From Terrimonas ginsenosidimutans (GTDB taxonomy: Bacteria > Bacteroidota > Bacteroidia > Chitinophagales > Chitinophagaceae): DNA of 64,000 bases. A program made the translations under genes and the position numbers. The stretch spans positions 1 through 64,000 of the forward strand of contig NZ_JAKLTR010000023.1 in assembly GCF_022012415.1 (NCBI RefSeq). The letters are read 5' to 3'. Below, piece by piece: positions 1-64,000 of the stretch (position 1 is the first letter of the stretch; every line of letters starts with the position of its first letter). The notes beneath the pieces were generated by a model that saw only the letters and a program-made list of their open reading frames with translations, was not told where the DNA came from and did not search any database.

Positions 1-126
1 ACGAACTGAAACACTCCTCCGGCGAGTTTTTTTGGTGCAGGTGACATCCTCCCATTTTTAGCCATTTTTTCCCAGCCTTGATTTTTTTTTGTTACTTTTT
101 TTGCATCAAGGCAAAAAAAGTAAACG

Positions 127-201
127 GAGTCTTTCGACCTCCCGTCGAAAAAAAGCGCCTTGCCCGCCCGGCAAAAAAGAGTCTTTCGACCTCCCGTCGA
201 A
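127..201. repeat. Twin identical mini-hairpins upstream of gldC
   Basis: An exact 23-base unit occurs at 127-149 and again at 179-201. Each copy contains the small hairpin TTCGAC-CTCCC-GTCGAA (6-bp stem, 5-base loop) and is preceded by an A-rich run. Another inverted repeat, GCCTTGAT at 75-82 and ATCAAGGC at 105-112, lies just upstream. The array sits before the gldC -7 box. Its function is unknown; being a local duplication, it may be a small member of the intergenic repeat theme seen across this window. Confidence 0.7.
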
Positions 202-225
202 TAAAACCACCTTCCCCGAAATCAT

Positions 226-233
226 TACCTTTG
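226..233 (+). promoter_or_regulatory. -7 promoter box of gldC
   Basis: TACCTTTG matches the Bacteroidota primary-sigma -7 consensus TAnnTTTG and lies 21 bases before the chosen gldC start. No clear -33 TTG is visible at the expected distance. Confidence 0.5.
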
Positions 234-254
234 CCCCTTCAACTAAAAAACACT

Positions 255-605
255 ATGGCTTCATCAAGTATTATTATCGACGTAAATACCGACGACAAAC
301 GAGTTCCCGACGCCATTAGCTGGAAAGCAACCGACTCTACCATGGAGAACGCACAGAAAGCAAAAGCCATGATGCTCGCCTTCTGGGATGGTGCGGAAAA
401 AACCGCGCTGAGGATCGACCTGTGGACAAAAGAAATGATGGTAGATGAAATGGCCGACTTCTTTTACCAGACCCTGATGACAATGGCGGACACCTATGGC
501 CGCGCAACACAACACCAGGAACTCGTAGTGGATATGAAAAACTTCGCAAAGGAATTTTATGAAAAATTCCGCGAAAAGCAATTGAAGGAAAATAAAGCGT
601 CCTGA
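255..605 (+). CDS. gldC: Gliding motility protein GldC
   Basis: Encodes 116 residues resembling GldC, a small soluble cytoplasmic protein linked to gliding motility in Bacteroidota, whose biochemical role is still unclear. The family hallmark is visible in the middle: LRIDLWTKEMMVDEM, followed by FFYQTLMTMADTYGRAT. The frame is open further upstream to position 78, but that part reads as low-complexity K/R/F sequence across the twin hairpin repeats. The ATG at 255, downstream of a -7 box, gives the normal family length. No signal peptide or membrane segment is present. YqeY follows after 48 bases on the same strand. The call rests on recognising the family motif. Confidence 0.85.
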   Translation: MASSSIIIDVNTDDKRVPDAISWKATDSTMENAQKAKAMMLAFWDGAEKTALRIDLWTKEMMVDEMADFFYQTLMTMADTYGRATQHQELVVDMKNFAKEFYEKFREKQLKENKAS

Positions 606-653
606 TCAGGAACAGTAATCAGACTTCTATAATCTCTCAAAATTTCTGGAAAT

Positions 654-1106
654 ATGAGCTTAGAGCAAAAAATAATGACAGAACTCAAAGCTGCGATGAT
701 CGCTAAAAATGAAGGCGCTCTCCGTAGCCTCCGTGCAATAAAAGCTGCGATCCTGCTTGCAAAAACTTCTGAAGGCTCCAAAGGCGATCTTACTGAAGAC
801 GACGAAACAAAACTGTTGCAGAAACTGGTAAAGCAGCGTAGAGATTCGCTGGATATCTTCCTGCAGCAAAACCGTCCGGACCTCGCTGAAAAAGAAAAAG
901 AAGAGCTGGAAGTGATTGAAAAATTTCTGCCAAAACAATTATCTCCCGAAGAACTGAAAGCAGAAGTTGCGGCGATCATTGCCTCAACAGGAGCCAGTTC
1001 TCCTGCTGATATGGGTAAAGTGATGGGGGTTGCGACAAAGCAACTCGCAGGTAAAGCAGATGGCAAAGCCATCTCCGCACTGGTGAAAGAACTGCTGGCG
1101 AAATAA
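654..1106 (+). CDS. yqeY: GatB/YqeY domain protein
   Basis: A 150-residue YqeY-family protein, close to the usual length. The family is a free-standing version of the helical tail domain of the GatB subunit of tRNA amidotransferase. It is thought to be tRNA-associated, but its exact role is not established. Visible family features are the helical N-terminus (SLEQKIMTELKAAM, ALRSLRAIKAAI), the central LLQKLVKQRRDSLDIF, and the C-terminal ADMGKVMGVATKQLAGKADG followed by VKELL. The start ATG at 654 is the first in the frame. It lies 48 bases after gldC and may be co-transcribed with it. An inverted repeat starts 26 bases after the stop. Confidence 0.9.
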   Translation: MSLEQKIMTELKAAMIAKNEGALRSLRAIKAAILLAKTSEGSKGDLTEDDETKLLQKLVKQRRDSLDIFLQQNRPDLAEKEKEELEVIEKFLPKQLSPEELKAEVAAIIASTGASSPADMGKVMGVATKQLAGKADGKAISALVKELLAK

Positions 1107-1131
1107 ATCTGGCTGCAAAGCCGTTAGAAGC

Positions 1132-1218
1132 TCTCTGACGGATGACAATGGCCGGTGGCGTAATCAGGAAGATGTTTTTCACTGGTTCGGCCAACAGCCA
1201 TTGGTCATCCGTCAGAGA
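1132..1218. repeat. Inverted repeat, GGATGACCGATGGC word family
   Basis: Arms at 1132-1152 and 1197-1218 are complementary over 21 bases except for one bulged G, around a 44-base loop. The right arm ends 9 bases before the cvpA start. The arms share the word GGATGAC-AATGGC with repeats near 14950 and 55080. Confidence 0.8.
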
Positions 1219-1227
1219 TTTCTCCTT

Positions 1228-1776
1228 ATGATTCTCGACATCTTATTCATAATACTTCTTGTTTTTGCTGTGATCCGCGGGTTCCAGCGAGGATTGATCG
1301 TGGGGATCTTTTCTTTCGTTGCAATTATCGTCGGTCTTGCCGCGGCGATCAAACTTTCTGCGGTAGCGGCTGATTATCTTGGCGAAAACACCAACGTGTC
1401 AAAACAATGGCTGCCGGTGCTTTCTTTTCTCATCGTATTCATCGGCGTTGTATTGCTGATCAGGCTTGGCGCAAACCTGCTGCAAAAGTCTGTTGAAGCC
1501 GTTATGATGGGATGGGCAAACAGGCTGGGCGGTATTATTTTCTACATTGCTATTTATACGATCGTTTACAGTATTCTTCTCTTTTATGCCACACAGCTAA
1601 AGCTGCTTTCCCCGGAAACAGCGGAAAAATCTGTCGTATACGGGATCATAGCGCCCTGGGGGCCTGCCCTGATCGATGCCATCGGCGCCGTATTACCTTT
1701 CTTTAAAGACATGTTCAAAGAACTGGAAGATTTTTTTGAATCCGGTGCAAACCAGCTTCAGCAGCACAGTGCCTGA
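1228..1776 (+). CDS. CvpA family membrane protein
   Basis: Encodes 182 residues with four hydrophobic segments (roughly 1-17, 21-43, 63-82 and 100-123) and a short amphipathic C-terminus. The start MILDILFIILLVFAVIRG and the RGFQRGLIVG motif between segments 1 and 2 are typical of CvpA, a family named for colicin V production in E. coli. The family also affects envelope stress resistance elsewhere; its molecular function is unknown. An alternative in-frame TTG at 1201 lies inside the right arm of the inverted repeat, so the ATG at 1228 is preferred. A 490-bp gap follows. Confidence 0.8.
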   Translation: MILDILFIILLVFAVIRGFQRGLIVGIFSFVAIIVGLAAAIKLSAVAADYLGENTNVSKQWLPVLSFLIVFIGVVLLIRLGANLLQKSVEAVMMGWANRLGGIIFYIAIYTIVYSILLFYATQLKLLSPETAEKSVVYGIIAPWGPALIDAIGAVLPFFKDMFKELEDFFESGANQLQQHSA

Positions 1777-2196
1777 TCCCTCACCCGAAGCTTCGAAAAG
1801 TGCCGGTCTTCCCGTCTGAGTACAAGATGACCGGGCCACGGCTGAATTTCAGTCAGGGCGGCTGCTCTGAGCAGGGTTCGTTCGGGATGCCTCCTCTTTT
1901 CCTCCTCTATTCCTCCTCTTTGGGTCCTCGGAATCGGGAACCAACCATAGGAGAACCGGGGTAGATCCGAGAAGGCAAAGAGAAGAAATCAGAACTCGTC
2001 ATACTCACCTGCGGGTTCGTCACACCTTAAGACATTTTCCGTCATTTCCTGCATCCCGGCTGGAAAAAGGTCGCTGAACGGGGATTTTAGTACCTCCTTA
2101 CTGCCACGGATAAAAAGAAACCTTAAAAGGCAGGAACGGTAAAATTCCAGGCAGGATCATTCAGAAAAAAGACAGCACTAACCCCGCACTTTTAAC
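1777..2196. other. Intergenic gap with CTCCTCTTT word repeat
   Basis: No convincing gene in either strand. At 1889-1921 the word CTCCTCT is repeated three times at an 11-base period. The segment 1911-1930 is imperfectly complementary to 1967-1986 (CCTCCTCTTTGGG versus CAAAGAGAAG). This looks like a weaker member of the word-built inverted repeats in this window. The remainder up to the promoter at 2197 shows nothing recognisable. Confidence 0.5.
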
Positions 2197-2227
2197 TTGC
2201 CTGTACACACAGTTTCCTATATCTTTG
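2197..2227 (+). promoter_or_regulatory. Bacteroidota promoter (TTG-N20-TATCTTTG)
   Basis: A -33 TTG at 2197-2199, a 20-base spacer and a perfect -7 box TATCTTTG at 2220-2227 make one of the two most complete promoters in the window. It predicts a leader of roughly 30 bases before the start at 2266. Confidence 0.75.
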
Positions 2228-2265
2228 ATTAGTCCATTAGGTTAGTAGACTACAAATCCATCCAG

Positions 2266-3480
2266 ATGAAATTGAACTATCTTGGTTTTGCCGTTCCATT
2301 ATTCCTGTTTTTCATTGGTCTTGAATACCTCTATTCAAAGCGAAAGGGAAAGAATTTCTTTCAGTATGCTGAATCCGTCGCAAATCTGAACGTCGGTATA
2401 GCCGAGCGTTTGCTGGATATTTTCACCACTACTTTGTTCTTTGGTGTGTTCGTGTACATTCATGAGCACTTTGCCATTTTTGATATCAAAGCCGGATGGT
2501 TCACCTGGGTTTTACTTTTCCTCGCTACCGATCTTGTATGGTACTGGTATCACCGGCTGGCACATGAGATCAATGCGTTCTGGGCGGTCCATGTGGTGCA
2601 TCATCAGAGTGAGGACTTCAATTACACCGTTTCTGCCCGCATTACCGTGTTTCAGGCTGTCGTTCGCTGTATGTTCTGGGCTGTACTGCCTCTGCTCGGT
2701 TTTCCTCCGGTAATGATCTCGATCTTTTTACTGATACATGGGATTTATCCCTTCTTCATACATACCCGCGCGCTGGGAAAATGGGGTTGGTTTGAGAAAA
2801 TCCTGGTAACGCCCAGCCATCATGGAATTCACCATGCATCGAACCCGGAATACCTGGATAAGAACTATGGAGATGTGTTGATCATCTGGGACAAGTTATT
2901 CGGCACTTTTGTTGAAGAAAAGAAAGAAGTGGAGATTGTTTATGGGTTAACGAAACCACTGAACAGTCATAGCTTTTTATGGCAGCATTTTCATTTCCCC
3001 CTGGAGATCTATATGAACTTCCGGTATGCCAAAGGCATTAAAGCGAAATGGAAAGTGTTGTTTGGAAAGCCGGACGACCTGGATCCAAGATACCGTTCGA
3101 TACTGGAAAGAAAGTTGTTGAATGTCCGGTTACACAACCGACCCGCCACTCCGGCGATCAGGCAGTATGTGACCGCACAGACGATTTTCTGTATGGTGTT
3201 GTTGTTTGGCGTTATTTTATTCGAACATTATCTGAATGGATTACAACTATTTTTGTCGTCAGCGTTTATATTTATAAGCCTGATCAATAGCGGCGCAGTA
3301 CTTGATCAGCGAAAGTGGATCTTTTACCTGGAGTATGCACGGGCTGTGCTGGTTATGATCGCAGTCGGCGTCTATTATCCTAACGGATGGCTGCTGACAG
3401 GGATCTTCGCAGCGGTAGCATTACTGACCTGGTACTTTCGTGCTATACGGCGTTATTATTTCAGGATTTTATATACATAA
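2266..3480 (+). CDS. Sterol desaturase / fatty acid hydroxylase family enzyme
   Basis: A 404-residue integral membrane di-iron oxygenase. The histidine clusters that bind the iron pair are clear: HRLAHE near residue 102, HVVHH near 109-113, HTR near 166, and HHGIHH near 185-190. At least six hydrophobic segments surround them, with four more near the C-terminus (roughly 305-400). The length and extra C-terminal membrane segments resemble alkylglycerol-monooxygenase-like members rather than the shorter C-5 sterol desaturases. The substrate is therefore probably a membrane lipid or lipid-like alkyl chain, but this is inferred. The gene has its own promoter and stands alone. The histidine pattern makes the family call firm; the substrate is unknown. 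Confidence 0.85.
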   Translation: MKLNYLGFAVPLFLFFIGLEYLYSKRKGKNFFQYAESVANLNVGIAERLLDIFTTTLFFGVFVYIHEHFAIFDIKAGWFTWVLLFLATDLVWYWYHRLAHEINAFWAVHVVHHQSEDFNYTVSARITVFQAVVRCMFWAVLPLLGFPPVMISIFLLIHGIYPFFIHTRALGKWGWFEKILVTPSHHGIHHASNPEYLDKNYGDVLIIWDKLFGTFVEEKKEVEIVYGLTKPLNSHSFLWQHFHFPLEIYMNFRYAKGIKAKWKVLFGKPDDLDPRYRSILERKLLNVRLHNRPATPAIRQYVTAQTIFCMVLLFGVILFEHYLNGLQLFLSSAFIFISLINSGAVLDQRKWIFYLEYARAVLVMIAVGVYYPNGWLLTGIFAAVALLTWYFRAIRRYYFRILYT

Positions 3481-3516
3481 GCCAGCGAGGCCCCGCAGTT
3501 TACCTTATCTGATTGT

Positions 3517-3546
3517 TTTGGGGTGTGACTCAGTCTGTTATCTTTG
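3517..3546 (+). promoter_or_regulatory. Bacteroidota promoter (TTTG-N18-TATCTTTG)
   Basis: TTTG at 3517-3520 and a perfect -7 box TATCTTTG at 3539-3546, separated by 18 bases. It predicts a leader of about 75-80 bases for the alpha/beta hydrolase that starts at 3631. Confidence 0.65.
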
Positions 3547-3630
3547 CATCAACAAGTAAAGAGTTCAGCCACTGGGCTGGTTATATGCTGCAAAACGATT
3601 ATTTTAGCAAAAATTAACGGTTACTGCGGA

Positions 3631-4410
3631 ATGAGTTACGAGATAAAACAGGATGATAAGTTCAGGTTTATTGAAGAAGGCGAGGGCGAACCGCTCGTAT
3701 TGCTGCATGGACTGTTTGGGGCGATGAGCAATTTTGGACCACTGATTGATTACTTCAAACAGTACAACAAAGTTGTCGTGCCCATCCTTCCTCTGCTGGA
3801 TATGGATATTCTGCACACATCAGTGGGTGGACTGGCGAAGTTTGTTCACAAATTCATCGAAACACGAGGCTATAAAAATGTACACCTCCTGGGTAATTCC
3901 CTTGGTGGACATGTGGGATTGGTATATGTTTTAAAGAACGAACCAACCAGCATCAAGTCGATCATTCTTACCGGTAGTTCAGGTCTGTTTGAGAACGGCA
4001 TGGGAGATTCTTATCCCAAACGCGGAGATTATGAATATATCAGGAAAAAAACAGAATTGACTTTTTACGACCCTGCAATGGCGACGAAAGAGTTGGTTGA
4101 CGAGGTCTTTGGCATCACCAACAATCGCCTGAAGGTGATCAAGATCATCGCACTGGCAAAAAGTGCCATCCGGAATAATCTGGGTGAAGAACTCAATCAG
4201 ATCAAACTTCCTACGTTACTTATATGGGGAAATAATGATACCATCACCCCTCCATTTGTAGCAAGAGAGTTTAATAAGTTGATACCCAACAGCGAACTTT
4301 ACTTTATAGACAAATGTGGCCACGCACCAATGATGGAGGTGCCGGACGAATTCAATGTGATCCTTCACAAATTTTTGAAAAAACTCAATGAGCCTGCAAC
4401 AGTAAGCTGA
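3631..4410 (+). CDS. Alpha/beta hydrolase
   Basis: A 259-residue alpha/beta-hydrolase-fold enzyme, predicted cytoplasmic. Visible elements are the oxyanion strand-loop LLHGLFG (about residue 27), the nucleophile elbow GNSLGGH (about residue 91), the acid loop WGNNDTITP (about residue 204) and the catalytic histidine in KCGHAPMME (about residue 231). These give a complete Ser-Asp-His triad. The frame is open back to a TTG at 3544, but that region begins inside the -7 box, so the ATG at 3631 is chosen. A CBS-domain gene follows 39 bases later and may share the transcript. The substrate cannot be told from the sequence. Confidence 0.85.
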   Translation: MSYEIKQDDKFRFIEEGEGEPLVLLHGLFGAMSNFGPLIDYFKQYNKVVVPILPLLDMDILHTSVGGLAKFVHKFIETRGYKNVHLLGNSLGGHVGLVYVLKNEPTSIKSIILTGSSGLFENGMGDSYPKRGDYEYIRKKTELTFYDPAMATKELVDEVFGITNNRLKVIKIIALAKSAIRNNLGEELNQIKLPTLLIWGNNDTITPPFVAREFNKLIPNSELYFIDKCGHAPMMEVPDEFNVILHKFLKKLNEPATVS

Positions 4411-4449
4411 TCATTGAGGTCTTTGTAAAAAAATAAGGAGCCGCTATCC

Positions 4450-5112
4450 ATGTTGACAGGAGAATTACGATCTCAAAATCTGCCCTATCTGCATCTGCAG
4501 GATAAAGTGTACCAGGCGCTTCAGCTGATGAATGACAACCAGGTAACACATCTTCCGATCGTGGACGGGGAAAAATATGTCGGTATCATCGGCGAAGATG
4601 ATCTTCTTCAGGTTGACAACGATCATGACGCACTTGCATCTCTACAGCAATCATTTGGCAACTCTTCGGTTAAAAACTCTGAACATTTTCTGAAAGCCAT
4701 TCAACTGGCCGCTGAAAATGGCCTTAGCGTTGTACCCGTGGTTAATGATGCAAATGAACTGACCGGCGCGGTAGCCTACAGCGACCTGCTCAAAAATGCA
4801 TCTGAATTCATGAGCCTCAATGAACCAGGAGGGCTGATCGTGCTGGAAATGGAGAGCAACCAGTACTCCTTCAACGAGATCAGCAAACTGGTTGAGACCA
4901 ACGATGCGCAGATCACGCAGCTGAATACGCACAATGATGGCGAAACCGGGATGATGCAGGTAACCATCCGTATCAATAAGCCGGAGGTTTCAGACATCGT
5001 TGCCACTTTCCAACGCTACGAATACAACGTAAAATATTACTTCGGAGAAGAACTCTATGCGAACGAACTCCGGAATAATTATGATAATCTGATGAACTAC
5101 CTGAAGATTTAA
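4450..5112 (+). CDS. CBS domain protein
   Basis: A 220-residue cytoplasmic protein with two CBS motifs in the first 120 residues (VYQALQLMNDNQVTHLPIVDG, then AIQLAAENGLSVVPVV with AVAYSDLL). A C-terminal part of about 90 residues (GLIVLEMESNQYSFNEIS onward) has the alternating pattern of an ACT-like fold. CBS pairs usually bind adenine nucleotides, and an ACT-like partner would suggest small-molecule sensing, as in AcuB-like proteins. No catalytic domain is present, so it is probably a regulator of another protein. A REP-like hairpin and a BamA-family gene lie downstream. Confidence 0.8.
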   Translation: MLTGELRSQNLPYLHLQDKVYQALQLMNDNQVTHLPIVDGEKYVGIIGEDDLLQVDNDHDALASLQQSFGNSSVKNSEHFLKAIQLAAENGLSVVPVVNDANELTGAVAYSDLLKNASEFMSLNEPGGLIVLEMESNQYSFNEISKLVETNDAQITQLNTHNDGETGMMQVTIRINKPEVSDIVATFQRYEYNVKYYFGEELYANELRNNYDNLMNYLKI

Positions 5113-5141
5113 TGGCTCCTGACCCAATGGCCGACTCTTCC

Positions 5142-5167
5142 TCAGCCGACGCTTTGGCGAAGGCTGA
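5142..5167. repeat. REP-like hairpin (TCAGCC...GGCTGA)
   Basis: A 6-bp stem TCAGCC/GGCTGA (5142-5147 and 5162-5167) encloses a GC-rich inner part containing CGCTTTGGCG. On the reverse strand the element reads through as AFAKASA. I recall that peptide from spurious ORFs in Chitinophagaceae, which suggests a dispersed repeat; that is memory, not a search. Confidence 0.5.
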
Positions 5168-5267
5168 ACCTGAACCCGCCACCTGACCTCCTAAAACTAA
5201 AACAGCCCAGTGTTTGGCGCTTGTGTGAAATCCGGTTAATTTAGATATCCTTAGCTCATCCGGCCTG

Positions 5268-6734
5268 ATGTATCGTGTTGCCAAATATTGCCTGTGGCTT
5301 TTATTAGCGCTTGCCTGCCACCAGTCCCTGCTCGCACAGGAATCTGGTGGGACAGAGGGAAAGCCTAAAAAAGAAAAACACGAAAAAAAATCGGAAGACA
5401 CCTATGTCGTTCCCGCAGGAGAATCTCCTTTCATCGTTCGCAACATTGTTATTTCCGGCAACCGGAAAACCCGCGATAATATCATTCTTCGCGAACTCTC
5501 TTTCAAATCGGGAGATGCATACCTTCTCCAGGATCTCGTCAATAAATTTGAACTCGCCCGTCAGCAACTCATGAACCTGGCCCTGTTCCATGAAGTGACC
5601 GTTGCATTGAAAAGTTTTGACGGCTATAAGGTAGATGTCGCCGTAACTGTCCGCGAAAGATGGTACCTGTTTCCCATTCCTTATCTGAGACCGGTTGACA
5701 GAAACCTCAATCAATGGATCGTTGAGCAAAAAGCCAGCCTTGACCGCGTGGACTATGGCATGAAGCTCATGTACAATAACGCAACGGGGCGCAATGATAA
5801 ACTTCGCGCCACTGTTATCAGTGGTTATTCCCGCCAGCTCTTGTTGAACTATGACAGGCCATATATCGATAAAAAAATGAGGATCGGCTTAAGCGTTGGT
5901 ATGTCTCTCGGGAAGAACCGCGAGATGAATTACAACACCGTCGATGATAAGCAGGTGTTCATAAAGGACAAGGGCTATCTCCGTAATTTCTGGCGTGGCT
6001 ATATGGAGTTATCCTACCGGAAAGCGATCCGCACAAGGCACCGCCTCGGGATTGCATATGCGACAGAAGAGCTTGCTGATACGATCGTCAAGCTCAATCC
6101 GGATTACTTCCCCGGAGGCAGGAAAAAGATCGCATTCCCGGAACTGTATTATTTCTTTAATTATACGTTCCTCGACTATATTCCATATCCAACAAAAGGG
6201 TATGCCGCTGAGCTTTATTTCAGCAAGAAAGGGATCGACAAATCTCTTAATTCGTGGGAAATGGGCATAAAAGGCTCGGGAAACTGGCCGGTGGGAAAAA
6301 AGACTTTTGTCAGTTTAAATAGTTTTGCGACGGTAAAACTTCCCTTCGATCAACCTTATTATAACCGGCGCCTGCTTGGTTATTCCAGCACATTCATGCA
6401 GGGATACGAGTATTATGTGGTCGATGGCGTTGCCGGAGGCTACCTGAAAGCTTCAGCAACAACGCGTCTGCTCAACTTCAATCTTAATTTCAAGGGGACG
6501 AAAAAAATCGCACCGCTCCGTATTCCTGTCAATATCTACGGGCGTGTCTATGGTAATACCGGCTATATCTATGATCCGCAGCCAGGCAAGAACTTCCTGG
6601 CCAACCGGATGCTCTTTTCATCGGGTATCGGCATAGACATCGTTACCTTCTATGATTTCGTTTTCAAACTCGACTGGTCATTTAACCAGCTTGGCCAGAA
6701 TGGACTTTTTTTCCACCGCCGCTCCATCTTCTAA
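5268..6734 (+). CDS. BamA/TamA family outer membrane protein with one POTRA-like domain
   Basis: A 488-residue protein with a signal peptide (cleavage likely after LLAQ, residue 24) and a Lys/Glu-rich linker. A POTRA-like domain spans about residues 48-128 (FIVRNIVISGNRKTRDNIILREL). The rest is rich in alternating aromatic strands, consistent with a surface-antigen type beta-barrel. It ends in phenylalanine, as BAM substrates often do. It is far shorter than the full-length BamA at 10038 and has one POTRA domain rather than five. It could be an accessory assembly or lipid-transport porin of the Omp85 class; the cargo is unknown. A word-built inverted repeat begins two bases after the stop. 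Confidence 0.75.
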   Translation: MYRVAKYCLWLLLALACHQSLLAQESGGTEGKPKKEKHEKKSEDTYVVPAGESPFIVRNIVISGNRKTRDNIILRELSFKSGDAYLLQDLVNKFELARQQLMNLALFHEVTVALKSFDGYKVDVAVTVRERWYLFPIPYLRPVDRNLNQWIVEQKASLDRVDYGMKLMYNNATGRNDKLRATVISGYSRQLLLNYDRPYIDKKMRIGLSVGMSLGKNREMNYNTVDDKQVFIKDKGYLRNFWRGYMELSYRKAIRTRHRLGIAYATEELADTIVKLNPDYFPGGRKKIAFPELYYFFNYTFLDYIPYPTKGYAAELYFSKKGIDKSLNSWEMGIKGSGNWPVGKKTFVSLNSFATVKLPFDQPYYNRRLLGYSSTFMQGYEYYVVDGVAGGYLKASATTRLLNFNLNFKGTKKIAPLRIPVNIYGRVYGNTGYIYDPQPGKNFLANRMLFSSGIGIDIVTFYDFVFKLDWSFNQLGQNGLFFHRRSIF

Positions 6735-6735
6735 A

Positions 6736-6917
6736 CGCGAATGCACACTAATGCCGCGAATGCACACTAGTGGCCGCGAATGCTGTTATCCTCCCATCGT
6801 GCGATCATTTAACATGGCTGGGCTAAATTATCATTCAATTATTCGGCATAATTAACGTAATTCGTATTATCGGAGGGTATTCGCGTCTATTCGCGGCCAT
6901 TCGTGCACTATTCGCGT
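6736..6917. repeat. Stop-to-start inverted repeat, CGCGAATG word family
   Basis: The left arm (6736-6796) repeats the words CGCGAATGCACACTA and CCGCGAATG. The right arm (6871-6917) is their imperfect complement, repeating ATTCGCG. The arms begin two bases after one stop codon and end at the base before the nadK ATG. The same words recur at 35934-36159. The 75-base interior is AT-rich and has no terminator. Confidence 0.85.
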
Positions 6918-7796
6918 ATGAAGGCAGCAATCTATAGCAGGGTATTTGAACAGGCTCAGAAAGATGATATCCAGATCTTTTTTGATGAGCTGGAGAAACA
7001 GAAGATCACACCCGTAATTTTTCAACATTTTTTTGATCAGATCAGAGATGTGATCCGGCTACCGGAGAACGCAGCTACGTTTTCCTTGTCAGAACATCTC
7101 ACAAGGGATACCGAGTTTATCATCAGCCTGGGAGGTGATGGTACTTTGCTTGATACCGTAACGCTGGTACGTGAAAAGAACATCTCTATCATGGGGATCA
7201 ACTTTGGACGGCTCGGTTTTCTTGCCGGCATTGGAAAGGAAGAGATCACGGAGGCCGTGCAGGCGATCGCCAGGCGGGGCTATATCATCGACAAACGGAC
7301 AATGATCCACCTCGATGCAGATCTTCCGCTCTTCGGGAATGTACCGTATGGCCTGAACGAATTCGCTGTACACAAACGCGATACCGCTGCAATGATCAAG
7401 ATCCACACTTACCTTAATGGTGAATTTCTGAATACCTACTGGGCCGATGGCCTGATCGTTGCCACACCGACAGGCTCAACGGGTTACTCACTCAGTTGCG
7501 GAGGCCCCGTTGTTTTCCCCGACTCCGGTAGCTTCGTGATCACTCCCGTGGCTCCCCACAATCTTAATGTACGCCCGCTGATCGTTCCGGACGACAACGT
7601 GATCTCTTTCGAAGTGGAAAGCCGCTCAGAAAATATAATCTGCTCGCTGGACTCACGCCGGGAGATCGTTGGAAAGAACGTTTCTCTTGCCGTTCGTAAA
7701 GAGAGCTTCACCATCAACTTGTTACGACTGGGCGAGAATAGCTTCCTCCAAACCCTCCAAAATAAACTCACCTGGGGCCTTGATAAGAGAAATTAA
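6918..7796 (+). CDS. nadK: NAD kinase
   Basis: A 292-residue cytoplasmic ATP-NAD kinase that makes NADP. The diagnostic glycine-aspartate motif GGDGTLLDT is near residue 75. NFGRLGFLAG follows, then the conserved NEFAVH and the glycine-rich TPTGSTGYSLSCGGP near residues 185-200. Its length is normal. The ATG at 6918 is preferred over an in-frame GTG at 6903, because the GTG lies within the arm of the inverted repeat. It heads the envelope cluster nadK - DUF6089 - uppS - bamA - skp - skp - murI, an arrangement I recall from other Bacteroidota. Confidence 0.93.
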   Translation: MKAAIYSRVFEQAQKDDIQIFFDELEKQKITPVIFQHFFDQIRDVIRLPENAATFSLSEHLTRDTEFIISLGGDGTLLDTVTLVREKNISIMGINFGRLGFLAGIGKEEITEAVQAIARRGYIIDKRTMIHLDADLPLFGNVPYGLNEFAVHKRDTAAMIKIHTYLNGEFLNTYWADGLIVATPTGSTGYSLSCGGPVVFPDSGSFVITPVAPHNLNVRPLIVPDDNVISFEVESRSENIICSLDSRREIVGKNVSLAVRKESFTINLLRLGENSFLQTLQNKLTWGLDKRN

Positions 7797-7965
7797 TGCT
7801 ATGCGGGATAAAAGAAAATGTCTATTTTTCCGTTCTCTATACGCCCCGATTTCTAAGGAAAACCCCCAGACAGACGCCAGGACCCGCTTTCATGATAAAT
7901 TTATTTATCCGTGACCCCTTGCGCCACTGCGGTAAACTAATTACCGAACATTATTTTATCCGGAC

Positions 7966-8826
7966 ATGTTGAAAAAGCTCTCATTATTAGTAAGTCTCGC
8001 TCTGGCAATTGTCGCATTTCCAGACCGCGTCCTGGCACAGGATGCAATCGTTCAGGAAGGTGAATTCGGGGTTGGCCTTGGCGCTGCTCATTACTTTGGC
8101 GATCTGAACACCCGTGCCTCTTTAAGAAGGCCAAAAGCTGCGGCTACTGTGTTCTTCCGTAAAAACTTCAATAACTATATCTCCGGCAGGATCGGGGCGT
8201 CTTTCGCCCGGCTGGGTTATTCCGATGCCTACAATTCGAAGAACGAATACATGTATCGACGTAACCTCAGCTTCAATACAAATGTATGGGAGCTGTCGCT
8301 GCAGGGAGATTTCAACTTTTTCCGTTTCCTGCCCGGTGAGCGCGACTATAGTTTCACACCATATGTAACGCTCGGGATCGGCATCTTCAGTTATGATCCG
8401 TTTGCCTACCTGCGTGGCGAAAAATATTATCTGCGCCCCTTAGGCACAGAAGGCCAGGGCAGCGCTTTGTATCCTGACCGCAAGCAATACAGCACGATGG
8501 CCATGAGCATTCCTGTTGGCGCTGGTGTCAAATATGCACTGAATGAACGCTTTAACATCGGATTCGAAATTCTTTACCGTTTTACCAATACAGATTATCT
8601 GGACGATGTAAGCACCACTTATGTTAGTCCCGAAGCATTCCCGGCAAACCCCGATGGCACTCCTTCGGCTGCCCTTCTGCTCAGCGACCGCTCTTTCGAA
8701 CGCGGCACACCCATCGGTCTTCCAGGCCGGCAAAGAGGTACCAGCACGTCCAAGGATCATTTCGTTACCGCGATGGTGCATCTGACGTTCAATTTGCAGT
8801 CTTATCGCTGCCCGACAGCGAACTGA
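7966..8826 (+). CDS. DUF6089 family outer-membrane beta-barrel protein
   Basis: A 286-residue protein with a signal peptide ending near VLAQ (residue 24-25) and a predicted barrel rich in alternating aromatic and glycine strands. The N-terminal EFGVGLGAAHYFGDLN is typical of the DUF6089 family, which sits between nadK and uppS in many Bacteroidota. Its function is not known; the fixed neighbourhood beside bamA and skp suggests a role in outer-membrane assembly or architecture. A 170-bp gap with no clear signal precedes it. An inverted repeat with an internal terminator follows directly after the stop. Confidence 0.75.
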   Translation: MLKKLSLLVSLALAIVAFPDRVLAQDAIVQEGEFGVGLGAAHYFGDLNTRASLRRPKAAATVFFRKNFNNYISGRIGASFARLGYSDAYNSKNEYMYRRNLSFNTNVWELSLQGDFNFFRFLPGERDYSFTPYVTLGIGIFSYDPFAYLRGEKYYLRPLGTEGQGSALYPDRKQYSTMAMSIPVGAGVKYALNERFNIGFEILYRFTNTDYLDDVSTTYVSPEAFPANPDGTPSAALLLSDRSFERGTPIGLPGRQRGTSTSKDHFVTAMVHLTFNLQSYRCPTAN

Positions 8827-8971
8827 TCCGTTGTTCGTTCTGCATTGACCGTCGTCTGTTGCTATAAAATATCAAAGGGCAGCCCTTCCGCATCGGAAGG
8901 GCTGTTTTTTTGAGGGTTTTAATCAGGCGGACAACGGTTATCGGACAAGGGTGAACGAACAACGGAAATGC
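8824..8971. repeat. Inverted repeat with nested terminator, CGTTGTCCGTT word family
   Basis: The left arm (8824-8860, CCGTTGTTCGTT then GACCGTCGTC) is imperfectly complementary to the right arm (8928-8967, GGACAACGGTTATCGG then GAACGAACAACGG). The left arm begins at the DUF6089 stop codon. A strong terminator hairpin sits in the middle. The same vocabulary occurs at 38549-38675. Confidence 0.7.
8880..8911 (+). terminator. Intrinsic terminator after DUF6089 gene
   Basis: An 11-bp perfect stem CAGCCCTTCCG/CGGAAGGGCTG with a 3-base loop, followed by seven T's. It separates the DUF6089 gene from uppS. Confidence 0.9.
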
Positions 8972-8996
8972 CCGCTCCAATTCCCGTCCAAATCAA

Positions 8997-9004
8997 TACC
9001 TTTG
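8997..9004 (+). promoter_or_regulatory. -7 box of uppS
   Basis: TACCTTTG matches TAnnTTTG, 20 bases before the uppS start and downstream of the terminator, so uppS likely starts a new transcript. Confidence 0.55.
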
Positions 9005-9024
9005 CTGCCCTGATCTAAAATATT

Positions 9025-9774
9025 ATGTCAGCATTATTGCAACAGATCGACAAGCAACGGCTTCCCCGTCACATAGCTATCATCATGGATGGCAATGGAA
9101 GATGGGCGCAGGAGCAGGGCCAGGACAGGCTCTACGGGCATTTCCACGGTGTGGAAAGCGTCCGTAATATAGTGGAAGGCTGTGCCGAACTGGGCGTGGG
9201 CTATCTCACCCTCTATGCATTTTCAACAGAGAACTGGGACAGGCCCGAATATGAGGTGATCGGTTTGATGGAATTGCTCGTGACCACCATCCGTAAAGAG
9301 GTGGAAAGCCTGCATAAGAACAATATCCGGCTGCACGTGATCGGGGATATGAATATGCTGCCGGACTACGCGAGAAATGAATTGCAGCAATCGCTTGATT
9401 TTACAAAAGATAATACCGGGCTGAACCTGATCATGGCCCTAAGCTACAGCGGACGCTGGGAATTGCTCAACGCAGTGAAAAACATCGCGTTTGAAGTAAA
9501 GACCGGCAAGCTGGAAGTAGAGGCCATTAATGAAAAAACACTGCAAAAGTTTCTGACTACCAGCGAATTCCCTGATCCTGAACTAATGATCAGAACCAGC
9601 GGGGAATTCCGGATCAGTAACTTTTTGCTATACCAACTGGCTTATGCCGAACTGTATTTTACACATGTTCGCTGGCCGGATTTCCGCAAAGAAAATCTGT
9701 ATGAGGCCATTCTTGACTACCAGAACAGGGAAAGACGTTTTGGCAAAACAAGTGCACAGGTAGTAAATGGCTAA
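9025..9774 (+). CDS. uppS: Isoprenyl (undecaprenyl diphosphate) synthase
   Basis: A 249-residue cis-prenyltransferase that makes the C55 carrier lipid for peptidoglycan and O-antigen. The family motifs are complete: IMDGNGRWA (catalytic Asp, residue about 21-29), LYAFSTENWDRP (about residue 70), and the C-terminal RTSGEFRISNFLL with AYAELYFT (about residues 193-214). It has the usual length and no signal peptide. It lies between DUF6089 and bamA with its own -7 box. The following 264-bp gap contains a TTAAAAAGTCAAAATTAAA-type inverted repeat. Confidence 0.95.
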   Translation: MSALLQQIDKQRLPRHIAIIMDGNGRWAQEQGQDRLYGHFHGVESVRNIVEGCAELGVGYLTLYAFSTENWDRPEYEVIGLMELLVTTIRKEVESLHKNNIRLHVIGDMNMLPDYARNELQQSLDFTKDNTGLNLIMALSYSGRWELLNAVKNIAFEVKTGKLEVEAINEKTLQKFLTTSEFPDPELMIRTSGEFRISNFLLYQLAYAELYFTHVRWPDFRKENLYEAILDYQNRERRFGKTSAQVVNG

Positions 9775-9890
9775 TGGACGGCTCCAAATGCGCAGTGGTA
9801 GATTTTTCCTGAACCCTGCGCGTACAGGAGGTTTCCGGCATTTTCTTTAACAAAGGATTTCGATTTTTACCGTTAATTTGCCGACCACGG

Positions 9891-10024
9891 CAAGAAATTA
9901 AAAAGCCAAAATTAAAAAGTCAAAATAAAACCAAGATGCTTAACGCGCTGACTGCTACAGTAAAGCAATACAATTCCAGTAAGAAGATCTTTTTACTTTT
10001 TACTTTTTAATTTTTACTTCTTTA
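9891..10024. repeat. Inverted repeat, ATTAAAAAGTCAAAATTAAAA word family
   Basis: The left arm 9891-9930 carries AAATTAAAAAG twice and the right arm 9984-10024 carries the complementary CTTTTTAATTT-like words. It lies directly upstream of bamA, 13 bases before the start. A near-perfect copy of the same words forms the hairpin at 16259-16336, and a single arm lies at 24397-24423. Confidence 0.7.
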
Positions 10025-10037
10025 GATAAAATCAACC

Positions 10038-12773
10038 ATGCGACGAATTTCACTCCGGATCTGTGCTTTACTGGTAATGACGCTTACGGCTGTGCTCTCT
10101 GTACAAGCCCAGGATACGACTATCACTTCTGTTGATCCGGCTATCCTTGAATGGGAAAATGCCCGCATCCCAAAAGAATATAAGATCGGCAGCGTAGCGA
10201 TCACAGGTATAAAACACCTGGATACCTCAATTGTTCTGTCTATCGCCGGACTTCAGGTTGGCGATAAATTCATGCACCCCGGGGCTGATATCTTTTCAAA
10301 AGCGATCGCAAACCTTTGGCGCCAGAAATTCTTCTCCACAGTACAGATCTATGTGACCGGCATCCAGGGAGATAATGTAAGTATAGAACTCGCCGTAACG
10401 GAACGGCCCCGACTCGGGAACTTTAAATTCATCGGTATTAAAAAAGCTGATGCAGAAGAGCTCCAGGGTAAGATAGGCCTCACCAAACAGACGATCATTA
10501 CAGAGAATATCCGTCGTAATATCAGAGAGATCATCACTAAATTCTACCAGGAAAAAGGGTTCCAGAACATTAAGATCCGCATCGAAGAGAAACCGGATGC
10601 TGCCTATGTGAACTCAAATTCCCTGATGATCTATGTAGACAAAGGCAAGAAAGTCCGTATCGATGGAGTCTATTTCTATGGTAACGAAATGGTGGATGGT
10701 CAGAAACTGAAAAAACAAATGAAGGGTACAAAAGAGATGACCAAGATCACTCTTAACCCCTCTGAATATGTTGGCCCCTACGGCGCTTCCAAAGACCGCA
10801 TGAGTTTTAAAGAGTATGCGAAAGATTGGGGCTTCCTTTCCCTAAGCAAAACAAAACGAGTACTTGATCCTTACTTCCGTTTCAAATTGTTCAGCTCTGC
10901 TAAATTCAATCCGACCAAGTATGAAGAGGATAAAGAAAAGCTGCTGAAATATTATAACTCGCTCGGTTATCGTGACGCGCAGATCGTAGATGATACGCTG
11001 GTAACAGATACAGCTAGCGCCCGTCTTTATGTGAACGTGAAAGTGAGCGAAGGGCATAAATACTATTTCGGTAATGTCTCCTGGAAAGGAAATGCGAAAT
11101 ACCCGGATTCACTGCTCAACGCCATCCTGGGTATTCATAAAGGTGATATATATAATGTAGACATCCTGAATAAGCGTCTTGGAAAAGAAATGTCACAGGA
11201 CGGTGGTGATATCAGTGGCTACTACCAGGATGATGGATACCTGTTCTTCCGTGTTGAACCGGTGGAAACCGCTGTATATAATGATACGATCGATCACGAG
11301 ATCCGTATCACCGAAGGTCCGCAGGCGCGGATCAAGAATGTGACCATCGCGGGCAACGAACGCACGAAAGATCACGTGATCCGCCGTGAACTCCGCACCA
11401 TGCCTGGTGAACTGTTCAGCCGTTCGGATCTGATCCGTTCTCAACGTGAGTTGGGCAACCTGAACTACTTCAACCAGGAAACCATCAATCCCGGTGTTGT
11501 TCCGGATGCATCGGATGGTACGGTTGACATCAACTGGAAAGTAGAAGAGAAATCTTCTGACCAGCTCGAACTTTCCGCCGGTTGGGGTGGTGGTATCGGT
11601 CTGACCGGTACACTCGGTGTTACCTTCAACAACTTCTCGATTAAGAATATCTGGAAAAAATCAGCATGGGATCCGTTGCCAACAGGTGATGGCCAGAAGC
11701 TGAGTTTGCGTGTGCAGTCGAATGGACGTGCATTCCGTTCTTATAACTTCTCTTTCACTGAGCCATGGCTGGGTGGTAAGAAAAGAAACTCTTTGACGCT
11801 GGCGTATAACAACAGTAAATACTCCAACGCATTCGATCCGTTGACGGGTCGTATCGATCAGAAAAGATCTGATACAAACTATCTGAAAGTAAACGGGTTC
11901 TCCGTGGCTTTGGGTAAACAATTGAAATGGCCTGATGACTATTTCAGCCTTGTATACTCTGTGAACTTCACACAGTACATCCGCCGTAACTATGCCATCT
12001 TCCAGGGTGTGGGTGCAACAGGCCGTTCAAATAACCTTAGCCTGAAGATCGCATTGCAGCGTTCCTCTGTATTTGACCCGATCTTCCCAAGAAGTGGATC
12101 GAATATCATGGCGAGCGTTCAGTTCACGCCTCCCTATTCATTGTTTAACCCGGACCTGGTCAATTCAGACGATCCGTATAAAAACCCTGAATACCATAAA
12201 TGGCGTTTCAATGCGGAATGGTATGTTCCGATCGGAAGAGCAATGGGGGCTGACAAGAACCGTCAGTTCGTGTTGAAAATGGCTGCGAAGTATGGCTTCA
12301 TGGGCCGTTACAACAATAAACTTGACTACTCACCATTTGAGCGTTTCCAGGTGGGTGATGCCGGTCTGACAAACAACTTCGGTCTGTTGGGCTATGATAT
12401 CATCGCACATCGCGGTTACCCGATCTATCAGACATCTGATCCAACGGTGAACCCTGATAATGGTAATTCGGCCTCAAACTTCTTTACCATCTTCAACAAA
12501 TACCAGCTGGAGCTGCGTTACCCACTGGTAACGAATCCTGGAAGTACGATCTATGGTCTTACATTCTTTGAAGCGGCCAACGGTTGGTATAGTTACAAAG
12601 ATTATAACCCGTTCCGCCTGCGTCGTAGCGTGGGTGTGGGTATGAGGTTCTTCCTGCCAATGTTCGGTTTACTTGGATTTGACTATGGTATCGGTCTCGA
12701 CCGTATGCAGCCTGGTCAGGGCTTTAAAAACGCATCCAGGTTCACCTTCATGCTTGGCTTTGAACCGGAATAA
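10038..12773 (+). CDS. bamA: Outer membrane protein assembly factor BamA
   Basis: A 911-residue Omp85 protein, the core insertase of the outer-membrane beta-barrel assembly machine. After a signal peptide (cleavage near VQAQ, residue 24) come about five POTRA domains to roughly residue 480, for example KIGSVAITGIKHLDTSIV and RIKNVTIAGNERTKDHVI. A surface-antigen barrel of about 400 residues follows, opening with SAGWGGGIGLTGTLGVTF. It is longer than enterobacterial BamA (about 800), as expected in Bacteroidota, with insertions between POTRA domains. The two skp genes follow after 26 bases, matching chaperone and insertase roles in one pathway. Confidence 0.95.
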   Translation: MRRISLRICALLVMTLTAVLSVQAQDTTITSVDPAILEWENARIPKEYKIGSVAITGIKHLDTSIVLSIAGLQVGDKFMHPGADIFSKAIANLWRQKFFSTVQIYVTGIQGDNVSIELAVTERPRLGNFKFIGIKKADAEELQGKIGLTKQTIITENIRRNIREIITKFYQEKGFQNIKIRIEEKPDAAYVNSNSLMIYVDKGKKVRIDGVYFYGNEMVDGQKLKKQMKGTKEMTKITLNPSEYVGPYGASKDRMSFKEYAKDWGFLSLSKTKRVLDPYFRFKLFSSAKFNPTKYEEDKEKLLKYYNSLGYRDAQIVDDTLVTDTASARLYVNVKVSEGHKYYFGNVSWKGNAKYPDSLLNAILGIHKGDIYNVDILNKRLGKEMSQDGGDISGYYQDDGYLFFRVEPVETAVYNDTIDHEIRITEGPQARIKNVTIAGNERTKDHVIRRELRTMPGELFSRSDLIRSQRELGNLNYFNQETINPGVVPDASDGTVDINWKVEEKSSDQLELSAGWGGGIGLTGTLGVTFNNFSIKNIWKKSAWDPLPTGDGQKLSLRVQSNGRAFRSYNFSFTEPWLGGKKRNSLTLAYNNSKYSNAFDPLTGRIDQKRSDTNYLKVNGFSVALGKQLKWPDDYFSLVYSVNFTQYIRRNYAIFQGVGATGRSNNLSLKIALQRSSVFDPIFPRSGSNIMASVQFTPPYSLFNPDLVNSDDPYKNPEYHKWRFNAEWYVPIGRAMGADKNRQFVLKMAAKYGFMGRYNNKLDYSPFERFQVGDAGLTNNFGLLGYDIIAHRGYPIYQTSDPTVNPDNGNSASNFFTIFNKYQLELRYPLVTNPGSTIYGLTFFEAANGWYSYKDYNPFRLRRSVGVGMRFFLPMFGLLGFDYGIGLDRMQPGQGFKNASRFTFMLGFEPE

Positions 12774-12799
12774 TTCAGCATTTAAAAACCTTACTCACC

Positions 12800-13312
12800 A
12801 TGAAGAAGATCACTTTATTCGTCATTATTGCCCTGATGGGAAGCTTCGGCGTGTTCGGTCAGAAATATGCGATCATCGATACGCGTATGATCCTGGACAG
12901 AATGCCTGATTACAAAGCCGCTCAGGCACAACTGGATAATATTGCGCAGGACTGGCAGAAGGATATCGATTCAAGACAGGCCAAACTGGACCAGTTATAC
13001 AAGAATTTTGATGCGGAGCAAGTGATGCTGAGTGATGATCTGAAGAAAAAAAGACAGGACCAACTCTTCATAACCGAGAAAGAACTCCGCGATCTTCAAC
13101 GCCAACGTTTTGGTTTTGAAGGCGATCTGTTCAAAAAACGCCAGGAGCTCATCAAGCCTATCCAGGACAGGGTTTATAACGCTGTAGCGAAAATTTCTTC
13201 AGCCAGGGGCTACGATTTCGTCCTCGACAAAAGTGAAGGAATTACCATTATATTTGCCGACCCCAAACTGGACAAGAGTGAGGATGTGCTGAAAGAATTG
13301 GGGGTGAAATAA
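12800..13312 (+). CDS. OmpH/Skp family periplasmic chaperone (first copy)
   Basis: A 170-residue Skp-like protein: signal peptide (MKKITLFVIIALMGSFGVFG), a conserved KYAIIDTRMILDRMPDYKAAQ start to the body domain, a long charged helical hairpin (residues about 45-125) and a C-terminal strand region RGYDFVLDKSEG. Skp holds unfolded outer-membrane proteins in the periplasm and delivers them to BAM. It lies 26 bases after bamA, so co-transcription is likely. It is more divergent in its C-terminus from the second copy than a recent duplication would be. Confidence 0.9.
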   Translation: MKKITLFVIIALMGSFGVFGQKYAIIDTRMILDRMPDYKAAQAQLDNIAQDWQKDIDSRQAKLDQLYKNFDAEQVMLSDDLKKKRQDQLFITEKELRDLQRQRFGFEGDLFKKRQELIKPIQDRVYNAVAKISSARGYDFVLDKSEGITIIFADPKLDKSEDVLKELGVK

Positions 13313-13480
13313 ATAAAAATCAACCCTGCTTAATGGCTGGGGATACTGACAAGTTGGAAGCGGGGTGACTTTTTAATTTGTTAAATGATCTTGAACACGC
13401 AACTTTTTTTCAACCTATATTATCTGTTTAGAACAAAAATTGACAAATCCTCTGAAAGGAGGAAAAAGAAAAAAACAACC

Positions 13481-14044
13481 ATGAAAAAATTGAAAGTAGT
13501 AGTAGCGGCGGTTTGCTTGGTGTTAGTAGCCAACGTTTCCCAGGCTCAAACAAAAATCGGCTATATCGATGCTGAGACGGTTTTATACCTGATGCCTGAT
13601 GTAGCTAAGATCGATACGCAAATGCGTCAGTATCAGGTCGATTCTATTGGTGCAGAATACACCAACCTGATGCAGAACTACCAGCACAAAGACAGCTTGC
13701 TGCGTGCTGACAGTACAAAGAAAATGGCGGCTGCAGTAAGAGCTCAGTATGAAAGAGACCTTCAGCAACTGACTCAGACATTGACCAGCTGGCAGGAAAT
13801 TGCTCAGCAGGCTTACCAGAACAAGCAAAACCAATTGCTTGCTCCTGTTATGAAAAAGATCAATGACGCTATCAACGCAGTAGCGAAAGAGAAAGGGTAT
13901 ACTTATGTATTGACACGCGAAAGCCTGCTTGTTGCTCCGGATTCAGATAACCTGCTGATGCCGGTTGCTGCAAAACTGAAAGTGACTGTTCCTCCGCAAC
14001 TTCAGCCTGGTTTCAAACCGGCAGCTGGTGGCGGTATCCGTTAA
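13481..14044 (+). CDS. OmpH/Skp family periplasmic chaperone (second copy)
   Basis: A 187-residue Skp-like chaperone with signal peptide MKKLKVVVAAVCLVLVANVSQAQ, followed by TKIGYIDAETVLYLMPDV, a helical arm rich in Gln/Asp, and GYTYVLTRESLLVAPD near the end. The C-terminal tail is Pro/Gly-rich. The frame opens at 13385, but the ATG at 13481 immediately precedes the signal peptide. An AGGAGG lies about 20 bases upstream, too far for a normal ribosome-binding site. A terminator directly after the stop separates it from murI. Confidence 0.9.
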   Translation: MKKLKVVVAAVCLVLVANVSQAQTKIGYIDAETVLYLMPDVAKIDTQMRQYQVDSIGAEYTNLMQNYQHKDSLLRADSTKKMAAAVRAQYERDLQQLTQTLTSWQEIAQQAYQNKQNQLLAPVMKKINDAINAVAKEKGYTYVLTRESLLVAPDSDNLLMPVAAKLKVTVPPQLQPGFKPAAGGGIR

Positions 14045-14071
14045 TTTAAGCTGATCGCTCATAAATAATTC

Positions 14072-14108
14072 GCCCCGTTCCGCTACATGCAGGACGGGGC
14101 TTATTTTT
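14072..14108 (+). terminator. Terminator after skp copy 2 (overlaps murI promoter)
   Basis: Stem GCCCCGTTC (14072-14080) with GGACGGGGC (14092-14100), 9 bp with one G-U pair and an 11-base loop, followed by TTATTTTTG. The T-rich tract is also the murI -7 box. Confidence 0.8.
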
Positions 14109-14109
14109 G
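14102..14109 (+). promoter_or_regulatory. -7 box of murI in the terminator T-tract
   Basis: TATTTTTG fits TAnnTTTG and ends only 4 bases before the murI ATG, so transcription would begin at or within a base or two of the start codon. No clear -33 TTG is seen; the expected position falls in the terminator stem region. Confidence 0.5.
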
Positions 14110-14113
14110 CAAT

Positions 14114-14953
14114 ATGCAGAAAGCAAACCCCATCGGTGTTTTTGACTCAGGTTATGGCGGTCTGACGGTTTTAAAAGAGATCGTTCAGCGACTGCCGGAA
14201 TATGATTATCTCTATCTGGGCGATAATGCACGTGCGCCTTATGGCAACCGCTCATTTGACACCGTATATCAGTACACACTTCAATGCGTGGAATGGTTTT
14301 TTGAACAGGGGTGTTCGCTGGTGATCCTTGCCTGCAATACCGCGTCGGCAAAGGCGCTCCGAACGATCCAGCAAAACGATCTGCCGGAGATCGCCCCGGA
14401 CAAAAGAGTGCTCGGTGTGATCAGACCCACCACCGAAGTCATCGGCTCATTTTCTGAGACTAACAGCATTGGTGTGCTGGCAACGAACGGAACAGTGGCG
14501 TCGAACTCCTACCCGGTGGAGATAGCAAAGTTCTTTCCTGAACTGAATGTATTCCAGGAAGCCTGTCCGATGTGGGTGCCATTGATAGAGAATAATGAAC
14601 ATCAAAGCCCCGGCGCTGATTTTTTTATCAAAAAGAATCTCCGGGAGATCTTTCAGAAGGGAAAGGATATCGACACGATCCTGCTGGCCTGTACCCATTA
14701 TCCTTTGCTGAAAGACAAGATCTCCGAATACCTGCCGGCGGGCGTTAAGCTCATAAGCCAGGGAGAAATTGTGGCCAATAGCCTGGCCGATTACCTGGAA
14801 AGACATCCGGAAATCGAAAAACTCTGCAGCAAAAATGGCGAAAGGTCGTTTTATACAACGGATTCCCCGGATGATTTTGACAATCATGCGACGGTTTTCT
14901 TTGGGGAAGCGGTGAGATCGCAGCATATGAACCTGGAAACCGATTGCCGGTGA
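14114..14953 (+). CDS. murI: Glutamate racemase
   Basis: A 279-residue enzyme that makes D-glutamate for peptidoglycan. Both catalytic cysteines are present, in ACNTASAKAL (about residue 75) and LLACTHYPLL (about residue 194), along with the N-terminal IGVFDSGYGGLTVLKEI and LGDNARAPYG. The ATG at 14114 is chosen over 14087, which lies inside the terminator hairpin. It closes the envelope cluster. The stop codon lies within a word-built repeat (14949-15080). Confidence 0.95.
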   Translation: MQKANPIGVFDSGYGGLTVLKEIVQRLPEYDYLYLGDNARAPYGNRSFDTVYQYTLQCVEWFFEQGCSLVILACNTASAKALRTIQQNDLPEIAPDKRVLGVIRPTTEVIGSFSETNSIGVLATNGTVASNSYPVEIAKFFPELNVFQEACPMWVPLIENNEHQSPGADFFIKKNLREIFQKGKDIDTILLACTHYPLLKDKISEYLPAGVKLISQGEIVANSLADYLERHPEIEKLCSKNGERSFYTTDSPDDFDNHATVFFGEAVRSQHMNLETDCR

Positions 14954-15080
14954 CCGATGGCCGATGGCCGAAACGGTCGTTTGAGTCAGCGATTCGCTTT
15001 TATGCCTGACACTCAAATAAATATACTTTTACCTGAACAGGCGACCCTGTCGGCCGTGGGCTAAGGATCATCGCCCATCG
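14949..15080. repeat. Imperfect inverted repeat after murI, GACCGATGGCC words
   Basis: GACCGATGGCCGATGGCC (14952-14969, overlapping the murI stop) is imperfectly complementary to 15050-15080 (CGGCCGTGGGC...CATCGCCCATCG). The words match those at 1132-1218 and 55075-55224. The rest of the 344-bp gap to rpmH holds the rpmH promoter and leader. Confidence 0.5.
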
Positions 15081-15130
15081 ATTTCTTTCACTTTTCCTCA
15101 TTTTTTCCTCAAAATATCCCCTCCTTACAC

Positions 15131-15138
15131 TACCTTTG
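15131..15138 (+). promoter_or_regulatory. -7 box of rpmH
   Basis: TACCTTTG matches the -7 consensus and gives a leader of about 150 bases before rpmH. The leader contains short inverted repeats (CCGGTT/AACC-type around 15190-15225, and TCCGC...GCGGA at 15259-15279) that could be regulatory; nothing is recognised as a known riboswitch. Confidence 0.5.
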
Positions 15139-15296
15139 CCGTCCTTTCACGGCCAGCGGGTGTGGTGACTCGCAGGTTACGAAAAATGAAACCAGGTTCG
15201 TTCTCCCGAACCATATTTCAAAAATGCCCGTCAGACTTAGCTAAAAGCGAAAATTCGCCTCCGCTTAAGCTCCGGCGGATAGAAAAGTAAAAGATT

Positions 15297-15452
15297 ATGA
15301 AACGTACATTTCAACCTCATCGTCGCCGTCGTAAAACCGTTCACGGTTTCCGTAAACGTATGCAAACCGCTAATGGCCGCAAGGTATTGGCTAGCCGTCG
15401 TGCAAAAGGCCGTAAGAAACTGACTGTTTCTGACGAAAGGAAATTAAAATAG
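15297..15452 (+). CDS. rpmH: 50S ribosomal protein L34
   Basis: A 51-residue highly basic protein, too short for a 60-residue cutoff. It starts [20 protein letters not shown] and continues [20 protein letters not shown], the unmistakable L34 sequence. It is a structural component of the large ribosomal subunit. It is followed by rnpA and yidD in the usual order, but here an intrinsic terminator and an inverted repeat separate rpmH from rnpA. Confidence 0.98.
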
Positions 15453-15457
15453 AGCAC

Positions 15458-15613
15458 TATCCATAGTCTCCGGACTACGGATCACAAATAGCAAATATTG
15501 ATAGCTCCCGTTAATCGCGGGAGCTATTTTTGTTGTTATTTGTAGTGTCTGGCTACAAATAAAAAATGATGATCCGTGGTTAGACTATGATCCGTAGTCA
15601 GAGACTACGGATA
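15458..15613. repeat. Inverted repeat with nested terminator, ACTACGGATCA words
   Basis: Arms 15458-15485 and 15587-15613 are about 27 bases with only a few mismatches (TATCC-TAGTCTC-GACTACGGATCA). A further GATCCGTGGTTAGAC copy lies at 15571-15585. The arms enclose a perfect intrinsic terminator at 15500-15533. The whole element sits between rpmH and rnpA. Confidence 0.8.
15500..15533 (+). terminator. Intrinsic terminator after rpmH
   Basis: ATAGCTCCCG-TTAAT-CGCGGGAGCTAT followed by a T-rich tract. It should separate rpmH from rnpA transcription. Confidence 0.85.
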
Positions 15614-15629
15614 ACACCGAACAGATTTT

Positions 15630-16025
15630 ATGCAGATGAAGAAGAGTTTGAGCAAGAAGGAACGTTTAAAAAGCCGGAAGCAGATTGATAAGCTGTTTAA
15701 GGAAGGGCTGCGGTTGAATGTACCGCTGCTCAGGGCGTTCTATGTGGTCAGGCCATTTTCGGTTAGTGAGAGATCTGTACGGCTACAGTTTGGTGTTGGA
15801 GCAAGCAGCCGGACATTTAAGCGCGCGGTTGACCGTAACCGGATCAAACGCCTGGGACGTGAAGCCTGGCGCTTGCAAAAGGAACCATTCTTTTTGCAAT
15901 TGGAAGAACTGAATAAGGCGCTGGATGTTTTTATTATTTATACCGGTAAAGAACTGCCGGATTATCAGCAGATGTATGCTTCGGTAGCTGAAGTAATAAA
16001 AAAAATCGGAGGAAAACTCAAGTGA
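15630..16025 (+). CDS. rnpA: Ribonuclease P protein component
   Basis: A 131-residue basic protein, the protein subunit of RNase P, which trims tRNA 5' ends. The family motif appears as [19 protein letters not shown] (about residues 67-85), with [18 protein letters not shown] at the N-terminus and [13 protein letters not shown] near the end. A second in-frame ATG lies two codons on (15636). It overlaps yidD by 4 bases (GTGA), a translationally coupled arrangement common in many bacteria. Confidence 0.93.
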
Positions 16026-16252
16026 AAACGATATTGCGCATACTGGCGATCCCTTTTCTCTTACTGATCAAATTTTACCAGGTGGTCATTTCTCCATGGC
16101 TTGGGCCAAAGTGCAGATATACCCCAACCTGTTCTCATTATGCCGCAGAGGCGCTGAAGAAACATGGTGTGTTCAAGGGACTGTGGCTGTCAATCAAACG
16201 GATCGGAAGATGCCATCCATGGGGCGGGAGTGGATATGATCCGGTGCCATGA
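16022..16252 (+). CDS. yidD: Membrane protein insertion efficiency factor YidD
   Basis: A 76-residue protein that starts with GTG overlapping the rnpA stop. Family features are a hydrophobic N-terminus ([20 protein letters not shown]), then [18 protein letters not shown] with the conserved cysteines, and [17 protein letters not shown] at the end. YidD helps the YidC insertase at the inner membrane; no yidC is in the window. A near-perfect 28-bp inverted repeat follows, between it and the convergent sod gene. Confidence 0.95.
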
Positions 16253-16258
16253 TCAATT

Positions 16259-16336
16259 AAAAATTAAAAAGTCAAAATTAAAAAATAGCGTCCTCGTATC
16301 GGGAGACCATTTTTTAATTTTGACTTTTTAATTTTT
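16259..16336. terminator. Perfect 28-bp bidirectional hairpin between yidD and sod
   Basis: Arms 16259-16286 and 16309-16336 are exactly complementary over 28 bases with a 22-base loop. The A-rich left arm and T-rich right arm make it usable as a terminator in both directions. It is built from the words ATTAAAAAGTCAAAATTA, shared with 9891-10024 and 24397-24423. It fills almost all of the convergent gap. Confidence 0.85.
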
Positions 16337-16338
16337 AC

Positions 16339-16944
16339 TTATTTAGAAGCGGCATCATAGTTTGCACCAACCTTCTCCCAGTTGATCACACTCCAGATCG
16401 CTTTCAGATAATCAGGGCGTTTGTTCTGATACTTCAGGTAGTATGCATGTTCCCACACATCGATACCAAGGATCGGTGTGCCTTTTACTTCAGCAACATC
16501 CATCAGTGGGTTGTCCTGGTTAGGAGTAGAACTTACTTCGAGTTTGCCATCTTTTAGGATCAGCCATGCCCAGCCTGAACCGAAACGTGTAGCGCCAGCC
16601 GCACTGATCTTTTCCTGGAGAGCCTCAAGTGAGCCAAAAGTAGAAGTGATAGCTTCAGCCAGTTTGCCGGATGGTTTACCGCCATTTGCAGAAAGCAGTT
16701 CCCAGAAGAAGCTGTGATTCCAGTGACCACCGCCATTGTTTCTAACAGCAGGAGAGATCTTACCGGCATTTGCTACCAGTTCTTCGATAGATTTATTTTC
16801 ATGCTCAGTACCAGCAATAGCTTTGTTGAGATTATCCACGTAAGCCTGATGATGCTTACCATGATGGATTTCCATTGTCTGTTTGTCGATATGCGGCTCC
16901 AGTGCCTCGGTCGCGTATGGGAGCGCAGGTAAAGTGAATGCCAT
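16339..16944 (-). CDS. Superoxide dismutase (Fe/Mn type)
   Basis: A 201-residue Fe/Mn superoxide dismutase that removes superoxide in the cytoplasm. Metal ligands are visible: His in [13 protein letters not shown] (about residue 27), His in [11 protein letters not shown] (about residue 76), and Asp and His in [15 protein letters not shown] (about residues 162-166). The N-terminus [18 protein letters not shown] is standard and there is no signal peptide. Sequence alone does not separate Fe from Mn use here. It has its own -7 box. Confidence 0.95.
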
Positions 16945-16997
16945 ATATATGTTTTTGTTTGGTTATGCTGAATAAAGTATCTCAGCGAATTCGAGGC

Positions 16998-17005
16998 CAA
17001 AGTTA
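16998..17005 (-). promoter_or_regulatory. -7 box of sod
   Basis: On the minus strand TAACTTTG matches TAnnTTTG and lies about 53 bases upstream of the sod start. Confidence 0.5.
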
Positions 17006-17107
17006 CGGAGAATGTTTGAGTAAGCTGAACAGATGAATTGTGCGGTCAATTGTATTGATGTTACCTTTTCGGGAGTTTGTCTGCACGCGCCCTTTATCAT
17101 TCCGGCC

Positions 17108-17545
17108 TTATCGCTTTCTTCTGAAAAACTCCTTCATTAATGCGGCACACTCTTCTTTCATAACCCCCCTCACCAGTTCAGTCTTTGGGTGAAATGCCCA
17201 GTTCGTTCCCGCTGTTTTTCTGTATCCGTTTTTCTCGTCCTCCGCGCCGTATACTACTTTACCAACCTTACTCCAGTACAGTGCGCCTGCACACATAAAG
17301 CAGGGTTCCACCGTAACGTACAGCGTGGCTTCCGGGAGATATTTACTACCCAGCGAATTAAAAGCCGAAGTAAGGGCAATCATTTCTGCATGAGCAGTGG
17401 GATCCTGCAGGCGCTCTACCATATTATAGCCCCTTGAGATGATCTTTTCATTGAGAACAACCAGCGCGCCAACGGGAACTTCATCTTCATCAAATGCACG
17501 CCTGGCTTCTTTTAATGCCAGCGTCATGTAATACTCGTCTGTCAT
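17108..17545 (-). CDS. tadA: tRNA-specific adenosine deaminase
   Basis: A 145-residue zinc deaminase. The signature is complete: HAEMIAL (zinc His and catalytic Glu, about residue 53) and EPCFMCAGALYWSKV (two zinc cysteines, about residues 83-86). The terminus KEFFRRKR matches TadA, which converts A34 to inosine in tRNA-Arg. The ATG at 17545 (MTDEYYMTLALKEA) is preferred over a start seven codons upstream because it gives the family length. A guanine-deaminase-like relative is possible but less likely. Confidence 0.88.
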   Translation of the reverse strand: MTDEYYMTLALKEARRAFDEDEVPVGALVVLNEKIISRGYNMVERLQDPTAHAEMIALTSAFNSLGSKYLPEATLYVTVEPCFMCAGALYWSKVGKVVYGAEDEKNGYRKTAGTNWAFHPKTELVRGVMKEECAALMKEFFRRKR

Positions 17546-17730
17546 AGGCGGTGAAAGTACAAACAATTTAGAAAGGTGATGAAGCCTTACTGGCGCAGGG
17601 ATTAACCAAAGGGCACCGGCATTTCGCCCTCTGCGTTGCTTCTACACTGTCAAATGGTGTGCCCGCATACCGAAGGTATGGCATGATATTTTGACTGTAT
17701 CATCATTAATTCATCATAAAAAACACCAGT

Positions 17731-17967
17731 ATGAACAAAGTATTAGTTGGCTTTACTGCGGGAATACTTGTTGGAATCCTGTTCGCTCCAGCAAAGGGAT
17801 CTGAAACCCGTGAAACGATCGCCCGCCGCGGTAACGAGCTGAAAGATAAATTCAACGATCTCGTCGATTCTATGACAGATAAATTTGACTCACTGAAAGC
17901 AGATGCTGAAGACCTGGTTGATGAAGGTGTGAGACAAGCGAAAGCATATCAGAACGAAGTAAGTTGA
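17731..17967 (+). CDS. YtxH domain protein
   Basis: A 78-residue protein with an N-terminal hydrophobic segment LVGFTAGILVGILFAPAKGSETR, typical of YtxH proteins (glycine-zipper-like membrane segment followed by APxKGxETR). An amphipathic charged helix follows. The family is stress-associated in several bacteria; its mechanism is unknown. It is monocistronic and followed by a strong terminator. Confidence 0.85.
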   Translation: MNKVLVGFTAGILVGILFAPAKGSETRETIARRGNELKDKFNDLVDSMTDKFDSLKADAEDLVDEGVRQAKAYQNEVS

Positions 17968-17988
17968 TCCCTGCCATTTAACGTAACA

Positions 17989-18021
17989 AAAAAGGGTAAA
18001 TGATCATCATTTACCCTTTTT
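17989..18021. terminator. Bidirectional terminator
   Basis: AAAAAGGGTAAATGAT (17989-18004) is complementary to ATCATTTACCCTTTTT (18006-18021), with A- and T-tracts on either side. It lies between convergent genes ending at 17967 and 18158. Confidence 0.85.
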
Positions 18022-18055
18022 CTATTTTGAGAATAATCAGTTTCGGCCGCGTATT

Positions 18056-18121
18056 CAGGTAAGGTATATGCAAGCGGAAGCCCGTGAAGACTCACGGGCA
18101 AGAAGCTTGTTACCTTACAGG
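18056..18121. repeat. Nested stem-loop between convergent genes
   Basis: An outer imperfect pairing (TCAGGTAAGGTA...GCAAGC with GCTTGTTACCTTACAGG) encloses a perfect 8-bp GC-rich hairpin GCCCGTGA-AGAC-TCACGGGC at 18080-18099. It follows the terminator at 17989 and could end the minus-strand transcript or be a small structured RNA. Confidence 0.6.
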
Positions 18122-18157
18122 GCAACGACTCAAACCGAAAAAACACAATGTAATATC

Positions 18158-18487
18158 TTAAAGAATGAGAATTAATAAGAGAATGATGATGATGATCGCA
18201 CCAAAAGAAAGATAGATCCCTCTGATCTCTTTCGCCTCTCTGTTCATGGACCTTAATTCTTTTTTCAACGCCTTTTTTTCAGCACGGGTGAGGGTTGACT
18301 TGTCCATTGACTTAATCTCTTCAACACGCGTTCGGATCTCTTCCGCACGTGCTTTCTTTTCTTCTTCTGTCATCGCTGCGATCCGCTCTTTCAACGGGCG
18401 CTTATCTTCGATGGTAGAGGCATAGGTGTTCGCGATACTTGCAGTTAACAGGATGCAAGTGAGGAAGATGCTGATCTTGTTTTTCAT
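18158..18487 (-). CDS. Small coiled-coil membrane protein, unrecognised
   Basis: A 109-residue protein, not recognised. From its ATG at 18487 it has an N-terminal signal-like segment (ISIFLTCILLTASIANTYAS), a strongly charged coiled-coil of about 60 residues rich in Lys/Glu/Arg (EEEKKARAEEIRTRVEEIKS), and a C-terminal membrane helix ending IIIIILLLILIL. It would sit with the coil in the periplasm, anchored by the C-terminal helix. The frame is open further upstream, but those 47 residues lack coding character. A structural or scaffold role is possible; no function is assigned. Confidence 0.65.
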   Translation of the reverse strand: MKNKISIFLTCILLTASIANTYASTIEDKRPLKERIAAMTEEEKKARAEEIRTRVEEIKSMDKSTLTRAEKKALKKELRSMNREAKEIRGIYLSFGAIIIIILLLILIL

Positions 18488-18654
18488 TTGTCCTTTGGTC
18501 GTTTGATGAATAAGTAAGTTACAAAAATTCGTCCACTTTTGAAAAGTACACCCGATGCGGCTATTTTGTTTATGTGCACCCGTTAAATGTGGCATATTTT
18601 CTACAAAAATGCTACAATGAATGATCAACCGGCATTAGAAACGTTTTAATTAAC

Positions 18655-20058
18655 TTGAACCCACAAACACAATTAATAGTGGCTGCCAACTATCTTGAGA
18701 CATTAACTTCTTTGAAAAAGTATTTCTCCTCCGGGAATACACGTTCCTATGAATTTCGGAGGAAGCAACTGCTCCTTCTTCGTCAGTCGATACTCGATCA
18801 TGAAGAAGAGATCTACCAGGCGCTTTACAAAGACCTTCATAAGAGCCGGGAGGAGGTTTGGGTAACGGAACTTGGGATCGTTATCGCCGGGATCAACGAA
18901 GCACTCGCGAAACTCAAAAAGTGGATGAAGCCCGAAAGGGTCATGACCAACCTGTTGAATATCCCTTCTTCAAGCAGGATCCTGAAAGAACCCCTTGGTG
19001 TTGTATTGATAGTTGCTCCATGGAATTATCCCTTTCAATTACTTATGAACCCATTGGTCGGTGCGATAGCCGCAGGCAATTGTGTGGTAGTGAAGCCGAG
19101 TGAATATGCTTCTGCAACGGAAGCCGTAATGGGCAGGATCATACACAGCATATTTTCTGCGGAGTACGTGTTCTTTGTTCAGGGAGATGGAGCCGAAACC
19201 GTACCTGCGCTGATGAACACATTCCGGTTCGATCATGTATTCTATACCGGAAGCACGAGTGTCGGCCGCGCTGTTTATAAAATGGCTGCTGATAAACTCG
19301 TCCCTGTAACGTTGGAGCTTGGCGGCAAGAGTCCCTGCGTTGTTACCAAAAACGCAAACATTGATGTGGCTGCAAGAAGAATAGCACTCAGCAAGTTCTC
19401 CAATGTCGGTCAGATGTGTATTGCACCGGATTATGTATTGGTACATGAATCAAAACGACAGTCTTTACAGGACGCATTAATAAAAGCAATCCTCCGGTTT
19501 TTTGGTGATGACCCTTTGCAAAGTGAGGAGTACGGAAGGATCATTAACGAAAAACAGTTTGACCGGCTCATAGCTTATCTGTCTGAAGGAGAGGTGATCG
19601 CCGGTGGGAAATACATCCGTGACGAACTATACATCTCACCAACGATAATCGTGAATCCTGAAAGCAATGCGAAGATCATGAAGGAGGAGATCTTCGGTCC
19701 GCTGCTTCCCGTGATTACATTCAGCACTAATGAAGAAGCCAAACAGATCATTTCAGAAAATCCGGACCCGCTTGCGTTCTATCTCTTCACACAGGATCGG
19801 GATGAAGAGATAGAATGGCTGAATGATGTTCCTTTCGGAGGAGGTTGCGTTAACAATACAGCATTGCATTTTACCAACAGCCGTCTGCCATTTGGCGGAC
19901 GAGGAAACAGCGGGATCGGAAACTATCACGGCAAGTTCACTTTCGATACCTTTTCACATCATAAGTCAATATTAAAAACGCCAACCTGGCTTGATCCTTC
20001 CATCAAGTATCCGCCATTTAAAGGGAAATTAAATCTGTTTAAGAAAATCATCCGGTAA
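18655..20058 (+). CDS. Aldehyde dehydrogenase (NAD(P)+)
   Basis: A 467-residue aldehyde dehydrogenase of the short class 3 type. It shows APWNYPFQLLMNPL (cofactor region), FTGSTSVGR-like FYTGSTSVGRAV, catalytic Glu in LELGGKSPC, catalytic Cys in FSNVGQMCIAPD, and EEIFGPLLPV. The start is a TTG at 18655: a stop codon lies 31 bases upstream and no ATG or GTG intervenes. The length and C-terminal hydrophobic KGKLNLFKKIIR resemble fatty-aldehyde dehydrogenases acting on long-chain aldehydes. The GPx gene 8 bases downstream suggests a joint role in handling lipid peroxidation products, which is inference. Confidence 0.9.
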   Translation: MNPQTQLIVAANYLETLTSLKKYFSSGNTRSYEFRRKQLLLLRQSILDHEEEIYQALYKDLHKSREEVWVTELGIVIAGINEALAKLKKWMKPERVMTNLLNIPSSSRILKEPLGVVLIVAPWNYPFQLLMNPLVGAIAAGNCVVVKPSEYASATEAVMGRIIHSIFSAEYVFFVQGDGAETVPALMNTFRFDHVFYTGSTSVGRAVYKMAADKLVPVTLELGGKSPCVVTKNANIDVAARRIALSKFSNVGQMCIAPDYVLVHESKRQSLQDALIKAILRFFGDDPLQSEEYGRIINEKQFDRLIAYLSEGEVIAGGKYIRDELYISPTIIVNPESNAKIMKEEIFGPLLPVITFSTNEEAKQIISENPDPLAFYLFTQDRDEEIEWLNDVPFGGGCVNNTALHFTNSRLPFGGRGNSGIGNYHGKFTFDTFSHHKSILKTPTWLDPSIKYPPFKGKLNLFKKIIR

Positions 20059-20066
20059 TACTGATC

Positions 20067-20774
20067 ATGATGACAGAGAAAAAGAAAAGAGGCCGTTTAA
20101 AACGGATACTGCTGGTTATAGTGCTAATTTTGGTAACATTATTGGGATATGTTGAAATTGTAACCATTAATCATAAAAACATGACCTACCGGCAGAAGCT
20201 GCTGAAAGCATTTTACCCTGTTCTGATGTTTTTCAGCAAGACCACCGGAAAAAATGGAAAATCTATGGACAACACCAACGGACTTACTCCGCCAGCATCG
20301 ATCTATGATCTTTCTGTTACATTGAATAATGGTCAGCAACAATCGCTTGGAGATTTCAAAGGAAAGAAGATCCTTTTTGTGAATACCGCCAGCGATTGTG
20401 GTTATACTCCTCAATACGAAGACCTGCAAAAACTCTATACAACCTACCAGGACAAACTGGTCGTGATCGGTTTTCCTGCCAATGATTTCAAAGAGCAGGA
20501 AAAGGGATCGGACGAACAGATCGCGGAGTTTTGCAAGATCAACTTTGGCGTCACGTTTCCTCTTGCGCAGAAGAGCTCCGTTATCAAAGGCGCAGAGCAG
20601 AACCCGGTATTCAGCTGGTTAAGTGATCCATCAAAGAATGGGTGGAATGATCAACAGCCAACCTGGAATTTTTCAAAATATCTTGTTGATGAAAAAGGAA
20701 TACTGATCAAGTATTTCGACCCGGGTATCTCCCCTTCCAATCCTGATGTTAAGCAGGCGGTAGAACAGGAATAA
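20067..20774 (+). CDS. Glutathione peroxidase family protein, membrane-anchored
   Basis: A 235-residue protein with an N-terminal membrane anchor (ILLVIVLILVTLLGYVEIV, residues about 11-30) and a thioredoxin-fold peroxidase domain from residue 70. It shows the peroxidatic Cys in VNTASDCGYTPQY (Cys rather than Sec), the glutamine/asparagine region GFPANDFKEQEKGSD and the Trp motif in WNFSKYLVD. The usual GPx is about 160 residues, so the N-terminal 65 residues are an added anchor and linker that place the enzyme outside the inner membrane. Such Cys-type GPx enzymes often use thioredoxin rather than glutathione. It lies 8 bases after the aldehyde dehydrogenase. Confidence 0.88.
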   Translation: MMTEKKKRGRLKRILLVIVLILVTLLGYVEIVTINHKNMTYRQKLLKAFYPVLMFFSKTTGKNGKSMDNTNGLTPPASIYDLSVTLNNGQQQSLGDFKGKKILFVNTASDCGYTPQYEDLQKLYTTYQDKLVVIGFPANDFKEQEKGSDEQIAEFCKINFGVTFPLAQKSSVIKGAEQNPVFSWLSDPSKNGWNDQQPTWNFSKYLVDEKGILIKYFDPGISPSNPDVKQAVEQE

Positions 20775-20800
20775 TCTTTTATCAATTCTGAGGCATATCT

Positions 20801-20836
20801 GCTGCGCTTCTACGGAAGTGCTGGCAGCTTTTTTGT
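20801..20836 (+). terminator. Terminator after the GPx gene
   Basis: Outer stem GCTGC/GCAGC (20801-20805 and 20824-20828) and inner stem GCTTC-TACG-GAAGT with a UNCG-type tetraloop, followed by six T's. Confidence 0.8.
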
Positions 20837-20915
20837 TTATTCTCGCACGGGTTTCCCGGGCACTTCCTGTATTAAGGAGGTCAACGCATTTATTGTTAAC
20901 GCAAAATACGCAGCT

Positions 20916-21242
20916 ATGAATTGGATAATCTTGATCATTGCAGGACTTTTTGAGGTAGGATTTGCAACCTGTTTGGGTAAGGCACGTGAAGAACATACTA
21001 ACACAGCAGCATGGCTCACCGGATTTGGCGTTTGTCTGGCTGCCAGTATGTATCTGCTTTTCAAAGCATCACAGACGATCCCACTGGGAACATCGTATGC
21101 AGTGTGGACAGGGATCGGAGCCGTAGGCACTGCGATCGTCGGCATCATCGTGTTTAAAGAACCTGCAACATTGTGGAGGATCTTTTTCCTTTGTACGCTG
21201 GTAGGTTCTATTGTTGGACTAAAAGTAGTGTCGTCGCATTAA
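20916..21242 (+). CDS. SMR family transporter, Gdx/SugE type
   Basis: A 108-residue four-helix small multidrug resistance protein. The essential glutamate in helix 1 is present (IAGLFEVGFATCLG, residue 13), as is GTSYAVWTGIGAVGTAIVG in helix 3. The sequence pattern (MNWIILIIAGLFEVGF and the helix 3 motif) is that of the Gdx/SugE branch, which exports guanidinium, rather than the polyspecific EmrE branch. No guanidine riboswitch was found upstream. It is convergent with the MutS-like gene, with stops 2 bases apart. Confidence 0.88.
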   Translation: MNWIILIIAGLFEVGFATCLGKAREEHTNTAAWLTGFGVCLAASMYLLFKASQTIPLGTSYAVWTGIGAVGTAIVGIIVFKEPATLWRIFFLCTLVGSIVGLKVVSSH

Positions 21243-21244
21243 TT

Positions 21245-23038
21245 CTACACATCTTTATTGATAATGCCCATTTTGGTCATCAGGAAAGATGCACTAAGCC
21301 GTGTGCAAACGCCGTCTTTCAATTTGTAATCGAAGATCAACTCATCATTTATAATGGCTGATTCAAAGCATTTGTTGCTGATATAGCCGGGGTAGACATC
21401 TGCCAGCTCAGACACGGTGAGATCGTGTGTGGCGATGATGCCGCATGCGTGTGCACCTACAAGCTTGCGGATCAGGCCGACTGTGCCATTATGTTTGTCA
21501 TTACTGTTGGTGCCGCGAAGGATCTCATCAAGTATGATAAATGTCTTCTGGCCCTCTTCGAGTTCCTGTATGATCGATTGAAGGCGTTTCAGCTCTGCAT
21601 AGAAGAACGATTCGCTGTCCTGCAATGAATCAGTGATGCGCATGCTCACGTGTACCGGATATGGGAAAAATGCAAAACGGTCCGCACATACAACGCTACC
21701 AGTTCTTGCGAGCACGAGGTTGATCCCGAGTGTACGCAGAAATGTACTTTTGCCAGACATATTTGAACCCGTAAGGATCACAAAACGATGCTCACGGAAT
21801 GAAATGCTGTTGTTGATACGCTTTGCTGCACGGATCAGGGGATGCCCCATATTGTCCGCTTCGATCGTTTCCGTTCTGCTCACTGCCGGCACAGTGAACG
21901 AAGGATTATTATAAGCGAGATTGGCGAAACTATTCAATGATTCGGCTTCTCCCAGCAACTTCAACCAGGGAAGGATCTTTTGCCCATGATGTTGTTTCCA
22001 GTTCTCCAACCTGAACAGGATATGGATATGAAACAGGAACAGCCCATTCAGCAACATACTTACGATCAGGTTGACCACGGTTTCAAGATAGTTGAACAGC
22101 GACGCAAGCTTATAAATCGACTTCGAGGATGTATCGTTTCCCGCCCGCAGACCTTGCTGCAATCTTTGTAATAAAGGTGATTGGAACGATTGCTCTTCCA
22201 GTTGTTTCAACTGACCGGCAAACTGCTGCAGGATCTTTGTTACTGATGTTGATACGGAGAGATGATTGGAGATCTTCCGTGCGAAAAGCACCGCTACAAC
22301 GAGGTTCAGCACGAAAAGGTTGTAGAACATATTCAGCACCGGCTCTTCTTCTGAAATAAAATAATAAACCAGGCATGCGGTTGATGTCAGCGGCAATAAC
22401 ATCAGCAGGTAGTAGAGCGCTTTGTTCTTAAATGTAGCGGGCGATTGCAACCATGCTTTCAACTGCTGCATTTCTTTTTCTTTCGTATCCAGCAATGAAC
22501 CATGGGCCTGAAGATGTTGCCTGAATTCGATCTTATCTTTCAACTCAGCAATTGCCTGTTGCCGTTCTTCAATAACAGTTGTATCAGGATGAAGCAGATC
22601 CTTTGCCAGCGCCTCTTTTCCGAATGATGTGCTGCAACGGTTCAGATAAGGAAACAACCCGCCTTCCCCAAACATATCGAGATCATATGAATAGGGATGA
22701 TGTGGATCCGTATACTCTTTTCCCGTGCTGTAAACAGAAGGCCTGCCATCCAAAAAACTGATCTCATCTTCATTAAGTTTTACCAATGCCTTGTAAAAAG
22801 CCGTTTGCTGCTGCATGCGGTCGTACACGCGGATCATTACCAGGAATACCGCCAGCAATAACAGGGTGCCGATGATAAACATTCCGGATCCGGTAACCAG
22901 CGACTGATACCCTAGAAACAGGAAACCGCAGAAGAGCAGCAAGCGGAAGAAACTGAGCCAGCCCAGCTGTTGCTTAAGTTTTTCTGCTTTTGTGGTATAG
23001 GTAGATAAGAAGCTTTTGTAAATGTTCACTGCACTCAC
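21245..23038 (-). CDS. MutS-related membrane ATPase
   Basis: A 597-residue protein carrying only the core and ATPase parts of MutS. Two hydrophobic pairs occur (about residues 28-70 and 212-255), with another near 335-355. The C-terminal 200 residues hold the MutS ATPase: Walker A GSNMSGKSTFLRT, the ILDEILRGTNSNDKHNGT Walker B/signature, and ATHDLTVSELADVYP. The mismatch-binding domain I is missing. This architecture recurs in Bacteroidota; its role is unknown, and true mismatch repair is unlikely. The start codon is GTG at 23038. It is transcribed away from dusB, which lies 218 bp upstream on the same strand. Confidence 0.85.
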   Translation of the reverse strand: MSAVNIYKSFLSTYTTKAEKLKQQLGWLSFFRLLLFCGFLFLGYQSLVTGSGMFIIGTLLLLAVFLVMIRVYDRMQQQTAFYKALVKLNEDEISFLDGRPSVYSTGKEYTDPHHPYSYDLDMFGEGGLFPYLNRCSTSFGKEALAKDLLHPDTTVIEERQQAIAELKDKIEFRQHLQAHGSLLDTKEKEMQQLKAWLQSPATFKNKALYYLLMLLPLTSTACLVYYFISEEEPVLNMFYNLFVLNLVVAVLFARKISNHLSVSTSVTKILQQFAGQLKQLEEQSFQSPLLQRLQQGLRAGNDTSSKSIYKLASLFNYLETVVNLIVSMLLNGLFLFHIHILFRLENWKQHHGQKILPWLKLLGEAESLNSFANLAYNNPSFTVPAVSRTETIEADNMGHPLIRAAKRINNSISFREHRFVILTGSNMSGKSTFLRTLGINLVLARTGSVVCADRFAFFPYPVHVSMRITDSLQDSESFFYAELKRLQSIIQELEEGQKTFIILDEILRGTNSNDKHNGTVGLIRKLVGAHACGIIATHDLTVSELADVYPGYISNKCFESAIINDELIFDYKLKDGVCTRLSASFLMTKMGIINKDV

Positions 23039-23054
23039 GGAAGATGGTTTAATA

Positions 23055-23243
23055 AGTTTAAAAGTTCAATTGTTTAAAGGTTTGAAAGTTGGTTTAAGGA
23101 CACTTTCAAACGAAAACGATCAAACAGGTTTTCGCTTACGCTGATAGAACATTTCTCATGCATGGTATAGTTTGAAAGTTTAGATGTGTAAGCATTGATC
23201 GGGGAAGCGCCCAACTGTTAAACAAATAAACGTTCAAACTCCT
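23055..23243. repeat. Inverted repeat, GTTTAAAGGTTTGAAAG words
   Basis: The left arm 23055-23095 contains AAGTTTAAAAG, TTGTTTAAAGG and TTTGAAAGTTGG. The right arm 23209-23243 contains the complement (CCCAACTGTTAAACAAATAAACG). Further copies of the word lie at 23100-23110 and 23171-23180. It fills the 218-bp gap between dusB and the MutS-like gene. The same words form the repeats at 37349-37469 and 40380-40448. Confidence 0.65.
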
Positions 23244-23256
23244 TGTCTCTTAGCCG

Positions 23257-24297
23257 TTAGTTTACGGGGCAGTTCTCGTGGTAATTCACCAACTCGATAG
23301 GTGTCTTCTCAATGGAGAATCCGCTATAAGCTTTTACTACCTCATCGAGTACTGCATCAATTTCCTCCACGGTAGGCAGGGTAACCAGGCGGCCGCGGAA
23401 TTCTTTGATGTTCGGAAGGCCTTTAAGATAATTAGCATAATGGCGGCGCATTTCGTTGATGCCAACGATAGGTCCTTTCCATTCAACGCTTTTATGAAGA
23501 TGTTTGCGGGCAACATTCACCCTTTCTTCAACTGTAGGAGAGGGAAGGGTTTCGCCTGTTTTTACGAAATGCTTGATCTCGTTAAAGATCCAGGGATAGC
23601 CAATGGCGGCGCGGCCGATCATGATACCATCTACGCCATAACGGTTCTTATATTCTACGGCTTTCTCCGGACTGTCAATATCGCCGTTGCCAAAAATGGG
23701 GATCTTAATCCTGGGGTTATTTTTGACCTTGCCGATCAGTGTCCAGTCAGCCTCACCTTTGTACATCTGGGTGCGGGTTCGGCCATGGATTGCAAGGGCT
23801 TTGATACCAACATCCTGCAGGCGCTCTGCCACTTCTTCAATGTTGAGCGAGTTGCTATCCCAGCCGAGGCGGGTCTTAACTGTTACCGGCAACGAAGTAG
23901 ATTTAACAACAGCAGAAGTGAGACGGACCATCAGGTCGATGTCTTTCAACACGCCAGCGCCGGCACCACGGAGGGCCACCTTTTTTACGGGGCAGCCAAA
24001 GTTGATGTCGAGCAGATCAGGGTTGGTTACCTCTACGATCTTTGCGGCGAGGGAAAGGCTTTCTTCGTCACCACCAAAGATCTGGATCCCAACGGGTCTT
24101 TCGTACTCGAAAATGTCCAGTTTTTTCCGGCTTTTGATGGCGTCACGGATCAGCCCTTCGGAGGAAATGAATTCTGTATACATGAGGTCTGCGCCATTAT
24201 CCTTGCACACGGCACGGAAAGGCGGATCGCTTACATCCTCCATTGGAGCCAGAAGAAGCGGAAAATCAGGAAGTGATATGTTGTCTATTTTTACCAT
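23257..24297 (-). CDS. dusB: tRNA dihydrouridine synthase B
   Basis: A 346-residue flavoprotein that reduces uridines in tRNA. Typical motifs are present: LLLAPMEDVSDPPFR (FMN-binding start), TEFISSEGLIR, the catalytic-cysteine segment DINFGCPVKKV, KTRLGWD, HGRTRTQMYKG and MIGRAAIGYPW. The ATG at 24297 (MVKIDNISLPDFPLLL) gives the normal N-terminus; the longer frame to 24342 adds 15 unmatched residues. Long open frames antisense to it are shadows. It is probably monocistronic. Confidence 0.93.
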   Translation of the reverse strand: MVKIDNISLPDFPLLLAPMEDVSDPPFRAVCKDNGADLMYTEFISSEGLIRDAIKSRKKLDIFEYERPVGIQIFGGDEESLSLAAKIVEVTNPDLLDINFGCPVKKVALRGAGAGVLKDIDLMVRLTSAVVKSTSLPVTVKTRLGWDSNSLNIEEVAERLQDVGIKALAIHGRTRTQMYKGEADWTLIGKVKNNPRIKIPIFGNGDIDSPEKAVEYKNRYGVDGIMIGRAAIGYPWIFNEIKHFVKTGETLPSPTVEERVNVARKHLHKSVEWKGPIVGINEMRRHYANYLKGLPNIKEFRGRLVTLPTVEEIDAVLDEVVKAYSGFSIEKTPIELVNYHENCPVN

Positions 24298-24396
24298 GGC
24301 TGCTGCTGTTGATACCGGAGTCGTCCATAAAAAAACAGGCATATCTGCGAACTCTCAGTTATTTTTGCGCCTGCAAATTTACGGCTTATCTGCTGG

Positions 24397-24423
24397 TAAA
24401 TTAAAAGTAAAAAGCCAAAATTA
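24397..24423. repeat. Single arm of the AAAAAGCCAAAATTA word family
   Basis: TAAATTAAAAGTAAAAAGCC followed by AAAATTA matches the left arm at 9891-9930 closely, but no complementary partner lies nearby. It sits between the divergent dusB and CPBP genes. Confidence 0.6.
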
Positions 24424-24504
24424 TACCGGTGGTCATTGCTGGCAAAGCAGCTGCCTTACCGGATCCTGGAATTTTACCAAAGCGTTCATCATCAACGGAC
24501 TATT

Positions 24505-25416
24505 ATGTACGATAACGATTCGAAGGGCATTTCTTACACCGCCGGTTTTTTTATCCTGATCGCATTTGTGTTGGGCGGATCGATCTTTGCCGCTATGATC
24601 GCGCAGCCGATCTGGACCAATATGACCGGGAAAAGCCTCGAAGCGCTTGCCCAGGGGGATTTCACCGCAGCAGACGGAACGGCGTTGAAGATCATGCAGG
24701 TGATCAATGCTTTGGGAGCGTTTATGCTACCAACGCTAGTTACTGCTCACATGCTGAACCGCCGCCCGTTGAAACTGATCGGTTTTGAGAATCGTGGCAT
24801 GGATGCAAAACAGTTTGGGCTTGTGATCCTGATCATGGCAACAGGTCTTCTGTTCTCCAATTCACTATCTTATTTTACACAGCTGATCCCCCTTCCTCCT
24901 TCAACAAAAGCCTATTTTGATGCCTTGGAAAACAGGTATAGCGGTCAGGTGGCTACGCTCATAACGGCGAAGTCTGTGGGGGAGTATCTGGTGGCGGTAT
25001 TGGTAATGGCACTGTTCCCTGCACTTGGTGAAGAGGTGCTTTTCCGCGGCGGGTTGCAGAACTTTCTGACAAGGGGAACCAGGAATCCATGGGCTTCTAT
25101 CATTATCGTCAGCATCATCTTCAGCCTGATGCACTCTTCCTTTTACGGCTTTTTCTCCCGTGTAGGACTCGGCATTGTATTGGGGGCGATCTATTATTAT
25201 TCCGGAACGATCTGGTGGTCTATTATCGCGCATTTCCTTTACAATGCGTTCCTGGTTACAATGCTACATGTCTATGCGATGCGTGGTGCACCATTAAAGG
25301 AGATGCTAAGCGAGAAAACAGACAGTTACTGGGGTGTTTTCGCGTTGATCCCACTCGTCATATTGTTTATCATTTTCAAAGACTCTACTGCAAAAAGCAG
25401 GCGGAGACACGCTTAA
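24505..25416 (+). CDS. CPBP family intramembrane glutamic endopeptidase
   Basis: A 303-residue polytopic membrane protein with about eight helices. The abortive-infection/CAAX-protease (CPBP, Rce1-like) signature is complete: EEVLFRGGLQNFL (EExxxR, about residue 177), FSLMHSSFYGFF (His, about residue 210), and IAHFLYNAFLV (HxxxN, about residue 250). These residues form the intramembrane active site. The ATG at 24505 is chosen; the upstream extension is noncoding in character. It is followed after 11 bases by cdsA, so it may be part of the phospholipid transcript. The physiological substrate is unknown. Confidence 0.88.
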   Translation: MYDNDSKGISYTAGFFILIAFVLGGSIFAAMIAQPIWTNMTGKSLEALAQGDFTAADGTALKIMQVINALGAFMLPTLVTAHMLNRRPLKLIGFENRGMDAKQFGLVILIMATGLLFSNSLSYFTQLIPLPPSTKAYFDALENRYSGQVATLITAKSVGEYLVAVLVMALFPALGEEVLFRGGLQNFLTRGTRNPWASIIIVSIIFSLMHSSFYGFFSRVGLGIVLGAIYYYSGTIWWSIIAHFLYNAFLVTMLHVYAMRGAPLKEMLSEKTDSYWGVFALIPLVILFIIFKDSTAKSRRRHA

Positions 25417-25427
25417 AACTTTTACCC

Positions 25428-26369
25428 ATGGCATTTAACTGGCCAACCTTCCGTACAAGAGCGCTCACTGCGATCGTTTTTGTAGCAGTTATGCTTACTG
25501 GCTTATTCTGGAACCAGTGGAGCTTTCTTGTATTGTTTTCGGTCATTCACTTTGGCTGCTGGTGGGAATATTTCAACCTGCTGGAAAAGATCAATAAGGT
25601 CAGCTATGATGTGTATGTCAAAATGGGGTTCATGCTGCTGGGTTATGGATTGATGATCTGGTTTTGCGGAGATGTGTACCGTATTGCGGGATATGGCGTG
25701 AAGCAAAATGTATTTCTTCCCGTTTCAGTCGCCGGGTTCATCATGCTTGTGTTCGGAATTTTTATGAGCAAGAAGATCAAGCTCAAATCATTTGCGGCAG
25801 CATTTCTGGGGATCATCTATATCTCCCTGAGCTGGGGTTTGCTGATCGACCTGTATTCTTCTACTATAGATATTCATCTGCATGATACAATGTATGTGGT
25901 AGGTTCCACTTTCATTCCGATCGTGATCATTGCCAGTATCTGGATCAATGATACGATGGCTTACATAGTAGGGTCTTTCATTGGAAGAAGACCGCTGTCT
26001 TCCATCTCTCCGAAGAAAACCTGGGAAGGTACGATCGGCGGAGTCATTCTGGCGGTCGGTATAGTGGGATGGATCTCTCCGCTGATACTTTTTCAGGGTG
26101 ACAACGACGGCTATGCTTCCCGGATCGCGCCTGTGCTGGCGGCCATAGCCCTGGTAGCCGCGATCACGGGAACGCTCGGTGATCTTCTTGAATCCAAGTT
26201 AAAAAGAATGGCGGGTGTGAAAGACAGCGGAAGCATCATGCCCGGACATGGCGGATTTCTCGACAGGTTTGATTCACTTCTCATAGCAGTTCCATTTGTA
26301 TGGGTTCTGCTGCTGGTATTAAAAAATATGCTGACGATCACAACACCAACCTACTCTATTCCTCAATAA
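25428..26369 (+). CDS. cdsA: Phosphatidate cytidylyltransferase
   Basis: A 313-residue polytopic membrane enzyme that makes CDP-diacylglycerol from phosphatidate and CTP. The family signature lies at the C-terminus: SPKKTWEGTIGG, GDLLESKLKRMAGVKDSG and MPGHGGFLDRFDSL, with the conserved acidic residues. About eight membrane helices precede and interrupt it. The ATG at 25428, just after the CPBP gene, is the real start; the frame is open far upstream but overlaps that gene. psd follows at 26416, so two steps of phosphatidylethanolamine synthesis are adjacent. Confidence 0.95.
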   Translation: MAFNWPTFRTRALTAIVFVAVMLTGLFWNQWSFLVLFSVIHFGCWWEYFNLLEKINKVSYDVYVKMGFMLLGYGLMIWFCGDVYRIAGYGVKQNVFLPVSVAGFIMLVFGIFMSKKIKLKSFAAAFLGIIYISLSWGLLIDLYSSTIDIHLHDTMYVVGSTFIPIVIIASIWINDTMAYIVGSFIGRRPLSSISPKKTWEGTIGGVILAVGIVGWISPLILFQGDNDGYASRIAPVLAAIALVAAITGTLGDLLESKLKRMAGVKDSGSIMPGHGGFLDRFDSLLIAVPFVWVLLLVLKNMLTITTPTYSIPQ

Positions 26370-26389
26370 TATATAAACGTTCGAAACCT

Positions 26390-26397
26390 TATCTTTG
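26390..26397 (+). promoter_or_regulatory. -7 box of psd
   Basis: TATCTTTG, 18 bases before the psd ATG, matches TAnnTTTG. psd can therefore be transcribed on its own as well as from cdsA. Confidence 0.5.
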
Positions 26398-26415
26398 CTC
26401 CTCAATTTCAATCTT

Positions 26416-27072
26416 ATGACAATCCATAAAGAAGGTTATACCTCGATTGCCGTTGCCGCCATCATTTTCGGCATCATCAATTTACTTTCATTCTATTTCC
26501 TGAGCTTTAATTATCCCCTGCTGACAGGTCTGATCTCGATCGTAACCCTCGGCCTGCTTATCTTTATCATTTCATTTTTCAGAATACCCAACCGCACACT
26601 TACATACAGCGACAACCAGATCATCGCTCCCGCTGATGGTACTGTTGTGGCCATCGAAGAAGTGCAGGCTGACGAATATTTTACAGATCGCCGCATCCAG
26701 GTTTCAATCTTCATGAGCCCGTTGAACGTACACGTTAACCGTAACCCCGTTACGGGCGATGTTGTCTACAACCAGTATCATAAAGGAAAATATCTTGTTG
26801 CCTGGCATCCGAAATCCTCTACAGAGAATGAACGCCATACCACAGTATATCGTAAAGGCGGCAAAGAAGTACTGACAAAGCAGATCGCCGGTGCACTGGC
26901 AAAAAGGATCGTTAACTACCTGAAGGCTGGTCAACAGGTAAAGCAGAATGAAGAGATGGGCTTTATCAAATTCGGTTCCCGTGTGGATCTCTTGCTTCCC
27001 CTGGATGCAAAAGTGAAGGTGAAGATTGGTGATAAACCGCAGGGTGGGGTAACAGTCGTTGCAGAATGGTAG
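26416..27072 (+). CDS. psd: Phosphatidylserine decarboxylase-related protein
   Basis: A 218-residue proenzyme that makes phosphatidylethanolamine. Two N-terminal membrane helices (about residues 8-28 and 33-52) are followed by the catalytic body: IAPADGTVVAIEE, IFMSPLNVHVNR and NERHTTVY. The self-cleavage site is FGSRVDLLLP near the end, where the Gly-Ser bond is cut and the serine becomes the pyruvoyl group. The short length and FGSRVDL motif mark the compact PSD-A class rather than the E. coli LGST class. It follows cdsA; the PS synthase gene is not in the window. Confidence 0.92.
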   Translation: MTIHKEGYTSIAVAAIIFGIINLLSFYFLSFNYPLLTGLISIVTLGLLIFIISFFRIPNRTLTYSDNQIIAPADGTVVAIEEVQADEYFTDRRIQVSIFMSPLNVHVNRNPVTGDVVYNQYHKGKYLVAWHPKSSTENERHTTVYRKGGKEVLTKQIAGALAKRIVNYLKAGQQVKQNEEMGFIKFGSRVDLLLPLDAKVKVKIGDKPQGGVTVVAEW

Positions 27073-27097
27073 GGTGCTATTAACTCTAATTTGATCT

Positions 27098-27215
27098 GCG
27101 TAGGAGTATCGCAAAGAGCGCAAAGGGTCGCAAAGAGCGCAACGTATAACTCATTTAAAGATGGATTTCGTTGCGTCCATTGCGGTCCTTTGCGCTCTTT
27201 GCGATACTCCTACGC
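27098..27215. repeat. 47-base inverted repeat, GCAAAGAGCGCAAAG word family
   Basis: Arms 27098-27144 and 27169-27215 match at about 42 of 47 positions around a 24-base loop. Each arm iterates the word CGCAAAGAG. It lies between the convergent psd and yjjG genes. A second, looser copy is at 60079-60180 and a half copy at 49060-49100; all three share TTGCGATACT. Confidence 0.9.
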
Positions 27216-27241
27216 CGGTTGATATCAAAGCGGCCGCCTTC

Positions 27242-27937
27242 TCAAAAGATCTCTTCAAGTTCTTTCAGTGAATTCACCATATAAGTTGGTTTGATCTCCG
27301 GCTTAATACCAAGATGGTTGACAAATACCTGATCCATTCCCGCATTAATAGCTCCCTGTATATCTACATCAAGCGTATCTCCCAGCATAATGCTCGTTGC
27401 AGCAACTGCACCGGTCTTGTTGAATGCATAATCAAAGATCTCCTTATTGGGCTTAAGACTGTTAGAGCCTTCAGAAGTGATCACTTCTCCAAAGAAAATA
27501 TCCAGCCCTGAATTGCGGAGCTTGCTATGCTGTACTTTTTCAAATCCATTGGTGATCAGATGCAGTTCATAGTTCTTGTCTTTCAGATACTGCAACACTT
27601 CTTTTGCATGGGGGAACAGGATCGTCCTGGTCGGGAGAAGATCAAGGAATTGTACGCTCATTGCTTTTGAAAGGGCGTCATCCGCGATCTTAAAGTCAAG
27701 AAGGGAGAGCCACATCCTTTTTACTCTTAGCTCATCCTGGCGGATATACCCGCGACGGTAGCGTTCCCACAACTTTTCATTATGTCCAAGATAATTGCGG
27801 TAGAATAATTCGAAATCATCTATGCCTCTTGTTTTCAGTTGAAGGTCTTCATAAATAGCTTCAAGCGTTACGCGTGCATTCGAGTCAAAGTCCCACAGGG
27901 TATGATCAAGATCGAAGAACAGGTGCCGGTATTTCAT
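27242..27937 (-). CDS. YjjG family noncanonical pyrimidine nucleotidase (HAD)
   Basis: A 231-residue haloacid-dehalogenase phosphatase. All four HAD motifs are visible: FFDLDHTLWDFD (nucleophile), HLITNGF (motif II), SLKPNKEIF (motif III Lys) and IMLGDTLDVDIQGA (motif IV). The DHTLWDFDSNA start and the length fit YjjG, a house-cleaning nucleotidase that removes damaged or noncanonical pyrimidine nucleotides. The helical cap lies between motifs I and II. It stands alone and is convergent with psd. Confidence 0.88.
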   Translation of the reverse strand: MKYRHLFFDLDHTLWDFDSNARVTLEAIYEDLQLKTRGIDDFELFYRNYLGHNEKLWERYRRGYIRQDELRVKRMWLSLLDFKIADDALSKAMSVQFLDLLPTRTILFPHAKEVLQYLKDKNYELHLITNGFEKVQHSKLRNSGLDIFFGEVITSEGSNSLKPNKEIFDYAFNKTGAVAATSIMLGDTLDVDIQGAINAGMDQVFVNHLGIKPEIKPTYMVNSLKELEEIF

Positions 27938-28069
27938 ACCTGCGAATTTCGGTCATCGGCAGTTCCCGGCCTGCTTTTTAATGATAAATCATTTTTAAAA
28001 AAGGGTGTTCACAGCGGATTCAATAAATAACGGGAAAACTGCGTACTTCGCATTTATAAATTGAGTCAG

Positions 28070-28774
28070 ATGAAAGTTTTAATTACAGGAGCTTCAAGGG
28101 GTATCGGCAAGGCGATCGCAAATGTTTTTGCGAAGCAGGGACATCAATTGTTCCTCAGCAGCCGGAATGAGCAAGCGTTGGAAAGGACGGCTGATCAGAT
28201 TGCGGCGGAATATCCGCAGGCAACCGTTCATTGCAAGGCGTTCGATCTGTCGAGGAAAGAAGACGCACTCGCACTGGCAGAGTGGATGGAGCAATCAGCC
28301 GGAGCTCCGGACATACTGGTCAATAATGCGGGAAGCTTCGAGCCGGGAAGCGTTCACAATGAGGCGGACGGCGTACTGGAAAGACAACTATCGATTAATC
28401 TTTTTAGCGCTTATCATTTGACCCGGGCGCTATTGCCATTGATGATGAAGAACGGTCAGGGGCGTCATATTTTCAACATGTGCTCCATCGCGTCATTGAA
28501 GGCGTATGACAATGGCGGTGCATACAGCATCAGCAAGTTTGCGCTGTATGGGTTTAGTAAGAATCTGCGGGAAGAGATGAAGCCGCATGGAATAAAAGTG
28601 ACGGCTGTGATGCCCGGTGCAACGCTTACTGATTCCTGGGAAGGATATGACAATAGCAGCAGAAGGATCATGGAAGCAAAGGATATTGCAATGATGGTGT
28701 ATGCGTCTTCTCAGCTTTCTGTACAGGCTTGTGTAGAAGATATTGTGATCCGGCCACAGCTGGGAGATCTGTAG
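28070..28774 (+). CDS. SDR family oxidoreductase
   Basis: A 234-residue classical short-chain dehydrogenase. It has the nucleotide-binding TGASRGIG at the N-terminus, NNAGS near residue 88, the catalytic serine in NMCSIASL and the Tyr/Lys pair in YSISKFAL (about residues 152-156). The sequence resembles 3-ketoacyl reductases of unknown substrate. The ATG at 28070 follows an in-frame TTG at 28061 and gives the standard MKVLITGAS start. A word-built repeat fills the 350-bp gap after it. Confidence 0.85.
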   Translation: MKVLITGASRGIGKAIANVFAKQGHQLFLSSRNEQALERTADQIAAEYPQATVHCKAFDLSRKEDALALAEWMEQSAGAPDILVNNAGSFEPGSVHNEADGVLERQLSINLFSAYHLTRALLPLMMKNGQGRHIFNMCSIASLKAYDNGGAYSISKFALYGFSKNLREEMKPHGIKVTAVMPGATLTDSWEGYDNSSRRIMEAKDIAMMVYASSQLSVQACVEDIVIRPQLGDL

Positions 28775-28811
28775 CGCGCCTTCGGAGATTGCACCTGAGC
28801 CGGGTAGTGTC

Positions 28812-29030
28812 TGGCGTAGGTTCCTGCTGATTCCGCAGATTTATCTTTTTGAAAGAAGGAAGTAATCGAATACAGGAAACAGTTTTATAGGGTGCGGGAT
28901 TTCGCAGATGTTTTGGTTATTTGAACTGATCTGCGTAATCGGCGCATGCCTTAAAAGATAGCTGCAGTAGTGTAAGAATTTTCACGCGTTGTAAAAATAA
29001 ATCTGCGTAATCAGCGGGAACCTACGCCAA
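28812..29030. repeat. Long-range inverted repeat, GCGTAGGTTCC...ATTACGCAGATTTAT words
   Basis: The left arm (28812-28850) and right arm (28993-29030) are near-perfect complements over about 37 bases. A second, smaller pair built of the same words (TTTCGCAGATG at 28900-28910 and GATCTGCGTAATCGGCGC at 28928-28945) is nested inside. This accounts for the 351-bp gap between the SDR gene and batD; nothing else is seen there. Confidence 0.85.
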
Positions 29031-29124
29031 ACCAGGCTTAAACCACAACATTACGTTCAATCGCCGCCCCCATTCCTCCTATTTTAGAATAACTTTAGCA
29101 TATCTGAGTCTATTTTTATAAGAT

Positions 29125-30915
29125 ATGAAAAAGGGCCTGTTGCTTATTCCTGCATTAATGATCCTCTGCCTGCTCAACGCACAGGTATCATTGAAAACGA
29201 TCGTAACACAGGGTCCGGTCGTTGCGGGAGAGTCATTTCAGGTGCAATACGTACTGGAAGATGAAGGTTCGGAAGCTGATTTTTTTCAACCAGACTTCAA
29301 GCCCTTCCGCGTCATCAGTGGCCCGAATGCCTATGCGGGAGTTAACTACGGTGATAAAGGCGCCATTAACGTAAAGAATATCACTTTTACGCTCTTAGCT
29401 ACAAAAGAAGGTCTGTATGCGATTCCCGCAGCGAGTGTTAAAGTTGGTGGACAGATCGTGCGCAGCCAGCCGGCATCTCTGCAGGTGATCAGTAAAGCGT
29501 CGGCAATTGCCAGGGGTATTTTATCCGACAAGACCCCACCCGCGGAAGGGACCTACCTCGCCCCAGGTGAAGACCCGATTGAAAAAATGCGGAAGAATAT
29601 TTTCATGAAAGTATCGGTAGATCGTAAAACATGTTATGTTGGTCAGCCGGTCACTGCCACATTTAAATTATACTCACGTCTCAACTCGCATTCAGACATC
29701 GTAAAGAACCCGGGTTTTTATGGCTTTGCGATCCAGGAAATGATCGGTCTTGGTGACCGGATCACGGCAACAGAAGTGGTGAATGGGAAGAAGTTTGAAG
29801 TGCATACGATCAGGAAAGTTCAGCTTTATCCTTTAAGTGCCGGCACGTTTACCATCGATCCGATGGAAGTGCAGAATAAGGTTGAGTTCTCTACCAGTTC
29901 TGTCGTGAAGCGGACCGAGCAGGAGATAGTGGAGGGCGTGATGCCCACAGAAGATGAGTTGTTTTCAAAACCGGGATTCAAGCTCGCGGAAACCAGTATG
30001 CGTACAGAACCTGTAACGGTGAAGGTGACCGCGTTGCCGGACACGAACAGGCCAGCTTCATTCAATGGAGCAACCGGTAAGTTCAGTATTGCTGCAACGC
30101 TGGAAGAGGACGAGATAGGTACCAACAGGGAAGGCGATCTGTTAGTGACGGTTTCCGGGAAAGGCAACTTTTTGCAACTGGCCGCACCTGCGGTCAACTG
30201 GCCTGCCAATATGGAAGGGTTTGCCCCGGAGATCCGGGACACACTTCATAAAGAAGTTTCTCCCTTGGAAGGTAAGCGGATATTCCGTTTCAGATTTATA
30301 TCTACAAAACCCGGAGAGTATACTATTCCTGCGATCAGCTTTTGCTTTTTTGATCCCGATAGTAACCGGTATCGAACTGCATCAACCAATCCCCTGGTTG
30401 TAAAGATCAGTAAAGGGGAAGCTACCGAGGATATCAAAGCGGAGATGTCCGCCGTAAAGCCTGCATCTGCTATTCCGGCAAAAGTATGGATCGGAGGAGG
30501 ACTTGTCTTGTGTTTGGTGATAGTTATGTTTGCTGTCCGCAAAATGCAAAAGACAAAGAGAAAACCTGTTGAACAGCCTGTTCTGGCAACGCCGCGTCCA
30601 GGTATAACAGAACTGTTGAAGCCGGTAACGATCTTGTTGCAGGCAGATGAAACAACTTTCTATACGGCGTTGCGTAACGCGATCTGGGATTTCGCCGGTC
30701 AGCAGTTTGGCTTAACCGGAAGTCTGATGAATAAGCGTGCATTAATGCAGGAACTTGACTTGCGACAGGTTGCTGAGGTTGATCAGCAATCCATTCTGCG
30801 TATACTTGATACCTGTGAAACCGGCATGTTCACCGGAGCTTCGGCTATTACAGATAAACAGCAATTGCTGGAGGAAACAAGACACGTCATGCTGAAGATA
30901 GCCGGACTACGCTAA
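29125..30915 (+). CDS. batD: BatD family protein
   Basis: A 596-residue protein. A signal peptide (MKKGLLLIPALMILCLLNAQ) leads into repeated Ig-like BatD domains on the periplasmic side. These carry hallmarks such as FQVQYVLEDEGSEADFFQPDF and VSVDRKTCYVGQPVTATFKLYSR. A single membrane helix (VWIGGGLVLCLVIVMFAV, about residues 453-470) and a cytoplasmic helical tail of about 120 residues follow. BatD belongs to the Bacteroides aerotolerance system with BatA, B, C and E, but none of those partners is nearby, which is unusual. It is convergent with the response regulator gene. Confidence 0.85.
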   Translation: MKKGLLLIPALMILCLLNAQVSLKTIVTQGPVVAGESFQVQYVLEDEGSEADFFQPDFKPFRVISGPNAYAGVNYGDKGAINVKNITFTLLATKEGLYAIPAASVKVGGQIVRSQPASLQVISKASAIARGILSDKTPPAEGTYLAPGEDPIEKMRKNIFMKVSVDRKTCYVGQPVTATFKLYSRLNSHSDIVKNPGFYGFAIQEMIGLGDRITATEVVNGKKFEVHTIRKVQLYPLSAGTFTIDPMEVQNKVEFSTSSVVKRTEQEIVEGVMPTEDELFSKPGFKLAETSMRTEPVTVKVTALPDTNRPASFNGATGKFSIAATLEEDEIGTNREGDLLVTVSGKGNFLQLAAPAVNWPANMEGFAPEIRDTLHKEVSPLEGKRIFRFRFISTKPGEYTIPAISFCFFDPDSNRYRTASTNPLVVKISKGEATEDIKAEMSAVKPASAIPAKVWIGGGLVLCLVIVMFAVRKMQKTKRKPVEQPVLATPRPGITELLKPVTILLQADETTFYTALRNAIWDFAGQQFGLTGSLMNKRALMQELDLRQVAEVDQQSILRILDTCETGMFTGASAITDKQQLLEETRHVMLKIAGLR

Positions 30916-30995
30916 GCCCGTTCGTCAGGGCGGAATTTTATCCTCCGCAAAGGGAAACAGAGTCGGCTAACGGAGATGGCAACGGACATCGATCA

Positions 30996-31703
30996 TCATT
31001 CCGAATACTTATACCCTACACCTCTCACTGAATGAAAGTACTTCGGGTTCCTGCTGTCTTCTTCAAAGTATTTGCGGAAATTCAGAATAAAGTTATCTAT
31101 GGTGCGTGTGGTGGGATAAACGTTATATCCCCAGACAGCCTGTAAGATCTTTTCGCGCGGTACCACTTCATTTTTATTCTCGATCAGGAGTTTCAGCAGC
31201 ATAGTTTCTTTTTTGCTCAGCTGAATTTTACCATTGGTATGCGTTGTTGCCTCCTGAGCCTTGAAGTCGATCAGGTTGTTGCCGAACGTGTAACTGTTCC
31301 CAACAGATGATTTATCCTGCAGCTTTTTGTTCTTATTGATGAGCTTGTGGACGCGGAGTAAGAGTTCTTCCAGGTTGAACGGTTTGGTAAGATAATCGTC
31401 GGCGCCTTTTTTCAATCCGAGCACTCTGTCGGCACTTGAATTTTTAGCACTGAGAATCAGAATGGGAACTTCGTTATTGCCGATGCGGATGCTTTCGGCA
31501 ACGCTGATGCCATCCATTTCAGGAAGCATCACGTCGAGTATAATAAGATCGAAGTATTCGGTTTCAACAGCTTTAAGGGCGGCAGCGCCATCAAAAGCAG
31601 ATGTAACATCATAGCCTTCCAGTTCCAGGTTCAGCTTTAATGCCTCGTGGAGATTCTCTTCGTCTTCTACCAGTAGTATTGATGTTTTCTTATCGTCGCT
31701 CAT
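30996..31703 (-). CDS. OmpR/PhoB family response regulator
   Basis: A 235-residue two-component regulator. The receiver domain (residues 7-120) has the acidic pocket (VEDEEN), the phospho-acceptor Asp in IILDVMLPEMDG (about residue 55), Thr/Ser in ILSAKNSS and Lys in YLTKPFNLEELL. The C-terminal winged helix ends IDNFILNFRKYFEEDSRNPK followed by VRGVGYKY. It resembles the RprY branch common in Bacteroidota. The cognate kinase gene lies 8 bases upstream, and both follow yicC and gldH on the minus strand. Confidence 0.93.
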   Translation of the reverse strand: MSDDKKTSILLVEDEENLHEALKLNLELEGYDVTSAFDGAAALKAVETEYFDLIILDVMLPEMDGISVAESIRIGNNEVPILILSAKNSSADRVLGLKKGADDYLTKPFNLEELLLRVHKLINKNKKLQDKSSVGNSYTFGNNLIDFKAQEATTHTNGKIQLSKKETMLLKLLIENKNEVVPREKILQAVWGYNVYPTTRTIDNFILNFRKYFEEDSRNPKYFHSVRGVGYKYSE

Positions 31704-31711
31704 AACCTCTC

Positions 31712-32704
31712 TTAAGGGTTAAATGTGACCGCAAAATTAGCCCCATGCGGGATATTGTTTGTCACCGAAATGTCCGCATTATGATCGTGGGCGATCTTGC
31801 TGCAAAGATACAGGCCTAAACCGGTGCCCTGCGTCTTGCGGGTTGATTCATTTCCGATGCGGTAGAATTTTTCGAAGATCTTTTTCCGCTCTTCTTCGGG
31901 GATGCCTGGTCCTTCATCAGTTACATTCAGCCGCACCGTTTTGCCTTCGTGTATCAAAGTTGCTTTGATCGGGCTTTCGCGGGGTGCGTATTTTATGGCA
32001 TTTTCCAGCAAATTGTTGATCAGGATCTGCAATAGCATGGCATCTCCTTTTACATCAACATCCGCTTCAACGTCGCCATGGAAGATGCGGTCGGGAAAAC
32101 GGTTGCGGAAGTCCTGAAGACAATCCTTCAGCAGGTCAGACAGGTCGAGTTCTTCTTTTGCAAAAGAATATCTCCCGCCTTCTAATTGAGATGAGATGAG
32201 GATGTTATTGGTGAGAAAGTTCAGCCTGGCCGTTTCTTCCAGTGTTGTACGGATCAACCGTTTTTGCTTTTCCGGTTCCAGTGTGTACTTCAGCATGGTT
32301 TCGAGATTCAGCCTGGCGACGGCGATCGGTGTTTTCAATTCATGGGTAACGGCCATCATAAAATTCTGCTGCTGCTGCTGAAGTCTGAATTGGCGGCGTA
32401 CCGAACGGAATACAAATACGGCGGTGATAATGATCAGGGCAAGAAAGAACAACCCTTCACTGAGGTGCATGATCCTGGACCGGGTTTTCGCAGAATCTAT
32501 CTGGATCAGTTCTTTCTTGTAAAAAGAAGGGGAGATGGAGGAGTCGATCGTTGCATTCAGCTGTTTGATCCGGAAATCTGCCAGCGCATGATTTTGTTTT
32601 TCCAGGGAAATGAACCACCAGATAAGCGCTACAACGATATAGCTTAACATCAGCCAGTAAATGAACGTGGCTCTCTTTATCTGTCTTCGGCTGCTGTCGG
32701 CCAT
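31712..32704 (-). CDS. Sensor histidine kinase
   Basis: A 330-residue membrane kinase. Two membrane helices (about residues 14-34 and 79-100) bracket a short, 45-residue periplasmic loop, too small for a classic ligand domain. There is no clear HAMP domain. The kinase core has the H-box VTHELKTPIAVARL (His about residue 121), the N-box LLENAIKYAP, the D-box DEGPGIPEEE and the G-box TGLGLYLCSKI. The small loop suggests sensing within the membrane or through a partner; gldH, which encodes a lipoprotein, ends 3 bases upstream. The neighbour response regulator is the likely target. Confidence 0.92.
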   Translation of the reverse strand: MADSSRRQIKRATFIYWLMLSYIVVALIWWFISLEKQNHALADFRIKQLNATIDSSISPSFYKKELIQIDSAKTRSRIMHLSEGLFFLALIIITAVFVFRSVRRQFRLQQQQQNFMMAVTHELKTPIAVARLNLETMLKYTLEPEKQKRLIRTTLEETARLNFLTNNILISSQLEGGRYSFAKEELDLSDLLKDCLQDFRNRFPDRIFHGDVEADVDVKGDAMLLQILINNLLENAIKYAPRESPIKATLIHEGKTVRLNVTDEGPGIPEEERKKIFEKFYRIGNESTRKTQGTGLGLYLCSKIAHDHNADISVTNNIPHGANFAVTFNP

Positions 32705-32707
32705 AGT

Positions 32708-33181
32708 TTAGGGTTTCTTTTCAAGCCGGATACCTGCATTCAGGACGTTCTCCAGCGGGTCTTCGCGCATGATCTGCTCCAGTGTAAAAGTATAGGTGCC
32801 CGCTTTGAGACTCTGGGGCGCTGCCATGGCAATGCGGTGTTCATAGATGTCATCCATGCCGCTTCCAAGCCAGCCTTTTTCGTTTGTAGCAAGTGTCAGC
32901 TCCTTCTGGATCTTGATAGTGGAATCCTGTCCGGGACCTTTGACATACAGGTTCAGGAAAATATTGCTGAAACTATATTTCTCATTATGTCTTAATACCA
33001 GGAAGACGGTATATGAAGCCGCGGTGTCTTTGATGGTAAAGTCAAATCCCGGTTTGAAACTGCTTTTCCATGCATGATCGGGAATTGCCACTGTTTTCTC
33101 ATAAAGATCGATCGTGGCGCAGCTGTAAAGAAAACCGGTTAAAAGGGCGGCAACCAGGTAAAGGGGGAAAAGCTTTTTCAA
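32708..33181 (-). CDS. gldH: Gliding motility lipoprotein GldH
   Basis: A 157-residue lipoprotein: signal peptide with lipobox LYSC (Cys about residue 21), then a beta-rich body. The C-terminal segment MDDIYEHRIAMAAPQSLKAG followed by YTFTLEQIMREDPLENVLNAGIRLEK matches GldH, a lipoprotein required for gliding motility in Flavobacterium johnsoniae. Its role within the type IX secretion and gliding system is not well defined. gldC is at the far left of the window, and no other gld gene is present, so the system is dispersed here. It lies between yicC and the histidine kinase gene. Confidence 0.88.
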   Translation of the reverse strand: MKKLFPLYLVAALLTGFLYSCATIDLYEKTVAIPDHAWKSSFKPGFDFTIKDTAASYTVFLVLRHNEKYSFSNIFLNLYVKGPGQDSTIKIQKELTLATNEKGWLGSGMDDIYEHRIAMAAPQSLKAGTYTFTLEQIMREDPLENVLNAGIRLEKKP

Positions 33182-33195
33182 TGGTCAAATTTTAA

Positions 33196-33203
33196 CAAAG
33201 CTA
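33196..33203 (-). promoter_or_regulatory. -7 box of gldH
   Basis: On the minus strand TAGCTTTG matches TAnnTTTG, 14 bases upstream of the gldH start and downstream of the yicC terminator. Confidence 0.5.
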
Positions 33204-33220
33204 AGCTAAGAGGAGAAAGA

Positions 33221-33251
33221 GGAAAAGGGAATTTTACGGATTCCCCTTTCC
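33221..33251 (-). terminator. Probable yicC terminator
   Basis: GGAAAAGGGAAT (33221-33232) is complementary to ATTCCCCTTTCC (33240-33251) with one mismatch and a 7-base loop; on the minus strand it is followed by a C/T-rich stretch. It lies between yicC and gldH and would attenuate read-through. Confidence 0.6.
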
Positions 33252-33263
33252 TTTAGTATGTCA

Positions 33264-34139
33264 TTAAAGAACGTTGAGCACCTGTTCTTTTGCCTTTTCG
33301 AGTTCGTCTTTCATCAGTACCACACATTTCTGAATAGTGGAATCATAGGCTTTGGAGCCGGTTGTATTGATCTCACGGCCGATCTCCTGGAGGATGAATG
33401 ATAGCTTCTTTCCTTTTGCCTCTTCTGCTTCGTCCAAAAGGGTCTTGAAATAATCGCAGTGATTTTTCAGGCGCACCTGTTCTTCGCTGATGTCGATCTT
33501 CTCTATATAATAGATCAGCTCCTGTTCCAGGCGGTTGGTATCATACGCATCCTTACCCACCTGCTCTTCCAGCAATTTCACAAGTCCTTCCCTGATCTTT
33601 TGCTGACGCAAAGGTTCGAGCCGGATCACTTCCTGTTGCTGTGTGGTGATATTATTGATCCTGGACAGAAGGTCGGCTTCAAGAGATCTGCCCTCATCAG
33701 TCCTGTGTGCATTGAGGTTGTCAATTGCCAGGTTGATGATCTGCTGCAGTTCATTCCATTCTTTATCACTAAGCGTTTCGGCACTTGGCGTGATCACTTC
33801 AGGGAGCTTGACCAGTGTGCTCAGAATATGAGAGGGATCAAGGTTAAGCGCAGCTGAAAGTTCGGCCAGCGGTTTATAATAAGCTTTTGCGAGATCGGTA
33901 TTGATCGTAACAGGTTTCGAACTACCGGTATCCTTCAGGCTGATCGTACAGTCAACACTACCCCTTCCCAGTCTTTCAGAAAGTAAACGGCGGATGTCAA
34001 ATTCAAATGGCCTTAACATGGCTGGAAGTCTGAGCTGCAGTTCAAATTGTTTACCGTTCAGAGATTTTATATCTACAAGGAAGGTTTTATCGCCGGCGTT
34101 TTTTTCGGCTCTTCCAAATCCGGTCATGGACTTTAGCAT
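33264..34139 (-). CDS. yicC: YicC family endoribonuclease
   Basis: A 291-residue protein of normal length. Family signatures are the N-terminal MLKSMTGFGRAE and DIKSLNGKQFELQLRLP and the C-terminal LSFILQEIGREINTTGSKA with the acidic residues thought to form the nuclease site. YicC family proteins have been shown to degrade small RNAs or act on mRNA in other bacteria. It has its own -7 box (34165-34172), and the downstream gldH - kinase - regulator genes follow on the same strand. Confidence 0.92.
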   Translation of the reverse strand: MLKSMTGFGRAEKNAGDKTFLVDIKSLNGKQFELQLRLPAMLRPFEFDIRRLLSERLGRGSVDCTISLKDTGSSKPVTINTDLAKAYYKPLAELSAALNLDPSHILSTLVKLPEVITPSAETLSDKEWNELQQIINLAIDNLNAHRTDEGRSLEADLLSRINNITTQQQEVIRLEPLRQQKIREGLVKLLEEQVGKDAYDTNRLEQELIYYIEKIDISEEQVRLKNHCDYFKTLLDEAEEAKGKKLSFILQEIGREINTTGSKAYDSTIQKCVVLMKDELEKAKEQVLNVL

Positions 34140-34164
34140 GAGGTACTTTCTTTTTGATGTGTTT

Positions 34165-34172
34165 CAAAGGTA
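34165..34172 (-). promoter_or_regulatory. -7 box of yicC
   Basis: On the minus strand TACCTTTG matches TAnnTTTG and lies 25 bases upstream of the yicC start. Confidence 0.5.
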
Positions 34173-34239
34173 TTCGAATTATTGCTTACCGGAGCGATCT
34201 AATTTGAAGGAGATGGTTGCGGGCGAGGGTGAGGTGAGA

Positions 34240-34446
34240 GGGTTCATAGGTTCCATAAGTTCCATAGGTTTGATAAGTTTGGCAGGCTTGGTAGGTTTGA
34301 TGGGTTTTACAGGCGGGTACGTTTTTCTTAAAGACGAAACAGTTTCCAAACGGGCAAGAACTTTTACAGCAATAAGAACAGGACCGATCAAGCTTACGGA
34401 ACCTATCAAACCTATGGAACCTATCAAACCTATGGAACCTATCCCC
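34240..34446. repeat. Inverted repeat, GGTTCCATAGGTTTGATA word family
   Basis: The left arm 34240-34313 iterates GGTTCCATA and GGTTTGATA. The right arm 34376-34446 iterates the complements CTATCAAAC and CTATGGAAC. The arms pair over more than 60 bases with register slips, around a loop of about 60 bases. It lies upstream of yicC on the opposite side from lpxD. Confidence 0.85.
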
Positions 34447-34498
34447 CCATGTAGATAAAGAAAGAAGAGCGATAATGATGGAGTTGCTGAAAGTAAAA

Positions 34499-34522
34499 AT
34501 CCCTTCGAAGTATCGAAGGGAT
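34499..34522 (-). terminator. Hairpin with T-tract on the minus strand
   Basis: ATCCCTTCGA-AGTA-TCGAAGGGAT is a perfect 10-bp stem. The T-run (ATTTTTAC on the minus strand) follows the hairpin only when read leftwards. No minus-strand gene lies upstream (34523-34990), so it could end an unseen small RNA or leftward transcription from the lpxD region. Confidence 0.55.
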
Positions 34523-34559
34523 CATTATAATGGATGGGTTAGTAAGTACAGGGAAATAA

Positions 34560-34650
34560 ATTTCCCATCACAATATTAAATATATTTTTTACTATCCAAA
34601 AAAAAATCAATAACAATTTTATTCACATTTTAAAACAGGCTGTGGATAAT
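34560..34650. other. AT-rich segment with two DnaA-box matches, candidate replication origin
   Basis: A segment nearly all A/T (34570-34620) is followed by TTATTCACA (34619-34627) and, on the opposite strand, TTATCCACA (34641-34649). Both fit the DnaA-box consensus TTATNCACA. Small hairpins (GGGAAA-TAAA-TTTCCC at 34551-34566) flank it. The gap of 850 bp lies between divergent yicC and lpxD. Two boxes alone are suggestive, not proof. The rest of 34650-34860 shows no gene. Confidence 0.3.
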
Positions 34651-34862
34651 GGACCGGCCTTTTTCAATGATCTGTGATGATTTTTCAATGGTCTCTTAAC
34701 ACTTCATAGAATTGATGCAACAATGTATGTAAATAATATGATGTGCTGAAATGCTTGACTGGCGCATGTTTCAAGCGATGATAATTCTAACGTAATGTTA
34801 TGATGATGTAATGTTGCTGCACTTGATGCGATGATTTTTGATCAAAGTTTTTATGCTCAAAC

Positions 34863-34954
34863 GGTTTAAAAGGCGGTCGCCCGGGGCAAAAAAAATTTTT
34901 TAAACCAAAGACCCGCCGGGCGTTTAAAAATGCCCGGTTTATGCTTTGGCGGGT
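34863..34954. repeat. Nested palindromes overlapping the lpxD promoter region
   Basis: GGTTTAAA (34863-34870) pairs with TTTAAACC (34899-34906). Immediately after, ACCCGCC (34911-34917) pairs with GGCGGGT (34948-34954) around an inner CCGGGC (34916-34921)/GCCCGG (34932-34937) pair. The structure ends 10 bases before the lpxD -7 box and could be an operator or a bent terminator-like element. Confidence 0.5.
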
Positions 34955-34963
34955 GAATGCTGT

Positions 34964-34971
34964 TAACTTTG
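34964..34971 (+). promoter_or_regulatory. -7 box of lpxD-like gene
   Basis: TAACTTTG matches TAnnTTTG and lies 18 bases before the ATG at 34990. It also shows that the ATG at 34957 lies upstream of the predicted transcript start. Confidence 0.6.
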
Positions 34972-34989
34972 CGGACAAATATTCCTGTT

Positions 34990-35955
34990 ATGAAGTTTGA
35001 TAAACCTGTTCCGCTTTCCGAAATCGCATCTCTTATCGGCGCAGAGCTTATAGGTAATACAACAGCAAATGCTACTGGTATCAATGAGATCCATAAGGTT
35101 GAAAATGGTGACCTGGTTTTTGTAGATCACCCCAAGTACTACGATGCCTGTATACAGTCTGCTGCAAGTTTTATCATTATCAATAAGCAGGTTGACTTTC
35201 CGGAAGGCAAAGCATTACTGATCACGAGCGATCCTTTTGAGGCATACCAGACGATCATCCGTCATTTCAGACCGTTCAATCCGTCGATGAAGATGATCAG
35301 TGAGACCTCTGCTGCCGGGGAAGGTACCGTGATCATGCCTGGCGCGTACATCGGCAATCATGTAACCATCGGAGCGAACTGTGTGATCCATCCCAACGTT
35401 ACGATCATGGATCACTGTGTGCTGGGAGATGAGGTGGTGATCCAGGCTGGAACTGTAATTGGCAGTGATGCATTCTACTATAACAAGAAAACGAACCGTG
35501 AGATCCACTACAAACGGATGCTCAGCGGCGGACGTGTTGTCATCGCCAATGGTGTCGAGATCGGTGCAGGTTGTACGATCGACCGCGGCGTAAGTGGTGA
35601 TACATTCATCGGAGCCGGTACAAAAATGGATAACCTCGTTCATATAGGACATGATACCGTTGTAGGCAAAAATTGTCTGTTTGCCGCACAGGTAGGCATT
35701 GCCGGAGCAACCACTATTGAAGACAATGTCATTCTCTGGGGCCAGGTTGGCGTCAGCAAAACACTCACCATCGGCAAAGATGCTGTTGTTCTCGCCCAAA
35801 GCGGAGTTCCTTCATCACTCCCGGGCGGCAAAACATACTTCGGCTATCCCGCTGAAGATGCCGGACAAAAGAAAAGAGAATTTGTTTGGATCAAGAGGAT
35901 CCCGCAACTCTGGGACCTTGTAATGAAACAGAAACGCGAACGCGAACGCGAATAG
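34990..35955 (+). CDS. LpxD-like UDP-3-O-acylglucosamine N-acyltransferase
   Basis: A 321-residue left-handed beta-helix acyltransferase. An N-terminal uridine-binding domain (about 1-100, NEIHKVENGDLVFVDHPKYY) is followed by hexapeptide repeats from about 105 (GEGTVIMPGAYIGNHVTIGA onward). The catalytic-type histidine is in DNLVHIGHDTVVG (about residue 220). It would add the N-linked acyl chain in lipid A synthesis. No lpxA, lpxC or fabZ is adjacent, so it may be a second, stand-alone family member. The last residues (KRERERE) are encoded by the left arm of a word-built inverted repeat, extending the natural C-terminus. Confidence 0.82.
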   Translation: MKFDKPVPLSEIASLIGAELIGNTTANATGINEIHKVENGDLVFVDHPKYYDACIQSAASFIIINKQVDFPEGKALLITSDPFEAYQTIIRHFRPFNPSMKMISETSAAGEGTVIMPGAYIGNHVTIGANCVIHPNVTIMDHCVLGDEVVIQAGTVIGSDAFYYNKKTNREIHYKRMLSGGRVVIANGVEIGAGCTIDRGVSGDTFIGAGTKMDNLVHIGHDTVVGKNCLFAAQVGIAGATTIEDNVILWGQVGVSKTLTIGKDAVVLAQSGVPSSLPGGKTYFGYPAEDAGQKKREFVWIKRIPQLWDLVMKQKRERERE

Positions 35956-36159
35956 AACGCGAACGCGAATAGAACGCGAATGGCCGCGAATGCCCACGAA
36001 TAGCGTGCTACACAGCCAGCCGGCTCAAATATCCGCCGCAATAAAATAAAGCCATGCATTATTGCATGGCTTTATTGTTTCAACGTGCCAACAAGTTCTT
36101 TCCTATAGTACATTATTCGTGTGCATTCGTGGCAATTCGCGTGCATTCGCGTTCGCGTT
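35934..36159. repeat. Stop-to-stop inverted repeat with nested terminator, CGCGAATG word family
   Basis: The left arm 35934-36005 iterates GAACGCGAACGCGAATA and CGCGAATG. The right arm 36114-36159 holds the complement. The left arm starts inside the lpxD-like gene and the right arm ends at the stop codon of the convergent gene. A perfect bidirectional terminator is centred in the loop. The vocabulary is that of 6736-6917. Confidence 0.9.
36045..36076. terminator. Perfect bidirectional terminator
   Basis: AATAAAGCCATGCA (36045-36058) and TGCATGGCTTTATT (36063-36076) form a 14-bp perfect stem with a 4-base loop between convergent genes. Confidence 0.9.
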
Positions 36160-37229
36160 TAGTAATCCAGGGGTAGCTGATCCGCAATATTCTTCCAGCT
36201 CCAGTAGCCTTGGTTCACCCAATCCTTTTGTTCGTAATAGTAGCCATTTTCTTTGATGGCGATGCTGTTCCTGATATCGATATACGAGATCTGTACGGCA
36301 ACGTTTTTGGGAAGCTTGAACTGTTTCAGGTATTCCGGGTCGGGGCGTTGAGCGGTATATGTTACGCTGATCTTACGCGGATACCAGATCTCCACCTGCA
36401 TGGTGCTGTCCAGCGCACCATAGTAAAGTGTGTCGTAAGGGTTAGTAATGCGGCTGAAGCTGGCGTCTTTGTTTTCATCCAACAGATCGATGGTAAAACC
36501 TTCCTGAGCAACGGTACTATCGTAATAGCTCCGCATAAAATGAAGCTTTGAGCCGAGGTAAGCCTTTTCCCTCGCTTGTGCCCAAACCTTCTTCAGGCTA
36601 TCGGTTCCTTCCATTTCCGAATAAAGGCAGAAGCCGCTGTAAGAACTGATACCGGTGTTGTAATCATAGATAAACGAATCGAGCTGATAGCGCATATTGT
36701 ATCCCAGTGCCCTGTTCTCGATCTGAAGAGGTTCAGTGGCAAGCACGCGAAGCTTATTGCTTTTCTTCAGCAGGTAGAACTTCAACACATCATTATTGAG
36801 AAAACTGCTTTTGGCTGCGTTGGGAGTGGTGCCTATGAATTGCTCGACAAAAAAGCTGCCGTACCGTTCCCATCCGTCTTTCAGTTCATTGCTGCTTTTT
36901 ATGATCACTTCGGTCATACTTTTCTCCTCACGCGCCATTTCAATATCAGGAAGATGAGCGTCAGTATGACTGATCTGCAGGCGGTGGGTCTGATAGCCGG
37001 TGAAGCTGATGATCAATTCGTATCCTCCGGAGGATTTCAATGCTAAAGAAAATTCGCCCTGTTTGTTGCTGGTAGTACCAGATGTCGTATTCTGGCAATA
37101 GACGGAGGCTCCGGATAAGGGCTCCTTTGTTTCTGCATCAATTACTTTTCCGGATATGTTGAACTGGGCATTTGCTGCAACAGAAAGAATAGTGAACAGC
37201 AGGAAGAATAGAAACCTGGTGTTTTGCAT
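36159..37229 (-). CDS. Secreted protein with carboxypeptidase-like regulatory domain
   Basis: A 356-residue exported protein. After the signal peptide (MQNTRFLFFLLFTILSVAANAQ) comes a carboxypeptidase regulatory-like domain of about 85 residues (GKVIDAETKEPLSGASVYCQ, KQGEFSLAL, ISFTGYQTHRLQI). This is the same fold found at the N-terminus of SusC-type receptors. The remaining 240 residues are not recognised and contain no TonB box or barrel. It may be a surface or periplasmic binding or adhesive protein. It stands alone on the minus strand; the stop lies at the end of a repeat arm. Confidence 0.75.
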   Translation of the reverse strand: MQNTRFLFFLLFTILSVAANAQFNISGKVIDAETKEPLSGASVYCQNTTSGTTSNKQGEFSLALKSSGGYELIISFTGYQTHRLQISHTDAHLPDIEMAREEKSMTEVIIKSSNELKDGWERYGSFFVEQFIGTTPNAAKSSFLNNDVLKFYLLKKSNKLRVLATEPLQIENRALGYNMRYQLDSFIYDYNTGISSYSGFCLYSEMEGTDSLKKVWAQAREKAYLGSKLHFMRSYYDSTVAQEGFTIDLLDENKDASFSRITNPYDTLYYGALDSTMQVEIWYPRKISVTYTAQRPDPEYLKQFKLPKNVAVQISYIDIRNSIAIKENGYYYEQKDWVNQGYWSWKNIADQLPLDY

Positions 37230-37348
37230 AGTATTGAATTAATGTCTAAAGATACATTTTAAGGATGGCCCCGGCCAGCGTAAATCTTCGCTTCAACGGT
37301 TTTTTAACATCCCGCCGGTACGGGTCAAACCTGATGCCAGAGACTTCC

Positions 37349-37469
37349 GGGTTCAAAGGTTTAAGTGTCAGGTTTAAATGTTTGATGGTTCAACAGCAGG
37401 ATTTTCAAAACAGGTTCGGAGACCACACTTTTAAACGTTCGGCAATTAAACAGTTAAACTTTAAAACCC
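37349..37469. repeat. Imperfect inverted repeat, GTTTAAAGGTTT words
   Basis: The left arm 37349-37393 (GGGTTCAAAGGTTTAAG...GGTTTAAATGTTTGATGG) and the right arm 37423-37469 (TTTTAAACGTTCGG...AAACAGTTAAACTTTAAAACCC) are word-complementary. It fills the 242-bp gap between two minus-strand genes and matches the families at 23055-23243 and 40380-40448. Confidence 0.6.
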
Positions 37470-37471
37470 GA

Positions 37472-38479
37472 TCAGTTTGTTTTTGAAGACACCTGCGCCA
37501 GGTATTTTTTGCAGGCATGATCTATCGCCTCATTCAGTGGGGTAAAACGGAAGCCCTGAAGGGTTTGTAAAATTTTGGCATTTTCAAAAGTAGTATTGCT
37601 GTGTGCCACTTTTGCGCTTTCTTTTGTTAATACAGGGGAGTGACCGGTAAAGAATGATTTGATCTTTTCCCATCTCCAGGCAATACCCATCATTGATGGT
37701 GTTGTCTGTTTCTTTGGATGAGGTCTGCCAAATCCTTCGGCCATGGTGTCAAGCAACTGTTTGAAGGTCCAGTTATCACCCGCAATAATGAACCGTTGCT
37801 CTGTGATATCGGTTTCCATCAGTAATACAGTTGCCCGGGCTACATCCTCTACCGCAACAAATCCGTTTTTTCCCGGACTGTACCAGTCGAATCCCTTGTA
37901 AACGCTCTTAAAGATCGCGCTGCTTCCGGTATTCCAATCGCCATAGCCAAGGATGGTTGCGGGGTTTAGAATAACAGCGTCGAGTCCTTCGCCGATCGCG
38001 CGCCATACTTCCAGCTCTGCCTTGTGTTTGCTTTTCGCGTAATGGGTATTCGATTTGTTATTTTCCCATTTACTCATTTCACTGACAGACTGGCCCTGAA
38101 GCGTTCTTCCCAGTGCAGCTACCGAACTTATGTAAACGAGTCGGCGGATATTTTGTTCCAGCGCAATATTGACAACATTTGCCGTGCCCTCAACATTCAC
38201 CTGGTACATCTCATGCCTGTTCTTCGGGGAAAAAGAAACAACTGCCGCTGAATGGATCACCGTGTCCACATCCTCCATCGCTTCTTCAAGAAAGATCACA
38301 TCAAGAATATCGCCCTCGATCCACTCCACTTTTTCCAGAATGGACGACGAAATATAGAATGGCATCCTCGATCTCTCCCTGCGGATCGCTTTCACCGCAT
38401 AGCCTTTCTCCACCAGCTCTTTGATGATGTATGCTCCGAGAAATCCGGTTCCGCCTGTAACAAGGACTTTGCTGGACAA
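37472..38479 (-). CDS. NAD-dependent epimerase/dehydratase family protein
   Basis: A 335-residue extended-type SDR enzyme. It has the Rossmann motif VTGGTGFLGAYI at the N-terminus, DVDTVIHSAAVVSF around residue 70, the serine in VYISSVAALG and the catalytic pair in THYAKSKHKAELE (Tyr and Lys about residues 146-150). The overall pattern resembles dihydroflavonol-reductase-like or nucleoside-sugar epimerases, and the substrate cannot be told. Its own promoter is probably upstream near 38507 (TATCTTCG, a near-match of the -7 box). Confidence 0.85.
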   Translation of the reverse strand: MSSKVLVTGGTGFLGAYIIKELVEKGYAVKAIRRERSRMPFYISSSILEKVEWIEGDILDVIFLEEAMEDVDTVIHSAAVVSFSPKNRHEMYQVNVEGTANVVNIALEQNIRRLVYISSVAALGRTLQGQSVSEMSKWENNKSNTHYAKSKHKAELEVWRAIGEGLDAVILNPATILGYGDWNTGSSAIFKSVYKGFDWYSPGKNGFVAVEDVARATVLLMETDITEQRFIIAGDNWTFKQLLDTMAEGFGRPHPKKQTTPSMMGIAWRWEKIKSFFTGHSPVLTKESAKVAHSNTTFENAKILQTLQGFRFTPLNEAIDHACKKYLAQVSSKTN

Positions 38480-38548
38480 ATTCGTTTAGTTGTTGATAAG
38501 AGGATGCGAAGATAGTCAGGAAAGGGGACATTCTGTGGAACGGGTAGC

Positions 38549-38675
38549 CTTGATCGTTGCTCGATCACCGTTGTCCGTTGACCGGATTTTTCGCTTCTGT
38601 TACCTGTCTGTTCGTTGCCGTATGTTATTCTTCATCCTGATCGGTGAACGGGCAACGGTGAACGATCAACGATAC
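38549..38675. repeat. Inverted repeat, CGTTGTCCGTTGACCGG word family, overlapping a stop codon
   Basis: The left arm 38549-38585 (TGATCGTTGCTCGATCACCG, TTGTCCGTTGACCGG) pairs with the right arm 38639-38675 (GATCGGTGAACGGGCAACGG, TGAACGATCAACG). The right arm includes the last codons and stop of the 3-hydroxyacyl-CoA dehydrogenase gene (38666 onward). The vocabulary matches 8824-8971. Confidence 0.8.
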
Positions 38676-39514
38676 TCGTAATATCCTATCCCCGCCTTCT
38701 GCCCCAATTTCCCCTCCTCTACTTTTTGTTTTTGTACGTAAGATGGCCGGAGACGTTCGGGCTGATGCATCTGTTCATACACAGAGCAGCTGACCGCATA
38801 GTTGATATCGTTACCGATCAGGTCCATCAGTTTGAATGGTCCCATTTTAAAGCCGGTTGCTTCGAGAAGCTGATCGAGTTGTTTAAAATTCGTTTTCTCT
38901 TCTTCGATCAATCGCAGCGATTCAATATAGTAGGGACGTGCTACGCGATTTACAATGAAGCCAGGGGAGTCTTTACACACCACCGGTGTTTTTCCCATGC
39001 GCTGAGTAAGCTTTACCATTATTTCTGCCAGCCCGGGCACAGTGTGTGGCGTTGTAACGATCTCTACCAGTTTCATCAGTGGTGCAGGGTTGAAGAAGTG
39101 CAGACCGATCACGCGTGACGGCTGTATTACACCATTGGCAATTTCTGTGATACTGAGAGATGATGTATTGCTTGCGAAAATGCATTCGCTGTGATTCAAC
39201 TCCGCCAACTGGTTGAACAGTGAGATCTTTACAGGAAGTTTTTCGACAACGGCTTCGATGAAAAGATCTGCCAGGCAGGTTTGAAGGTCTGATGTGAAAG
39301 AGATCCGTTCCAGCGCCTGTTGCTTTTCTTCGACGCTGATCTTTTCCCGTTCTACGGATTTTTGAAGACTTCGCTCTATACCTGCTTTTGCCTTGTCCAG
39401 CATCTCAGGATTGAGATCGTATAGCAGCGTGTAAAACCCCGATTGTGCAGCTACCTGTGCAATGCCGCTTCCCATCGTACCGGCGCCGCAAACGCAAATA
39501 GTATTGATTTCCAC
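38666..39514 (-). CDS. 3-hydroxyacyl-CoA dehydrogenase
   Basis: A 282-residue soluble enzyme of the 3-hydroxybutyryl-CoA dehydrogenase type. The NAD site is CVCGAGTMGSGIAQVAAQSG. The catalytic His lies in RVIGLHFFNPAPLMKLVEIV (about residue 140), with ASNTSSLSI, the family asparagine near PGFIVNRVARPYY, and a helical C-terminal domain. It acts in fatty-acid or butyrate-type metabolism. It stands alone. The last two codons and stop overlap an inverted-repeat arm. Confidence 0.92.
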   Translation of the reverse strand: MEINTICVCGAGTMGSGIAQVAAQSGFYTLLYDLNPEMLDKAKAGIERSLQKSVEREKISVEEKQQALERISFTSDLQTCLADLFIEAVVEKLPVKISLFNQLAELNHSECIFASNTSSLSITEIANGVIQPSRVIGLHFFNPAPLMKLVEIVTTPHTVPGLAEIMVKLTQRMGKTPVVCKDSPGFIVNRVARPYYIESLRLIEEEKTNFKQLDQLLEATGFKMGPFKLMDLIGNDINYAVSCSVYEQMHQPERLRPSYVQKQKVEEGKLGQKAGIGYYEYR

Positions 39515-39785
39515 AATGGCTGTTTTTAGGTGGTAAAGATATTCGTTTGGTGATTGAAATGTTTACCTCATTCACCGGCTAACAGGAATAATGTCATTCG
39601 GCGTTGGTCACGTGATCCGTTACGAAGATACATTGCCCGCAGAGTAAGGAGTATTTTAAAATGTCACCGCCGCGCTCCCCTACCGATAATTCTGCATGAT
39701 GCCACGGAATGATCTAAACCACATCAATCTGAAGGCATGTTTTTATTCTTCAAAAACATATTCTACCTTGAAACAAATTTTTTCT

Positions 39786-40367
39786 ATGAATGAAACGATC
39801 GCCGCACCTGCAGACATTCCGAATGATCCTGCTCCGCAAAAAACGCATACGAGTTCAAAAACACCATCTTCCATTGCATTTGCCGTTGGCGCTTTGCTAT
39901 TCTTCCTTCCCTTTCTCGAAATAAAATGTAATAATATGTCGCTCCAGAAGCTCAGCGGGGCCGAACTGGCTACTGGCTATAAGATCAAAGGGCCGGGATC
40001 CCAGAATACCTTGTTTGAAGGATTGGTAAGAGAAAACACGGACAATAAACCCGGTATTTCGAAGGATGAAAATAAGGAGCCGAATTTGTATGCATTAGCT
40101 GCGCTCGCGTTGGGCGGGCTAGGGTTGATATTGTCATTTACCAATATCAAAGCGGCTGGCATTGGGGGTGTGCTGACCGGCTCACTGGCTGCCGCGGCAC
40201 TTATCGGTTTGATGATAGACGTGAACCGCCAGCTGAAATCAGAAATGAAGTTTGATGGGGTAAGTTCAGATGTGAGTATCGCGGTCGATTTCACCCCGTG
40301 GTTCTATATCTCCATCGTCTCTTTTGCTCTGGCCGCCTATTTCAGTTATAAGCGGATGAAAACCTAA
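39786..40367 (+). CDS. Predicted four-helix membrane protein, unrecognised
   Basis: A 193-residue protein that I do not recognise. From the ATG at 39786 it begins with a hydrophilic Pro/Thr-rich segment of about 30 residues. Four hydrophobic stretches follow, near 33-48 (IAFAVGALLFFLPFLEI), 100-115, 120-142 and 168-186. The loop between helices 1 and 2 contains KCNNMSLQKLSGAELATGY. The ATG at 39696 would add 30 residues of little coding character. The gene is convergent with pheS across a near-perfect 31-bp hairpin. No function is assigned. Confidence 0.65.
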   Translation: MNETIAAPADIPNDPAPQKTHTSSKTPSSIAFAVGALLFFLPFLEIKCNNMSLQKLSGAELATGYKIKGPGSQNTLFEGLVRENTDNKPGISKDENKEPNLYALAALALGGLGLILSFTNIKAAGIGGVLTGSLAAAALIGLMIDVNRQLKSEMKFDGVSSDVSIAVDFTPWFYISIVSFALAAYFSYKRMKT

Positions 40368-40379
40368 AAGCTGCAATAG

Positions 40380-40448
40380 TATAAAAGTTTAAAGGTTTTA
40401 AAGTTTGGAGAGGTCTGCTCCCAACTTTAAAACCTTTAAATTTTTATA
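40380..40448. terminator. 31-bp hairpin between convergent genes, GTTTAAAGGTTTTAAAG words
   Basis: Arms 40380-40410 and 40418-40448 pair at 29 of 31 positions with a 7-base loop. The A/T-rich ends make it a likely bidirectional terminator. It is the tightest member of the word family also at 23055-23243 and 37349-37469. Confidence 0.85.
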
Positions 40449-40464
40449 CAGCCAAACTTTTTCG

Positions 40465-41496
40465 TCAGATCGCCGGGGTGAATTGCCGCAGGAACCTGAT
40501 ATCATTTTCACTGAAGAGTCTTATATCATTGATATCGTATTTCAGCAAGGCCGGTCTCTCGATACCCATGCCGAATGCGAACCCTGTGTATTTGTTCGGA
40601 TCGATATTACAGTTCTGCAATACGTTGGGATGGACCATTCCACATCCAAGGATCTCTACCCAACCGGTCTTCTTACAGATATTGCAGCCTTTACCGCCGC
40701 AAATGAAACAGCTGACATCCATCTCCGCACTTGGTTCTGTGAACGGGAAATAAGATGGGCGGAAACGGACCTTCACATCTTTACCATACATCTCTTTTAC
40801 GAAGAAATAAAGTGTTTGCTTCAGGTCGGCAAAGGAAACATTCTCGTCGATATACAACCCTTCAACCTGGTGAAAGAAGCAATGGCTTCTCGCGCTAACG
40901 GTTTCATTACGGTAAACACGTCCCGGGCAGATCACACGGATGGGCAGTTTGCCTTTTTCCATTTCACGGATCTGTGTATTGCTGGTGTGTGTTCGCAATA
41001 CCCAGTCGGGATTCTGCTGGATATAGAACGTGTCCTGCATATCGCGGGCGGGGTGATGTGGCGGAAGATTGAGCGCACCGAAGTTATGCCAGTCATCTTC
41101 AATCTCCGGCCCTTCGGCTTCCGCAAAGCCAAGACGCTGGAAGATCGAAACGATCCTGTTCTTCATCATCGTGATCGGGTGACGGCTGCCGATCGGGATC
41201 GGATCGCCCGGAAGGCTCAGATCGATACTGGTACCCACACTTGCAGGACCACTATCGGCCGCAAGCTTGAGGTCTTCATAACGTTGTTCCGTAAAAAGTT
41301 TGAATTCGTTCAGGATCTGGCCAAATTCCTTTTTCTTATCGGCCGGAACATTTTTCATTTCCCCCATCACCGACTTCACCAGTCCTTTGGTTCCCAGGTA
41401 TTTTATGCGGAACTCCTCCAGCTGCTTTTCGTCAGGGGCTGTAGCGGAAGCGATCTCCGATTTGTATGCTTCGAGTTGTTGTAACAGTGAATCCAT
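40465..41496 (-). CDS. pheS: Phenylalanine-tRNA ligase alpha subunit
   Basis: A 343-residue catalytic subunit of PheRS. Class II aminoacyl-tRNA synthetase motifs are visible: HPITMMKNRIVSIFQRLGF (motif 1 region), TSNTQIREMEKGKLPIR then GRVYRNETVSARSHCFFHQVEG (motif 2), and GFAFGMGIERPALLKY (motif 3). The phenylalanine-specific FTEPSAEMDVSC and CKKTGWVEILGCGMVHP are also present. pheT is not adjacent. The -7 box ends only 4 bases before the ATG. Confidence 0.96.
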   Translation of the reverse strand: MDSLLQQLEAYKSEIASATAPDEKQLEEFRIKYLGTKGLVKSVMGEMKNVPADKKKEFGQILNEFKLFTEQRYEDLKLAADSGPASVGTSIDLSLPGDPIPIGSRHPITMMKNRIVSIFQRLGFAEAEGPEIEDDWHNFGALNLPPHHPARDMQDTFYIQQNPDWVLRTHTSNTQIREMEKGKLPIRVICPGRVYRNETVSARSHCFFHQVEGLYIDENVSFADLKQTLYFFVKEMYGKDVKVRFRPSYFPFTEPSAEMDVSCFICGGKGCNICKKTGWVEILGCGMVHPNVLQNCNIDPNKYTGFAFGMGIERPALLKYDINDIRLFSENDIRFLRQFTPAI

Positions 41497-41500
41497 GCCG

Positions 41501-41508
41501 CAAATATA
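41501..41508 (-). promoter_or_regulatory. -7 box of pheS
   Basis: On the minus strand TATATTTG matches TAnnTTTG and ends 4 bases before the pheS ATG (41496), which predicts a leaderless or nearly leaderless mRNA. Confidence 0.55.
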
Positions 41509-41720
41509 CGCCTAAGAGGGATAAGGAGGAAAAGGAGGAGAAGAGAGGGTTTATGGCGGAAATGTTTTTTTATTGGAAAATGGGAGGTGTCAGGCTCGCC
41601 TCCTCCCCGGTTGTTAAAGATTGGGCGGCTGCCATCTTTCATATGGGCGACTCTGAAGTTAGAAGCAGTCCGTGTTTCAGGTTCAACAGGGGGAGTTGAC
41701 TTTTTACCTGGCCGAAATGA

Positions 41721-42758
41721 CTAGTTATTATCAATGATGATTTTCAGGGCCTTTTCTTTTGCTCCATTCAGGAAAATCTGATATGCTTCTTCAATTTCAC
41801 CCAATTTGAAATGATGGGTAATAAGTTTCTTCAAATCAAAACGATTCGCAGATACTGCTTTAATCAACATTGGGGTAGTATTTGTATTTACAAGTCCGGT
41901 AGTGATGGTCAGGTTCTTGATCCAAAGCTTTTCTATTTCAAAATCAACTTTTACTCCGTGTACACCTACATTTGCTATATGTGCCCCCGGTTTTACTATT
42001 TTCTGGCAAATATCCCATGTCGCAGGAATACCCACAGCCTCAATAGCAACATCTACGCCGTCGCCTACAATACTTTGTATGGTTTCCAAAACATTTTCCG
42101 ACCCTGAATTAATTATGTGGGTTGCGCCTAGTTCCTTGGCCAGATCTAATCTGTTTTCATCTATATCAATCATGATAATAATTGATGGCGAATAAAACTG
42201 TGCGGTTAGCAACACTGACATGCCAACCGGTCCTGCACCAACTATGGCAATTGCATCTCCGGGTTTCACCTGACCATATTGCACGCCTATTTCGTGTCCG
42301 GTAGGCAAGATATCACTTAGTAGAACCGCTATCTCATCATCAATTGAGGCAGGTACTTTATACAGGCTATTATCTGCATGTGGAATACGAACATACTCTG
42401 CCTGGACACCATCGATCATATAACCCAGGATCCAACCGCCATCTTTGCAATGCGAATACAATTGTTTTTTACAATACTCGCAGGAGCCGCAAGACGTAAT
42501 ACAGGAAATTAAAACCTTATCACCTTTCTTAAACTGTGTTACGCTTTCGCCTGCTTCTTCCACCAATCCTACACCTTCGTGTCCCAAGATGCGCCCATCA
42601 GCAATTTCTGGGTTTTTGCCTTTGTAAATACCTAAGTCCGTACCGCAAATAGTTGTTTTTAAAACCCTGATAATCGCATCTGTTGGATTTAAAATAGTCG
42701 GCTTTGGTCTTTCTTCCAAAGCGATATTGTGGTCGCCGTGATAAACCAATGCTTTCAT
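41721..42758 (-). CDS. Zinc-dependent alcohol dehydrogenase
   Basis: A 345-residue medium-chain dehydrogenase. Catalytic zinc ligands are Cys in TTICGTDLG (about residue 38) and His-Glu in LGHEGVGLVEEAG (about residues 59-60). The structural zinc site is CGSCEYCKKQLYSHC (four cysteines). The NAD motif is IVGAGPVGMS near residue 172, followed by an Asp (MIDID) that favours NAD. The pattern resembles threonine-dehydrogenase/sorbitol-type or formaldehyde-related enzymes. Its left neighbour is pheS; to its right the DNA turns AT-rich. The substrate is not assigned. Confidence 0.88.
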   Translation of the reverse strand: MKALVYHGDHNIALEERPKPTILNPTDAIIRVLKTTICGTDLGIYKGKNPEIADGRILGHEGVGLVEEAGESVTQFKKGDKVLISCITSCGSCEYCKKQLYSHCKDGGWILGYMIDGVQAEYVRIPHADNSLYKVPASIDDEIAVLLSDILPTGHEIGVQYGQVKPGDAIAIVGAGPVGMSVLLTAQFYSPSIIIMIDIDENRLDLAKELGATHIINSGSENVLETIQSIVGDGVDVAIEAVGIPATWDICQKIVKPGAHIANVGVHGVKVDFEIEKLWIKNLTITTGLVNTNTTPMLIKAVSANRFDLKKLITHHFKLGEIEEAYQIFLNGAKEKALKIIIDNN

Positions 42759-42931
42759 ATGTTCTTTTTAATTTAAAGAGTATTATTCTAAAGACATTAC
42801 TTTTTTACAAAAATGTCTTTAGAATTTTCATGCGATAGATTAACTGAGATTCCTGCAAATGATAGAGAAAAACAGATATTGGTAATAAAATGAAGTCTTT
42901 GAAATATGAAATAAAGACCTCGTCACTTTTA

Positions 42932-42984
42932 TAAACCCGTCTTCATTAGACCTGGGCAGTAAAGCGAATTTAACGAATATTAAT
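42932..42984. repeat. Direct repeat copy 1 flanking the DUF6624-like gene
   Basis: A 53-base segment whose last 26 bases (42959-42984) match 44810-44835 at 25 of 26 positions; the upstream 27 bases are more diverged. The two copies lie 1.85 kb apart in the same orientation around the DUF6624-like gene. The remaining 409-bp gap holds a short reading-frame remnant (43059-43166). Confidence 0.7.
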
Positions 42985-43058
42985 TGTCGAGAGTGAATTA
43001 GATTAAGTGAAAGACACCTATATGTTAGAGTTCAAACAAGTCATTGATTCGGGTAGGA

Positions 43059-43166
43059 TTACCAGATAAACTTGCCAATTAGCTCTTTACCATTAGATGT
43101 TAAATAATAGGGTGACATTTTGCTACTGTTTGTGTCTCCTGATTCATCCGACTTGTACACTGAGTT
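43059..43166 (-). pseudogene. 35-codon in-frame extension after the DUF6624-like gene
   Basis: Directly after the stop of the DUF6624-like gene, the same frame stays open for 35 codons, including KMSPYYLTSNGKELIGKFIW at its end. It reads like the terminus of a protein, since PYYLTSNGKEL resembles a winged-helix or small-domain C-terminus. It may be a remnant of a longer version ended by a new stop, or a tiny gene starting at the internal ATG or GTG. No family is recognised. Confidence 0.3.
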
Positions 43167-44444
43167 TTAATCAACCCGTTTATGAATATTAAGCCATCGC
43201 GGTTCTTTATGTAGTATGTTGAACGAAGGTTGTTGCAATAATTGTTTTTTGTTTAAACTGCTTCTAAGAAATAGCAGATCTAAAAAGTCTAATGCTATAC
43301 TTTTATATTTTTCATCTTTGTTTACCATTGCAATTTTTGAAAAAATAATTGCTGCCTCAAAATTGTCTGCGTTACTCATGCCGCCTAAAAACGTAGAGGC
43401 ACTATTATAAAAGTCATATACTTTTTGAAACTCATTTTTTTCATAGCTATATTTTGCACTATCGATAAGTAGTTGCACCTGTGCCTTGTAATCAGCGTCG
43501 TTTGCGGTTGATTTGTCCATACTTATGTTATGATAGTCGAATCCATAAGTTAGTGCATAGATTTTTAATGGTATTAGTCCAATTTTTTGTCTTCGCTCAT
43601 CTGTCATGTATTCTTCTGCAATAGGTCTAAATGCAGAAGCTTTACCATTACTCGTCCATTCTACCTGAGTTCCATAACGTTGTTTATAATTGAGGTTGCA
43701 TTGAACCCTGTCAAATAGGAAAGCGTAATTCTCCATATTGATTTCTTTCGTTCCATTTAACTTTTCCATGGCGCTCAGGGCCGTTTGCTGAAACAAAACA
43801 TCCTGGTCTGCATGTTGAACGATCAGCCATAAATTATTTTGCCCATCTTTCCCTATCTGTGATATTTTGGGCCATCCATATTGAATGATGATTTCTTTTG
43901 CTCTGTTCATATTCCGCAGATCGGATCTCATGATCTGCTCGTTGATACTCTTTTTTACACTATCATTTTTGGCCTGGACTTTTTGGTATCTGAGTTTTTG
44001 GTCAAACAATGCCATTAAGTTGATTTCTTTGCGCAGCGCAGGCAGCGCCAGGGTCTTCTCATATCGGCTATCCGCTGAAGACGCTGCTACTTGGATCGTC
44101 TTCCATTTTGTAGGATAGATATTTTTCAATTGATCAAAGTATGGGTCAGACAGTAGCCAATCGGCCTCCGTCCACCCATTAGCGATCGAAAGTTGCAGGA
44201 ATTCAAAAGCTTTATTGGCATTACCGTCTAACGAATACATGCCTGCGGCCTTATAAGCAGTTAGTGCATCGGCTTCTTTTATTCGAAAAGCTTGGTCATA
44301 ATAAGTAATCGCCTTTTTATAATCTTTCTGAAGATGTAGTAAACTGGCTTTCGCTACCAATGTTTGATAAATACTGTCCGACTGAGCATTTGAGACAGTT
44401 GAGAGAAACAAATAGCAACAAATAATTAAAAATGATTTCATCAT
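43167..44444 (-). CDS. DUF6624-like protein with N-terminal TPR-type helices
   Basis: A 425-residue protein with a signal peptide (MMKSFLIICCYLFLSTVSNAQ). Helical repeats occur in the first 110 residues (KKAITYYDQAFRIKEADALT, AYKAAGMYSLDGNANKAF). The central block (about 175-305: YGWPKISQIGKDGQNNLWLI, VQHADQDVLFQQ, YKQRYGTQV) resembles the DUF6624 family. The C-terminus is again helical. The function of the family is unknown. Codon use is AT-rich compared with its neighbours, and imperfect direct repeats flank it, so acquisition by transfer is plausible. It stands alone with no obvious partner. Confidence 0.65.
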   Translation of the reverse strand: MMKSFLIICCYLFLSTVSNAQSDSIYQTLVAKASLLHLQKDYKKAITYYDQAFRIKEADALTAYKAAGMYSLDGNANKAFEFLQLSIANGWTEADWLLSDPYFDQLKNIYPTKWKTIQVAASSADSRYEKTLALPALRKEINLMALFDQKLRYQKVQAKNDSVKKSINEQIMRSDLRNMNRAKEIIIQYGWPKISQIGKDGQNNLWLIVQHADQDVLFQQTALSAMEKLNGTKEINMENYAFLFDRVQCNLNYKQRYGTQVEWTSNGKASAFRPIAEEYMTDERRQKIGLIPLKIYALTYGFDYHNISMDKSTANDADYKAQVQLLIDSAKYSYEKNEFQKVYDFYNSASTFLGGMSNADNFEAAIIFSKIAMVNKDEKYKSIALDFLDLLFLRSSLNKKQLLQQPSFNILHKEPRWLNIHKRVD

Positions 44445-44782
44445 ACTGGGTTTAGTGGAAATTCATTCAATATGACGGCACCTGAAAAGCATCAGACTAA
44501 ACTGCTGCCGCTGAATAAAGACACAAAAGTTAGAGATTGACATAACTATCTACCAGCTCGATTGTAAACAGGCTACCTAAGCCAGATTTCCCTGATCTTC
44601 TCTGTTGATTCAGAAAATTGAGAAATATTTATATGGCCTTTGTGTTTTGAAGACGCATATTATTACAAATATTTTTCGGCATTTTTACTGAAGTCGGTAC
44701 CAACTATAAAAAAGCATGCTCAATCCCTGATCTCTCTGCTATTTCTATCAAATAGGGCCTGATCTCAATAGGCATGCGTCTT

Positions 44783-44835
44783 TAAACCCACCTTTATTAT
44801 GCTTAAGCGGTAAAGTGAATTTAACGAATATTAAT
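44783..44835. repeat. Direct repeat copy 2 flanking the DUF6624-like gene
   Basis: Partner of 42932-42984. Its last 26 bases (44810-44835) differ from copy 1 at one position. The surrounding gap (44445-45356) is AT-rich. On the minus strand near 44700-44780 a 23-codon frame (MPIEIRPYLIEIAERSGIEH...) is open but too short to call a gene. Confidence 0.7.
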
Positions 44836-44935
44836 ATGTGATGAATGAAATTTTTGAATAGGTAAAAGGCATATTTATTTTAGGTATTCTGACAACATAT
44901 TTTTCAAAACAAAAGCAGAAAAAAAGAAAACAATC

Positions 44936-45066
44936 ACTTTGTGGCCGGGCAAAGGTTGCGCGGTGCTATAAGTCCCGAACAGTGGCAAGGCACGAAGCCA
45001 TTATGGGCGCGCAGCATCCTGCCGGGCACTACCCTGGCTGCCTTTTGGCTCTCACCAAAGAGAAAG
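44936..45066 (+). other. GC-rich patch with short open frame in AT-rich gap
   Basis: A roughly 130-base GC-rich island inside AT-rich DNA. From a GTG at 44941 a 43-codon frame runs to the TGA at 45070-45072 (it includes SPEQWQGTKPLWARSILPG and LAAFWLSPKRK). No family is recognised. The sharp change in base composition suggests a separate origin, such as a mobile-repeat remnant. Confidence 0.3.
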
Positions 45067-45356
45067 CTGTGAATAAATAATACCTTAGCAACTATTGAGC
45101 TTCTTTGATTGGAAGCCGTTTAGGATTGCATCAGAGGATGGGGGGAAAGTGTGACTTGTTTTATGTAACTGTTCAGCGGATAGTTGCCCTCAGAAACAAG
45201 GATATCCTAAATTTTATTTGAAGATGACCATGTTGCATCGGCACGTAATCTTTTTAAATGTAGCTAAACACGCTAATTCATCCTTCAGAAAAAAACACTC
45301 AAAAAACTTTTTCCCCCTCCTTTTTCCCATCTTTTTCCTCTTTCCTCTCTTAGCCT

Positions 45357-45364
45357 TAGTTTTG
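45357..45364 (+). promoter_or_regulatory. -7 box of the ureohydrolase-like gene
   Basis: TAGTTTTG matches TAnnTTTG and ends 6 bases before the ATG at 45371. It supports that ATG as the start rather than the upstream ATG at 45218, and predicts an almost leaderless mRNA. Confidence 0.55.
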
Positions 45365-45370
45365 CAGGAT

Positions 45371-46507
45371 ATGTCAGACTATCTTCATCTCACCGACTTC
45401 CTCTCTCCCATCAACCTGCATGAAATATCGCAGGATGAAGGCTATAAAGACGGGCAGTTCGGTCATATTTTATCTGTATACGATGGCGAAATGCCGGATC
45501 TGGATGATATTCAAATTGTAATTGTAGGCTGTGGTGAACAGCGGGGGAGCGGTATGATCGGCTCTGAAAACCGTGCCCCGGATACCATCAGGCGTCATTT
45601 CTACCAATTATATTACTGGCACACTGATATAAAAATTGCGGATATCGGAAATCTGCAGCCCGGTGCCTCATTTGCCGACTCCTACGCTGCCTTGAAAACG
45701 GTGATCAAGGAATTGAATGACGATGGCAAGCTTGTGGTAGTCCTGGGGGGATCACATGATCTTACCCTTGCACAGTATCATGCCAATGCCGACAAAAAGA
45801 GACAGGTGGAAGCGTCGGTGGTGGATGCGTTGATCGACCTAGATATGACTTCTCCTTTCCGCAATCAGAACTTCCTGATGGAAATGCTTACCGGCGAACC
45901 GAATTACATGCGTCATTACAATCATATCGGTTTCCAAAGTTACTATGTACATCCGCGCATGCTGGAAACGATGGATAAACTGCGCTTTGACTGCTATCGG
46001 GTAGGTCATGTAAAAGAAACCATCGAAGAAATGGAGCCGGTGATCCGCAACAGCAACATATTCTCCTTTGACATTTCTTCCATTGCCAACGCCTATGCTC
46101 CGGCAAATAATACCTCTCCAAATGGATTCAACGGGGAAGAATCGTGCATCCTGATGCAATACGCCGGCATGAGCCCGAATGTCGGAAGCGTTGGTATTTA
46201 CGGTTACCAGGCACAGAATGACCGTGATGAACTCACGGCGCGGCAGATCAGCCAGATGCTCTGGTATCTGCTGGATGGAAGAAGCCGTGGCCGCAGGGAA
46301 GCGCTGTTGGAGCAGCGCGATTCCTTCAATGAGTATCACACCGCTTTTGCTGAGGTAGAAACCGTATTCCTTCAAAGCAAAAAAACGGGCAGATGGTGGA
46401 TGCAATTACCCGATAAAAAGTACATTGCCTGCAGTTATAAAGATTATCTGCTCGCCAGCAGCAACGAGATCCCTGAAAGATGGATGCGTGCTCAGGAAAG
46501 AGGATAG
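45371..46507 (+). CDS. Ureohydrolase (arginase/formimidoylglutamase) fold protein, degenerate metal site
   Basis: A 378-residue protein with the ureohydrolase fold. The glycine-histidine motif GGSHDLT is present, but the second motif reads DALIDLD where active enzymes have DAHxD, and the third reads SFDISSIANAYAP where active enzymes have SxDxDxxDPxxAP. Several manganese ligands are therefore lost and catalysis is doubtful. Relatives in Bacteroidota are often labelled formimidoylglutamase; I think this is a non-catalytic relative. The upstream frame to 45218 is rejected because a -7 box lies just before the ATG at 45371. The next gene follows after 74 bases. Confidence 0.75.
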   Translation: MSDYLHLTDFLSPINLHEISQDEGYKDGQFGHILSVYDGEMPDLDDIQIVIVGCGEQRGSGMIGSENRAPDTIRRHFYQLYYWHTDIKIADIGNLQPGASFADSYAALKTVIKELNDDGKLVVVLGGSHDLTLAQYHANADKKRQVEASVVDALIDLDMTSPFRNQNFLMEMLTGEPNYMRHYNHIGFQSYYVHPRMLETMDKLRFDCYRVGHVKETIEEMEPVIRNSNIFSFDISSIANAYAPANNTSPNGFNGEESCILMQYAGMSPNVGSVGIYGYQAQNDRDELTARQISQMLWYLLDGRSRGRREALLEQRDSFNEYHTAFAEVETVFLQSKKTGRWWMQLPDKKYIACSYKDYLLASSNEIPERWMRAQERG

Positions 46508-46581
46508 CAGGGAGTTGGAACACTTCGTCCACTGTCATCTTAAAAAAACCTTGTCACGATCAGCGTTAAAATATCTAACTC

Positions 46582-47637
46582 ATGATGAACAGAACAACGA
46601 TCATAAAAGCCGGTATCTGCTCTTACGGCATGAGCGGCAAACTTTTTCATGCACCATTCATCAATGCTCATCCGGGTTTCGAATTGTCAGCAATTGTGGA
46701 AAGGAGTAAGAATGAATCAAGGGAGAGATATCCTGAGTCGAAACTGGTGCGAGCTGTGGATGAGTTGTTTGAAGATGATTCATTACAATTGATCATCGTA
46801 AATACGCCTGTTCAAACGCATTTCGACTATGCAAAAAAAGCACTGCTCAAGGGCAAGCATGTGATAGTGGAAAAACCTTTTACTGTAACATCGGCACAGG
46901 CGCAGGAGTTGACCGATCTTGCCCATTCGCAGAACGTTCATCTTTTTGTATATCAGAATCGCCGCTATGATGGAGATTTCCTTGCGGTGAAAGAAGTGGT
47001 TCAATCAAAACTGATTGGTGATATAAAAGAGGCGGAGATCCGTTACGATCGTTATCGTCCGGAGATCAGCCCGAAAGTGCATAAAGAATCAGATCTGCCC
47101 GGTGCAGGGATCTCGTATGACCTGGGAGCCCACCTGGCGGATCAGGCATTGCAATTGTTTGGCTGGCCACAAGCAGTATTTGCGGATATGATGGCGATGC
47201 GTGATAAAAGTCCGGTGGATGATTATGTAGAGATCATTTTATATTATGCGGCACATCGTGTGCGGCTAAAAGCCTCCTGCTTTGTAAAGGAACCGGTACA
47301 GGAATATATCTTTAACGGGAGCCTGGGAACGTTCCTGCAAAAACGCTCTGATCTGCAGGAAACAATGCTGCTCAAAGGCGTGAAGCCTTCTGTTGAATCA
47401 TGGTGCCCGGCGCCGGATAAACCAGATGGATTTCTTCACACAACCGTTGATGGTAAAGACATCCGTGAAGAAAGGACCGCTGTGCCGGGTAATTATATGA
47501 ACTACTTCGAAGACGTGTACCAGGCATTGGTGAATGGCGCGCCAAATCCGGTTCCGGGGGAAGACGGAGTAAGATCCATACGGCTTATTGAAGCGGCGAA
47601 AGAAAGCGCCAGAGAGGGAAAGGTCGTCAAAGTTTAG
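46582..47637 (+). CDS. Gfo/Idh/MocA family oxidoreductase
   Basis: A 351-residue NAD(P)-dependent sugar-type oxidoreductase. The Rossmann motif is IKAGICSYGMSGKLFHAPFI (a divergent GxGxxG). The EKP motif that binds the cofactor is in HVIVEKPFTVT (about residue 96), and LFVYQNRRYDGDF and the substrate-domain GAGISYDLGAHLADQAL follow. The catalytic-type His is in that last motif. The family acts on sugars, inositols or biliverdin-like compounds; the substrate here is unknown. No sugar-uptake genes are nearby. Start is ATG-ATG at 46582. Confidence 0.88.
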   Translation: MMNRTTIIKAGICSYGMSGKLFHAPFINAHPGFELSAIVERSKNESRERYPESKLVRAVDELFEDDSLQLIIVNTPVQTHFDYAKKALLKGKHVIVEKPFTVTSAQAQELTDLAHSQNVHLFVYQNRRYDGDFLAVKEVVQSKLIGDIKEAEIRYDRYRPEISPKVHKESDLPGAGISYDLGAHLADQALQLFGWPQAVFADMMAMRDKSPVDDYVEIILYYAAHRVRLKASCFVKEPVQEYIFNGSLGTFLQKRSDLQETMLLKGVKPSVESWCPAPDKPDGFLHTTVDGKDIREERTAVPGNYMNYFEDVYQALVNGAPNPVPGEDGVRSIRLIEAAKESAREGKVVKV

Positions 47638-47674
47638 GATCACAAAGAATACTGAGTTGATAAACTATCTGCTG

Positions 47675-48970
47675 ATGAGATCACAACCAAAGTTCACAAG
47701 GAAGTATGGGTGGATATTATTGCCTTTTTTTCTTTTTTCATGTAGCTCTTCAAAAGTCTTTCGCTCTGCTAAACAGGATCTTTTAAACGAAAACGTTATT
47801 GGATCGGCGCACATCGGAATTTCTATTTATGATGTAGATTCCCGTAAGTTTATTTTTGACCATGATGGCGATAAATATTTCGTACCTGCCAGCAATACAA
47901 AGATACCTGCGTGCTATGCAGCTATGAAATACCTCGGGAACAAGTTGCCAGTATTTATTTATGAAGAAAAAGGAAAGGATACTATCGTAATTCAGGGGAT
48001 GGGCAATCCTGATTTTCTTCACCCGGATTTTAAAGACCAGGAAGCGTTCAGTTTTTTAAAAAAATATCGCCATATCATACTTTCCCATCAGAACTTCGAT
48101 GATTTTTTGGGAAATGGATGGGCATGGAATGACTACATGGAACCTTATATGGCAAACCGTGGAGAACTTCCTTTATACGGCAATATTGTTTTCGCTAAAT
48201 GGAAAAACGGCAGCTTGCACGTCATCCCTTCGTATTTTAAAAAGAACGAGGTGCCGCCGAACGATTTAAAGCCGGCGTTTGACGTTATGAAAGGGTTTCA
48301 ACTTAATCATTTCTTTTTCATACCCGGCACGAAGACCTCTGCTGAAATACCTTTTACACCTGATATCGAAGACCTTGCAGCTTTATTAGCCGATACATTA
48401 CATGTCAGTGTTGAGCCGCAGATCAGGCAAATGGGTAAGACGGCTGCATATTTCAGATCAAGATCCGTTGATTCCGTACTTGCTCCCATGATGCATCGCA
48501 GCGATAACTTCTTCGCGGAACAAATGCTGCTGATGGTAAGCCAGCAACTACTCGGTAAAATGAACGATGCTGACATCATAGACACTTTGCTGAAAACAGA
48601 CCTCGCCACTCTTCCCCAAAAACCAAAATGGGTTGACGGGTCAGGATTGAGCCGCTATAATTTATTTACACCGCAGGATTTTGTAATGATCCTTGATAAG
48701 ATGCGGTCGGAGTTCGGCATGGAAAGGATCAAAACCATTTTCCCTACCGGCGGCGAAGGAACGATCAGCAGCTATTACCAGGAAGAGAAAGGGCAGATCT
48801 TTGCAAAAACAGGTACGCTTTCCGGGGTGGTTGCCCTGAGTGGTTACCTGTATACAAAAAAAGGAAAGCTCTTATTGTTCTCTGTGCTGGTTAATAATCA
48901 TAACGGATCGGCAACAGATGTGAGAAGAGCTGTTGAAAGATTTATTCGTAAAACACGAAGCATTAAATAG
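47675..48970 (+). CDS. dacB: D-alanyl-D-alanine carboxypeptidase/endopeptidase (PBP4 type, lipoprotein)
   Basis: A 431-residue S13-family penicillin-binding protein that trims or cuts peptidoglycan cross-links. The signal has a lipobox LFSC (Cys about residue 21), so it is membrane anchored. Active-site motifs are complete: SNTK (SxxK, about residue 70), SDN in HRSDNFFAEQM (SxN), and AKTGTLSG (KTG). An inserted domain between SxxK and SxN is shorter than in E. coli PBP4. The ATG at 47675 is chosen because it directly precedes the lipoprotein signal. It is separated from the Gfo/Idh gene by 37 bases. Confidence 0.9.
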   Translation: MRSQPKFTRKYGWILLPFFLFSCSSSKVFRSAKQDLLNENVIGSAHIGISIYDVDSRKFIFDHDGDKYFVPASNTKIPACYAAMKYLGNKLPVFIYEEKGKDTIVIQGMGNPDFLHPDFKDQEAFSFLKKYRHIILSHQNFDDFLGNGWAWNDYMEPYMANRGELPLYGNIVFAKWKNGSLHVIPSYFKKNEVPPNDLKPAFDVMKGFQLNHFFFIPGTKTSAEIPFTPDIEDLAALLADTLHVSVEPQIRQMGKTAAYFRSRSVDSVLAPMMHRSDNFFAEQMLLMVSQQLLGKMNDADIIDTLLKTDLATLPQKPKWVDGSGLSRYNLFTPQDFVMILDKMRSEFGMERIKTIFPTGGEGTISSYYQEEKGQIFAKTGTLSGVVALSGYLYTKKGKLLLFSVLVNNHNGSATDVRRAVERFIRKTRSIK

Positions 48971-49059
48971 CCGCAACCTCTTCTACATAATTAAGCTTGC
49001 ATGCCCGCCGCGTTAAGGAGTTGAATCAATTTTATTGACGCAGAAAGACTTGGCGTCCT

Positions 49060-49100
49060 TTGCGGTTACTTTGCTGGCTTTGCGATACTTCAACGCAGAT
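49060..49100. repeat. Half copy of the CGCAAAGAG word family
   Basis: CCTTTGCGGTTACTTTGCTGG followed by CTTTGCGATACTTCAACG matches the right arms at 27169-27215 and 60139-60180. The facing arm (49015-49059) is much diverged. Confidence 0.6.
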
Positions 49101-49193
49101 CCTGATGTCAGGAATCGAACCTCTTTGAAAAATTCTTCTTCCCGCCCCCAACCCTTTTCCTTTTCTCCCTGTATATGATCCCAAAGATCTTTT

Positions 49194-50981
49194 ATGAAAC
49201 GATCATATATCATCCTTTTTGCCCTACTATCTGTCCTTTCCTTTAACTGCCAGAAAGAAACAAGTGCCGACGGATTTGGCGACACACCCGGCGTCGACTC
49301 GAAAGATCCCATCACTGCCACTGTACAGGGAAATGTAATTGACGAGAATGGCGCAGCTGCTTCCGGCGTATCCATCAAAGTGGGCAATACGATGGTGCAA
49401 ACCGATTCAAAAGGTTATTTCCGGATCATCAATGCCTCCCTTGATAAAATAGCCTCACTGGTAACAGCAGATAAGTCAGGATACTTCAAATCGTATAGAA
49501 CATTTCAGGCAACAGATGCTGCAAATCATATCAGGATAAAACTGGTAAAAAGAAAACTTGCCGGAACTATCGGTGCCTCCGGTGGTGAAGTAACGCTTGC
49601 CAACGGATCAAAGGTCTCGCTTCCTGCAGGCGCTGTAATAAAGGCTGCCGGCGGAACTTATGCAGGTGATGTGCGTGTTTATGCTGCTTATATTGATCCT
49701 ACGGCGAATGATATAGGTGATGCTGTTCCCGGTTCATTCATGGCAGATAATGCCGGAGGTGATCGCGTGATCCTCGCCTCTTATGGAATGATGGCCGTAG
49801 AGCTTGAATCTGTTGCGTCAGAAAAATTACAGATCGCAGAAGGGAAAGAGGCGGTACTGACAATGCCGATACCGGCGTCATTACAAACCAGCGCACCGGC
49901 ATCCATCAGCCTTTGGTATGTGAACGAAGAAACGGGTGTATGGAAAGAAGAAGGAAAAGCCGACCGTTCCGGCAATACCTACACGGGACGAGTAAAACAT
50001 TTTTCTTTCTGGAACTGTGATATCGGCTTGCCAACCGTCACACTTACACTTTCGCTGAAAAACGAAAAGGGACTGCCGCTCGTCCATACTGCCGTACGCC
50101 TGAAGGGAACGGCGAACGGTGCTTTGACACAAGGCCATGGATTTACCGATTCACTCGGAAGCGTAAGCGGGCTGGTGCTTGCCGGTCAGCTGCTCACACT
50201 GGAAGTTTTAAACGACCAGTGCAATAGCGTTGCATACACGACAACAGTCGGGCCATTCAAAACAAATACTGACATCGGAACTATTACTATTCCGTCAGTC
50301 GCTGCTTCTGTCTTAACGATCAGGGGAAAAGTGCTCAACTGTTCAGGCGTCACTATTGCAAATGGCACTGCAATGATCAGTGTGGAGAACGCGAGCTATT
50401 ACGTAAGCACAGATCAGCAGGGTGAATTCTCAATGGCCTATATAAAATGCGGAAACAATGCACAGGCCGTATCGATCATAGGAATTGATAACGGAGCAAT
50501 GCAACAGGGCACTGCCGTAAGCTTCAACACAGGAACATCACTGGAGTTGAATGCCGGTAATGTAGTTGCTTGTGGAGTCTCCGCTACTCAATTTGTAAAC
50601 TATACAATAGATGGAGTGAGTTATCAGCTGAATAATTTCAATGCTGCAGATTCATTCACTCATTATGTTTTCCCAATGCAGCAACCCGCAACCGAAGTTG
50701 GTCACAGTATGGGAGCGTCTAATCTGGCAACAGGCAGATTGCTGTGGTTGTCATTCATCAGCCCGGGAGCAGCGGCGGGTACTTATCCCCTTGGCCGTTT
50801 ATCTGTAAATCAGTATGGCAACACAAGTGTGATCAGCCCTGCAACCGTTTCTGTAACGAAATATCCACAGGTCATCGGGCAGTATATCGAAGGTACTTTC
50901 ACGGGCAGTTTCCGCGATTCGGTAGGCCAGGATCCGGTCCATAGAATAAACGGCAGCTTCAGATTGAGAAGACAACAGTGA
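49194..50981 (+). CDS. Lipoprotein with carboxypeptidase-like regulatory domains
   Basis: A 595-residue surface or periplasmic lipoprotein. The signal ends in LSFNC (lipobox, Cys about residue 19). Two carboxypeptidase-regulatory-like repeats are visible: QGNVIDENGAAASGVSIKVG then TDSKGYFRI (about 41-80), and RGKVLNCSGVTIANGTAMIS (about 380-410). Between them lies a beta-rich stretch (LANGSKVSLPAGAVIKAAGG) resembling a ZU5-like domain. It lies 39 bases upstream of the ECF sigma gene, so it may be in the same transcript as the sigma/anti-sigma pair. Ligand or role unknown. Confidence 0.75.
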   Translation: MKRSYIILFALLSVLSFNCQKETSADGFGDTPGVDSKDPITATVQGNVIDENGAAASGVSIKVGNTMVQTDSKGYFRIINASLDKIASLVTADKSGYFKSYRTFQATDAANHIRIKLVKRKLAGTIGASGGEVTLANGSKVSLPAGAVIKAAGGTYAGDVRVYAAYIDPTANDIGDAVPGSFMADNAGGDRVILASYGMMAVELESVASEKLQIAEGKEAVLTMPIPASLQTSAPASISLWYVNEETGVWKEEGKADRSGNTYTGRVKHFSFWNCDIGLPTVTLTLSLKNEKGLPLVHTAVRLKGTANGALTQGHGFTDSLGSVSGLVLAGQLLTLEVLNDQCNSVAYTTTVGPFKTNTDIGTITIPSVAASVLTIRGKVLNCSGVTIANGTAMISVENASYYVSTDQQGEFSMAYIKCGNNAQAVSIIGIDNGAMQQGTAVSFNTGTSLELNAGNVVACGVSATQFVNYTIDGVSYQLNNFNAADSFTHYVFPMQQPATEVGHSMGASNLATGRLLWLSFISPGAAAGTYPLGRLSVNQYGNTSVISPATVSVTKYPQVIGQYIEGTFTGSFRDSVGQDPVHRINGSFRLRRQQ

Positions 50982-51020
50982 AAAGACGTATTTTGGTGCC
51001 TCGGAAAACACAAACCCTTA

Positions 51021-51566
51021 TTGCATCACGGCGGAGAGAATATAAATAGCATCATCAGCGGTTGCAGAAATAACGATCGCAGGTCCCAGGAGCTCTTGTA
51101 CAGGAATTTCTATGGGGCCATGATGTCTTTTTGTCTGCGCTATACGCAAAATGAACAGGATGCGCTCGAAGTTTTGAACACTGGTTTTTATAAAGTCTTT
51201 AAGAATATACACCAGTACGATGAGCAGAAGGCAGCGCTTTATACCTGGATCCGCACAATAGTGTTGAACACCTGTATCGATTTTATAAAAACTAAAAACG
51301 GGCGAATAGTACAGCAGGAACTGGATCAGGCGGCAGGTGTTGACCTGTCGCCTGAGGTGTTTAGTAAGATGTCTTCGGAAGAAATACTCCGTGTCATACG
51401 TAAGCTGCCACCTGCAACCCAGACCGTTTTCAATTTGTATGTAATGGAAGGGTATGCGCACAGGGAAATAGCGCAGCTTCTCCAGATCAGCGAAGGAACC
51501 AGCAAATGGCATCTCAGCGAAGCCCGTAAACAATTAAAAACAATGATCCGCCAGTTGAATGAGTGA
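51021..51566 (+). CDS. ECF-type RNA polymerase sigma factor
   Basis: A 181-residue ECF sigma factor. Region 2 spans about residues 20-95 (YRNFYGAMMSFCLRYTQNEQ and the -10-recognition helix ALYTWIRTIVLNTCIDFIK). Region 4 spans about 125-178 (LPPATQTVFNLYVMEGYAHR and the helix-turn-helix EIAQLLQISEGTSKWHLSEA). No region 3 is present. The start is a TTG at 51021: the frame is open 39 bases upstream with no ATG or GTG. The stop overlaps the start of the next gene by 8 bases, pointing to coupled translation with the likely anti-sigma factor. Confidence 0.92.
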   Translation: MHHGGENINSIISGCRNNDRRSQELLYRNFYGAMMSFCLRYTQNEQDALEVLNTGFYKVFKNIHQYDEQKAALYTWIRTIVLNTCIDFIKTKNGRIVQQELDQAAGVDLSPEVFSKMSSEEILRVIRKLPPATQTVFNLYVMEGYAHREIAQLLQISEGTSKWHLSEARKQLKTMIRQLNE

Positions 51567-53124
51567 ACGGTTACCATACGAAGAACAACTGCCGCAGCAT
51601 CTGCGTGACTTCCCCCTGCCGGATGAGAATGCGGCATGGGCGGATATGAAGCGCCGTCTTGATGAAGACGAAGACAATGGCGCCATTGTGTGGTGGAGGA
51701 AAGGGTGTGCACTATGGGCCGGCCTGCTGCTCATCGCTGCTTTGCTTATTACGGGATGGTGGTTTTTTAACAGGGAAAAGAATGACCGTGTTGCAAGCGG
51801 ACAGACAATAAATGATCGACCCGTTGCAGACGACGTTAAAACCCGCGACAAGGATACTTCCCTTCACGGATCACCAAAACTGCAAACAGAAATACTGCCG
51901 CGGGTAGATACTATTTCTTCCGCACGAAAGCGAAATGCAGCCATCAATAAATGGGAACAACAGCAGAAGGAAGCCGTATCTTCAGCTGAAATAAATGCAT
52001 CCGGCGAAACGGCGTCTCCAACTGAGGTAAACAGGAAAAAAATTGCAGATCCTGCTCCGGTTAAAGGAAAAGCAAAAGTATTGCAGGCGCCTGCGAAGAA
52101 GCCAACACCGGATACTGCGATCACCCGGTCCGATCTCCCGCTCGAAGTACTCAGCAATCCTACCACAGACAGCATCAGGCGCTTCATTGCGGGAGATCCA
52201 CAAATCCGCCAACCGCAGACGGTAGCTGCATCATCACCGACATTGCCGCTTGACAGTATCAGGGCCTTTGTCACTGGTGATACGATCGTTCAACAGAACA
52301 ATGACTCTACCGTGCTTTCACGGCAACACTGGCCGATCGATAGCATCAAAGCCTTTGTTAAAGGAGATACAGCAACAAACCGTTCCAATGATGCTGTAGC
52401 TTTGAAGACTGATAGCTTACCGTCAGTGGATAGCTCCATCAAAAAAACAGATACGACAGAGACAGCGTATTTTCTGTCTGCAGGAATTGCATTGACCCAG
52501 CAGTTACCGATCGCAGGTCAAAAAGCAGTTCCTTATGCCTCCCAGGGAAGGGAGTTTAGTCTGGCTGATTATATCCCTTCCGTTTATTTCAGGTTCAACA
52601 AAAAAGACCGTTGGTTCGTCCAGGGTGAATTCCGCTATGGCGCTCCTCAATACACGAAGCCGATCACGTATTCAATACTAACAGATACGAACGGGACCGC
52701 TCCGATAGCGCGCACAGAAAAGACCTTACAGAAAACTTACTATCATCAACTGCCAGTGAGTTTCAATTATTATCTCACACGCAACTGGGCGCTTGGCGCC
52801 GGCCTCGTCTGGAACCGCTTCAGCAAATCTGTATTTGAAGAAGATCAGCTTCAACGGGATCCGCTTAATCCATTCGATACTTTCCATGTAAAGGAAACAA
52901 TGGTCAGCAAAGACGCGGCAAAAGAGGGACTCTCCAGCTCCTACTTCCAGGGTTTGATCGAATCACAATACCAGTGGAAGAAATTCTCCTTCGGAGCACG
53001 CTATACATTCGGGCTAACACCCTATCTGCGGTTCACTTTGCCCGGGGAAGCCGAACGCAGAGAAAGGAATCAATCTCTCCAGTTCTTTATCCGGTACAAC
53101 CTCTGGACTAAAAGTTTAAAGTAA
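51559..53124 (+). CDS. Probable dual membrane-spanning anti-sigma factor (Dma-like)
   Basis: A 521-residue protein whose parts suggest it spans both membranes. It has a cytoplasmic N-terminus of about 48 residues (HLRDFPLPDENAAWADMKRR), one inner-membrane helix (about 50-70), and a long disordered periplasmic stretch (about 71-300) rich in Ala, Thr, Pro, Lys and Asp. The C-terminus (about 303-521) has beta-barrel character, with alternating aromatic strands and an OmpA/OmpX-like size. The periplasmic part carries three repeats of DSIxxFxxGD (204-213, 232-241, 261-270). The overlap with the sigma gene supports an anti-sigma role. The layout matches the Dma family described in Bacteroides thetaiotaomicron. 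Confidence 0.75.
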   Translation: MSERLPYEEQLPQHLRDFPLPDENAAWADMKRRLDEDEDNGAIVWWRKGCALWAGLLLIAALLITGWWFFNREKNDRVASGQTINDRPVADDVKTRDKDTSLHGSPKLQTEILPRVDTISSARKRNAAINKWEQQQKEAVSSAEINASGETASPTEVNRKKIADPAPVKGKAKVLQAPAKKPTPDTAITRSDLPLEVLSNPTTDSIRRFIAGDPQIRQPQTVAASSPTLPLDSIRAFVTGDTIVQQNNDSTVLSRQHWPIDSIKAFVKGDTATNRSNDAVALKTDSLPSVDSSIKKTDTTETAYFLSAGIALTQQLPIAGQKAVPYASQGREFSLADYIPSVYFRFNKKDRWFVQGEFRYGAPQYTKPITYSILTDTNGTAPIARTEKTLQKTYYHQLPVSFNYYLTRNWALGAGLVWNRFSKSVFEEDQLQRDPLNPFDTFHVKETMVSKDAAKEGLSSSYFQGLIESQYQWKKFSFGARYTFGLTPYLRFTLPGEAERRERNQSLQFFIRYNLWTKSLK

Positions 53125-53127
53125 TAA

Positions 53128-53170
53128 AAAGAGGAAAGGAGGCTTCGATTAGAAACCTCCTTTCCTCTTT
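53128..53170. terminator. Perfect 15-bp bidirectional terminator
   Basis: AAAGAGGAAAGGAGG (53128-53142) and CCTCCTTTCCTCTTT (53156-53170) are exactly complementary around a 13-base loop, between the convergent anti-sigma-like gene and mutL. Confidence 0.9.
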
Positions 53171-53186
53171 CACTTCTTTTAACCTC

Positions 53187-55010
53187 TTAGCTGCGGAACA
53201 TCCGCTCCAACTGATCCTGCCGGAATTCAAGGTAGGTTGGATTACCATCCGGAGACATATTCGGTTGTTCGCAACTGAACAGGTCGGTGATCAGTTGCCG
53301 TTGTTCTCTTTCAGTAAGTCGAGTGCCGGTTTTTACCGCTTGTTGTTTCGCCAGGGAGCGAATGAGTTTTTCGCGCTTGGAGAACTTCACGTCATTACTG
53401 AAATGCTTGTATTGTTCGATGAGGATATCGATAATATGTTTCTCATGACCGGCTTCCACATCAGCTGGTGTGCCCTGTATCACAAAAGTATTTTTCCCGA
53501 ATGGTTCGATCTGGTATCCGAGCTGTTGAAGGTCCGGCATCAGTTCTTCAAGGATCACCGCATCGGCGGGTGTAAGTTCCAGTGTTGAGGGGAACATGCT
53601 TTGCTGGCTGGGAATGGATTTTCCGTGGCTGGCAGTGATCAGTTGTTCATACAAAATACGTTCATGCGCCGCCTGCTGGTGCACGAGCATAAATCCGTTT
53701 CCGGAGGGGACAGTGATATAGCTGTTCAGGATCTGGGCAAGATCTACTTCTTCAAATCGCTTTGCACGCGGATCTGCCGGATGAAGAGCGGGAGCATCAT
53801 CTTTTGATGTTTCCGGAAGCGGCTCATAAAAATCTTTCCAGTGCTTCAACTCCTGTTTTTGTTGTGAAGCTTCGATAAAATGTGCCTGATGCTTCTGCGT
53901 AAAACCTTTGAAGAGAGAAGAAGAAGATACGGCCGTTTTACGCTCTTCTGTAAATGGCTGCTGAATGGAAGAAAGCTGCTGTATTGATGCGTCAAGCTCA
54001 AAATCAAGCGTAGGTGTTACGCTGAATTGCGCCAGCGCATGTTTTACCGCTGCCTGTACAAAAGCATAGACGATCCTTTCATCTTCAAATTTGATCTCCT
54101 GTTTTGTCGGATGCACGTTCACATCAACCTGCGTGGGGTCGAGGTCGATGAACAACACATACATCGGGAAGCTGTCTCCGGGGATCATTTCCTGGTAGGC
54201 ATTCATCACCGCGTGATTCAGGTAGCCACTTTTAATAAAGCGGTTGTTGACAAAGAAATACTGATCACCACGTGTTTTCTTGGCTGTTTCAGGTTTGCCA
54301 ACAAAACCGGAGATGTTCATGTAATCCGTTTCTTCCTTTACTGCGACAAGCTTTGTATTATAATTGTTGCCAAGTAGCTGGATGATCCGTTGTTTCAGAC
54401 TTCCTGCTTCGAGGTGAAACAATTGTTGTCCATTATTGGTAAGAGTGAACAGAATATGCGGGAATGACATGGCAACGCGGGTGAATTCATCCACGATATG
54501 CCGCATCTCAGCTGCATTGCTTTTCAAAAAATTTCTTCTGGCAGGAACGTTAAAGAAGAGGTTCTTCATCGCGATGCTGGTACCGGTTGGTGTAGCGATC
54601 GGTTCCTGTTTTTTTACAACGCTGTTCTCCACTTCGATATAAACACCAGCTTCATCCCCGGCACGTTTCGATTTCAATTCAACCTGCGCAACAGCAGCAA
54701 TGGATGCCAGCGCTTCTCCCCGGAAACCCATGGTGCGGATATGGAATAGGTCGTCGATACTCTTGATCTTGGACGTGGCATGACGTTCAAAACACATACG
54801 GGCATCGGTTTCACTCATTCCTCCACCGTTATCAATCACCTGGATCAATGATTTTCCTGCGTCTGCCAGTATCAGGTGAATGGCCGTAGAGCCGGCATCT
54901 ACTGCATTCTCCATCAACTCCTTCACCGCGCTTGCGGGGCGTTGGATCACCTCACCCGCTGCGATCTGGTTAGCTATATTATCTGGTAATAAGAATATTT
55001 TATCTGTCAC
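53187..55010 (-). CDS. mutL: DNA mismatch repair protein MutL
   Basis: A 607-residue MutL. The N-terminal GHKL ATPase is intact: NIANQIAAGEVIQRPASAVKE, DNGGGMSETD, HATSKIKSIDDLF and TMGFRGEALASI. A Lys/Gln/Ser-rich linker spans about residues 330-420. The C-terminal dimerisation domain shows VHQQAAHERILYE where the endonuclease metal motif DQHAxxExxxxE is expected, so the Asp and His are replaced. The start codon is GTG at 55010, 19 bases after a -7 box. It acts with MutS, which is not in the window; the MutS-like ATPase at 21245 is a different type. Confidence 0.95.
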   Translation of the reverse strand: MTDKIFLLPDNIANQIAAGEVIQRPASAVKELMENAVDAGSTAIHLILADAGKSLIQVIDNGGGMSETDARMCFERHATSKIKSIDDLFHIRTMGFRGEALASIAAVAQVELKSKRAGDEAGVYIEVENSVVKKQEPIATPTGTSIAMKNLFFNVPARRNFLKSNAAEMRHIVDEFTRVAMSFPHILFTLTNNGQQLFHLEAGSLKQRIIQLLGNNYNTKLVAVKEETDYMNISGFVGKPETAKKTRGDQYFFVNNRFIKSGYLNHAVMNAYQEMIPGDSFPMYVLFIDLDPTQVDVNVHPTKQEIKFEDERIVYAFVQAAVKHALAQFSVTPTLDFELDASIQQLSSIQQPFTEERKTAVSSSSLFKGFTQKHQAHFIEASQQKQELKHWKDFYEPLPETSKDDAPALHPADPRAKRFEEVDLAQILNSYITVPSGNGFMLVHQQAAHERILYEQLITASHGKSIPSQQSMFPSTLELTPADAVILEELMPDLQQLGYQIEPFGKNTFVIQGTPADVEAGHEKHIIDILIEQYKHFSNDVKFSKREKLIRSLAKQQAVKTGTRLTEREQRQLITDLFSCEQPNMSPDGNPTYLEFRQDQLERMFRS

Positions 55011-55029
55011 GATTTGTTTTCTCCGGCGT

Positions 55030-55037
55030 CAAAAATA
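55030..55037 (-). promoter_or_regulatory. -7 box of mutL
   Basis: On the minus strand TATTTTTG matches TAnnTTTG, 19 bases upstream of the GTG start. Confidence 0.5.
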
Positions 55038-55074
55038 GCGATTTGATGCCAATGCCGTTTAGTGAAGAGTCTTA

Positions 55075-55224
55075 ATTCAATGGCGGATGACCGATGGCTC
55101 TGGGCCGGGCAGTTAACAATGAAAAACAGAATGAGTTGTTTCTGATATCTGAAGGACTTATTCAACAGAAACTCCATCGAAAGGCGGAGCCAGGCCATCC
55201 GCCATCGGTCATCCGCCATCGAAT
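55075..55224. repeat. Inverted repeat, GGATGACCGATGGC word family
   Basis: Arms 55075-55098 (ATTCAATGGCGGATGACC then GATGGC) and 55201-55224 are complementary with one mismatch in 24 bases. The right side carries an additional GGCCATCC word. The loop is about 100 bases. Same vocabulary as 1132-1218 and 14949-15080. It lies between the divergent mutL and GH3 fusion genes. Confidence 0.85.
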
Positions 55225-55302
55225 ATTTAAGCAACTATTAAGGCCGTAATCGCATCAAAAGGGTTAATTTTATCGCTATTAATTCTGACGATTAATTTTA
55301 AT

Positions 55303-58218
55303 ATGATGAGGATGTACCGGCTCTTACTTGCCTTATTGGTGACGACCCCGCTTTTCGCTGATGCACAACGCTCCAGTTCGCTCGGTCAGCAGGAATGGGT
55401 AGACAGTGTGTTTAAAAGTCTGACGGAAGAACAACGTATTGCACAGCTGATCGTGATCAGGGCTCACTCCAATCTTGGGGCAGATCACGTGGCAAAAGTT
55501 AAAAGTGATATCACGCAGTATAACGTTGGAGCCCTTTGCTTTTTCCAGGGCGGTCCTGTCCGGCAGGCGAACCTTACAAACCTTTATCAAAGCCTGGCGA
55601 AAACACCGATCATGGTGACCATCGACGGGGAATATGGTTTAGGTATGCGCCTGGATAGTGTAACACGATTCCCTTACCAGATCACGCTGGGCGCTATGCA
55701 GGATACCGCGCTCGTCTATAAAATGGGAATTGCTGTTGGAGAACAATGCAAGAGACTTGGTGTGCACGTTAACTATGCCCCCGTAGTTGATATCAATAAT
55801 AATCCCAATAACCCGGTGATCGGTTACAGATCATTCGGTGAGGATAAATACAAAGTATCCCGCTTAGGGGTGAGTTACATGCGCGGTATGCAGGATGCAG
55901 GCATCATGGCTTGCGCCAAACATTTTCCGGGTCATGGTGACGTGGATGTTGACTCACATTTTGATCTTCCTGTCATTAAAAAAGTACGCAGCCAGCTGGA
56001 CTCGCTGGAACTGGTCCCGTTCCGTGCAATGATCGAAGCCGGCGTTGGCAGCATGATGGTGGCTCACCTGTTCATTCCCGCTATAGATAAGACGGCTAAC
56101 AGAGCTACATCTATTTCAAAGGCCAGCATTACCGGCATTCTGAGAAAAGATCTCGGTTATGATGGACTTACATTTACCGACGCACTGGAGATGAAAGGTG
56201 TTGCCAAATTCTTTCCGGGAGGAACTATTTCAGTGGAGGCGCTGATCGCCGGGAATGATATGCTTTGTTTACCGGCAAGTGTCCCAGAAACAATTGATGC
56301 GGTAAAGAAAGCGATCACGGAAAAAAAACTTACCTGGGATGACATCAATGCCAAATGCATAAAAGTGCTGGTAGAGAAGTACAAACTTGGAATGGCGAAT
56401 ATCAAACCCATTGACACAAATAACCTGTTGAATGATATCAACTCAAAAACGGATGAAATAAGAAAGGAAGTGTCAAGAAAAGCGCTCACCTGGGTGAGGA
56501 TGGTCAATCCGCTCGGCTTCCGTAAGGAATATCTCAGCCTGCCGCTTGGCAGGGAAAAGAAGATCGCCTATGTTGGCTTTGGTACAACGGAACTTAATGC
56601 GTTCGGAAAGCGATTGAAAGATGATCTTGGCGCAGACACGTATTTCTATTCTTATAAAGACGGAATGTCCAAAGGTGGTGCTCTTGTAAAGGCGATCTAT
56701 GAGGGAAAGTATGATGCGGTGGTGTTAGGTATTCATGGAGTTAACCTTGGCCGTTCAAATAACTATGGCATCAGCAAAGAAGCGATCAGTGTGTGGAATC
56801 AACTGAACGCGGGAAATGCGATCACGATGGTATTTGGTAATGTATTGTCAATGGCTAATTTCTGCGCCGCACAATCGCTTGTTGCCTGCAATGAGAATGA
56901 CGATATTTTTCAAAATACAGCGGCTGACTGGCTCCAGGGACAATTTGTGTCAGAAGGAACATTACCTGTCCGGGTGTGTAATTTTAAATATGGCGAAGGG
57001 CTGAAATTTCCTTTGGGAAAAATGAATTTGTTCCCGGTGGGAGAATCGAAGTTCAGTGCCGTTGATTCAATTGCTACCGATGCGATCGCCAAACAGGCTT
57101 TTCCCGGTTGTGTGATCCTTGCAGCAAAAGACGGAAAGATCGTTTACCATAAAGCATTCGGTCAGTATAGATATGAGCCATCTGAGCCGGTAACGCTCGA
57201 GAGCATTTATGATCTCGCTTCTGTAACAAAAATTTCCGCCACTACTGTTGCCGTGATGAAACTGTATGAAGATGATAAGATCGGGCTGGATAAAAAACTT
57301 AGTACCTACCTGCCGTATCTGAAAGGGACAAATAAAGCAAACCTGCTGGTAAAAGATGTTCTATTGCACCAGGCGGGATTGATCCCGTTCATACAGTTTT
57401 ATAAAGAAACACTTACCGCCTCCGGTTTGCCCAATCCATCCATCTATGCAACATCTTATTCAGCTGAATTTCCCCAACGCGTTGCAAGCGGCATGTATAT
57501 CCGGAAAGACTGGCGGGATACCCTGCACAAGCGGATCGTCGATAGTAGGCTTGGGGCAAAGAATGCTTATGTATACAGCGACCTCGACTTTATCTTTCTT
57601 GGAGAAATTGTAGAAGCTGTTACAAAAATGCCACTCGATAAATACATGCAGGATAGCTTCTATGCAAAGATGAATATGACAACGACCGGTTTTCTTCCGC
57701 TGACACGGTTCGCGAAAGAAAATATCATTCCCACAGAGAACGATAATTTTTTCCGCCAGCAACTTTTAACCGGAGATGTGCATGATGAGGGCGCGTCTAT
57801 GTTTGGGGGTGTTGCAGGACATGCGGGGCTCTTTTCTGATGCGTACGATCTGGCAAAATTGTACCAAATGTTGCTCAATGGTGGCGAGCTCAATGGCCGG
57901 CGTTTCCTGGATCTTGAAACGATCCGCCTGTTTACTGCCTATCAAAGCAAATTCAGCCGCCGTGGCTATGGTTATGATAAGCCGGAGAAAGATAATGCAA
58001 CAAGAAAAGAACCATACCCGTCTTCGCTGGCATCACCGCAAACTTTCGGGCATACCGGATATACCGGGACCTGTGTATGGACTGATCCGAAGAATAACCT
58101 GATCTATATTTTCCTTTCGAACAGGGTTTATCCTACACGGGAGAATTCGAAATTATCGACATTGCTGGTGAGGTCTAAGATCCAGGATGCGATCTACAAG
58201 GCGGTTGGAATGAATTGA
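55303..58218 (+). CDS. GH3 (NagZ-like) hydrolase fused to a beta-lactamase-type serine hydrolase
   Basis: A 971-residue exported two-enzyme protein. After the signal peptide (LLLALLVTTPLFADAQ) comes a GH3 domain (about 25-400) with the NagZ-type KHFPGHGDVDVDSHFDLP and the nucleophile Asp in LTFTDALEMKG. A middle GH3 C-terminal-like region extends to about 590. Residues 590-970 form a class-C-beta-lactamase-like domain: SxxK in LASVTKISATT, YSD in YVYSDLDF (the YxN place), and HTGYTGT near the end. Such fusions occur in Bacteroidota and suggest a cell-wall recycling or trimming enzyme that cuts GlcNAc-anhMurNAc and peptides. It is not membrane anchored. Confidence 0.85.
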   Translation: MMRMYRLLLALLVTTPLFADAQRSSSLGQQEWVDSVFKSLTEEQRIAQLIVIRAHSNLGADHVAKVKSDITQYNVGALCFFQGGPVRQANLTNLYQSLAKTPIMVTIDGEYGLGMRLDSVTRFPYQITLGAMQDTALVYKMGIAVGEQCKRLGVHVNYAPVVDINNNPNNPVIGYRSFGEDKYKVSRLGVSYMRGMQDAGIMACAKHFPGHGDVDVDSHFDLPVIKKVRSQLDSLELVPFRAMIEAGVGSMMVAHLFIPAIDKTANRATSISKASITGILRKDLGYDGLTFTDALEMKGVAKFFPGGTISVEALIAGNDMLCLPASVPETIDAVKKAITEKKLTWDDINAKCIKVLVEKYKLGMANIKPIDTNNLLNDINSKTDEIRKEVSRKALTWVRMVNPLGFRKEYLSLPLGREKKIAYVGFGTTELNAFGKRLKDDLGADTYFYSYKDGMSKGGALVKAIYEGKYDAVVLGIHGVNLGRSNNYGISKEAISVWNQLNAGNAITMVFGNVLSMANFCAAQSLVACNENDDIFQNTAADWLQGQFVSEGTLPVRVCNFKYGEGLKFPLGKMNLFPVGESKFSAVDSIATDAIAKQAFPGCVILAAKDGKIVYHKAFGQYRYEPSEPVTLESIYDLASVTKISATTVAVMKLYEDDKIGLDKKLSTYLPYLKGTNKANLLVKDVLLHQAGLIPFIQFYKETLTASGLPNPSIYATSYSAEFPQRVASGMYIRKDWRDTLHKRIVDSRLGAKNAYVYSDLDFIFLGEIVEAVTKMPLDKYMQDSFYAKMNMTTTGFLPLTRFAKENIIPTENDNFFRQQLLTGDVHDEGASMFGGVAGHAGLFSDAYDLAKLYQMLLNGGELNGRRFLDLETIRLFTAYQSKFSRRGYGYDKPEKDNATRKEPYPSSLASPQTFGHTGYTGTCVWTDPKNNLIYIFLSNRVYPTRENSKLSTLLVRSKIQDAIYKAVGMN

Positions 58219-58240
58219 TAAATAATGTAAAGGCGTATAC

Positions 58241-58287
58241 AACAAAGAGGCGGTCTCAAAAATTACTTTTGAGACCGCCTCTTTGTT
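58241..58287. terminator. Perfect 21-bp bidirectional terminator
   Basis: The 21-base arms 58241-58261 and 58267-58287 are exactly complementary with a 5-base loop, between the convergent GH3 fusion and ricT-like genes. Confidence 0.93.
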
Positions 58288-58293
58288 TATTTA

Positions 58294-59775
58294 TTATGCA
58301 TCTTTTTTAGGTTCCTGTCCTGGCTTTGGCGGGTTTGGATTTCTTGGTGGCTGCGGTCGCCGTTGTTGCTGACCTCCGCCTTGTTGTCCCCCACCTTGCT
58401 GGCCTTTTTGTTGCTGTCCTCCACCTTGCTGACCCTGACCAGCCTGTTGTTGAGGCCGTCTTTGTTGCTGCGGACGTTGAGGTTGCTGGCCTTTTTGCTG
58501 CTGTCCACCGCCCTGGCCTTGCTGACCCTGCCCGCCTTGTCTTTGTTGCGGAGCACCTCCCTGACGCTGCTGCGGTTGACCACCCTGTTGCGGAGGTCTT
58601 GCCTGCTGCTGACCACCACGTTGCTGGTGCTGGCCCTGGCCTTTCTGTTGCTGATGCTGCTGCTTGCGTTTTTTATCCGCCTTCTCCAGGCTGCGCAAAC
58701 TGATCTGTCCAACCACGTCCACAAATTCCGGCTCAACTTCTTTTACTTTCTGAGAAGTGATCTCTACAGCTTCAAGCTCGTCTGGTACCATGCCCTGCCT
58801 GTTCATAGACTTGATCTTCAACACACGTTCAATCGTCAGCGGGTATTGTTTATTGCTGTCCGGCAGGGTATACCACATCAGGTTCTTGAAAATATCTTTT
58901 TTGATGAGGTAAGCATTGCCTTTTGCCACCTGGATCTGGTCGCAGTTATCAGGAAAATGCTGCAACGCGTCCAGGTAAGTATCGAGTTCGTAGTTCAGGC
59001 AGCATTTGAGCCTGCCGCACTGGCCACTGAGTTTTGTTTGGTTGATGGAAAGGTTCTGATAGCGGGCTGCTGCGGTATTCACCGACTTAAAGTCGGTCAG
59101 CCATGTACTGCAACAAAGTTCCCGGCCGCAGCTTCCGATACCGCCTACTTTGCCGGCTTCCTGGCGGGCACCGATCTGACGCATTTCGACTTTTACCTTG
59201 AATTCCGAAGCGTATACTTTGATCAGTTCCCTGAAATCGACCCGGCCATCCGCGATATAGAAGAAAGTTGCCTTTCTGCCGTCGGCCTGCATTTCCACCT
59301 GGCTGATCTTCATGTCGAGCTTCAGCTGCTTGGCGATCGCGCGGCTGCGGATCACGGCTTCCGGTTCCCGGGCTTTATTCTGTTTCATGATATCAATATC
59401 ACGATCAGTAGCGATCCGCAAAACCTTTTTCATTTCCGGATTTTCTTCGCGGGCATTCCTTTTTTTCATCTGGAGGCGGACAATCTCGCCGGTCAGAGAT
59501 ACCTCTCCGACATCAAAACCGCTGATCCCTTCCACCGCGATCATCTCACCTTTCTCAAATTGCTGTAATGTCGGATTGCGAAAAAAATCCTTACGGGTTC
59601 CTTTATTGAAGCTTACCTCGATCACTTTACAGCTACTGTCTATGTCGGCGATGGGCAAATTATGAAGCCAGTCATAGGTGTTCATCCTGTTACACCCGCC
59701 TGTGCTGCAACCTCCATTGCTCTTGCAACCGCCTGGTTTTCCGCCGGTGGCGGTACCACAACTAGTACATCCCAT
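58294..59775 (-). CDS. PSP1 domain protein, RicT (YaaT) homolog with low-complexity tail
   Basis: A 493-residue protein. The first 30 residues are Cys/Gly-rich (MGCTSCGTATGG, CSTGGC). The PSP1/RicT core spans about 45-330, with FDVGEVSLTGEIV, GGIGSCGRELCCSTWL and SGQCGRLKCCLNYELDTY, whose cysteines bind iron-sulfur clusters in Bacillus RicT. The last 110 residues (about 383-493) consist almost entirely of Gln, Gly, Pro, Arg and Lys repeats. In Bacillus, RicT with RicA and RicF tunes RNase Y and RNA processing; RicA/F partners are not in the window. The tail may bind RNA or drive condensation (inference). Upstream holB is transcribed in the same direction. Confidence 0.85.
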   Translation of the reverse strand: MGCTSCGTATGGKPGGCKSNGGCSTGGCNRMNTYDWLHNLPIADIDSSCKVIEVSFNKGTRKDFFRNPTLQQFEKGEMIAVEGISGFDVGEVSLTGEIVRLQMKKRNAREENPEMKKVLRIATDRDIDIMKQNKAREPEAVIRSRAIAKQLKLDMKISQVEMQADGRKATFFYIADGRVDFRELIKVYASEFKVKVEMRQIGARQEAGKVGGIGSCGRELCCSTWLTDFKSVNTAAARYQNLSINQTKLSGQCGRLKCCLNYELDTYLDALQHFPDNCDQIQVAKGNAYLIKKDIFKNLMWYTLPDSNKQYPLTIERVLKIKSMNRQGMVPDELEAVEITSQKVKEVEPEFVDVVGQISLRSLEKADKKRKQQHQQQKGQGQHQQRGGQQQARPPQQGGQPQQRQGGAPQQRQGGQGQQGQGGGQQQKGQQPQRPQQQRRPQQQAGQGQQGGGQQQKGQQGGGQQGGGQQQRRPQPPRNPNPPKPGQEPKKDA

Positions 59776-60078
59776 TCTGTTGACAATTAATATATTAAAA
59801 AACTATAGAGGTTGGCAGATGCTATTAAGGCTGAAGCGCCGCCAGAAGGCGAAGGTTCTCAAATGCATGCCCGCTTGCCGGACAGCAGAGATAATTGATA
59901 TATATAGAGACAACCCGCAGCTCAGTTCTTAATAGATCAGGTATCCTGTCATAAGCACATTTCTCTCTCACACCTAACCTCTTAGCCCGAAAATACAATT
60001 TTATTATGAAACCTTTCCAGTTTCTCGGGTGCTGAGACCGGCGCAGCATTATTGAAGTCGGGACAGGTCTGACCGGCA

Positions 60079-60180
60079 CAGGAGTATCGCAAAGCGCGCA
60101 AAGTACGCAAAGAGTCATTTCAGGGCTAAACCCACATGGCGTCCTTTACGGCTCTTTGCGTTCATTGCGATACTTCTCGC
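60079..60180. repeat. Inverted repeat, CGCAAAGAG word family
   Basis: The left arm 60079-60121 (GGAGTATCGCAAAGCGCGCA, AAGTACGCAAAGAG) and the right arm 60139-60180 (TTTACGGCTCTTTGCGTTCA, TTGCGATACTTC) are imperfect complements. They are closely related to 27098-27215. The 410-bp gap between the ricT-like gene and holB otherwise shows nothing recognisable. Confidence 0.8.
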
Positions 60181-60184
60181 TTAC

Positions 60185-61384
60185 TTATCCGACCACCACT
60201 TTATCCCGGATAATATGATAGACTTTTATCGTCAGCGCATGGAAAAGCATTTTCGAATTCGCATTCCGTTCGATATAATAAGCCGCGTTGTCAAGTTCCT
60301 GGATGATCGCCTGCTGCTGCTCTATTTCTGTGATCTTATTCAAACGCAAGGCAAAATCCCGGTCTTTTTCGCCGATCAGGCCAGCCACGGCATCCCCGAG
60401 GATCCGGAGCCGGACGGACTGCTCAAGCAGGTGATTGAAATAACGGAGAAACTGTTTTTGCTTTTCACGGCCAAGTTTGCTGACCTCTTCCACCCATTTT
60501 ACCTGGGCAACAGGACCAGTCTTCATGATCGCATTCAGCCAGTCGCGCAAAAGTGTCTGCCAGTCTTCATCAGCATGTTGCACCATTTGCAGCGCTTCGC
60601 GATAATTGCCTTCCGCCACGCCGGCAACCTGGCGTGCGATATTCAGGTCGGTATTATTCCGGGCAACGAGCGCCTGCTCGATATCCGCAGGTTCCAGCAT
60701 CGGGATCTTCACCAGCTGGCAACGGCTCAGGATCGTCTGAAGGATCAGTGATTCATTTTCCGCAACCAAAATAAACAGTGTATTGGGCGGAGGTTCTTCG
60801 ATCAGCTTCAACAGCTTATTACCCTCATTCCCCAGGTATTCCGGCAACCACATCACCAGCACTTTATATTCACTCTCGAAGCTTTTAAGGTTAAGCTTCC
60901 GGATTATATCATTACACTCCTGCGCCGTGATATTTCCCTGCTTGTTTTCAGCCCCGATGAACTGCAGCCAGTCGTACACATTCCCATAGGAATACTGCGT
61001 TATAAACTCTCTCCATTCCGTGATGTAATCTGTACTTAGTGGTGGAGACCCTGCTTTTTTCGTCACGACAGGGTAAGAGAAATGTATATCCGGGTGAACG
61101 AATTGTTTTGCTTTCAGACAGGCGGGGCATTGACCGCAGGCATCGGTCATTCTAACTGCTGCCGCGGCAGGTTCCGCTTCACCAAAAAGTGAAGGCCCCG
61201 CATCTGCCTTTTTACCGTTGACCTTTTCGCAAACCACAAATTGAGCGAAGGCCAATGCGAGTGAAAGACCGCCGCTGCCTTCTTTTCCAAGAAATAAAAG
61301 GGCATGTGCAAGACGATTATCCTGCATCAATTCTGGTAATTCCTTTTTCAGCTCCTGTTGTCCGATAATATCTGCGAATTGCAT
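60185..61384 (-). CDS. holB: DNA polymerase III subunit delta prime
   Basis: A 399-residue clamp-loader subunit. It carries a degenerate P-loop (FLGKEGSGGLSLALAFAQF), as usual for delta prime, and a zinc module CGQCPACLKAKQFVHPD (about residues 88-104). Helix-rich AAA+ features follow (NDIIRKLNLKSFESEYKVLV, NKLLKLIEEPPPNTLFILV). The C-terminal region matches the collar domain. The predicted -7 box lies 4 bases upstream of the ATG. Confidence 0.88.
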   Translation of the reverse strand: MQFADIIGQQELKKELPELMQDNRLAHALLFLGKEGSGGLSLALAFAQFVVCEKVNGKKADAGPSLFGEAEPAAAAVRMTDACGQCPACLKAKQFVHPDIHFSYPVVTKKAGSPPLSTDYITEWREFITQYSYGNVYDWLQFIGAENKQGNITAQECNDIIRKLNLKSFESEYKVLVMWLPEYLGNEGNKLLKLIEEPPPNTLFILVAENESLILQTILSRCQLVKIPMLEPADIEQALVARNNTDLNIARQVAGVAEGNYREALQMVQHADEDWQTLLRDWLNAIMKTGPVAQVKWVEEVSKLGREKQKQFLRYFNHLLEQSVRLRILGDAVAGLIGEKDRDFALRLNKITEIEQQQAIIQELDNAAYYIERNANSKMLFHALTIKVYHIIRDKVVVG

Positions 61385-61388
61385 CGCG

Positions 61389-61396
61389 CAAAGATA
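61389..61396 (-). promoter_or_regulatory. -7 box of holB
   Basis: On the minus strand TATCTTTG ends 4 bases before the ATG at 61384, predicting a leaderless or nearly leaderless transcript. Confidence 0.55.
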
Positions 61397-61597
61397 AGCG
61401 GGATGTAGCAGAATGATGCAGTGGGACAGGATATCCGGATCTTCTGACGCACCTCACTCAGCAGCATCAGTGCAGGAATATCTAAAAACCCAAAGTAGCC
61501 GACTGGGGGTTAGGCATTTGCCTGCCTTTCTTGCGGCAACTTTGCGATAACCCCGGGCCGGGATAATTTGTAATGCCCTTGAATGAAAGCCCTTGGT

Positions 61598-61726
61598 TTA
61601 ATGTTTTGAAACTGTCTTTTTTAATTCGTCAATCTCTTTCTGTTGCTTAAGAATATAAAGCGTCAGTTCTTTGATCCGATCATCGATGTGGCTGGTCAGA
61701 CAGTGATGCTTATGAATAAATTTAAT
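61598..61726 (-). pseudogene. C-terminal coiled-coil remnant (S74-like terminus)
   Basis: The open frame on the minus strand ends HIDDRIKELTLYILKQQKEI then DELKKTVSK before a stop. Heptad-like helical ends of this kind are typical of C-termini of trimeric tail-fibre and chaperone-of-endosialidase (S74) proteins. No start or preceding domain is found; a stop closes the frame 43 codons upstream. It is therefore probably a decayed fragment inside a 505-bp gap. The rest of the gap (61397-61597 and 61727-61889) shows nothing recognisable. Confidence 0.4.
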
Positions 61727-61889
61727 TCATGCCTCCGAAATTTTATCTGAAATTCCTGAATAAATTGCGGCAATATTGCCTTTTAAGAGGATATGCTGAA
61801 TTATATGTCTTTACGAGATAAAGGCGATATTGATAGACATGTGATCTGATCTACCGTAACCATCCAATCAGGAAGTGATCTATAATTTA

Positions 61890-62351
61890 ATGACCATGGA
61901 ATTATATCTGGTACCCGTTAAAAAAATCAGGAACATCTTTTTCCTCGTACTGGTCGCTAATATCATTCTTACAGCCATCACCTTTATACTTTTTAAGAAT
62001 AAGGTCCCGTTGATACCGGGTTATCAGGCAGGAAAGAACCTCACAAATCCACTGTTGATATTTATTGTTCTGGTAGCGGTGATCCATGCGTTACAGCAGA
62101 GAAAACATTTGATGAGGGTTTGTTCCATTCCCGACTTTGAGCTGAGGCGGGTTCAGTATGAAAAGTTCTACCGTAAAAGAATGATCTGGTATGTGTTTTC
62201 AGTAATTACGTCCTGCCTGCTTTGCCTGCTTTCACAAAGAGATATATTCCTTTATTACTGCGGTGCGGATGTGCTGTTGAGCCTGCCCTTTTATCCCAGC
62301 GCTTTTTTGCTGAAGCGGGAGTTGAGAACGAATGATATAATATTGTACTAA
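61890..62351 (+). CDS. Predicted membrane protein, unrecognised
   Basis: A 153-residue protein that I do not recognise. An amphipathic start leads to four hydrophobic segments: about 12-34 (NIFFLVLVANIILTAITFIL), 50-66 (PLLIFIVLVAVIHAL), 101-116 (FSVITSCLLCLLS) and 121-140. A basic stretch (residues 85-98) lies between segments 2 and 3. Several start codons are possible: ATG at 61875, 61890 and 61896. The stop overlaps the next ATG (TAATG), which suggests coupling. Base composition is AT-richer than in the core genes. Confidence 0.65.
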   Translation: MTMELYLVPVKKIRNIFFLVLVANIILTAITFILFKNKVPLIPGYQAGKNLTNPLLIFIVLVAVIHALQQRKHLMRVCSIPDFELRRVQYEKFYRKRMIWYVFSVITSCLLCLLSQRDIFLYYCGADVLLSLPFYPSAFLLKRELRTNDIILY

Positions 62352-62806
62352 TGAGGTATGATTTGAAATTGTCCAAAGAACAGGAAGATAGGATCGGGAT
62401 CTGGCACGTGGAGAACCGGCTATCGTCACAGATCCGCCTTTGGCCAATGGACGCACATAACTTTCGCGTGTCGGAAGCCGGCAACTATACCGGTCTGTTA
62501 ACGAATCCAACTTATACTCTCATCCATATAAAATTTCAGCCTGCATTTGATGGAATGACTGAACAAGTCTTATTTAAATCCGCAATAATTCACGATTTTA
62601 AGTTGCAAACAGAAACGAGGGCATATATGAGTATGGATATCGTGAATCCTATTTCTGTAGAAACAATAGGGGGTCAGGATTTTTCAGGTTATAAAGTTTG
62701 GGTTTACAATGGGGAGGTCTTCGTGTCCGGGATGTTAAAAGAAAAGCTTGTTTCAATCGCTTCGGAAGATTTTTGGTTTTCGCCGGGATTTTCGCTGTTT
62801 GGTTAG
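62351..62806 (+). CDS. Unrecognised protein, probably frameshifted near its end
   Basis: A 151-residue reading frame starting at the TAATG overlap with the previous gene. It begins LKLSKEQEDRIGIWHVENRL, followed by a beta-rich body (IHIKFQPAFDGMTEQVLFKS) and GYKVWVYNGEVFVSG. The frame ends FSPGFSLFG at 62806, but a different frame continues with good coding character to 62940. The two pieces together would give about 195 residues. No family is recognised. The sequence may be a pseudogene or carry a base error. Confidence 0.55.
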   Translation: MRYDLKLSKEQEDRIGIWHVENRLSSQIRLWPMDAHNFRVSEAGNYTGLLTNPTYTLIHIKFQPAFDGMTEQVLFKSAIIHDFKLQTETRAYMSMDIVNPISVETIGGQDFSGYKVWVYNGEVFVSGMLKEKLVSIASEDFWFSPGFSLFG

Positions 62807-62940
62807 CTCCCCGCACATTATATCAGCTGTCAGAGGCTTTCGTTGCAACAACAATATACTTACAGGGGGAAGACAGAAGAATGTTTGTGAAAAACAGCAT
62901 CTTTGATTTTTATCTGACTCATGAAAAGAGTATCACATAA
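62807..62940 (+). pseudogene. Out-of-frame continuation of the preceding gene
   Basis: In the frame one base back relative to the gene ending at 62806, the translation LAPRTLYQLSEAFVATTIYL then QGEDRRMFVKNSIFDFYLT is protein-like up to a stop at 62940. It overlaps the next ATG (62921) by 20 bases. No start codon or upstream signal makes it an independent gene; it is best read as the lost C-terminus of 62351-62806. Confidence 0.4.
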
Positions 62941-63916
62941 ACCAGGTATTGTCAATACGCTTTGCTGGTTTGACGACAGTGTCATTGACTGGAGCAGCTC
63001 CGCCAAAAGATATTACACTTCTGGTGAGCAAAGCGAAGTTTTGTTTCATTACTCATACCCCTATTCATTTGACAGAGCAATTTCTTCAGATGACGGGGTG
63101 TATGCGTTCATTTATTGTAGAACAGGCACGAAGGGTCTGTTATTAAAGAATGGACAATTTTTAAGAGAAATCAATCGTTCTGATTATTATGCAGATCAAT
63201 ACGAGTATCCCGTATGTTTTGCTTCATTATCAGACGGCATTACTTATCTCGTACACTGCCCTGTTGAATATTGCAGAATAGATTTAGAGAATGTGGAAAC
63301 GGGGGAAATTGTTACAAACAGAGAAGATCGTAACGCAGCAGATTTTTTTCATTCAAGACTTTTGGTAAGCCCGGACAATTCAAAACTTATTAGCCGCGGA
63401 TGGGCCTGGCATCCGTATAGTGATGTAAAGATTTTCGATCTGGAACTTGCCGTCAAAGAACCCTGTTCTTTGGATGAAGGTATGGGGTATCACGACCTTT
63501 CATCAGAATTAGCCTGCGCCAGTTTTATTGATAACGAGCGTATATTACTGGCATCACATCAAAGGGCCGATCTTTTCAACGATGAAGCGAACGGCAGTCA
63601 AATTGTCCCCGGCTCGATGGCTATATGGAATATAGAAAAAAACAGTTTGTCTCAGCCGGTAAAATCAGCTTGTCCGTTTGATTGCAATCTCTACGCGATC
63701 AATGATTGTCTTGCGTGGGATATGCATGACTATCCCAAGATCATCGATTTCGCAACCGGAAAGATCGTTGATGAATGCCGGGAAGTATTCTCTGGCCGGC
63801 AGGACTCTTCTATTGTTGCAGACAATTTACAACCTGCGATCACGTTTAACAGCATTACAAAACAGGTTGCTATCTACTCGAACAGTATGATCGAGATACT
63901 CACTAATGAGTTATAG
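62921..63916 (+). CDS. Unrecognised WD40-like beta-propeller protein
   Basis: A 331-residue soluble protein with no signal peptide. Repeating segments such as SSDDGVYAFIYCRTGTKGLL, SPDNSKLISRGWAWHPYSD followed by VKIFDLELA, and GSMAIWNIEKNSLS resemble blades of a WD40-type propeller, with roughly five to seven repeats. Function unknown. It lies next to two other unrecognised genes on the same strand, overlapping by 20 bases the out-of-frame continuation at 62807-62940. Such lineage-specific, AT-richer clusters can be mobile or immunity-like, but no toxin partner is visible. The last 84 bases of the window hold a 7-bp hairpin (63947-63964). Confidence 0.6.
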   Translation: MKRVSHKPGIVNTLCWFDDSVIDWSSSAKRYYTSGEQSEVLFHYSYPYSFDRAISSDDGVYAFIYCRTGTKGLLLKNGQFLREINRSDYYADQYEYPVCFASLSDGITYLVHCPVEYCRIDLENVETGEIVTNREDRNAADFFHSRLLVSPDNSKLISRGWAWHPYSDVKIFDLELAVKEPCSLDEGMGYHDLSSELACASFIDNERILLASHQRADLFNDEANGSQIVPGSMAIWNIEKNSLSQPVKSACPFDCNLYAINDCLAWDMHDYPKIIDFATGKIVDECREVFSGRQDSSIVADNLQPAITFNSITKQVAIYSNSMIEILTNEL

Positions 63917-64000
63917 CCTGTTTCAGGTAACATATTCCTTATCACTTTGCCTGCTATCAGGCAATGTCAGAAAATAAGTCTCACTGATATTCTCCTCCGG

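Follow-up and report, generated by a model that had tools for sequence, protein, structure and literature searches.

The 64,000-nt stretch of Terrimonas ginsenosidimutans DNA that was analysed (hereafter, the window) carries a gene for an ECF σ factor whose 3′ end overlaps by 8 bases the 5′ end of an anti-σ factor gene; 39 bases separate the σ gene from a lipoprotein gene upstream. The coordinates of the overlapping pair and the spacing to the lipoprotein gene, as given in an initial annotation of this DNA, were found to be correct (Table 1). The σ factor matches the Pfam families Sigma70_r4_2 (2.2e-14) and Sigma70_r2 (3e-13); its match to TIGR02985, at 88.8 bits, is below the cut-off of 126.4.

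Table 1. Features of the σ/anti-σ locus and its flanks (positions in the window).
Feature	Position	Strand	Basis or remark
D-Ala-D-Ala carboxypeptidase gene (Peptidase_S13; here named dacB), flank	47588..48970	+	Conserved neighbour 5′ of the promoter, outside the predicted operon
Predicted autoregulatory ECF-type promoter	49148..49175	+	CCAAC (-35-like), spacer 18, GTATA (-10-like)
595-aa lipoprotein gene, predicted first operon gene in the window's subclade	49194..50981	+	LSFNC lipobox, Cys19
ECF σ factor gene	51021..51566	+	181 aa, TTG start; Pfam
Dual-membrane anti-σ factor gene, Dma type	51559..53124	+	521 aa, ATG start; Pfam, AlphaFold2, fold comparison
Residues 1-39, predicted cytoplasmic anti-σ-like N-terminus	51559..51675	+	Alignment, AlphaFold2
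Residues 46-70, inner-membrane helix	51694..51768	+	Hydropathy (52-70), AlphaFold2 (46-70)
Residues 71-301, predicted disordered periplasmic tether, 231 aa	51769..52461	+	AlphaFold2
Three DSI[RK]xF[IV]xGD copies in the tether	52168..52371	+	Starts 52168, 52252, 52339
Residues 302-520, C-terminal 8-strand predicted outer-membrane barrel	52462..53118	+	AlphaFold2, Foldseek, VIA-align
mutL, flank	53187..55010	-	Convergent, conserved neighbour

The anti-σ protein was modelled with AlphaFold2 using an alignment of the window protein and 36 relatives (mean pLDDT 68). The model contains helices at residues 6-9, 11-15 and 23-39, followed by the membrane helix, and hydropathy points to a single transmembrane segment in the protein (residues 52-70). 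The pLDDT falls below 50 over most of residues 77-286 and is mostly above 90 for the barrel strands (304-520); the count of eight strands is our reading of the DSSP line. Among solved structures, Foldseek ranked OmpA and Ail (E 8e-6 to 3e-5) as the best matches of the model. Comparison of residues 302-519 by VIA-align gave a Z of 14.7 with OmpW (rmsd 3.1, 151 residues), and for the barrel a Z of 14.7 with OprF (rmsd 2.6, 124 residues) and of 13.2 with OmpA (rmsd 3.3, 134 residues). Since these and other proteins rank alike, the comparison assigns the predicted barrel to a fold class and not to a family. The Pfam match to OMP_b-brl_2 (1.3e-4; 22.5 bits, cut-off 27) is unconvincing by itself, so that the case for a barrel comes from fold comparison of the model. 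Sequence searches for solved structures, with the alignment of the window anti-σ protein and its 36 relatives (A3) and with alignment A4, retrieved nothing convincing. With the N-terminus of the modelled barrel on the periplasmic side, a count of eight strands fits a tether arriving from the inner membrane. Thus, the four-part chain proposed in the initial annotation (a short tail, an inner-membrane helix, a disordered stretch and a barrel) is borne out by hydropathy and the model, and the structure prediction called for there returned an OmpW/OmpA-like C-terminus.

Conservation differs along the chain. At the N-terminus, P21, W27, M30 and L34 are invariant in the 37 aligned rows, and residues of the barrel are conserved across the 36 relatives, with, e.g., P340, P363, G415 and G479 invariant. 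The tether varies in length from 171 to 363 residues (median 231), is barely conserved in sequence (mean pairwise difference 0.88) and contains no cysteine in any of the 37 rows. The DSIxxF-type motif was found in the window protein alone among the 37.

The founding paper on Dma proteins reportedly appeared in PNAS in 2024. Dual-membrane anti-σ/σ pairs are described for Bacteroides thetaiotaomicron, Dma1/Dma2 with Das1/Das2, in which the anti-σ factor consists of an anti-σ N-terminus, one transmembrane helix, a long disordered tether and a C-terminal barrel, and the ECF σ gene is adjacent (PMC13088901). Domain order and the adjacent σ gene are the same for Dma2 and for the window protein, as far as the consulted part of that paper describes them. 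The consulted part gives neither the Dma signal nor the direct promoter. It does report a strong rise of das2 and the genes around it upon deletion of dma2 (PMC13088901), in keeping with the autoregulated operon that we predict. Class I anti-σ domains are treated in PMC7406223, and Dma is referred to in PMC12045153. Its architecture, with a predicted barrel and a gene that overlaps that of an ECF σ factor, makes the window protein one of the Dma kind, as the initial annotation had it; the likeness is one of architecture, and the protein is set beside Dma1-3 and ECF21 by description alone. The Dma kind itself is already known; additions made here are a promoter motif, an operon and an exchange of sensors. 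A search of the literature since 2022 on Bacteroidota anti-σ factors, envelope stress response and outer membrane proteins found no such work, which is no proof of absence.

Two better-known arrangements resemble the predicted one. In cell-surface signalling, a FecR-type anti-σ factor works with a TonB-dependent transducer; an outer-membrane event controls an ECF σ factor in both cases, but the receptor and the anti-σ factor of cell-surface signalling are separate proteins, whereas the window protein would combine them in one chain. In the RseA/σE envelope stress response, RseA, which has no barrel, is an inner-membrane anti-σ factor that holds an ECF σ factor (σE); unfolded outer-membrane proteins are sensed by a separate protease, which cuts RseA. 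The state of outer-membrane protein would be the signal in both, with the difference that the predicted barrel of the window protein is within the anti-σ factor itself.

Search of the 7.14-Mb genome of the organism with the anti-σ protein retrieved only the protein itself at E 1. The genome contains 58 matches to σ region 4. Inspection covered the 51 that exceed the cut-off, one of which gave no σ frame, and left out the seven below it. Many of the other σ partners, of ca. 320-430 aa with a transmembrane segment near residues 85-125, look like FecR-type proteins. Three further partners (C45, C41 and C23:640772) look Dma-like; two of these have a Pfam barrel match (3.4e-7 and 4.7e-14), and nothing was matched in the third.

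Outside this genome, the anti-σ protein has a match at E 0.001 in 9 of 58 related genomes. In a family sample of 147 genomes (own genome included), an anti-σ profile at 1e-8 matched 64, in 22 of which the score exceeds 150 bits; the profile matched nothing in G001, the sole member of the sample that shares the genus of the organism. Four near relatives (L012-L015) have the order σ, anti-σ, convergent mutL, with a dacB-like carboxypeptidase gene upstream. The pair recurs in several genera of the Chitinophagaceae, often between dacB and mutL, which makes the arrangement more than chance. Scanning named genomes with the σ alignment yielded at least 79 loci; judged by title or genus, those listed are from Bacteroidota save one labelled just "bacterium" (L162). 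At 40 of the listed loci (L101-L139 and L149), the partner is 439-661 aa long and built like the window anti-σ factor, unless a contig end cuts the gene. The alignment used for fold prediction takes in 36 of these 40; L102, L105 and L132, which lie at contig ends, and L149 were left out. No Pfam barrel match was obtained for the relatives at L101, L120, L154 and L169.

Regions upstream of the operons were analysed for a shared motif. The dyad CCAAC-N18(±1)-GTAT is present in 20 of 27 upstream regions, whereas in 20 sets of shuffled sequence no dyad reached more than 4-6 regions. As a scored motif, it reaches 7 or more in 28 of 41 listed barrel-clade loci, window included. All ten operons headed by the lipoprotein gene score at least 7, with 4-25 bases from the -10 part to the start codon picked by our script; in four of the ten, this start overlaps the motif, and the true start is probably a later ATG. 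In the window, the motif ends 18 bases 5′ of the lipoprotein ATG.

A relaxed pattern, CCAAC-N17..20-GTA[TC], was sought within 2.3 kb 5′ of the σ gene, with expectations taken from the rest of the same loci. It was found in 33 of 38 listed loci with barrel-type partners (0.04 expected per locus) and in 19 of 29 listed loci with short partners (0.15 expected per locus); the window and two loci with less than 600 bases of upstream sequence (L110 and L111) are omitted from this count. The pattern is absent from this interval in five barrel-type loci, one of which (L101) has it further upstream, and in ten short-type loci. One of eight more distant long-partner loci contains it in the same interval, and none of five loci with alpha-2-macroglobulin partners (see below). 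These counts are not independent, since related loci share ancestry; the spacers differ, though. The motif also precedes both lipoprotein genes that are linked to a σ gene (2/2; one is in the genome of L101 again, and thus only one is new), and none of 15 lipoprotein homologues lacking a σ neighbour. The evidence is comparative, as the window taken alone has two matches against 0.86 expected, which is not above chance.

In the complete genome, CCAACN{17,19}GTATA has 34 matches against 47 for a reversed control. A large regulon reached through this motif is therefore unsupported, and the motif is convincing at the operon alone. Thirty of the 34 sites were inspected: most fall within long open frames, and the window site is the only one located 60 or fewer bases before a clear gene start. 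Tandem sites at C34:343821 and C34:344369 precede a candidate open frame that spans at least 446 aa and has its first start codon 160 bases past the second site. The L212 site lies ca. 650 bases 5′ of a gene for a secreted-looking protein; it is the sole match in this genome to a stricter pattern, which does not cover the window site, where the -35 part reads CCCCAACC.

The stricter pattern has 87 matches in the 147 family genomes (45 in the reversed control), mostly away from the operon. Six are just 5′ of a strong or weaker anti-σ match (G014, G059, G072, G123, G126 and G146), and one, in G109, is 2.9 kb upstream of an anti-σ match; in G126 and G059, the σ gene is preceded by other genes, for secreted or lipoprotein-like products, with the motif just 5′ of them. 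The most likely reading of these sequence comparisons is that the σ factor drives mainly its own operon, to which the lipoprotein gene would belong in the window's subclade, and such an autoregulated operon appears quite likely. In other species, σ may have further targets.

The lipoprotein is predicted to contain a CarboxypepD_reg/NTE-like domain (residues 40-120), a ZU5-like region (118-280), Ig-like domains (280-462) and a C-terminal beta domain (467-593), as seen in a model built from 12 aligned rows (mean pLDDT 83). The N-terminal domain resembles the NTE of SusC BT3090 (Z 11.9, rmsd 2.0, 78 residues). For the region that follows, the likeness is to ankyrin ZU5 (Z 9.7, rmsd 3.5 over 130 residues); for the Ig-like domains and the C-terminal beta domain, it is to LpqH (Z 10.4). 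The CQKE that begins with the lipobox cysteine resembles Bacteroidota surface-export signals. A homologue at 1e-20 turned up in 38 of the 147 genomes of the family sample, and the three top-scoring ones, the window's included, are the three that adjoin an anti-σ gene, out of 22 genomes with a strong anti-σ match. Among the listed barrel-type loci with upstream sequence, the lipoprotein gene directly precedes the σ gene, at 24-91 bases, in 8 of 37, so the lipoprotein as an invariable partner was rejected. At L101 it is one gene further off, and at L109 a homologue is downstream of the anti-σ gene. The trio of lipoprotein, σ and anti-σ genes is present in G101 with neither dacB nor mutL nearby; G160 has kept dacB, lipoprotein and mutL genes and lacks the σ and anti-σ genes.

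The σ gene of the window has neither an ATG nor a GTG alternative to its TTG start. In the listed barrel clade, window included, 39 of 41 σ genes start with TTG, one with CTG, and one start is unclear, while 37 of 40 anti-σ genes start with ATG, as does that of the window. The σ genes of the short class (29 listed loci) start with CTG (10), TTG (7), GTG (7) or ATG (5). In both groups, CTG was assigned if ATG, GTG and TTG were all missing at the homologous place. A weak start as a peculiarity of the σ gene is made doubtful by mutL, which in the 19 loci where it was found starts with TTG in 12, GTG in six and ATG in one; weak starts at 18 of 19 mutL genes mean that they are not special to σ. Of 49 other σ genes in the genome, 16 have only TTG or GTG candidates, 19 have an ATG candidate, five have no candidate and nine have no profile match. 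A weakly translated σ factor beside a well-translated anti-σ factor would be a sensible resting state, in a habit shared by other genes. Our search, in mostly non-subscription papers, found none that links an ECF σ factor with a TTG start codon, which does not prove that there is none.

The anti-σ N-terminus proved to be more widespread than the barrel. The motif W-x2-[MIVL]-x3-[LIM] is present in the first 60 residues of all 78 listed partner proteins, with its W at residue 33 or earlier; shuffling the first 45 residues gave it in 376 of 7800 cases. This N-terminus is joined to a barrel, to a short tail or, in Saprospiraceae, to an alpha-2-macroglobulin. That every partner architecture next to this σ clade retains the motif is indirect evidence for binding of σ by the N-terminus. 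Mirror-tree correlations with σ are 0.84 for the N-terminus and 0.85 for the barrel (37 rows), and 0.65 and 0.73, respectively, when mutL is given (20 rows). As the two values are alike, no special co-evolution of N-terminus and σ is seen, and we discarded the mirror tree as proof that the N-terminus binds σ.

A σ tree of 88 rows was built by a quick method with SH-aLRT support only, and "barrel" was assigned on it by partner length. The barrel-less partners of L140-L178 belong to one σ clade of 29 rows (SH-aLRT 99) nested in a group of 71 rows (SH-aLRT 97), whose remaining rows show long partners or cut ends; long partners also occur outside this group. A Pfam barrel-type match, in some cases sub-threshold, was found for six of eight more distant long partners and was absent for L154 and L169. 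Loss of the barrel in the 29-row clade would be the simplest reading of the tree. The barrel is thus not indispensable to such a circuit. Short-class partners (190-317 aa) mostly have a hydropathy transmembrane segment and leave no room for a barrel. In 27 of 28 listed short-class loci, a 265-305-aa protein with a lipoprotein-like start is encoded 5′ of σ (at L148, as the second open frame upstream); it belongs to a family other than that of the window lipoprotein, and its first 100 residues have no Pfam match.

The L172 partner from Saprospiraceae (1766 aa) joins the N-terminus and membrane helix to MG2, A2M, bait-region and TED domains (TED 7.1e-33). Partners at L203, L204 and L205 resemble it (TED 1e-27 to 6e-35), and each has a σ-profile gene upstream, which in L205 is 428 bases away as called; the genomes of these three loci (G333, G388 and G389) have one common family code. 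The TED match of the L179 partner, also from Saprospiraceae, is weak (0.0016), and this is the one of the five macroglobulin partners that lacks GCFEQ. We found no literature on anti-σ factors and alpha-2-macroglobulin in Bacteroidetes, in a search that covered mostly non-subscription papers and is no proof of absence.

Taken together, the best explanation of the locus, and a likely one, is an envelope sensor of the Dma type whose operon is autoregulated; the Dma-type wiring as such can be held with considerable confidence. The N-terminus would hold σ at the inner membrane, with the barrel seated in the outer membrane, so that a single chain would tie the outer membrane to σ and might signal to it directly. 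The claim of the initial annotation that this dispenses with a protease relay finds no support in the present results. When the barrel is misassembled, disturbed or engaged from outside, the anti-σ factor would let go of σ, most probably because it is cleaved. The freed σ factor would then drive mainly its own operon, and lipoprotein, σ and anti-σ would rise until the lock is restored. At rest, the weak TTG of the σ gene beside the ATG of the anti-σ gene would leave the anti-σ factor in excess.

What the barrel senses is less certain. Our first choice is that an unassembled or damaged barrel leads to cutting of the anti-σ factor and freeing of σ; we regard assembly or integrity of the barrel as the signal, with proteolytic release, as plausible, with the balance somewhat against it. 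Ligand binding and tension are the rivals. The barrel may instead serve as the receptor of an external ligand, which its partner at the surface, the lipoprotein, would bind; the tether would then relay binding to the N-terminus. The position of the lipoprotein gene, predicted to be the first of the operon in the window's subclade, agrees with this, as do the multi-domain beta fold with a SusC-like N-terminal domain, fitting a surface or outer-membrane protein, and the presence of another lipoprotein-like family 5′ of σ in nearly all listed loci of the barrel-less sister class (27/28). We nevertheless consider this scheme unlikely, since the lipoprotein gene is directly before σ in just 8 of 37 listed barrel-type loci and adjoins a strong anti-σ match in just 3 of 22 genomes, G160 has it between dacB and mutL without either σ or anti-σ, and a disordered tether of 231 aa is hardly able to pass a rigid signal. 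Of the suggestion in the initial annotation that the lipoprotein may be the ligand-binding component, what stands is the shared predicted promoter, i.e., membership of the same operon in this subclade; we take the lipoprotein for an operon product rather than for a demonstrated ligand receptor.

Two further schemes leave σ release to the tether or to the inner-membrane part. The tether could act as an entropic spring or ruler, so that a change in periplasm width or in outer-membrane attachment alters the tension on the N-terminus and frees σ uncut. Its length is held within 171-363 residues despite the 0.88 mean pairwise difference, and it has no cysteine in 37 rows, but the spread of lengths is twofold, and at 0.36 nm per residue even the 171-residue chain would be ca. 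60 nm long when fully stretched, far beyond the usual periplasm; we find a spring quite improbable. The barrel might also be a mere anchor or a leftover of fusion, with the inner-membrane part in control of release, in the manner of ordinary short anti-σ factors, and the 29-row sister clade (SH-aLRT 99), whose 190-317-aa barrel-less partners have the same N-terminal motif, speaks for it. This, too, seems improbable in view of the conservation of barrel residues over 36 relatives, the confidently predicted strands and the spread of long, barrel-type partners over the σ tree. The promoter motif, the defined operon and the barrel-less sister clade make the role of the barrel testable by domain exchange.

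The off-lock of this gene switch appears to be one protein that begins inside the cell, crosses the inner membrane and ends in an outer-membrane barrel. Tentatively, a family with exchangeable sensors can be envisaged, in which a fixed cytoplasmic σ-binding N-terminus and helix are joined, beside the same σ clade, to varied envelope sensors. These would be a barrel, as in the window, a short tail preceded by a dedicated gene of lipoprotein-like type and, in Saprospiraceae, an entire alpha-2-macroglobulin that in most cases bears the GCFEQ thioester motif. The barrel and short forms of Chitinophagaceae have a common predicted autoregulatory promoter motif. If this is true, the barrel form would report on its own outer-membrane assembly and the macroglobulin form on protease attack; the latter form suggests a re-wiring of one σ lock to envelope sensors of very different kinds.

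Barrel-less anti-σ factors form a short class within loci L140-L178 (L numbers denote related loci); their products are 190-317 aa long and carry the same N-terminal motif as the barrel type. Among the matches listed, a conserved lipoprotein-like protein, of a family different from that of the window lipoprotein, is encoded upstream of σ in 27 of 28 short-class loci, and the promoter motif found in the barrel type precedes σ in 19 of 29. At L126 and L135, the lipoprotein gene is duplicated in tandem (two copies) ahead of σ. Conserved genes flanking the window locus are envelope or cell-wall genes.

TTG is the σ start codon in 39 of the 41 barrel-clade genes (51021 in the window, L101-L139 and L149) among the matches listed. 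An apparent CTG start was found, among these matches, at nine loci from Chitinophaga and at one from Niastella (L152, L163, L165-L168, L170, L171, L175 and L178); gene callers restricted to ATG/GTG/TTG would trim ca. 30 residues from these σ genes.

In one subclade (L114, L115, L117, L128, L129, L133, L136 and L139), a conserved block, TGTTTAAATAGTGTTATAATCG or a near variant, lies between the promoter and the σ start and is a candidate leader element or second promoter. The best candidate in the window's own genome (G000) for a further σ target is a putative open frame preceded by tandem promoter-like sites.

The tether of the window anti-σ factor contains three copies of DSI[RK]xF[IV]xGD, kept at the protein level; no DNA-level repeat was detected in this stretch, and the motif was found in none of 36 relatives. 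The copies are perhaps a docking motif. In another own-genome anti-σ factor, the partner at G000:C56:314978, the N-terminal motif itself occurs in three tandem copies (PPANAW, PPATAW and PPASAW) ahead of the TM segment, as if several σ molecules could be held at once.

Features and their coordinates (C, contig of G000)
Feature	Locus	Coordinates	Strand	Remark
DSI[RK]xF[IV]xGD, 3 copies	window	52168-52371		anti-σ tether
Peptidase_S13 gene	window	47588-48970		conserved flank
GH3 + beta-lactamase-family fusion	window	55303-58218		conserved flank
Two promoter-like sites, window-operon motif type	G000:C34	343821-344397		ahead of putative long open frame
Alpha-2-macroglobulin fusion	L172	6534-11831
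Alpha-2-macroglobulin fusion	L179	6528-11732
Alpha-2-macroglobulin fusion	L203	2912-8308
Alpha-2-macroglobulin fusion	L204	1743-6677	(-)
Alpha-2-macroglobulin fusion	L205	2519-8008

In five proteins, a complete alpha-2-macroglobulin is joined to an anti-σ-like N-terminus and a TM helix, and a gene matching the profile of the window σ factor lies upstream of each. The GCFEQ thioester motif is present in four of the five, and a TonB plug-like segment in three. These fusions are possible sensors of protease attack.
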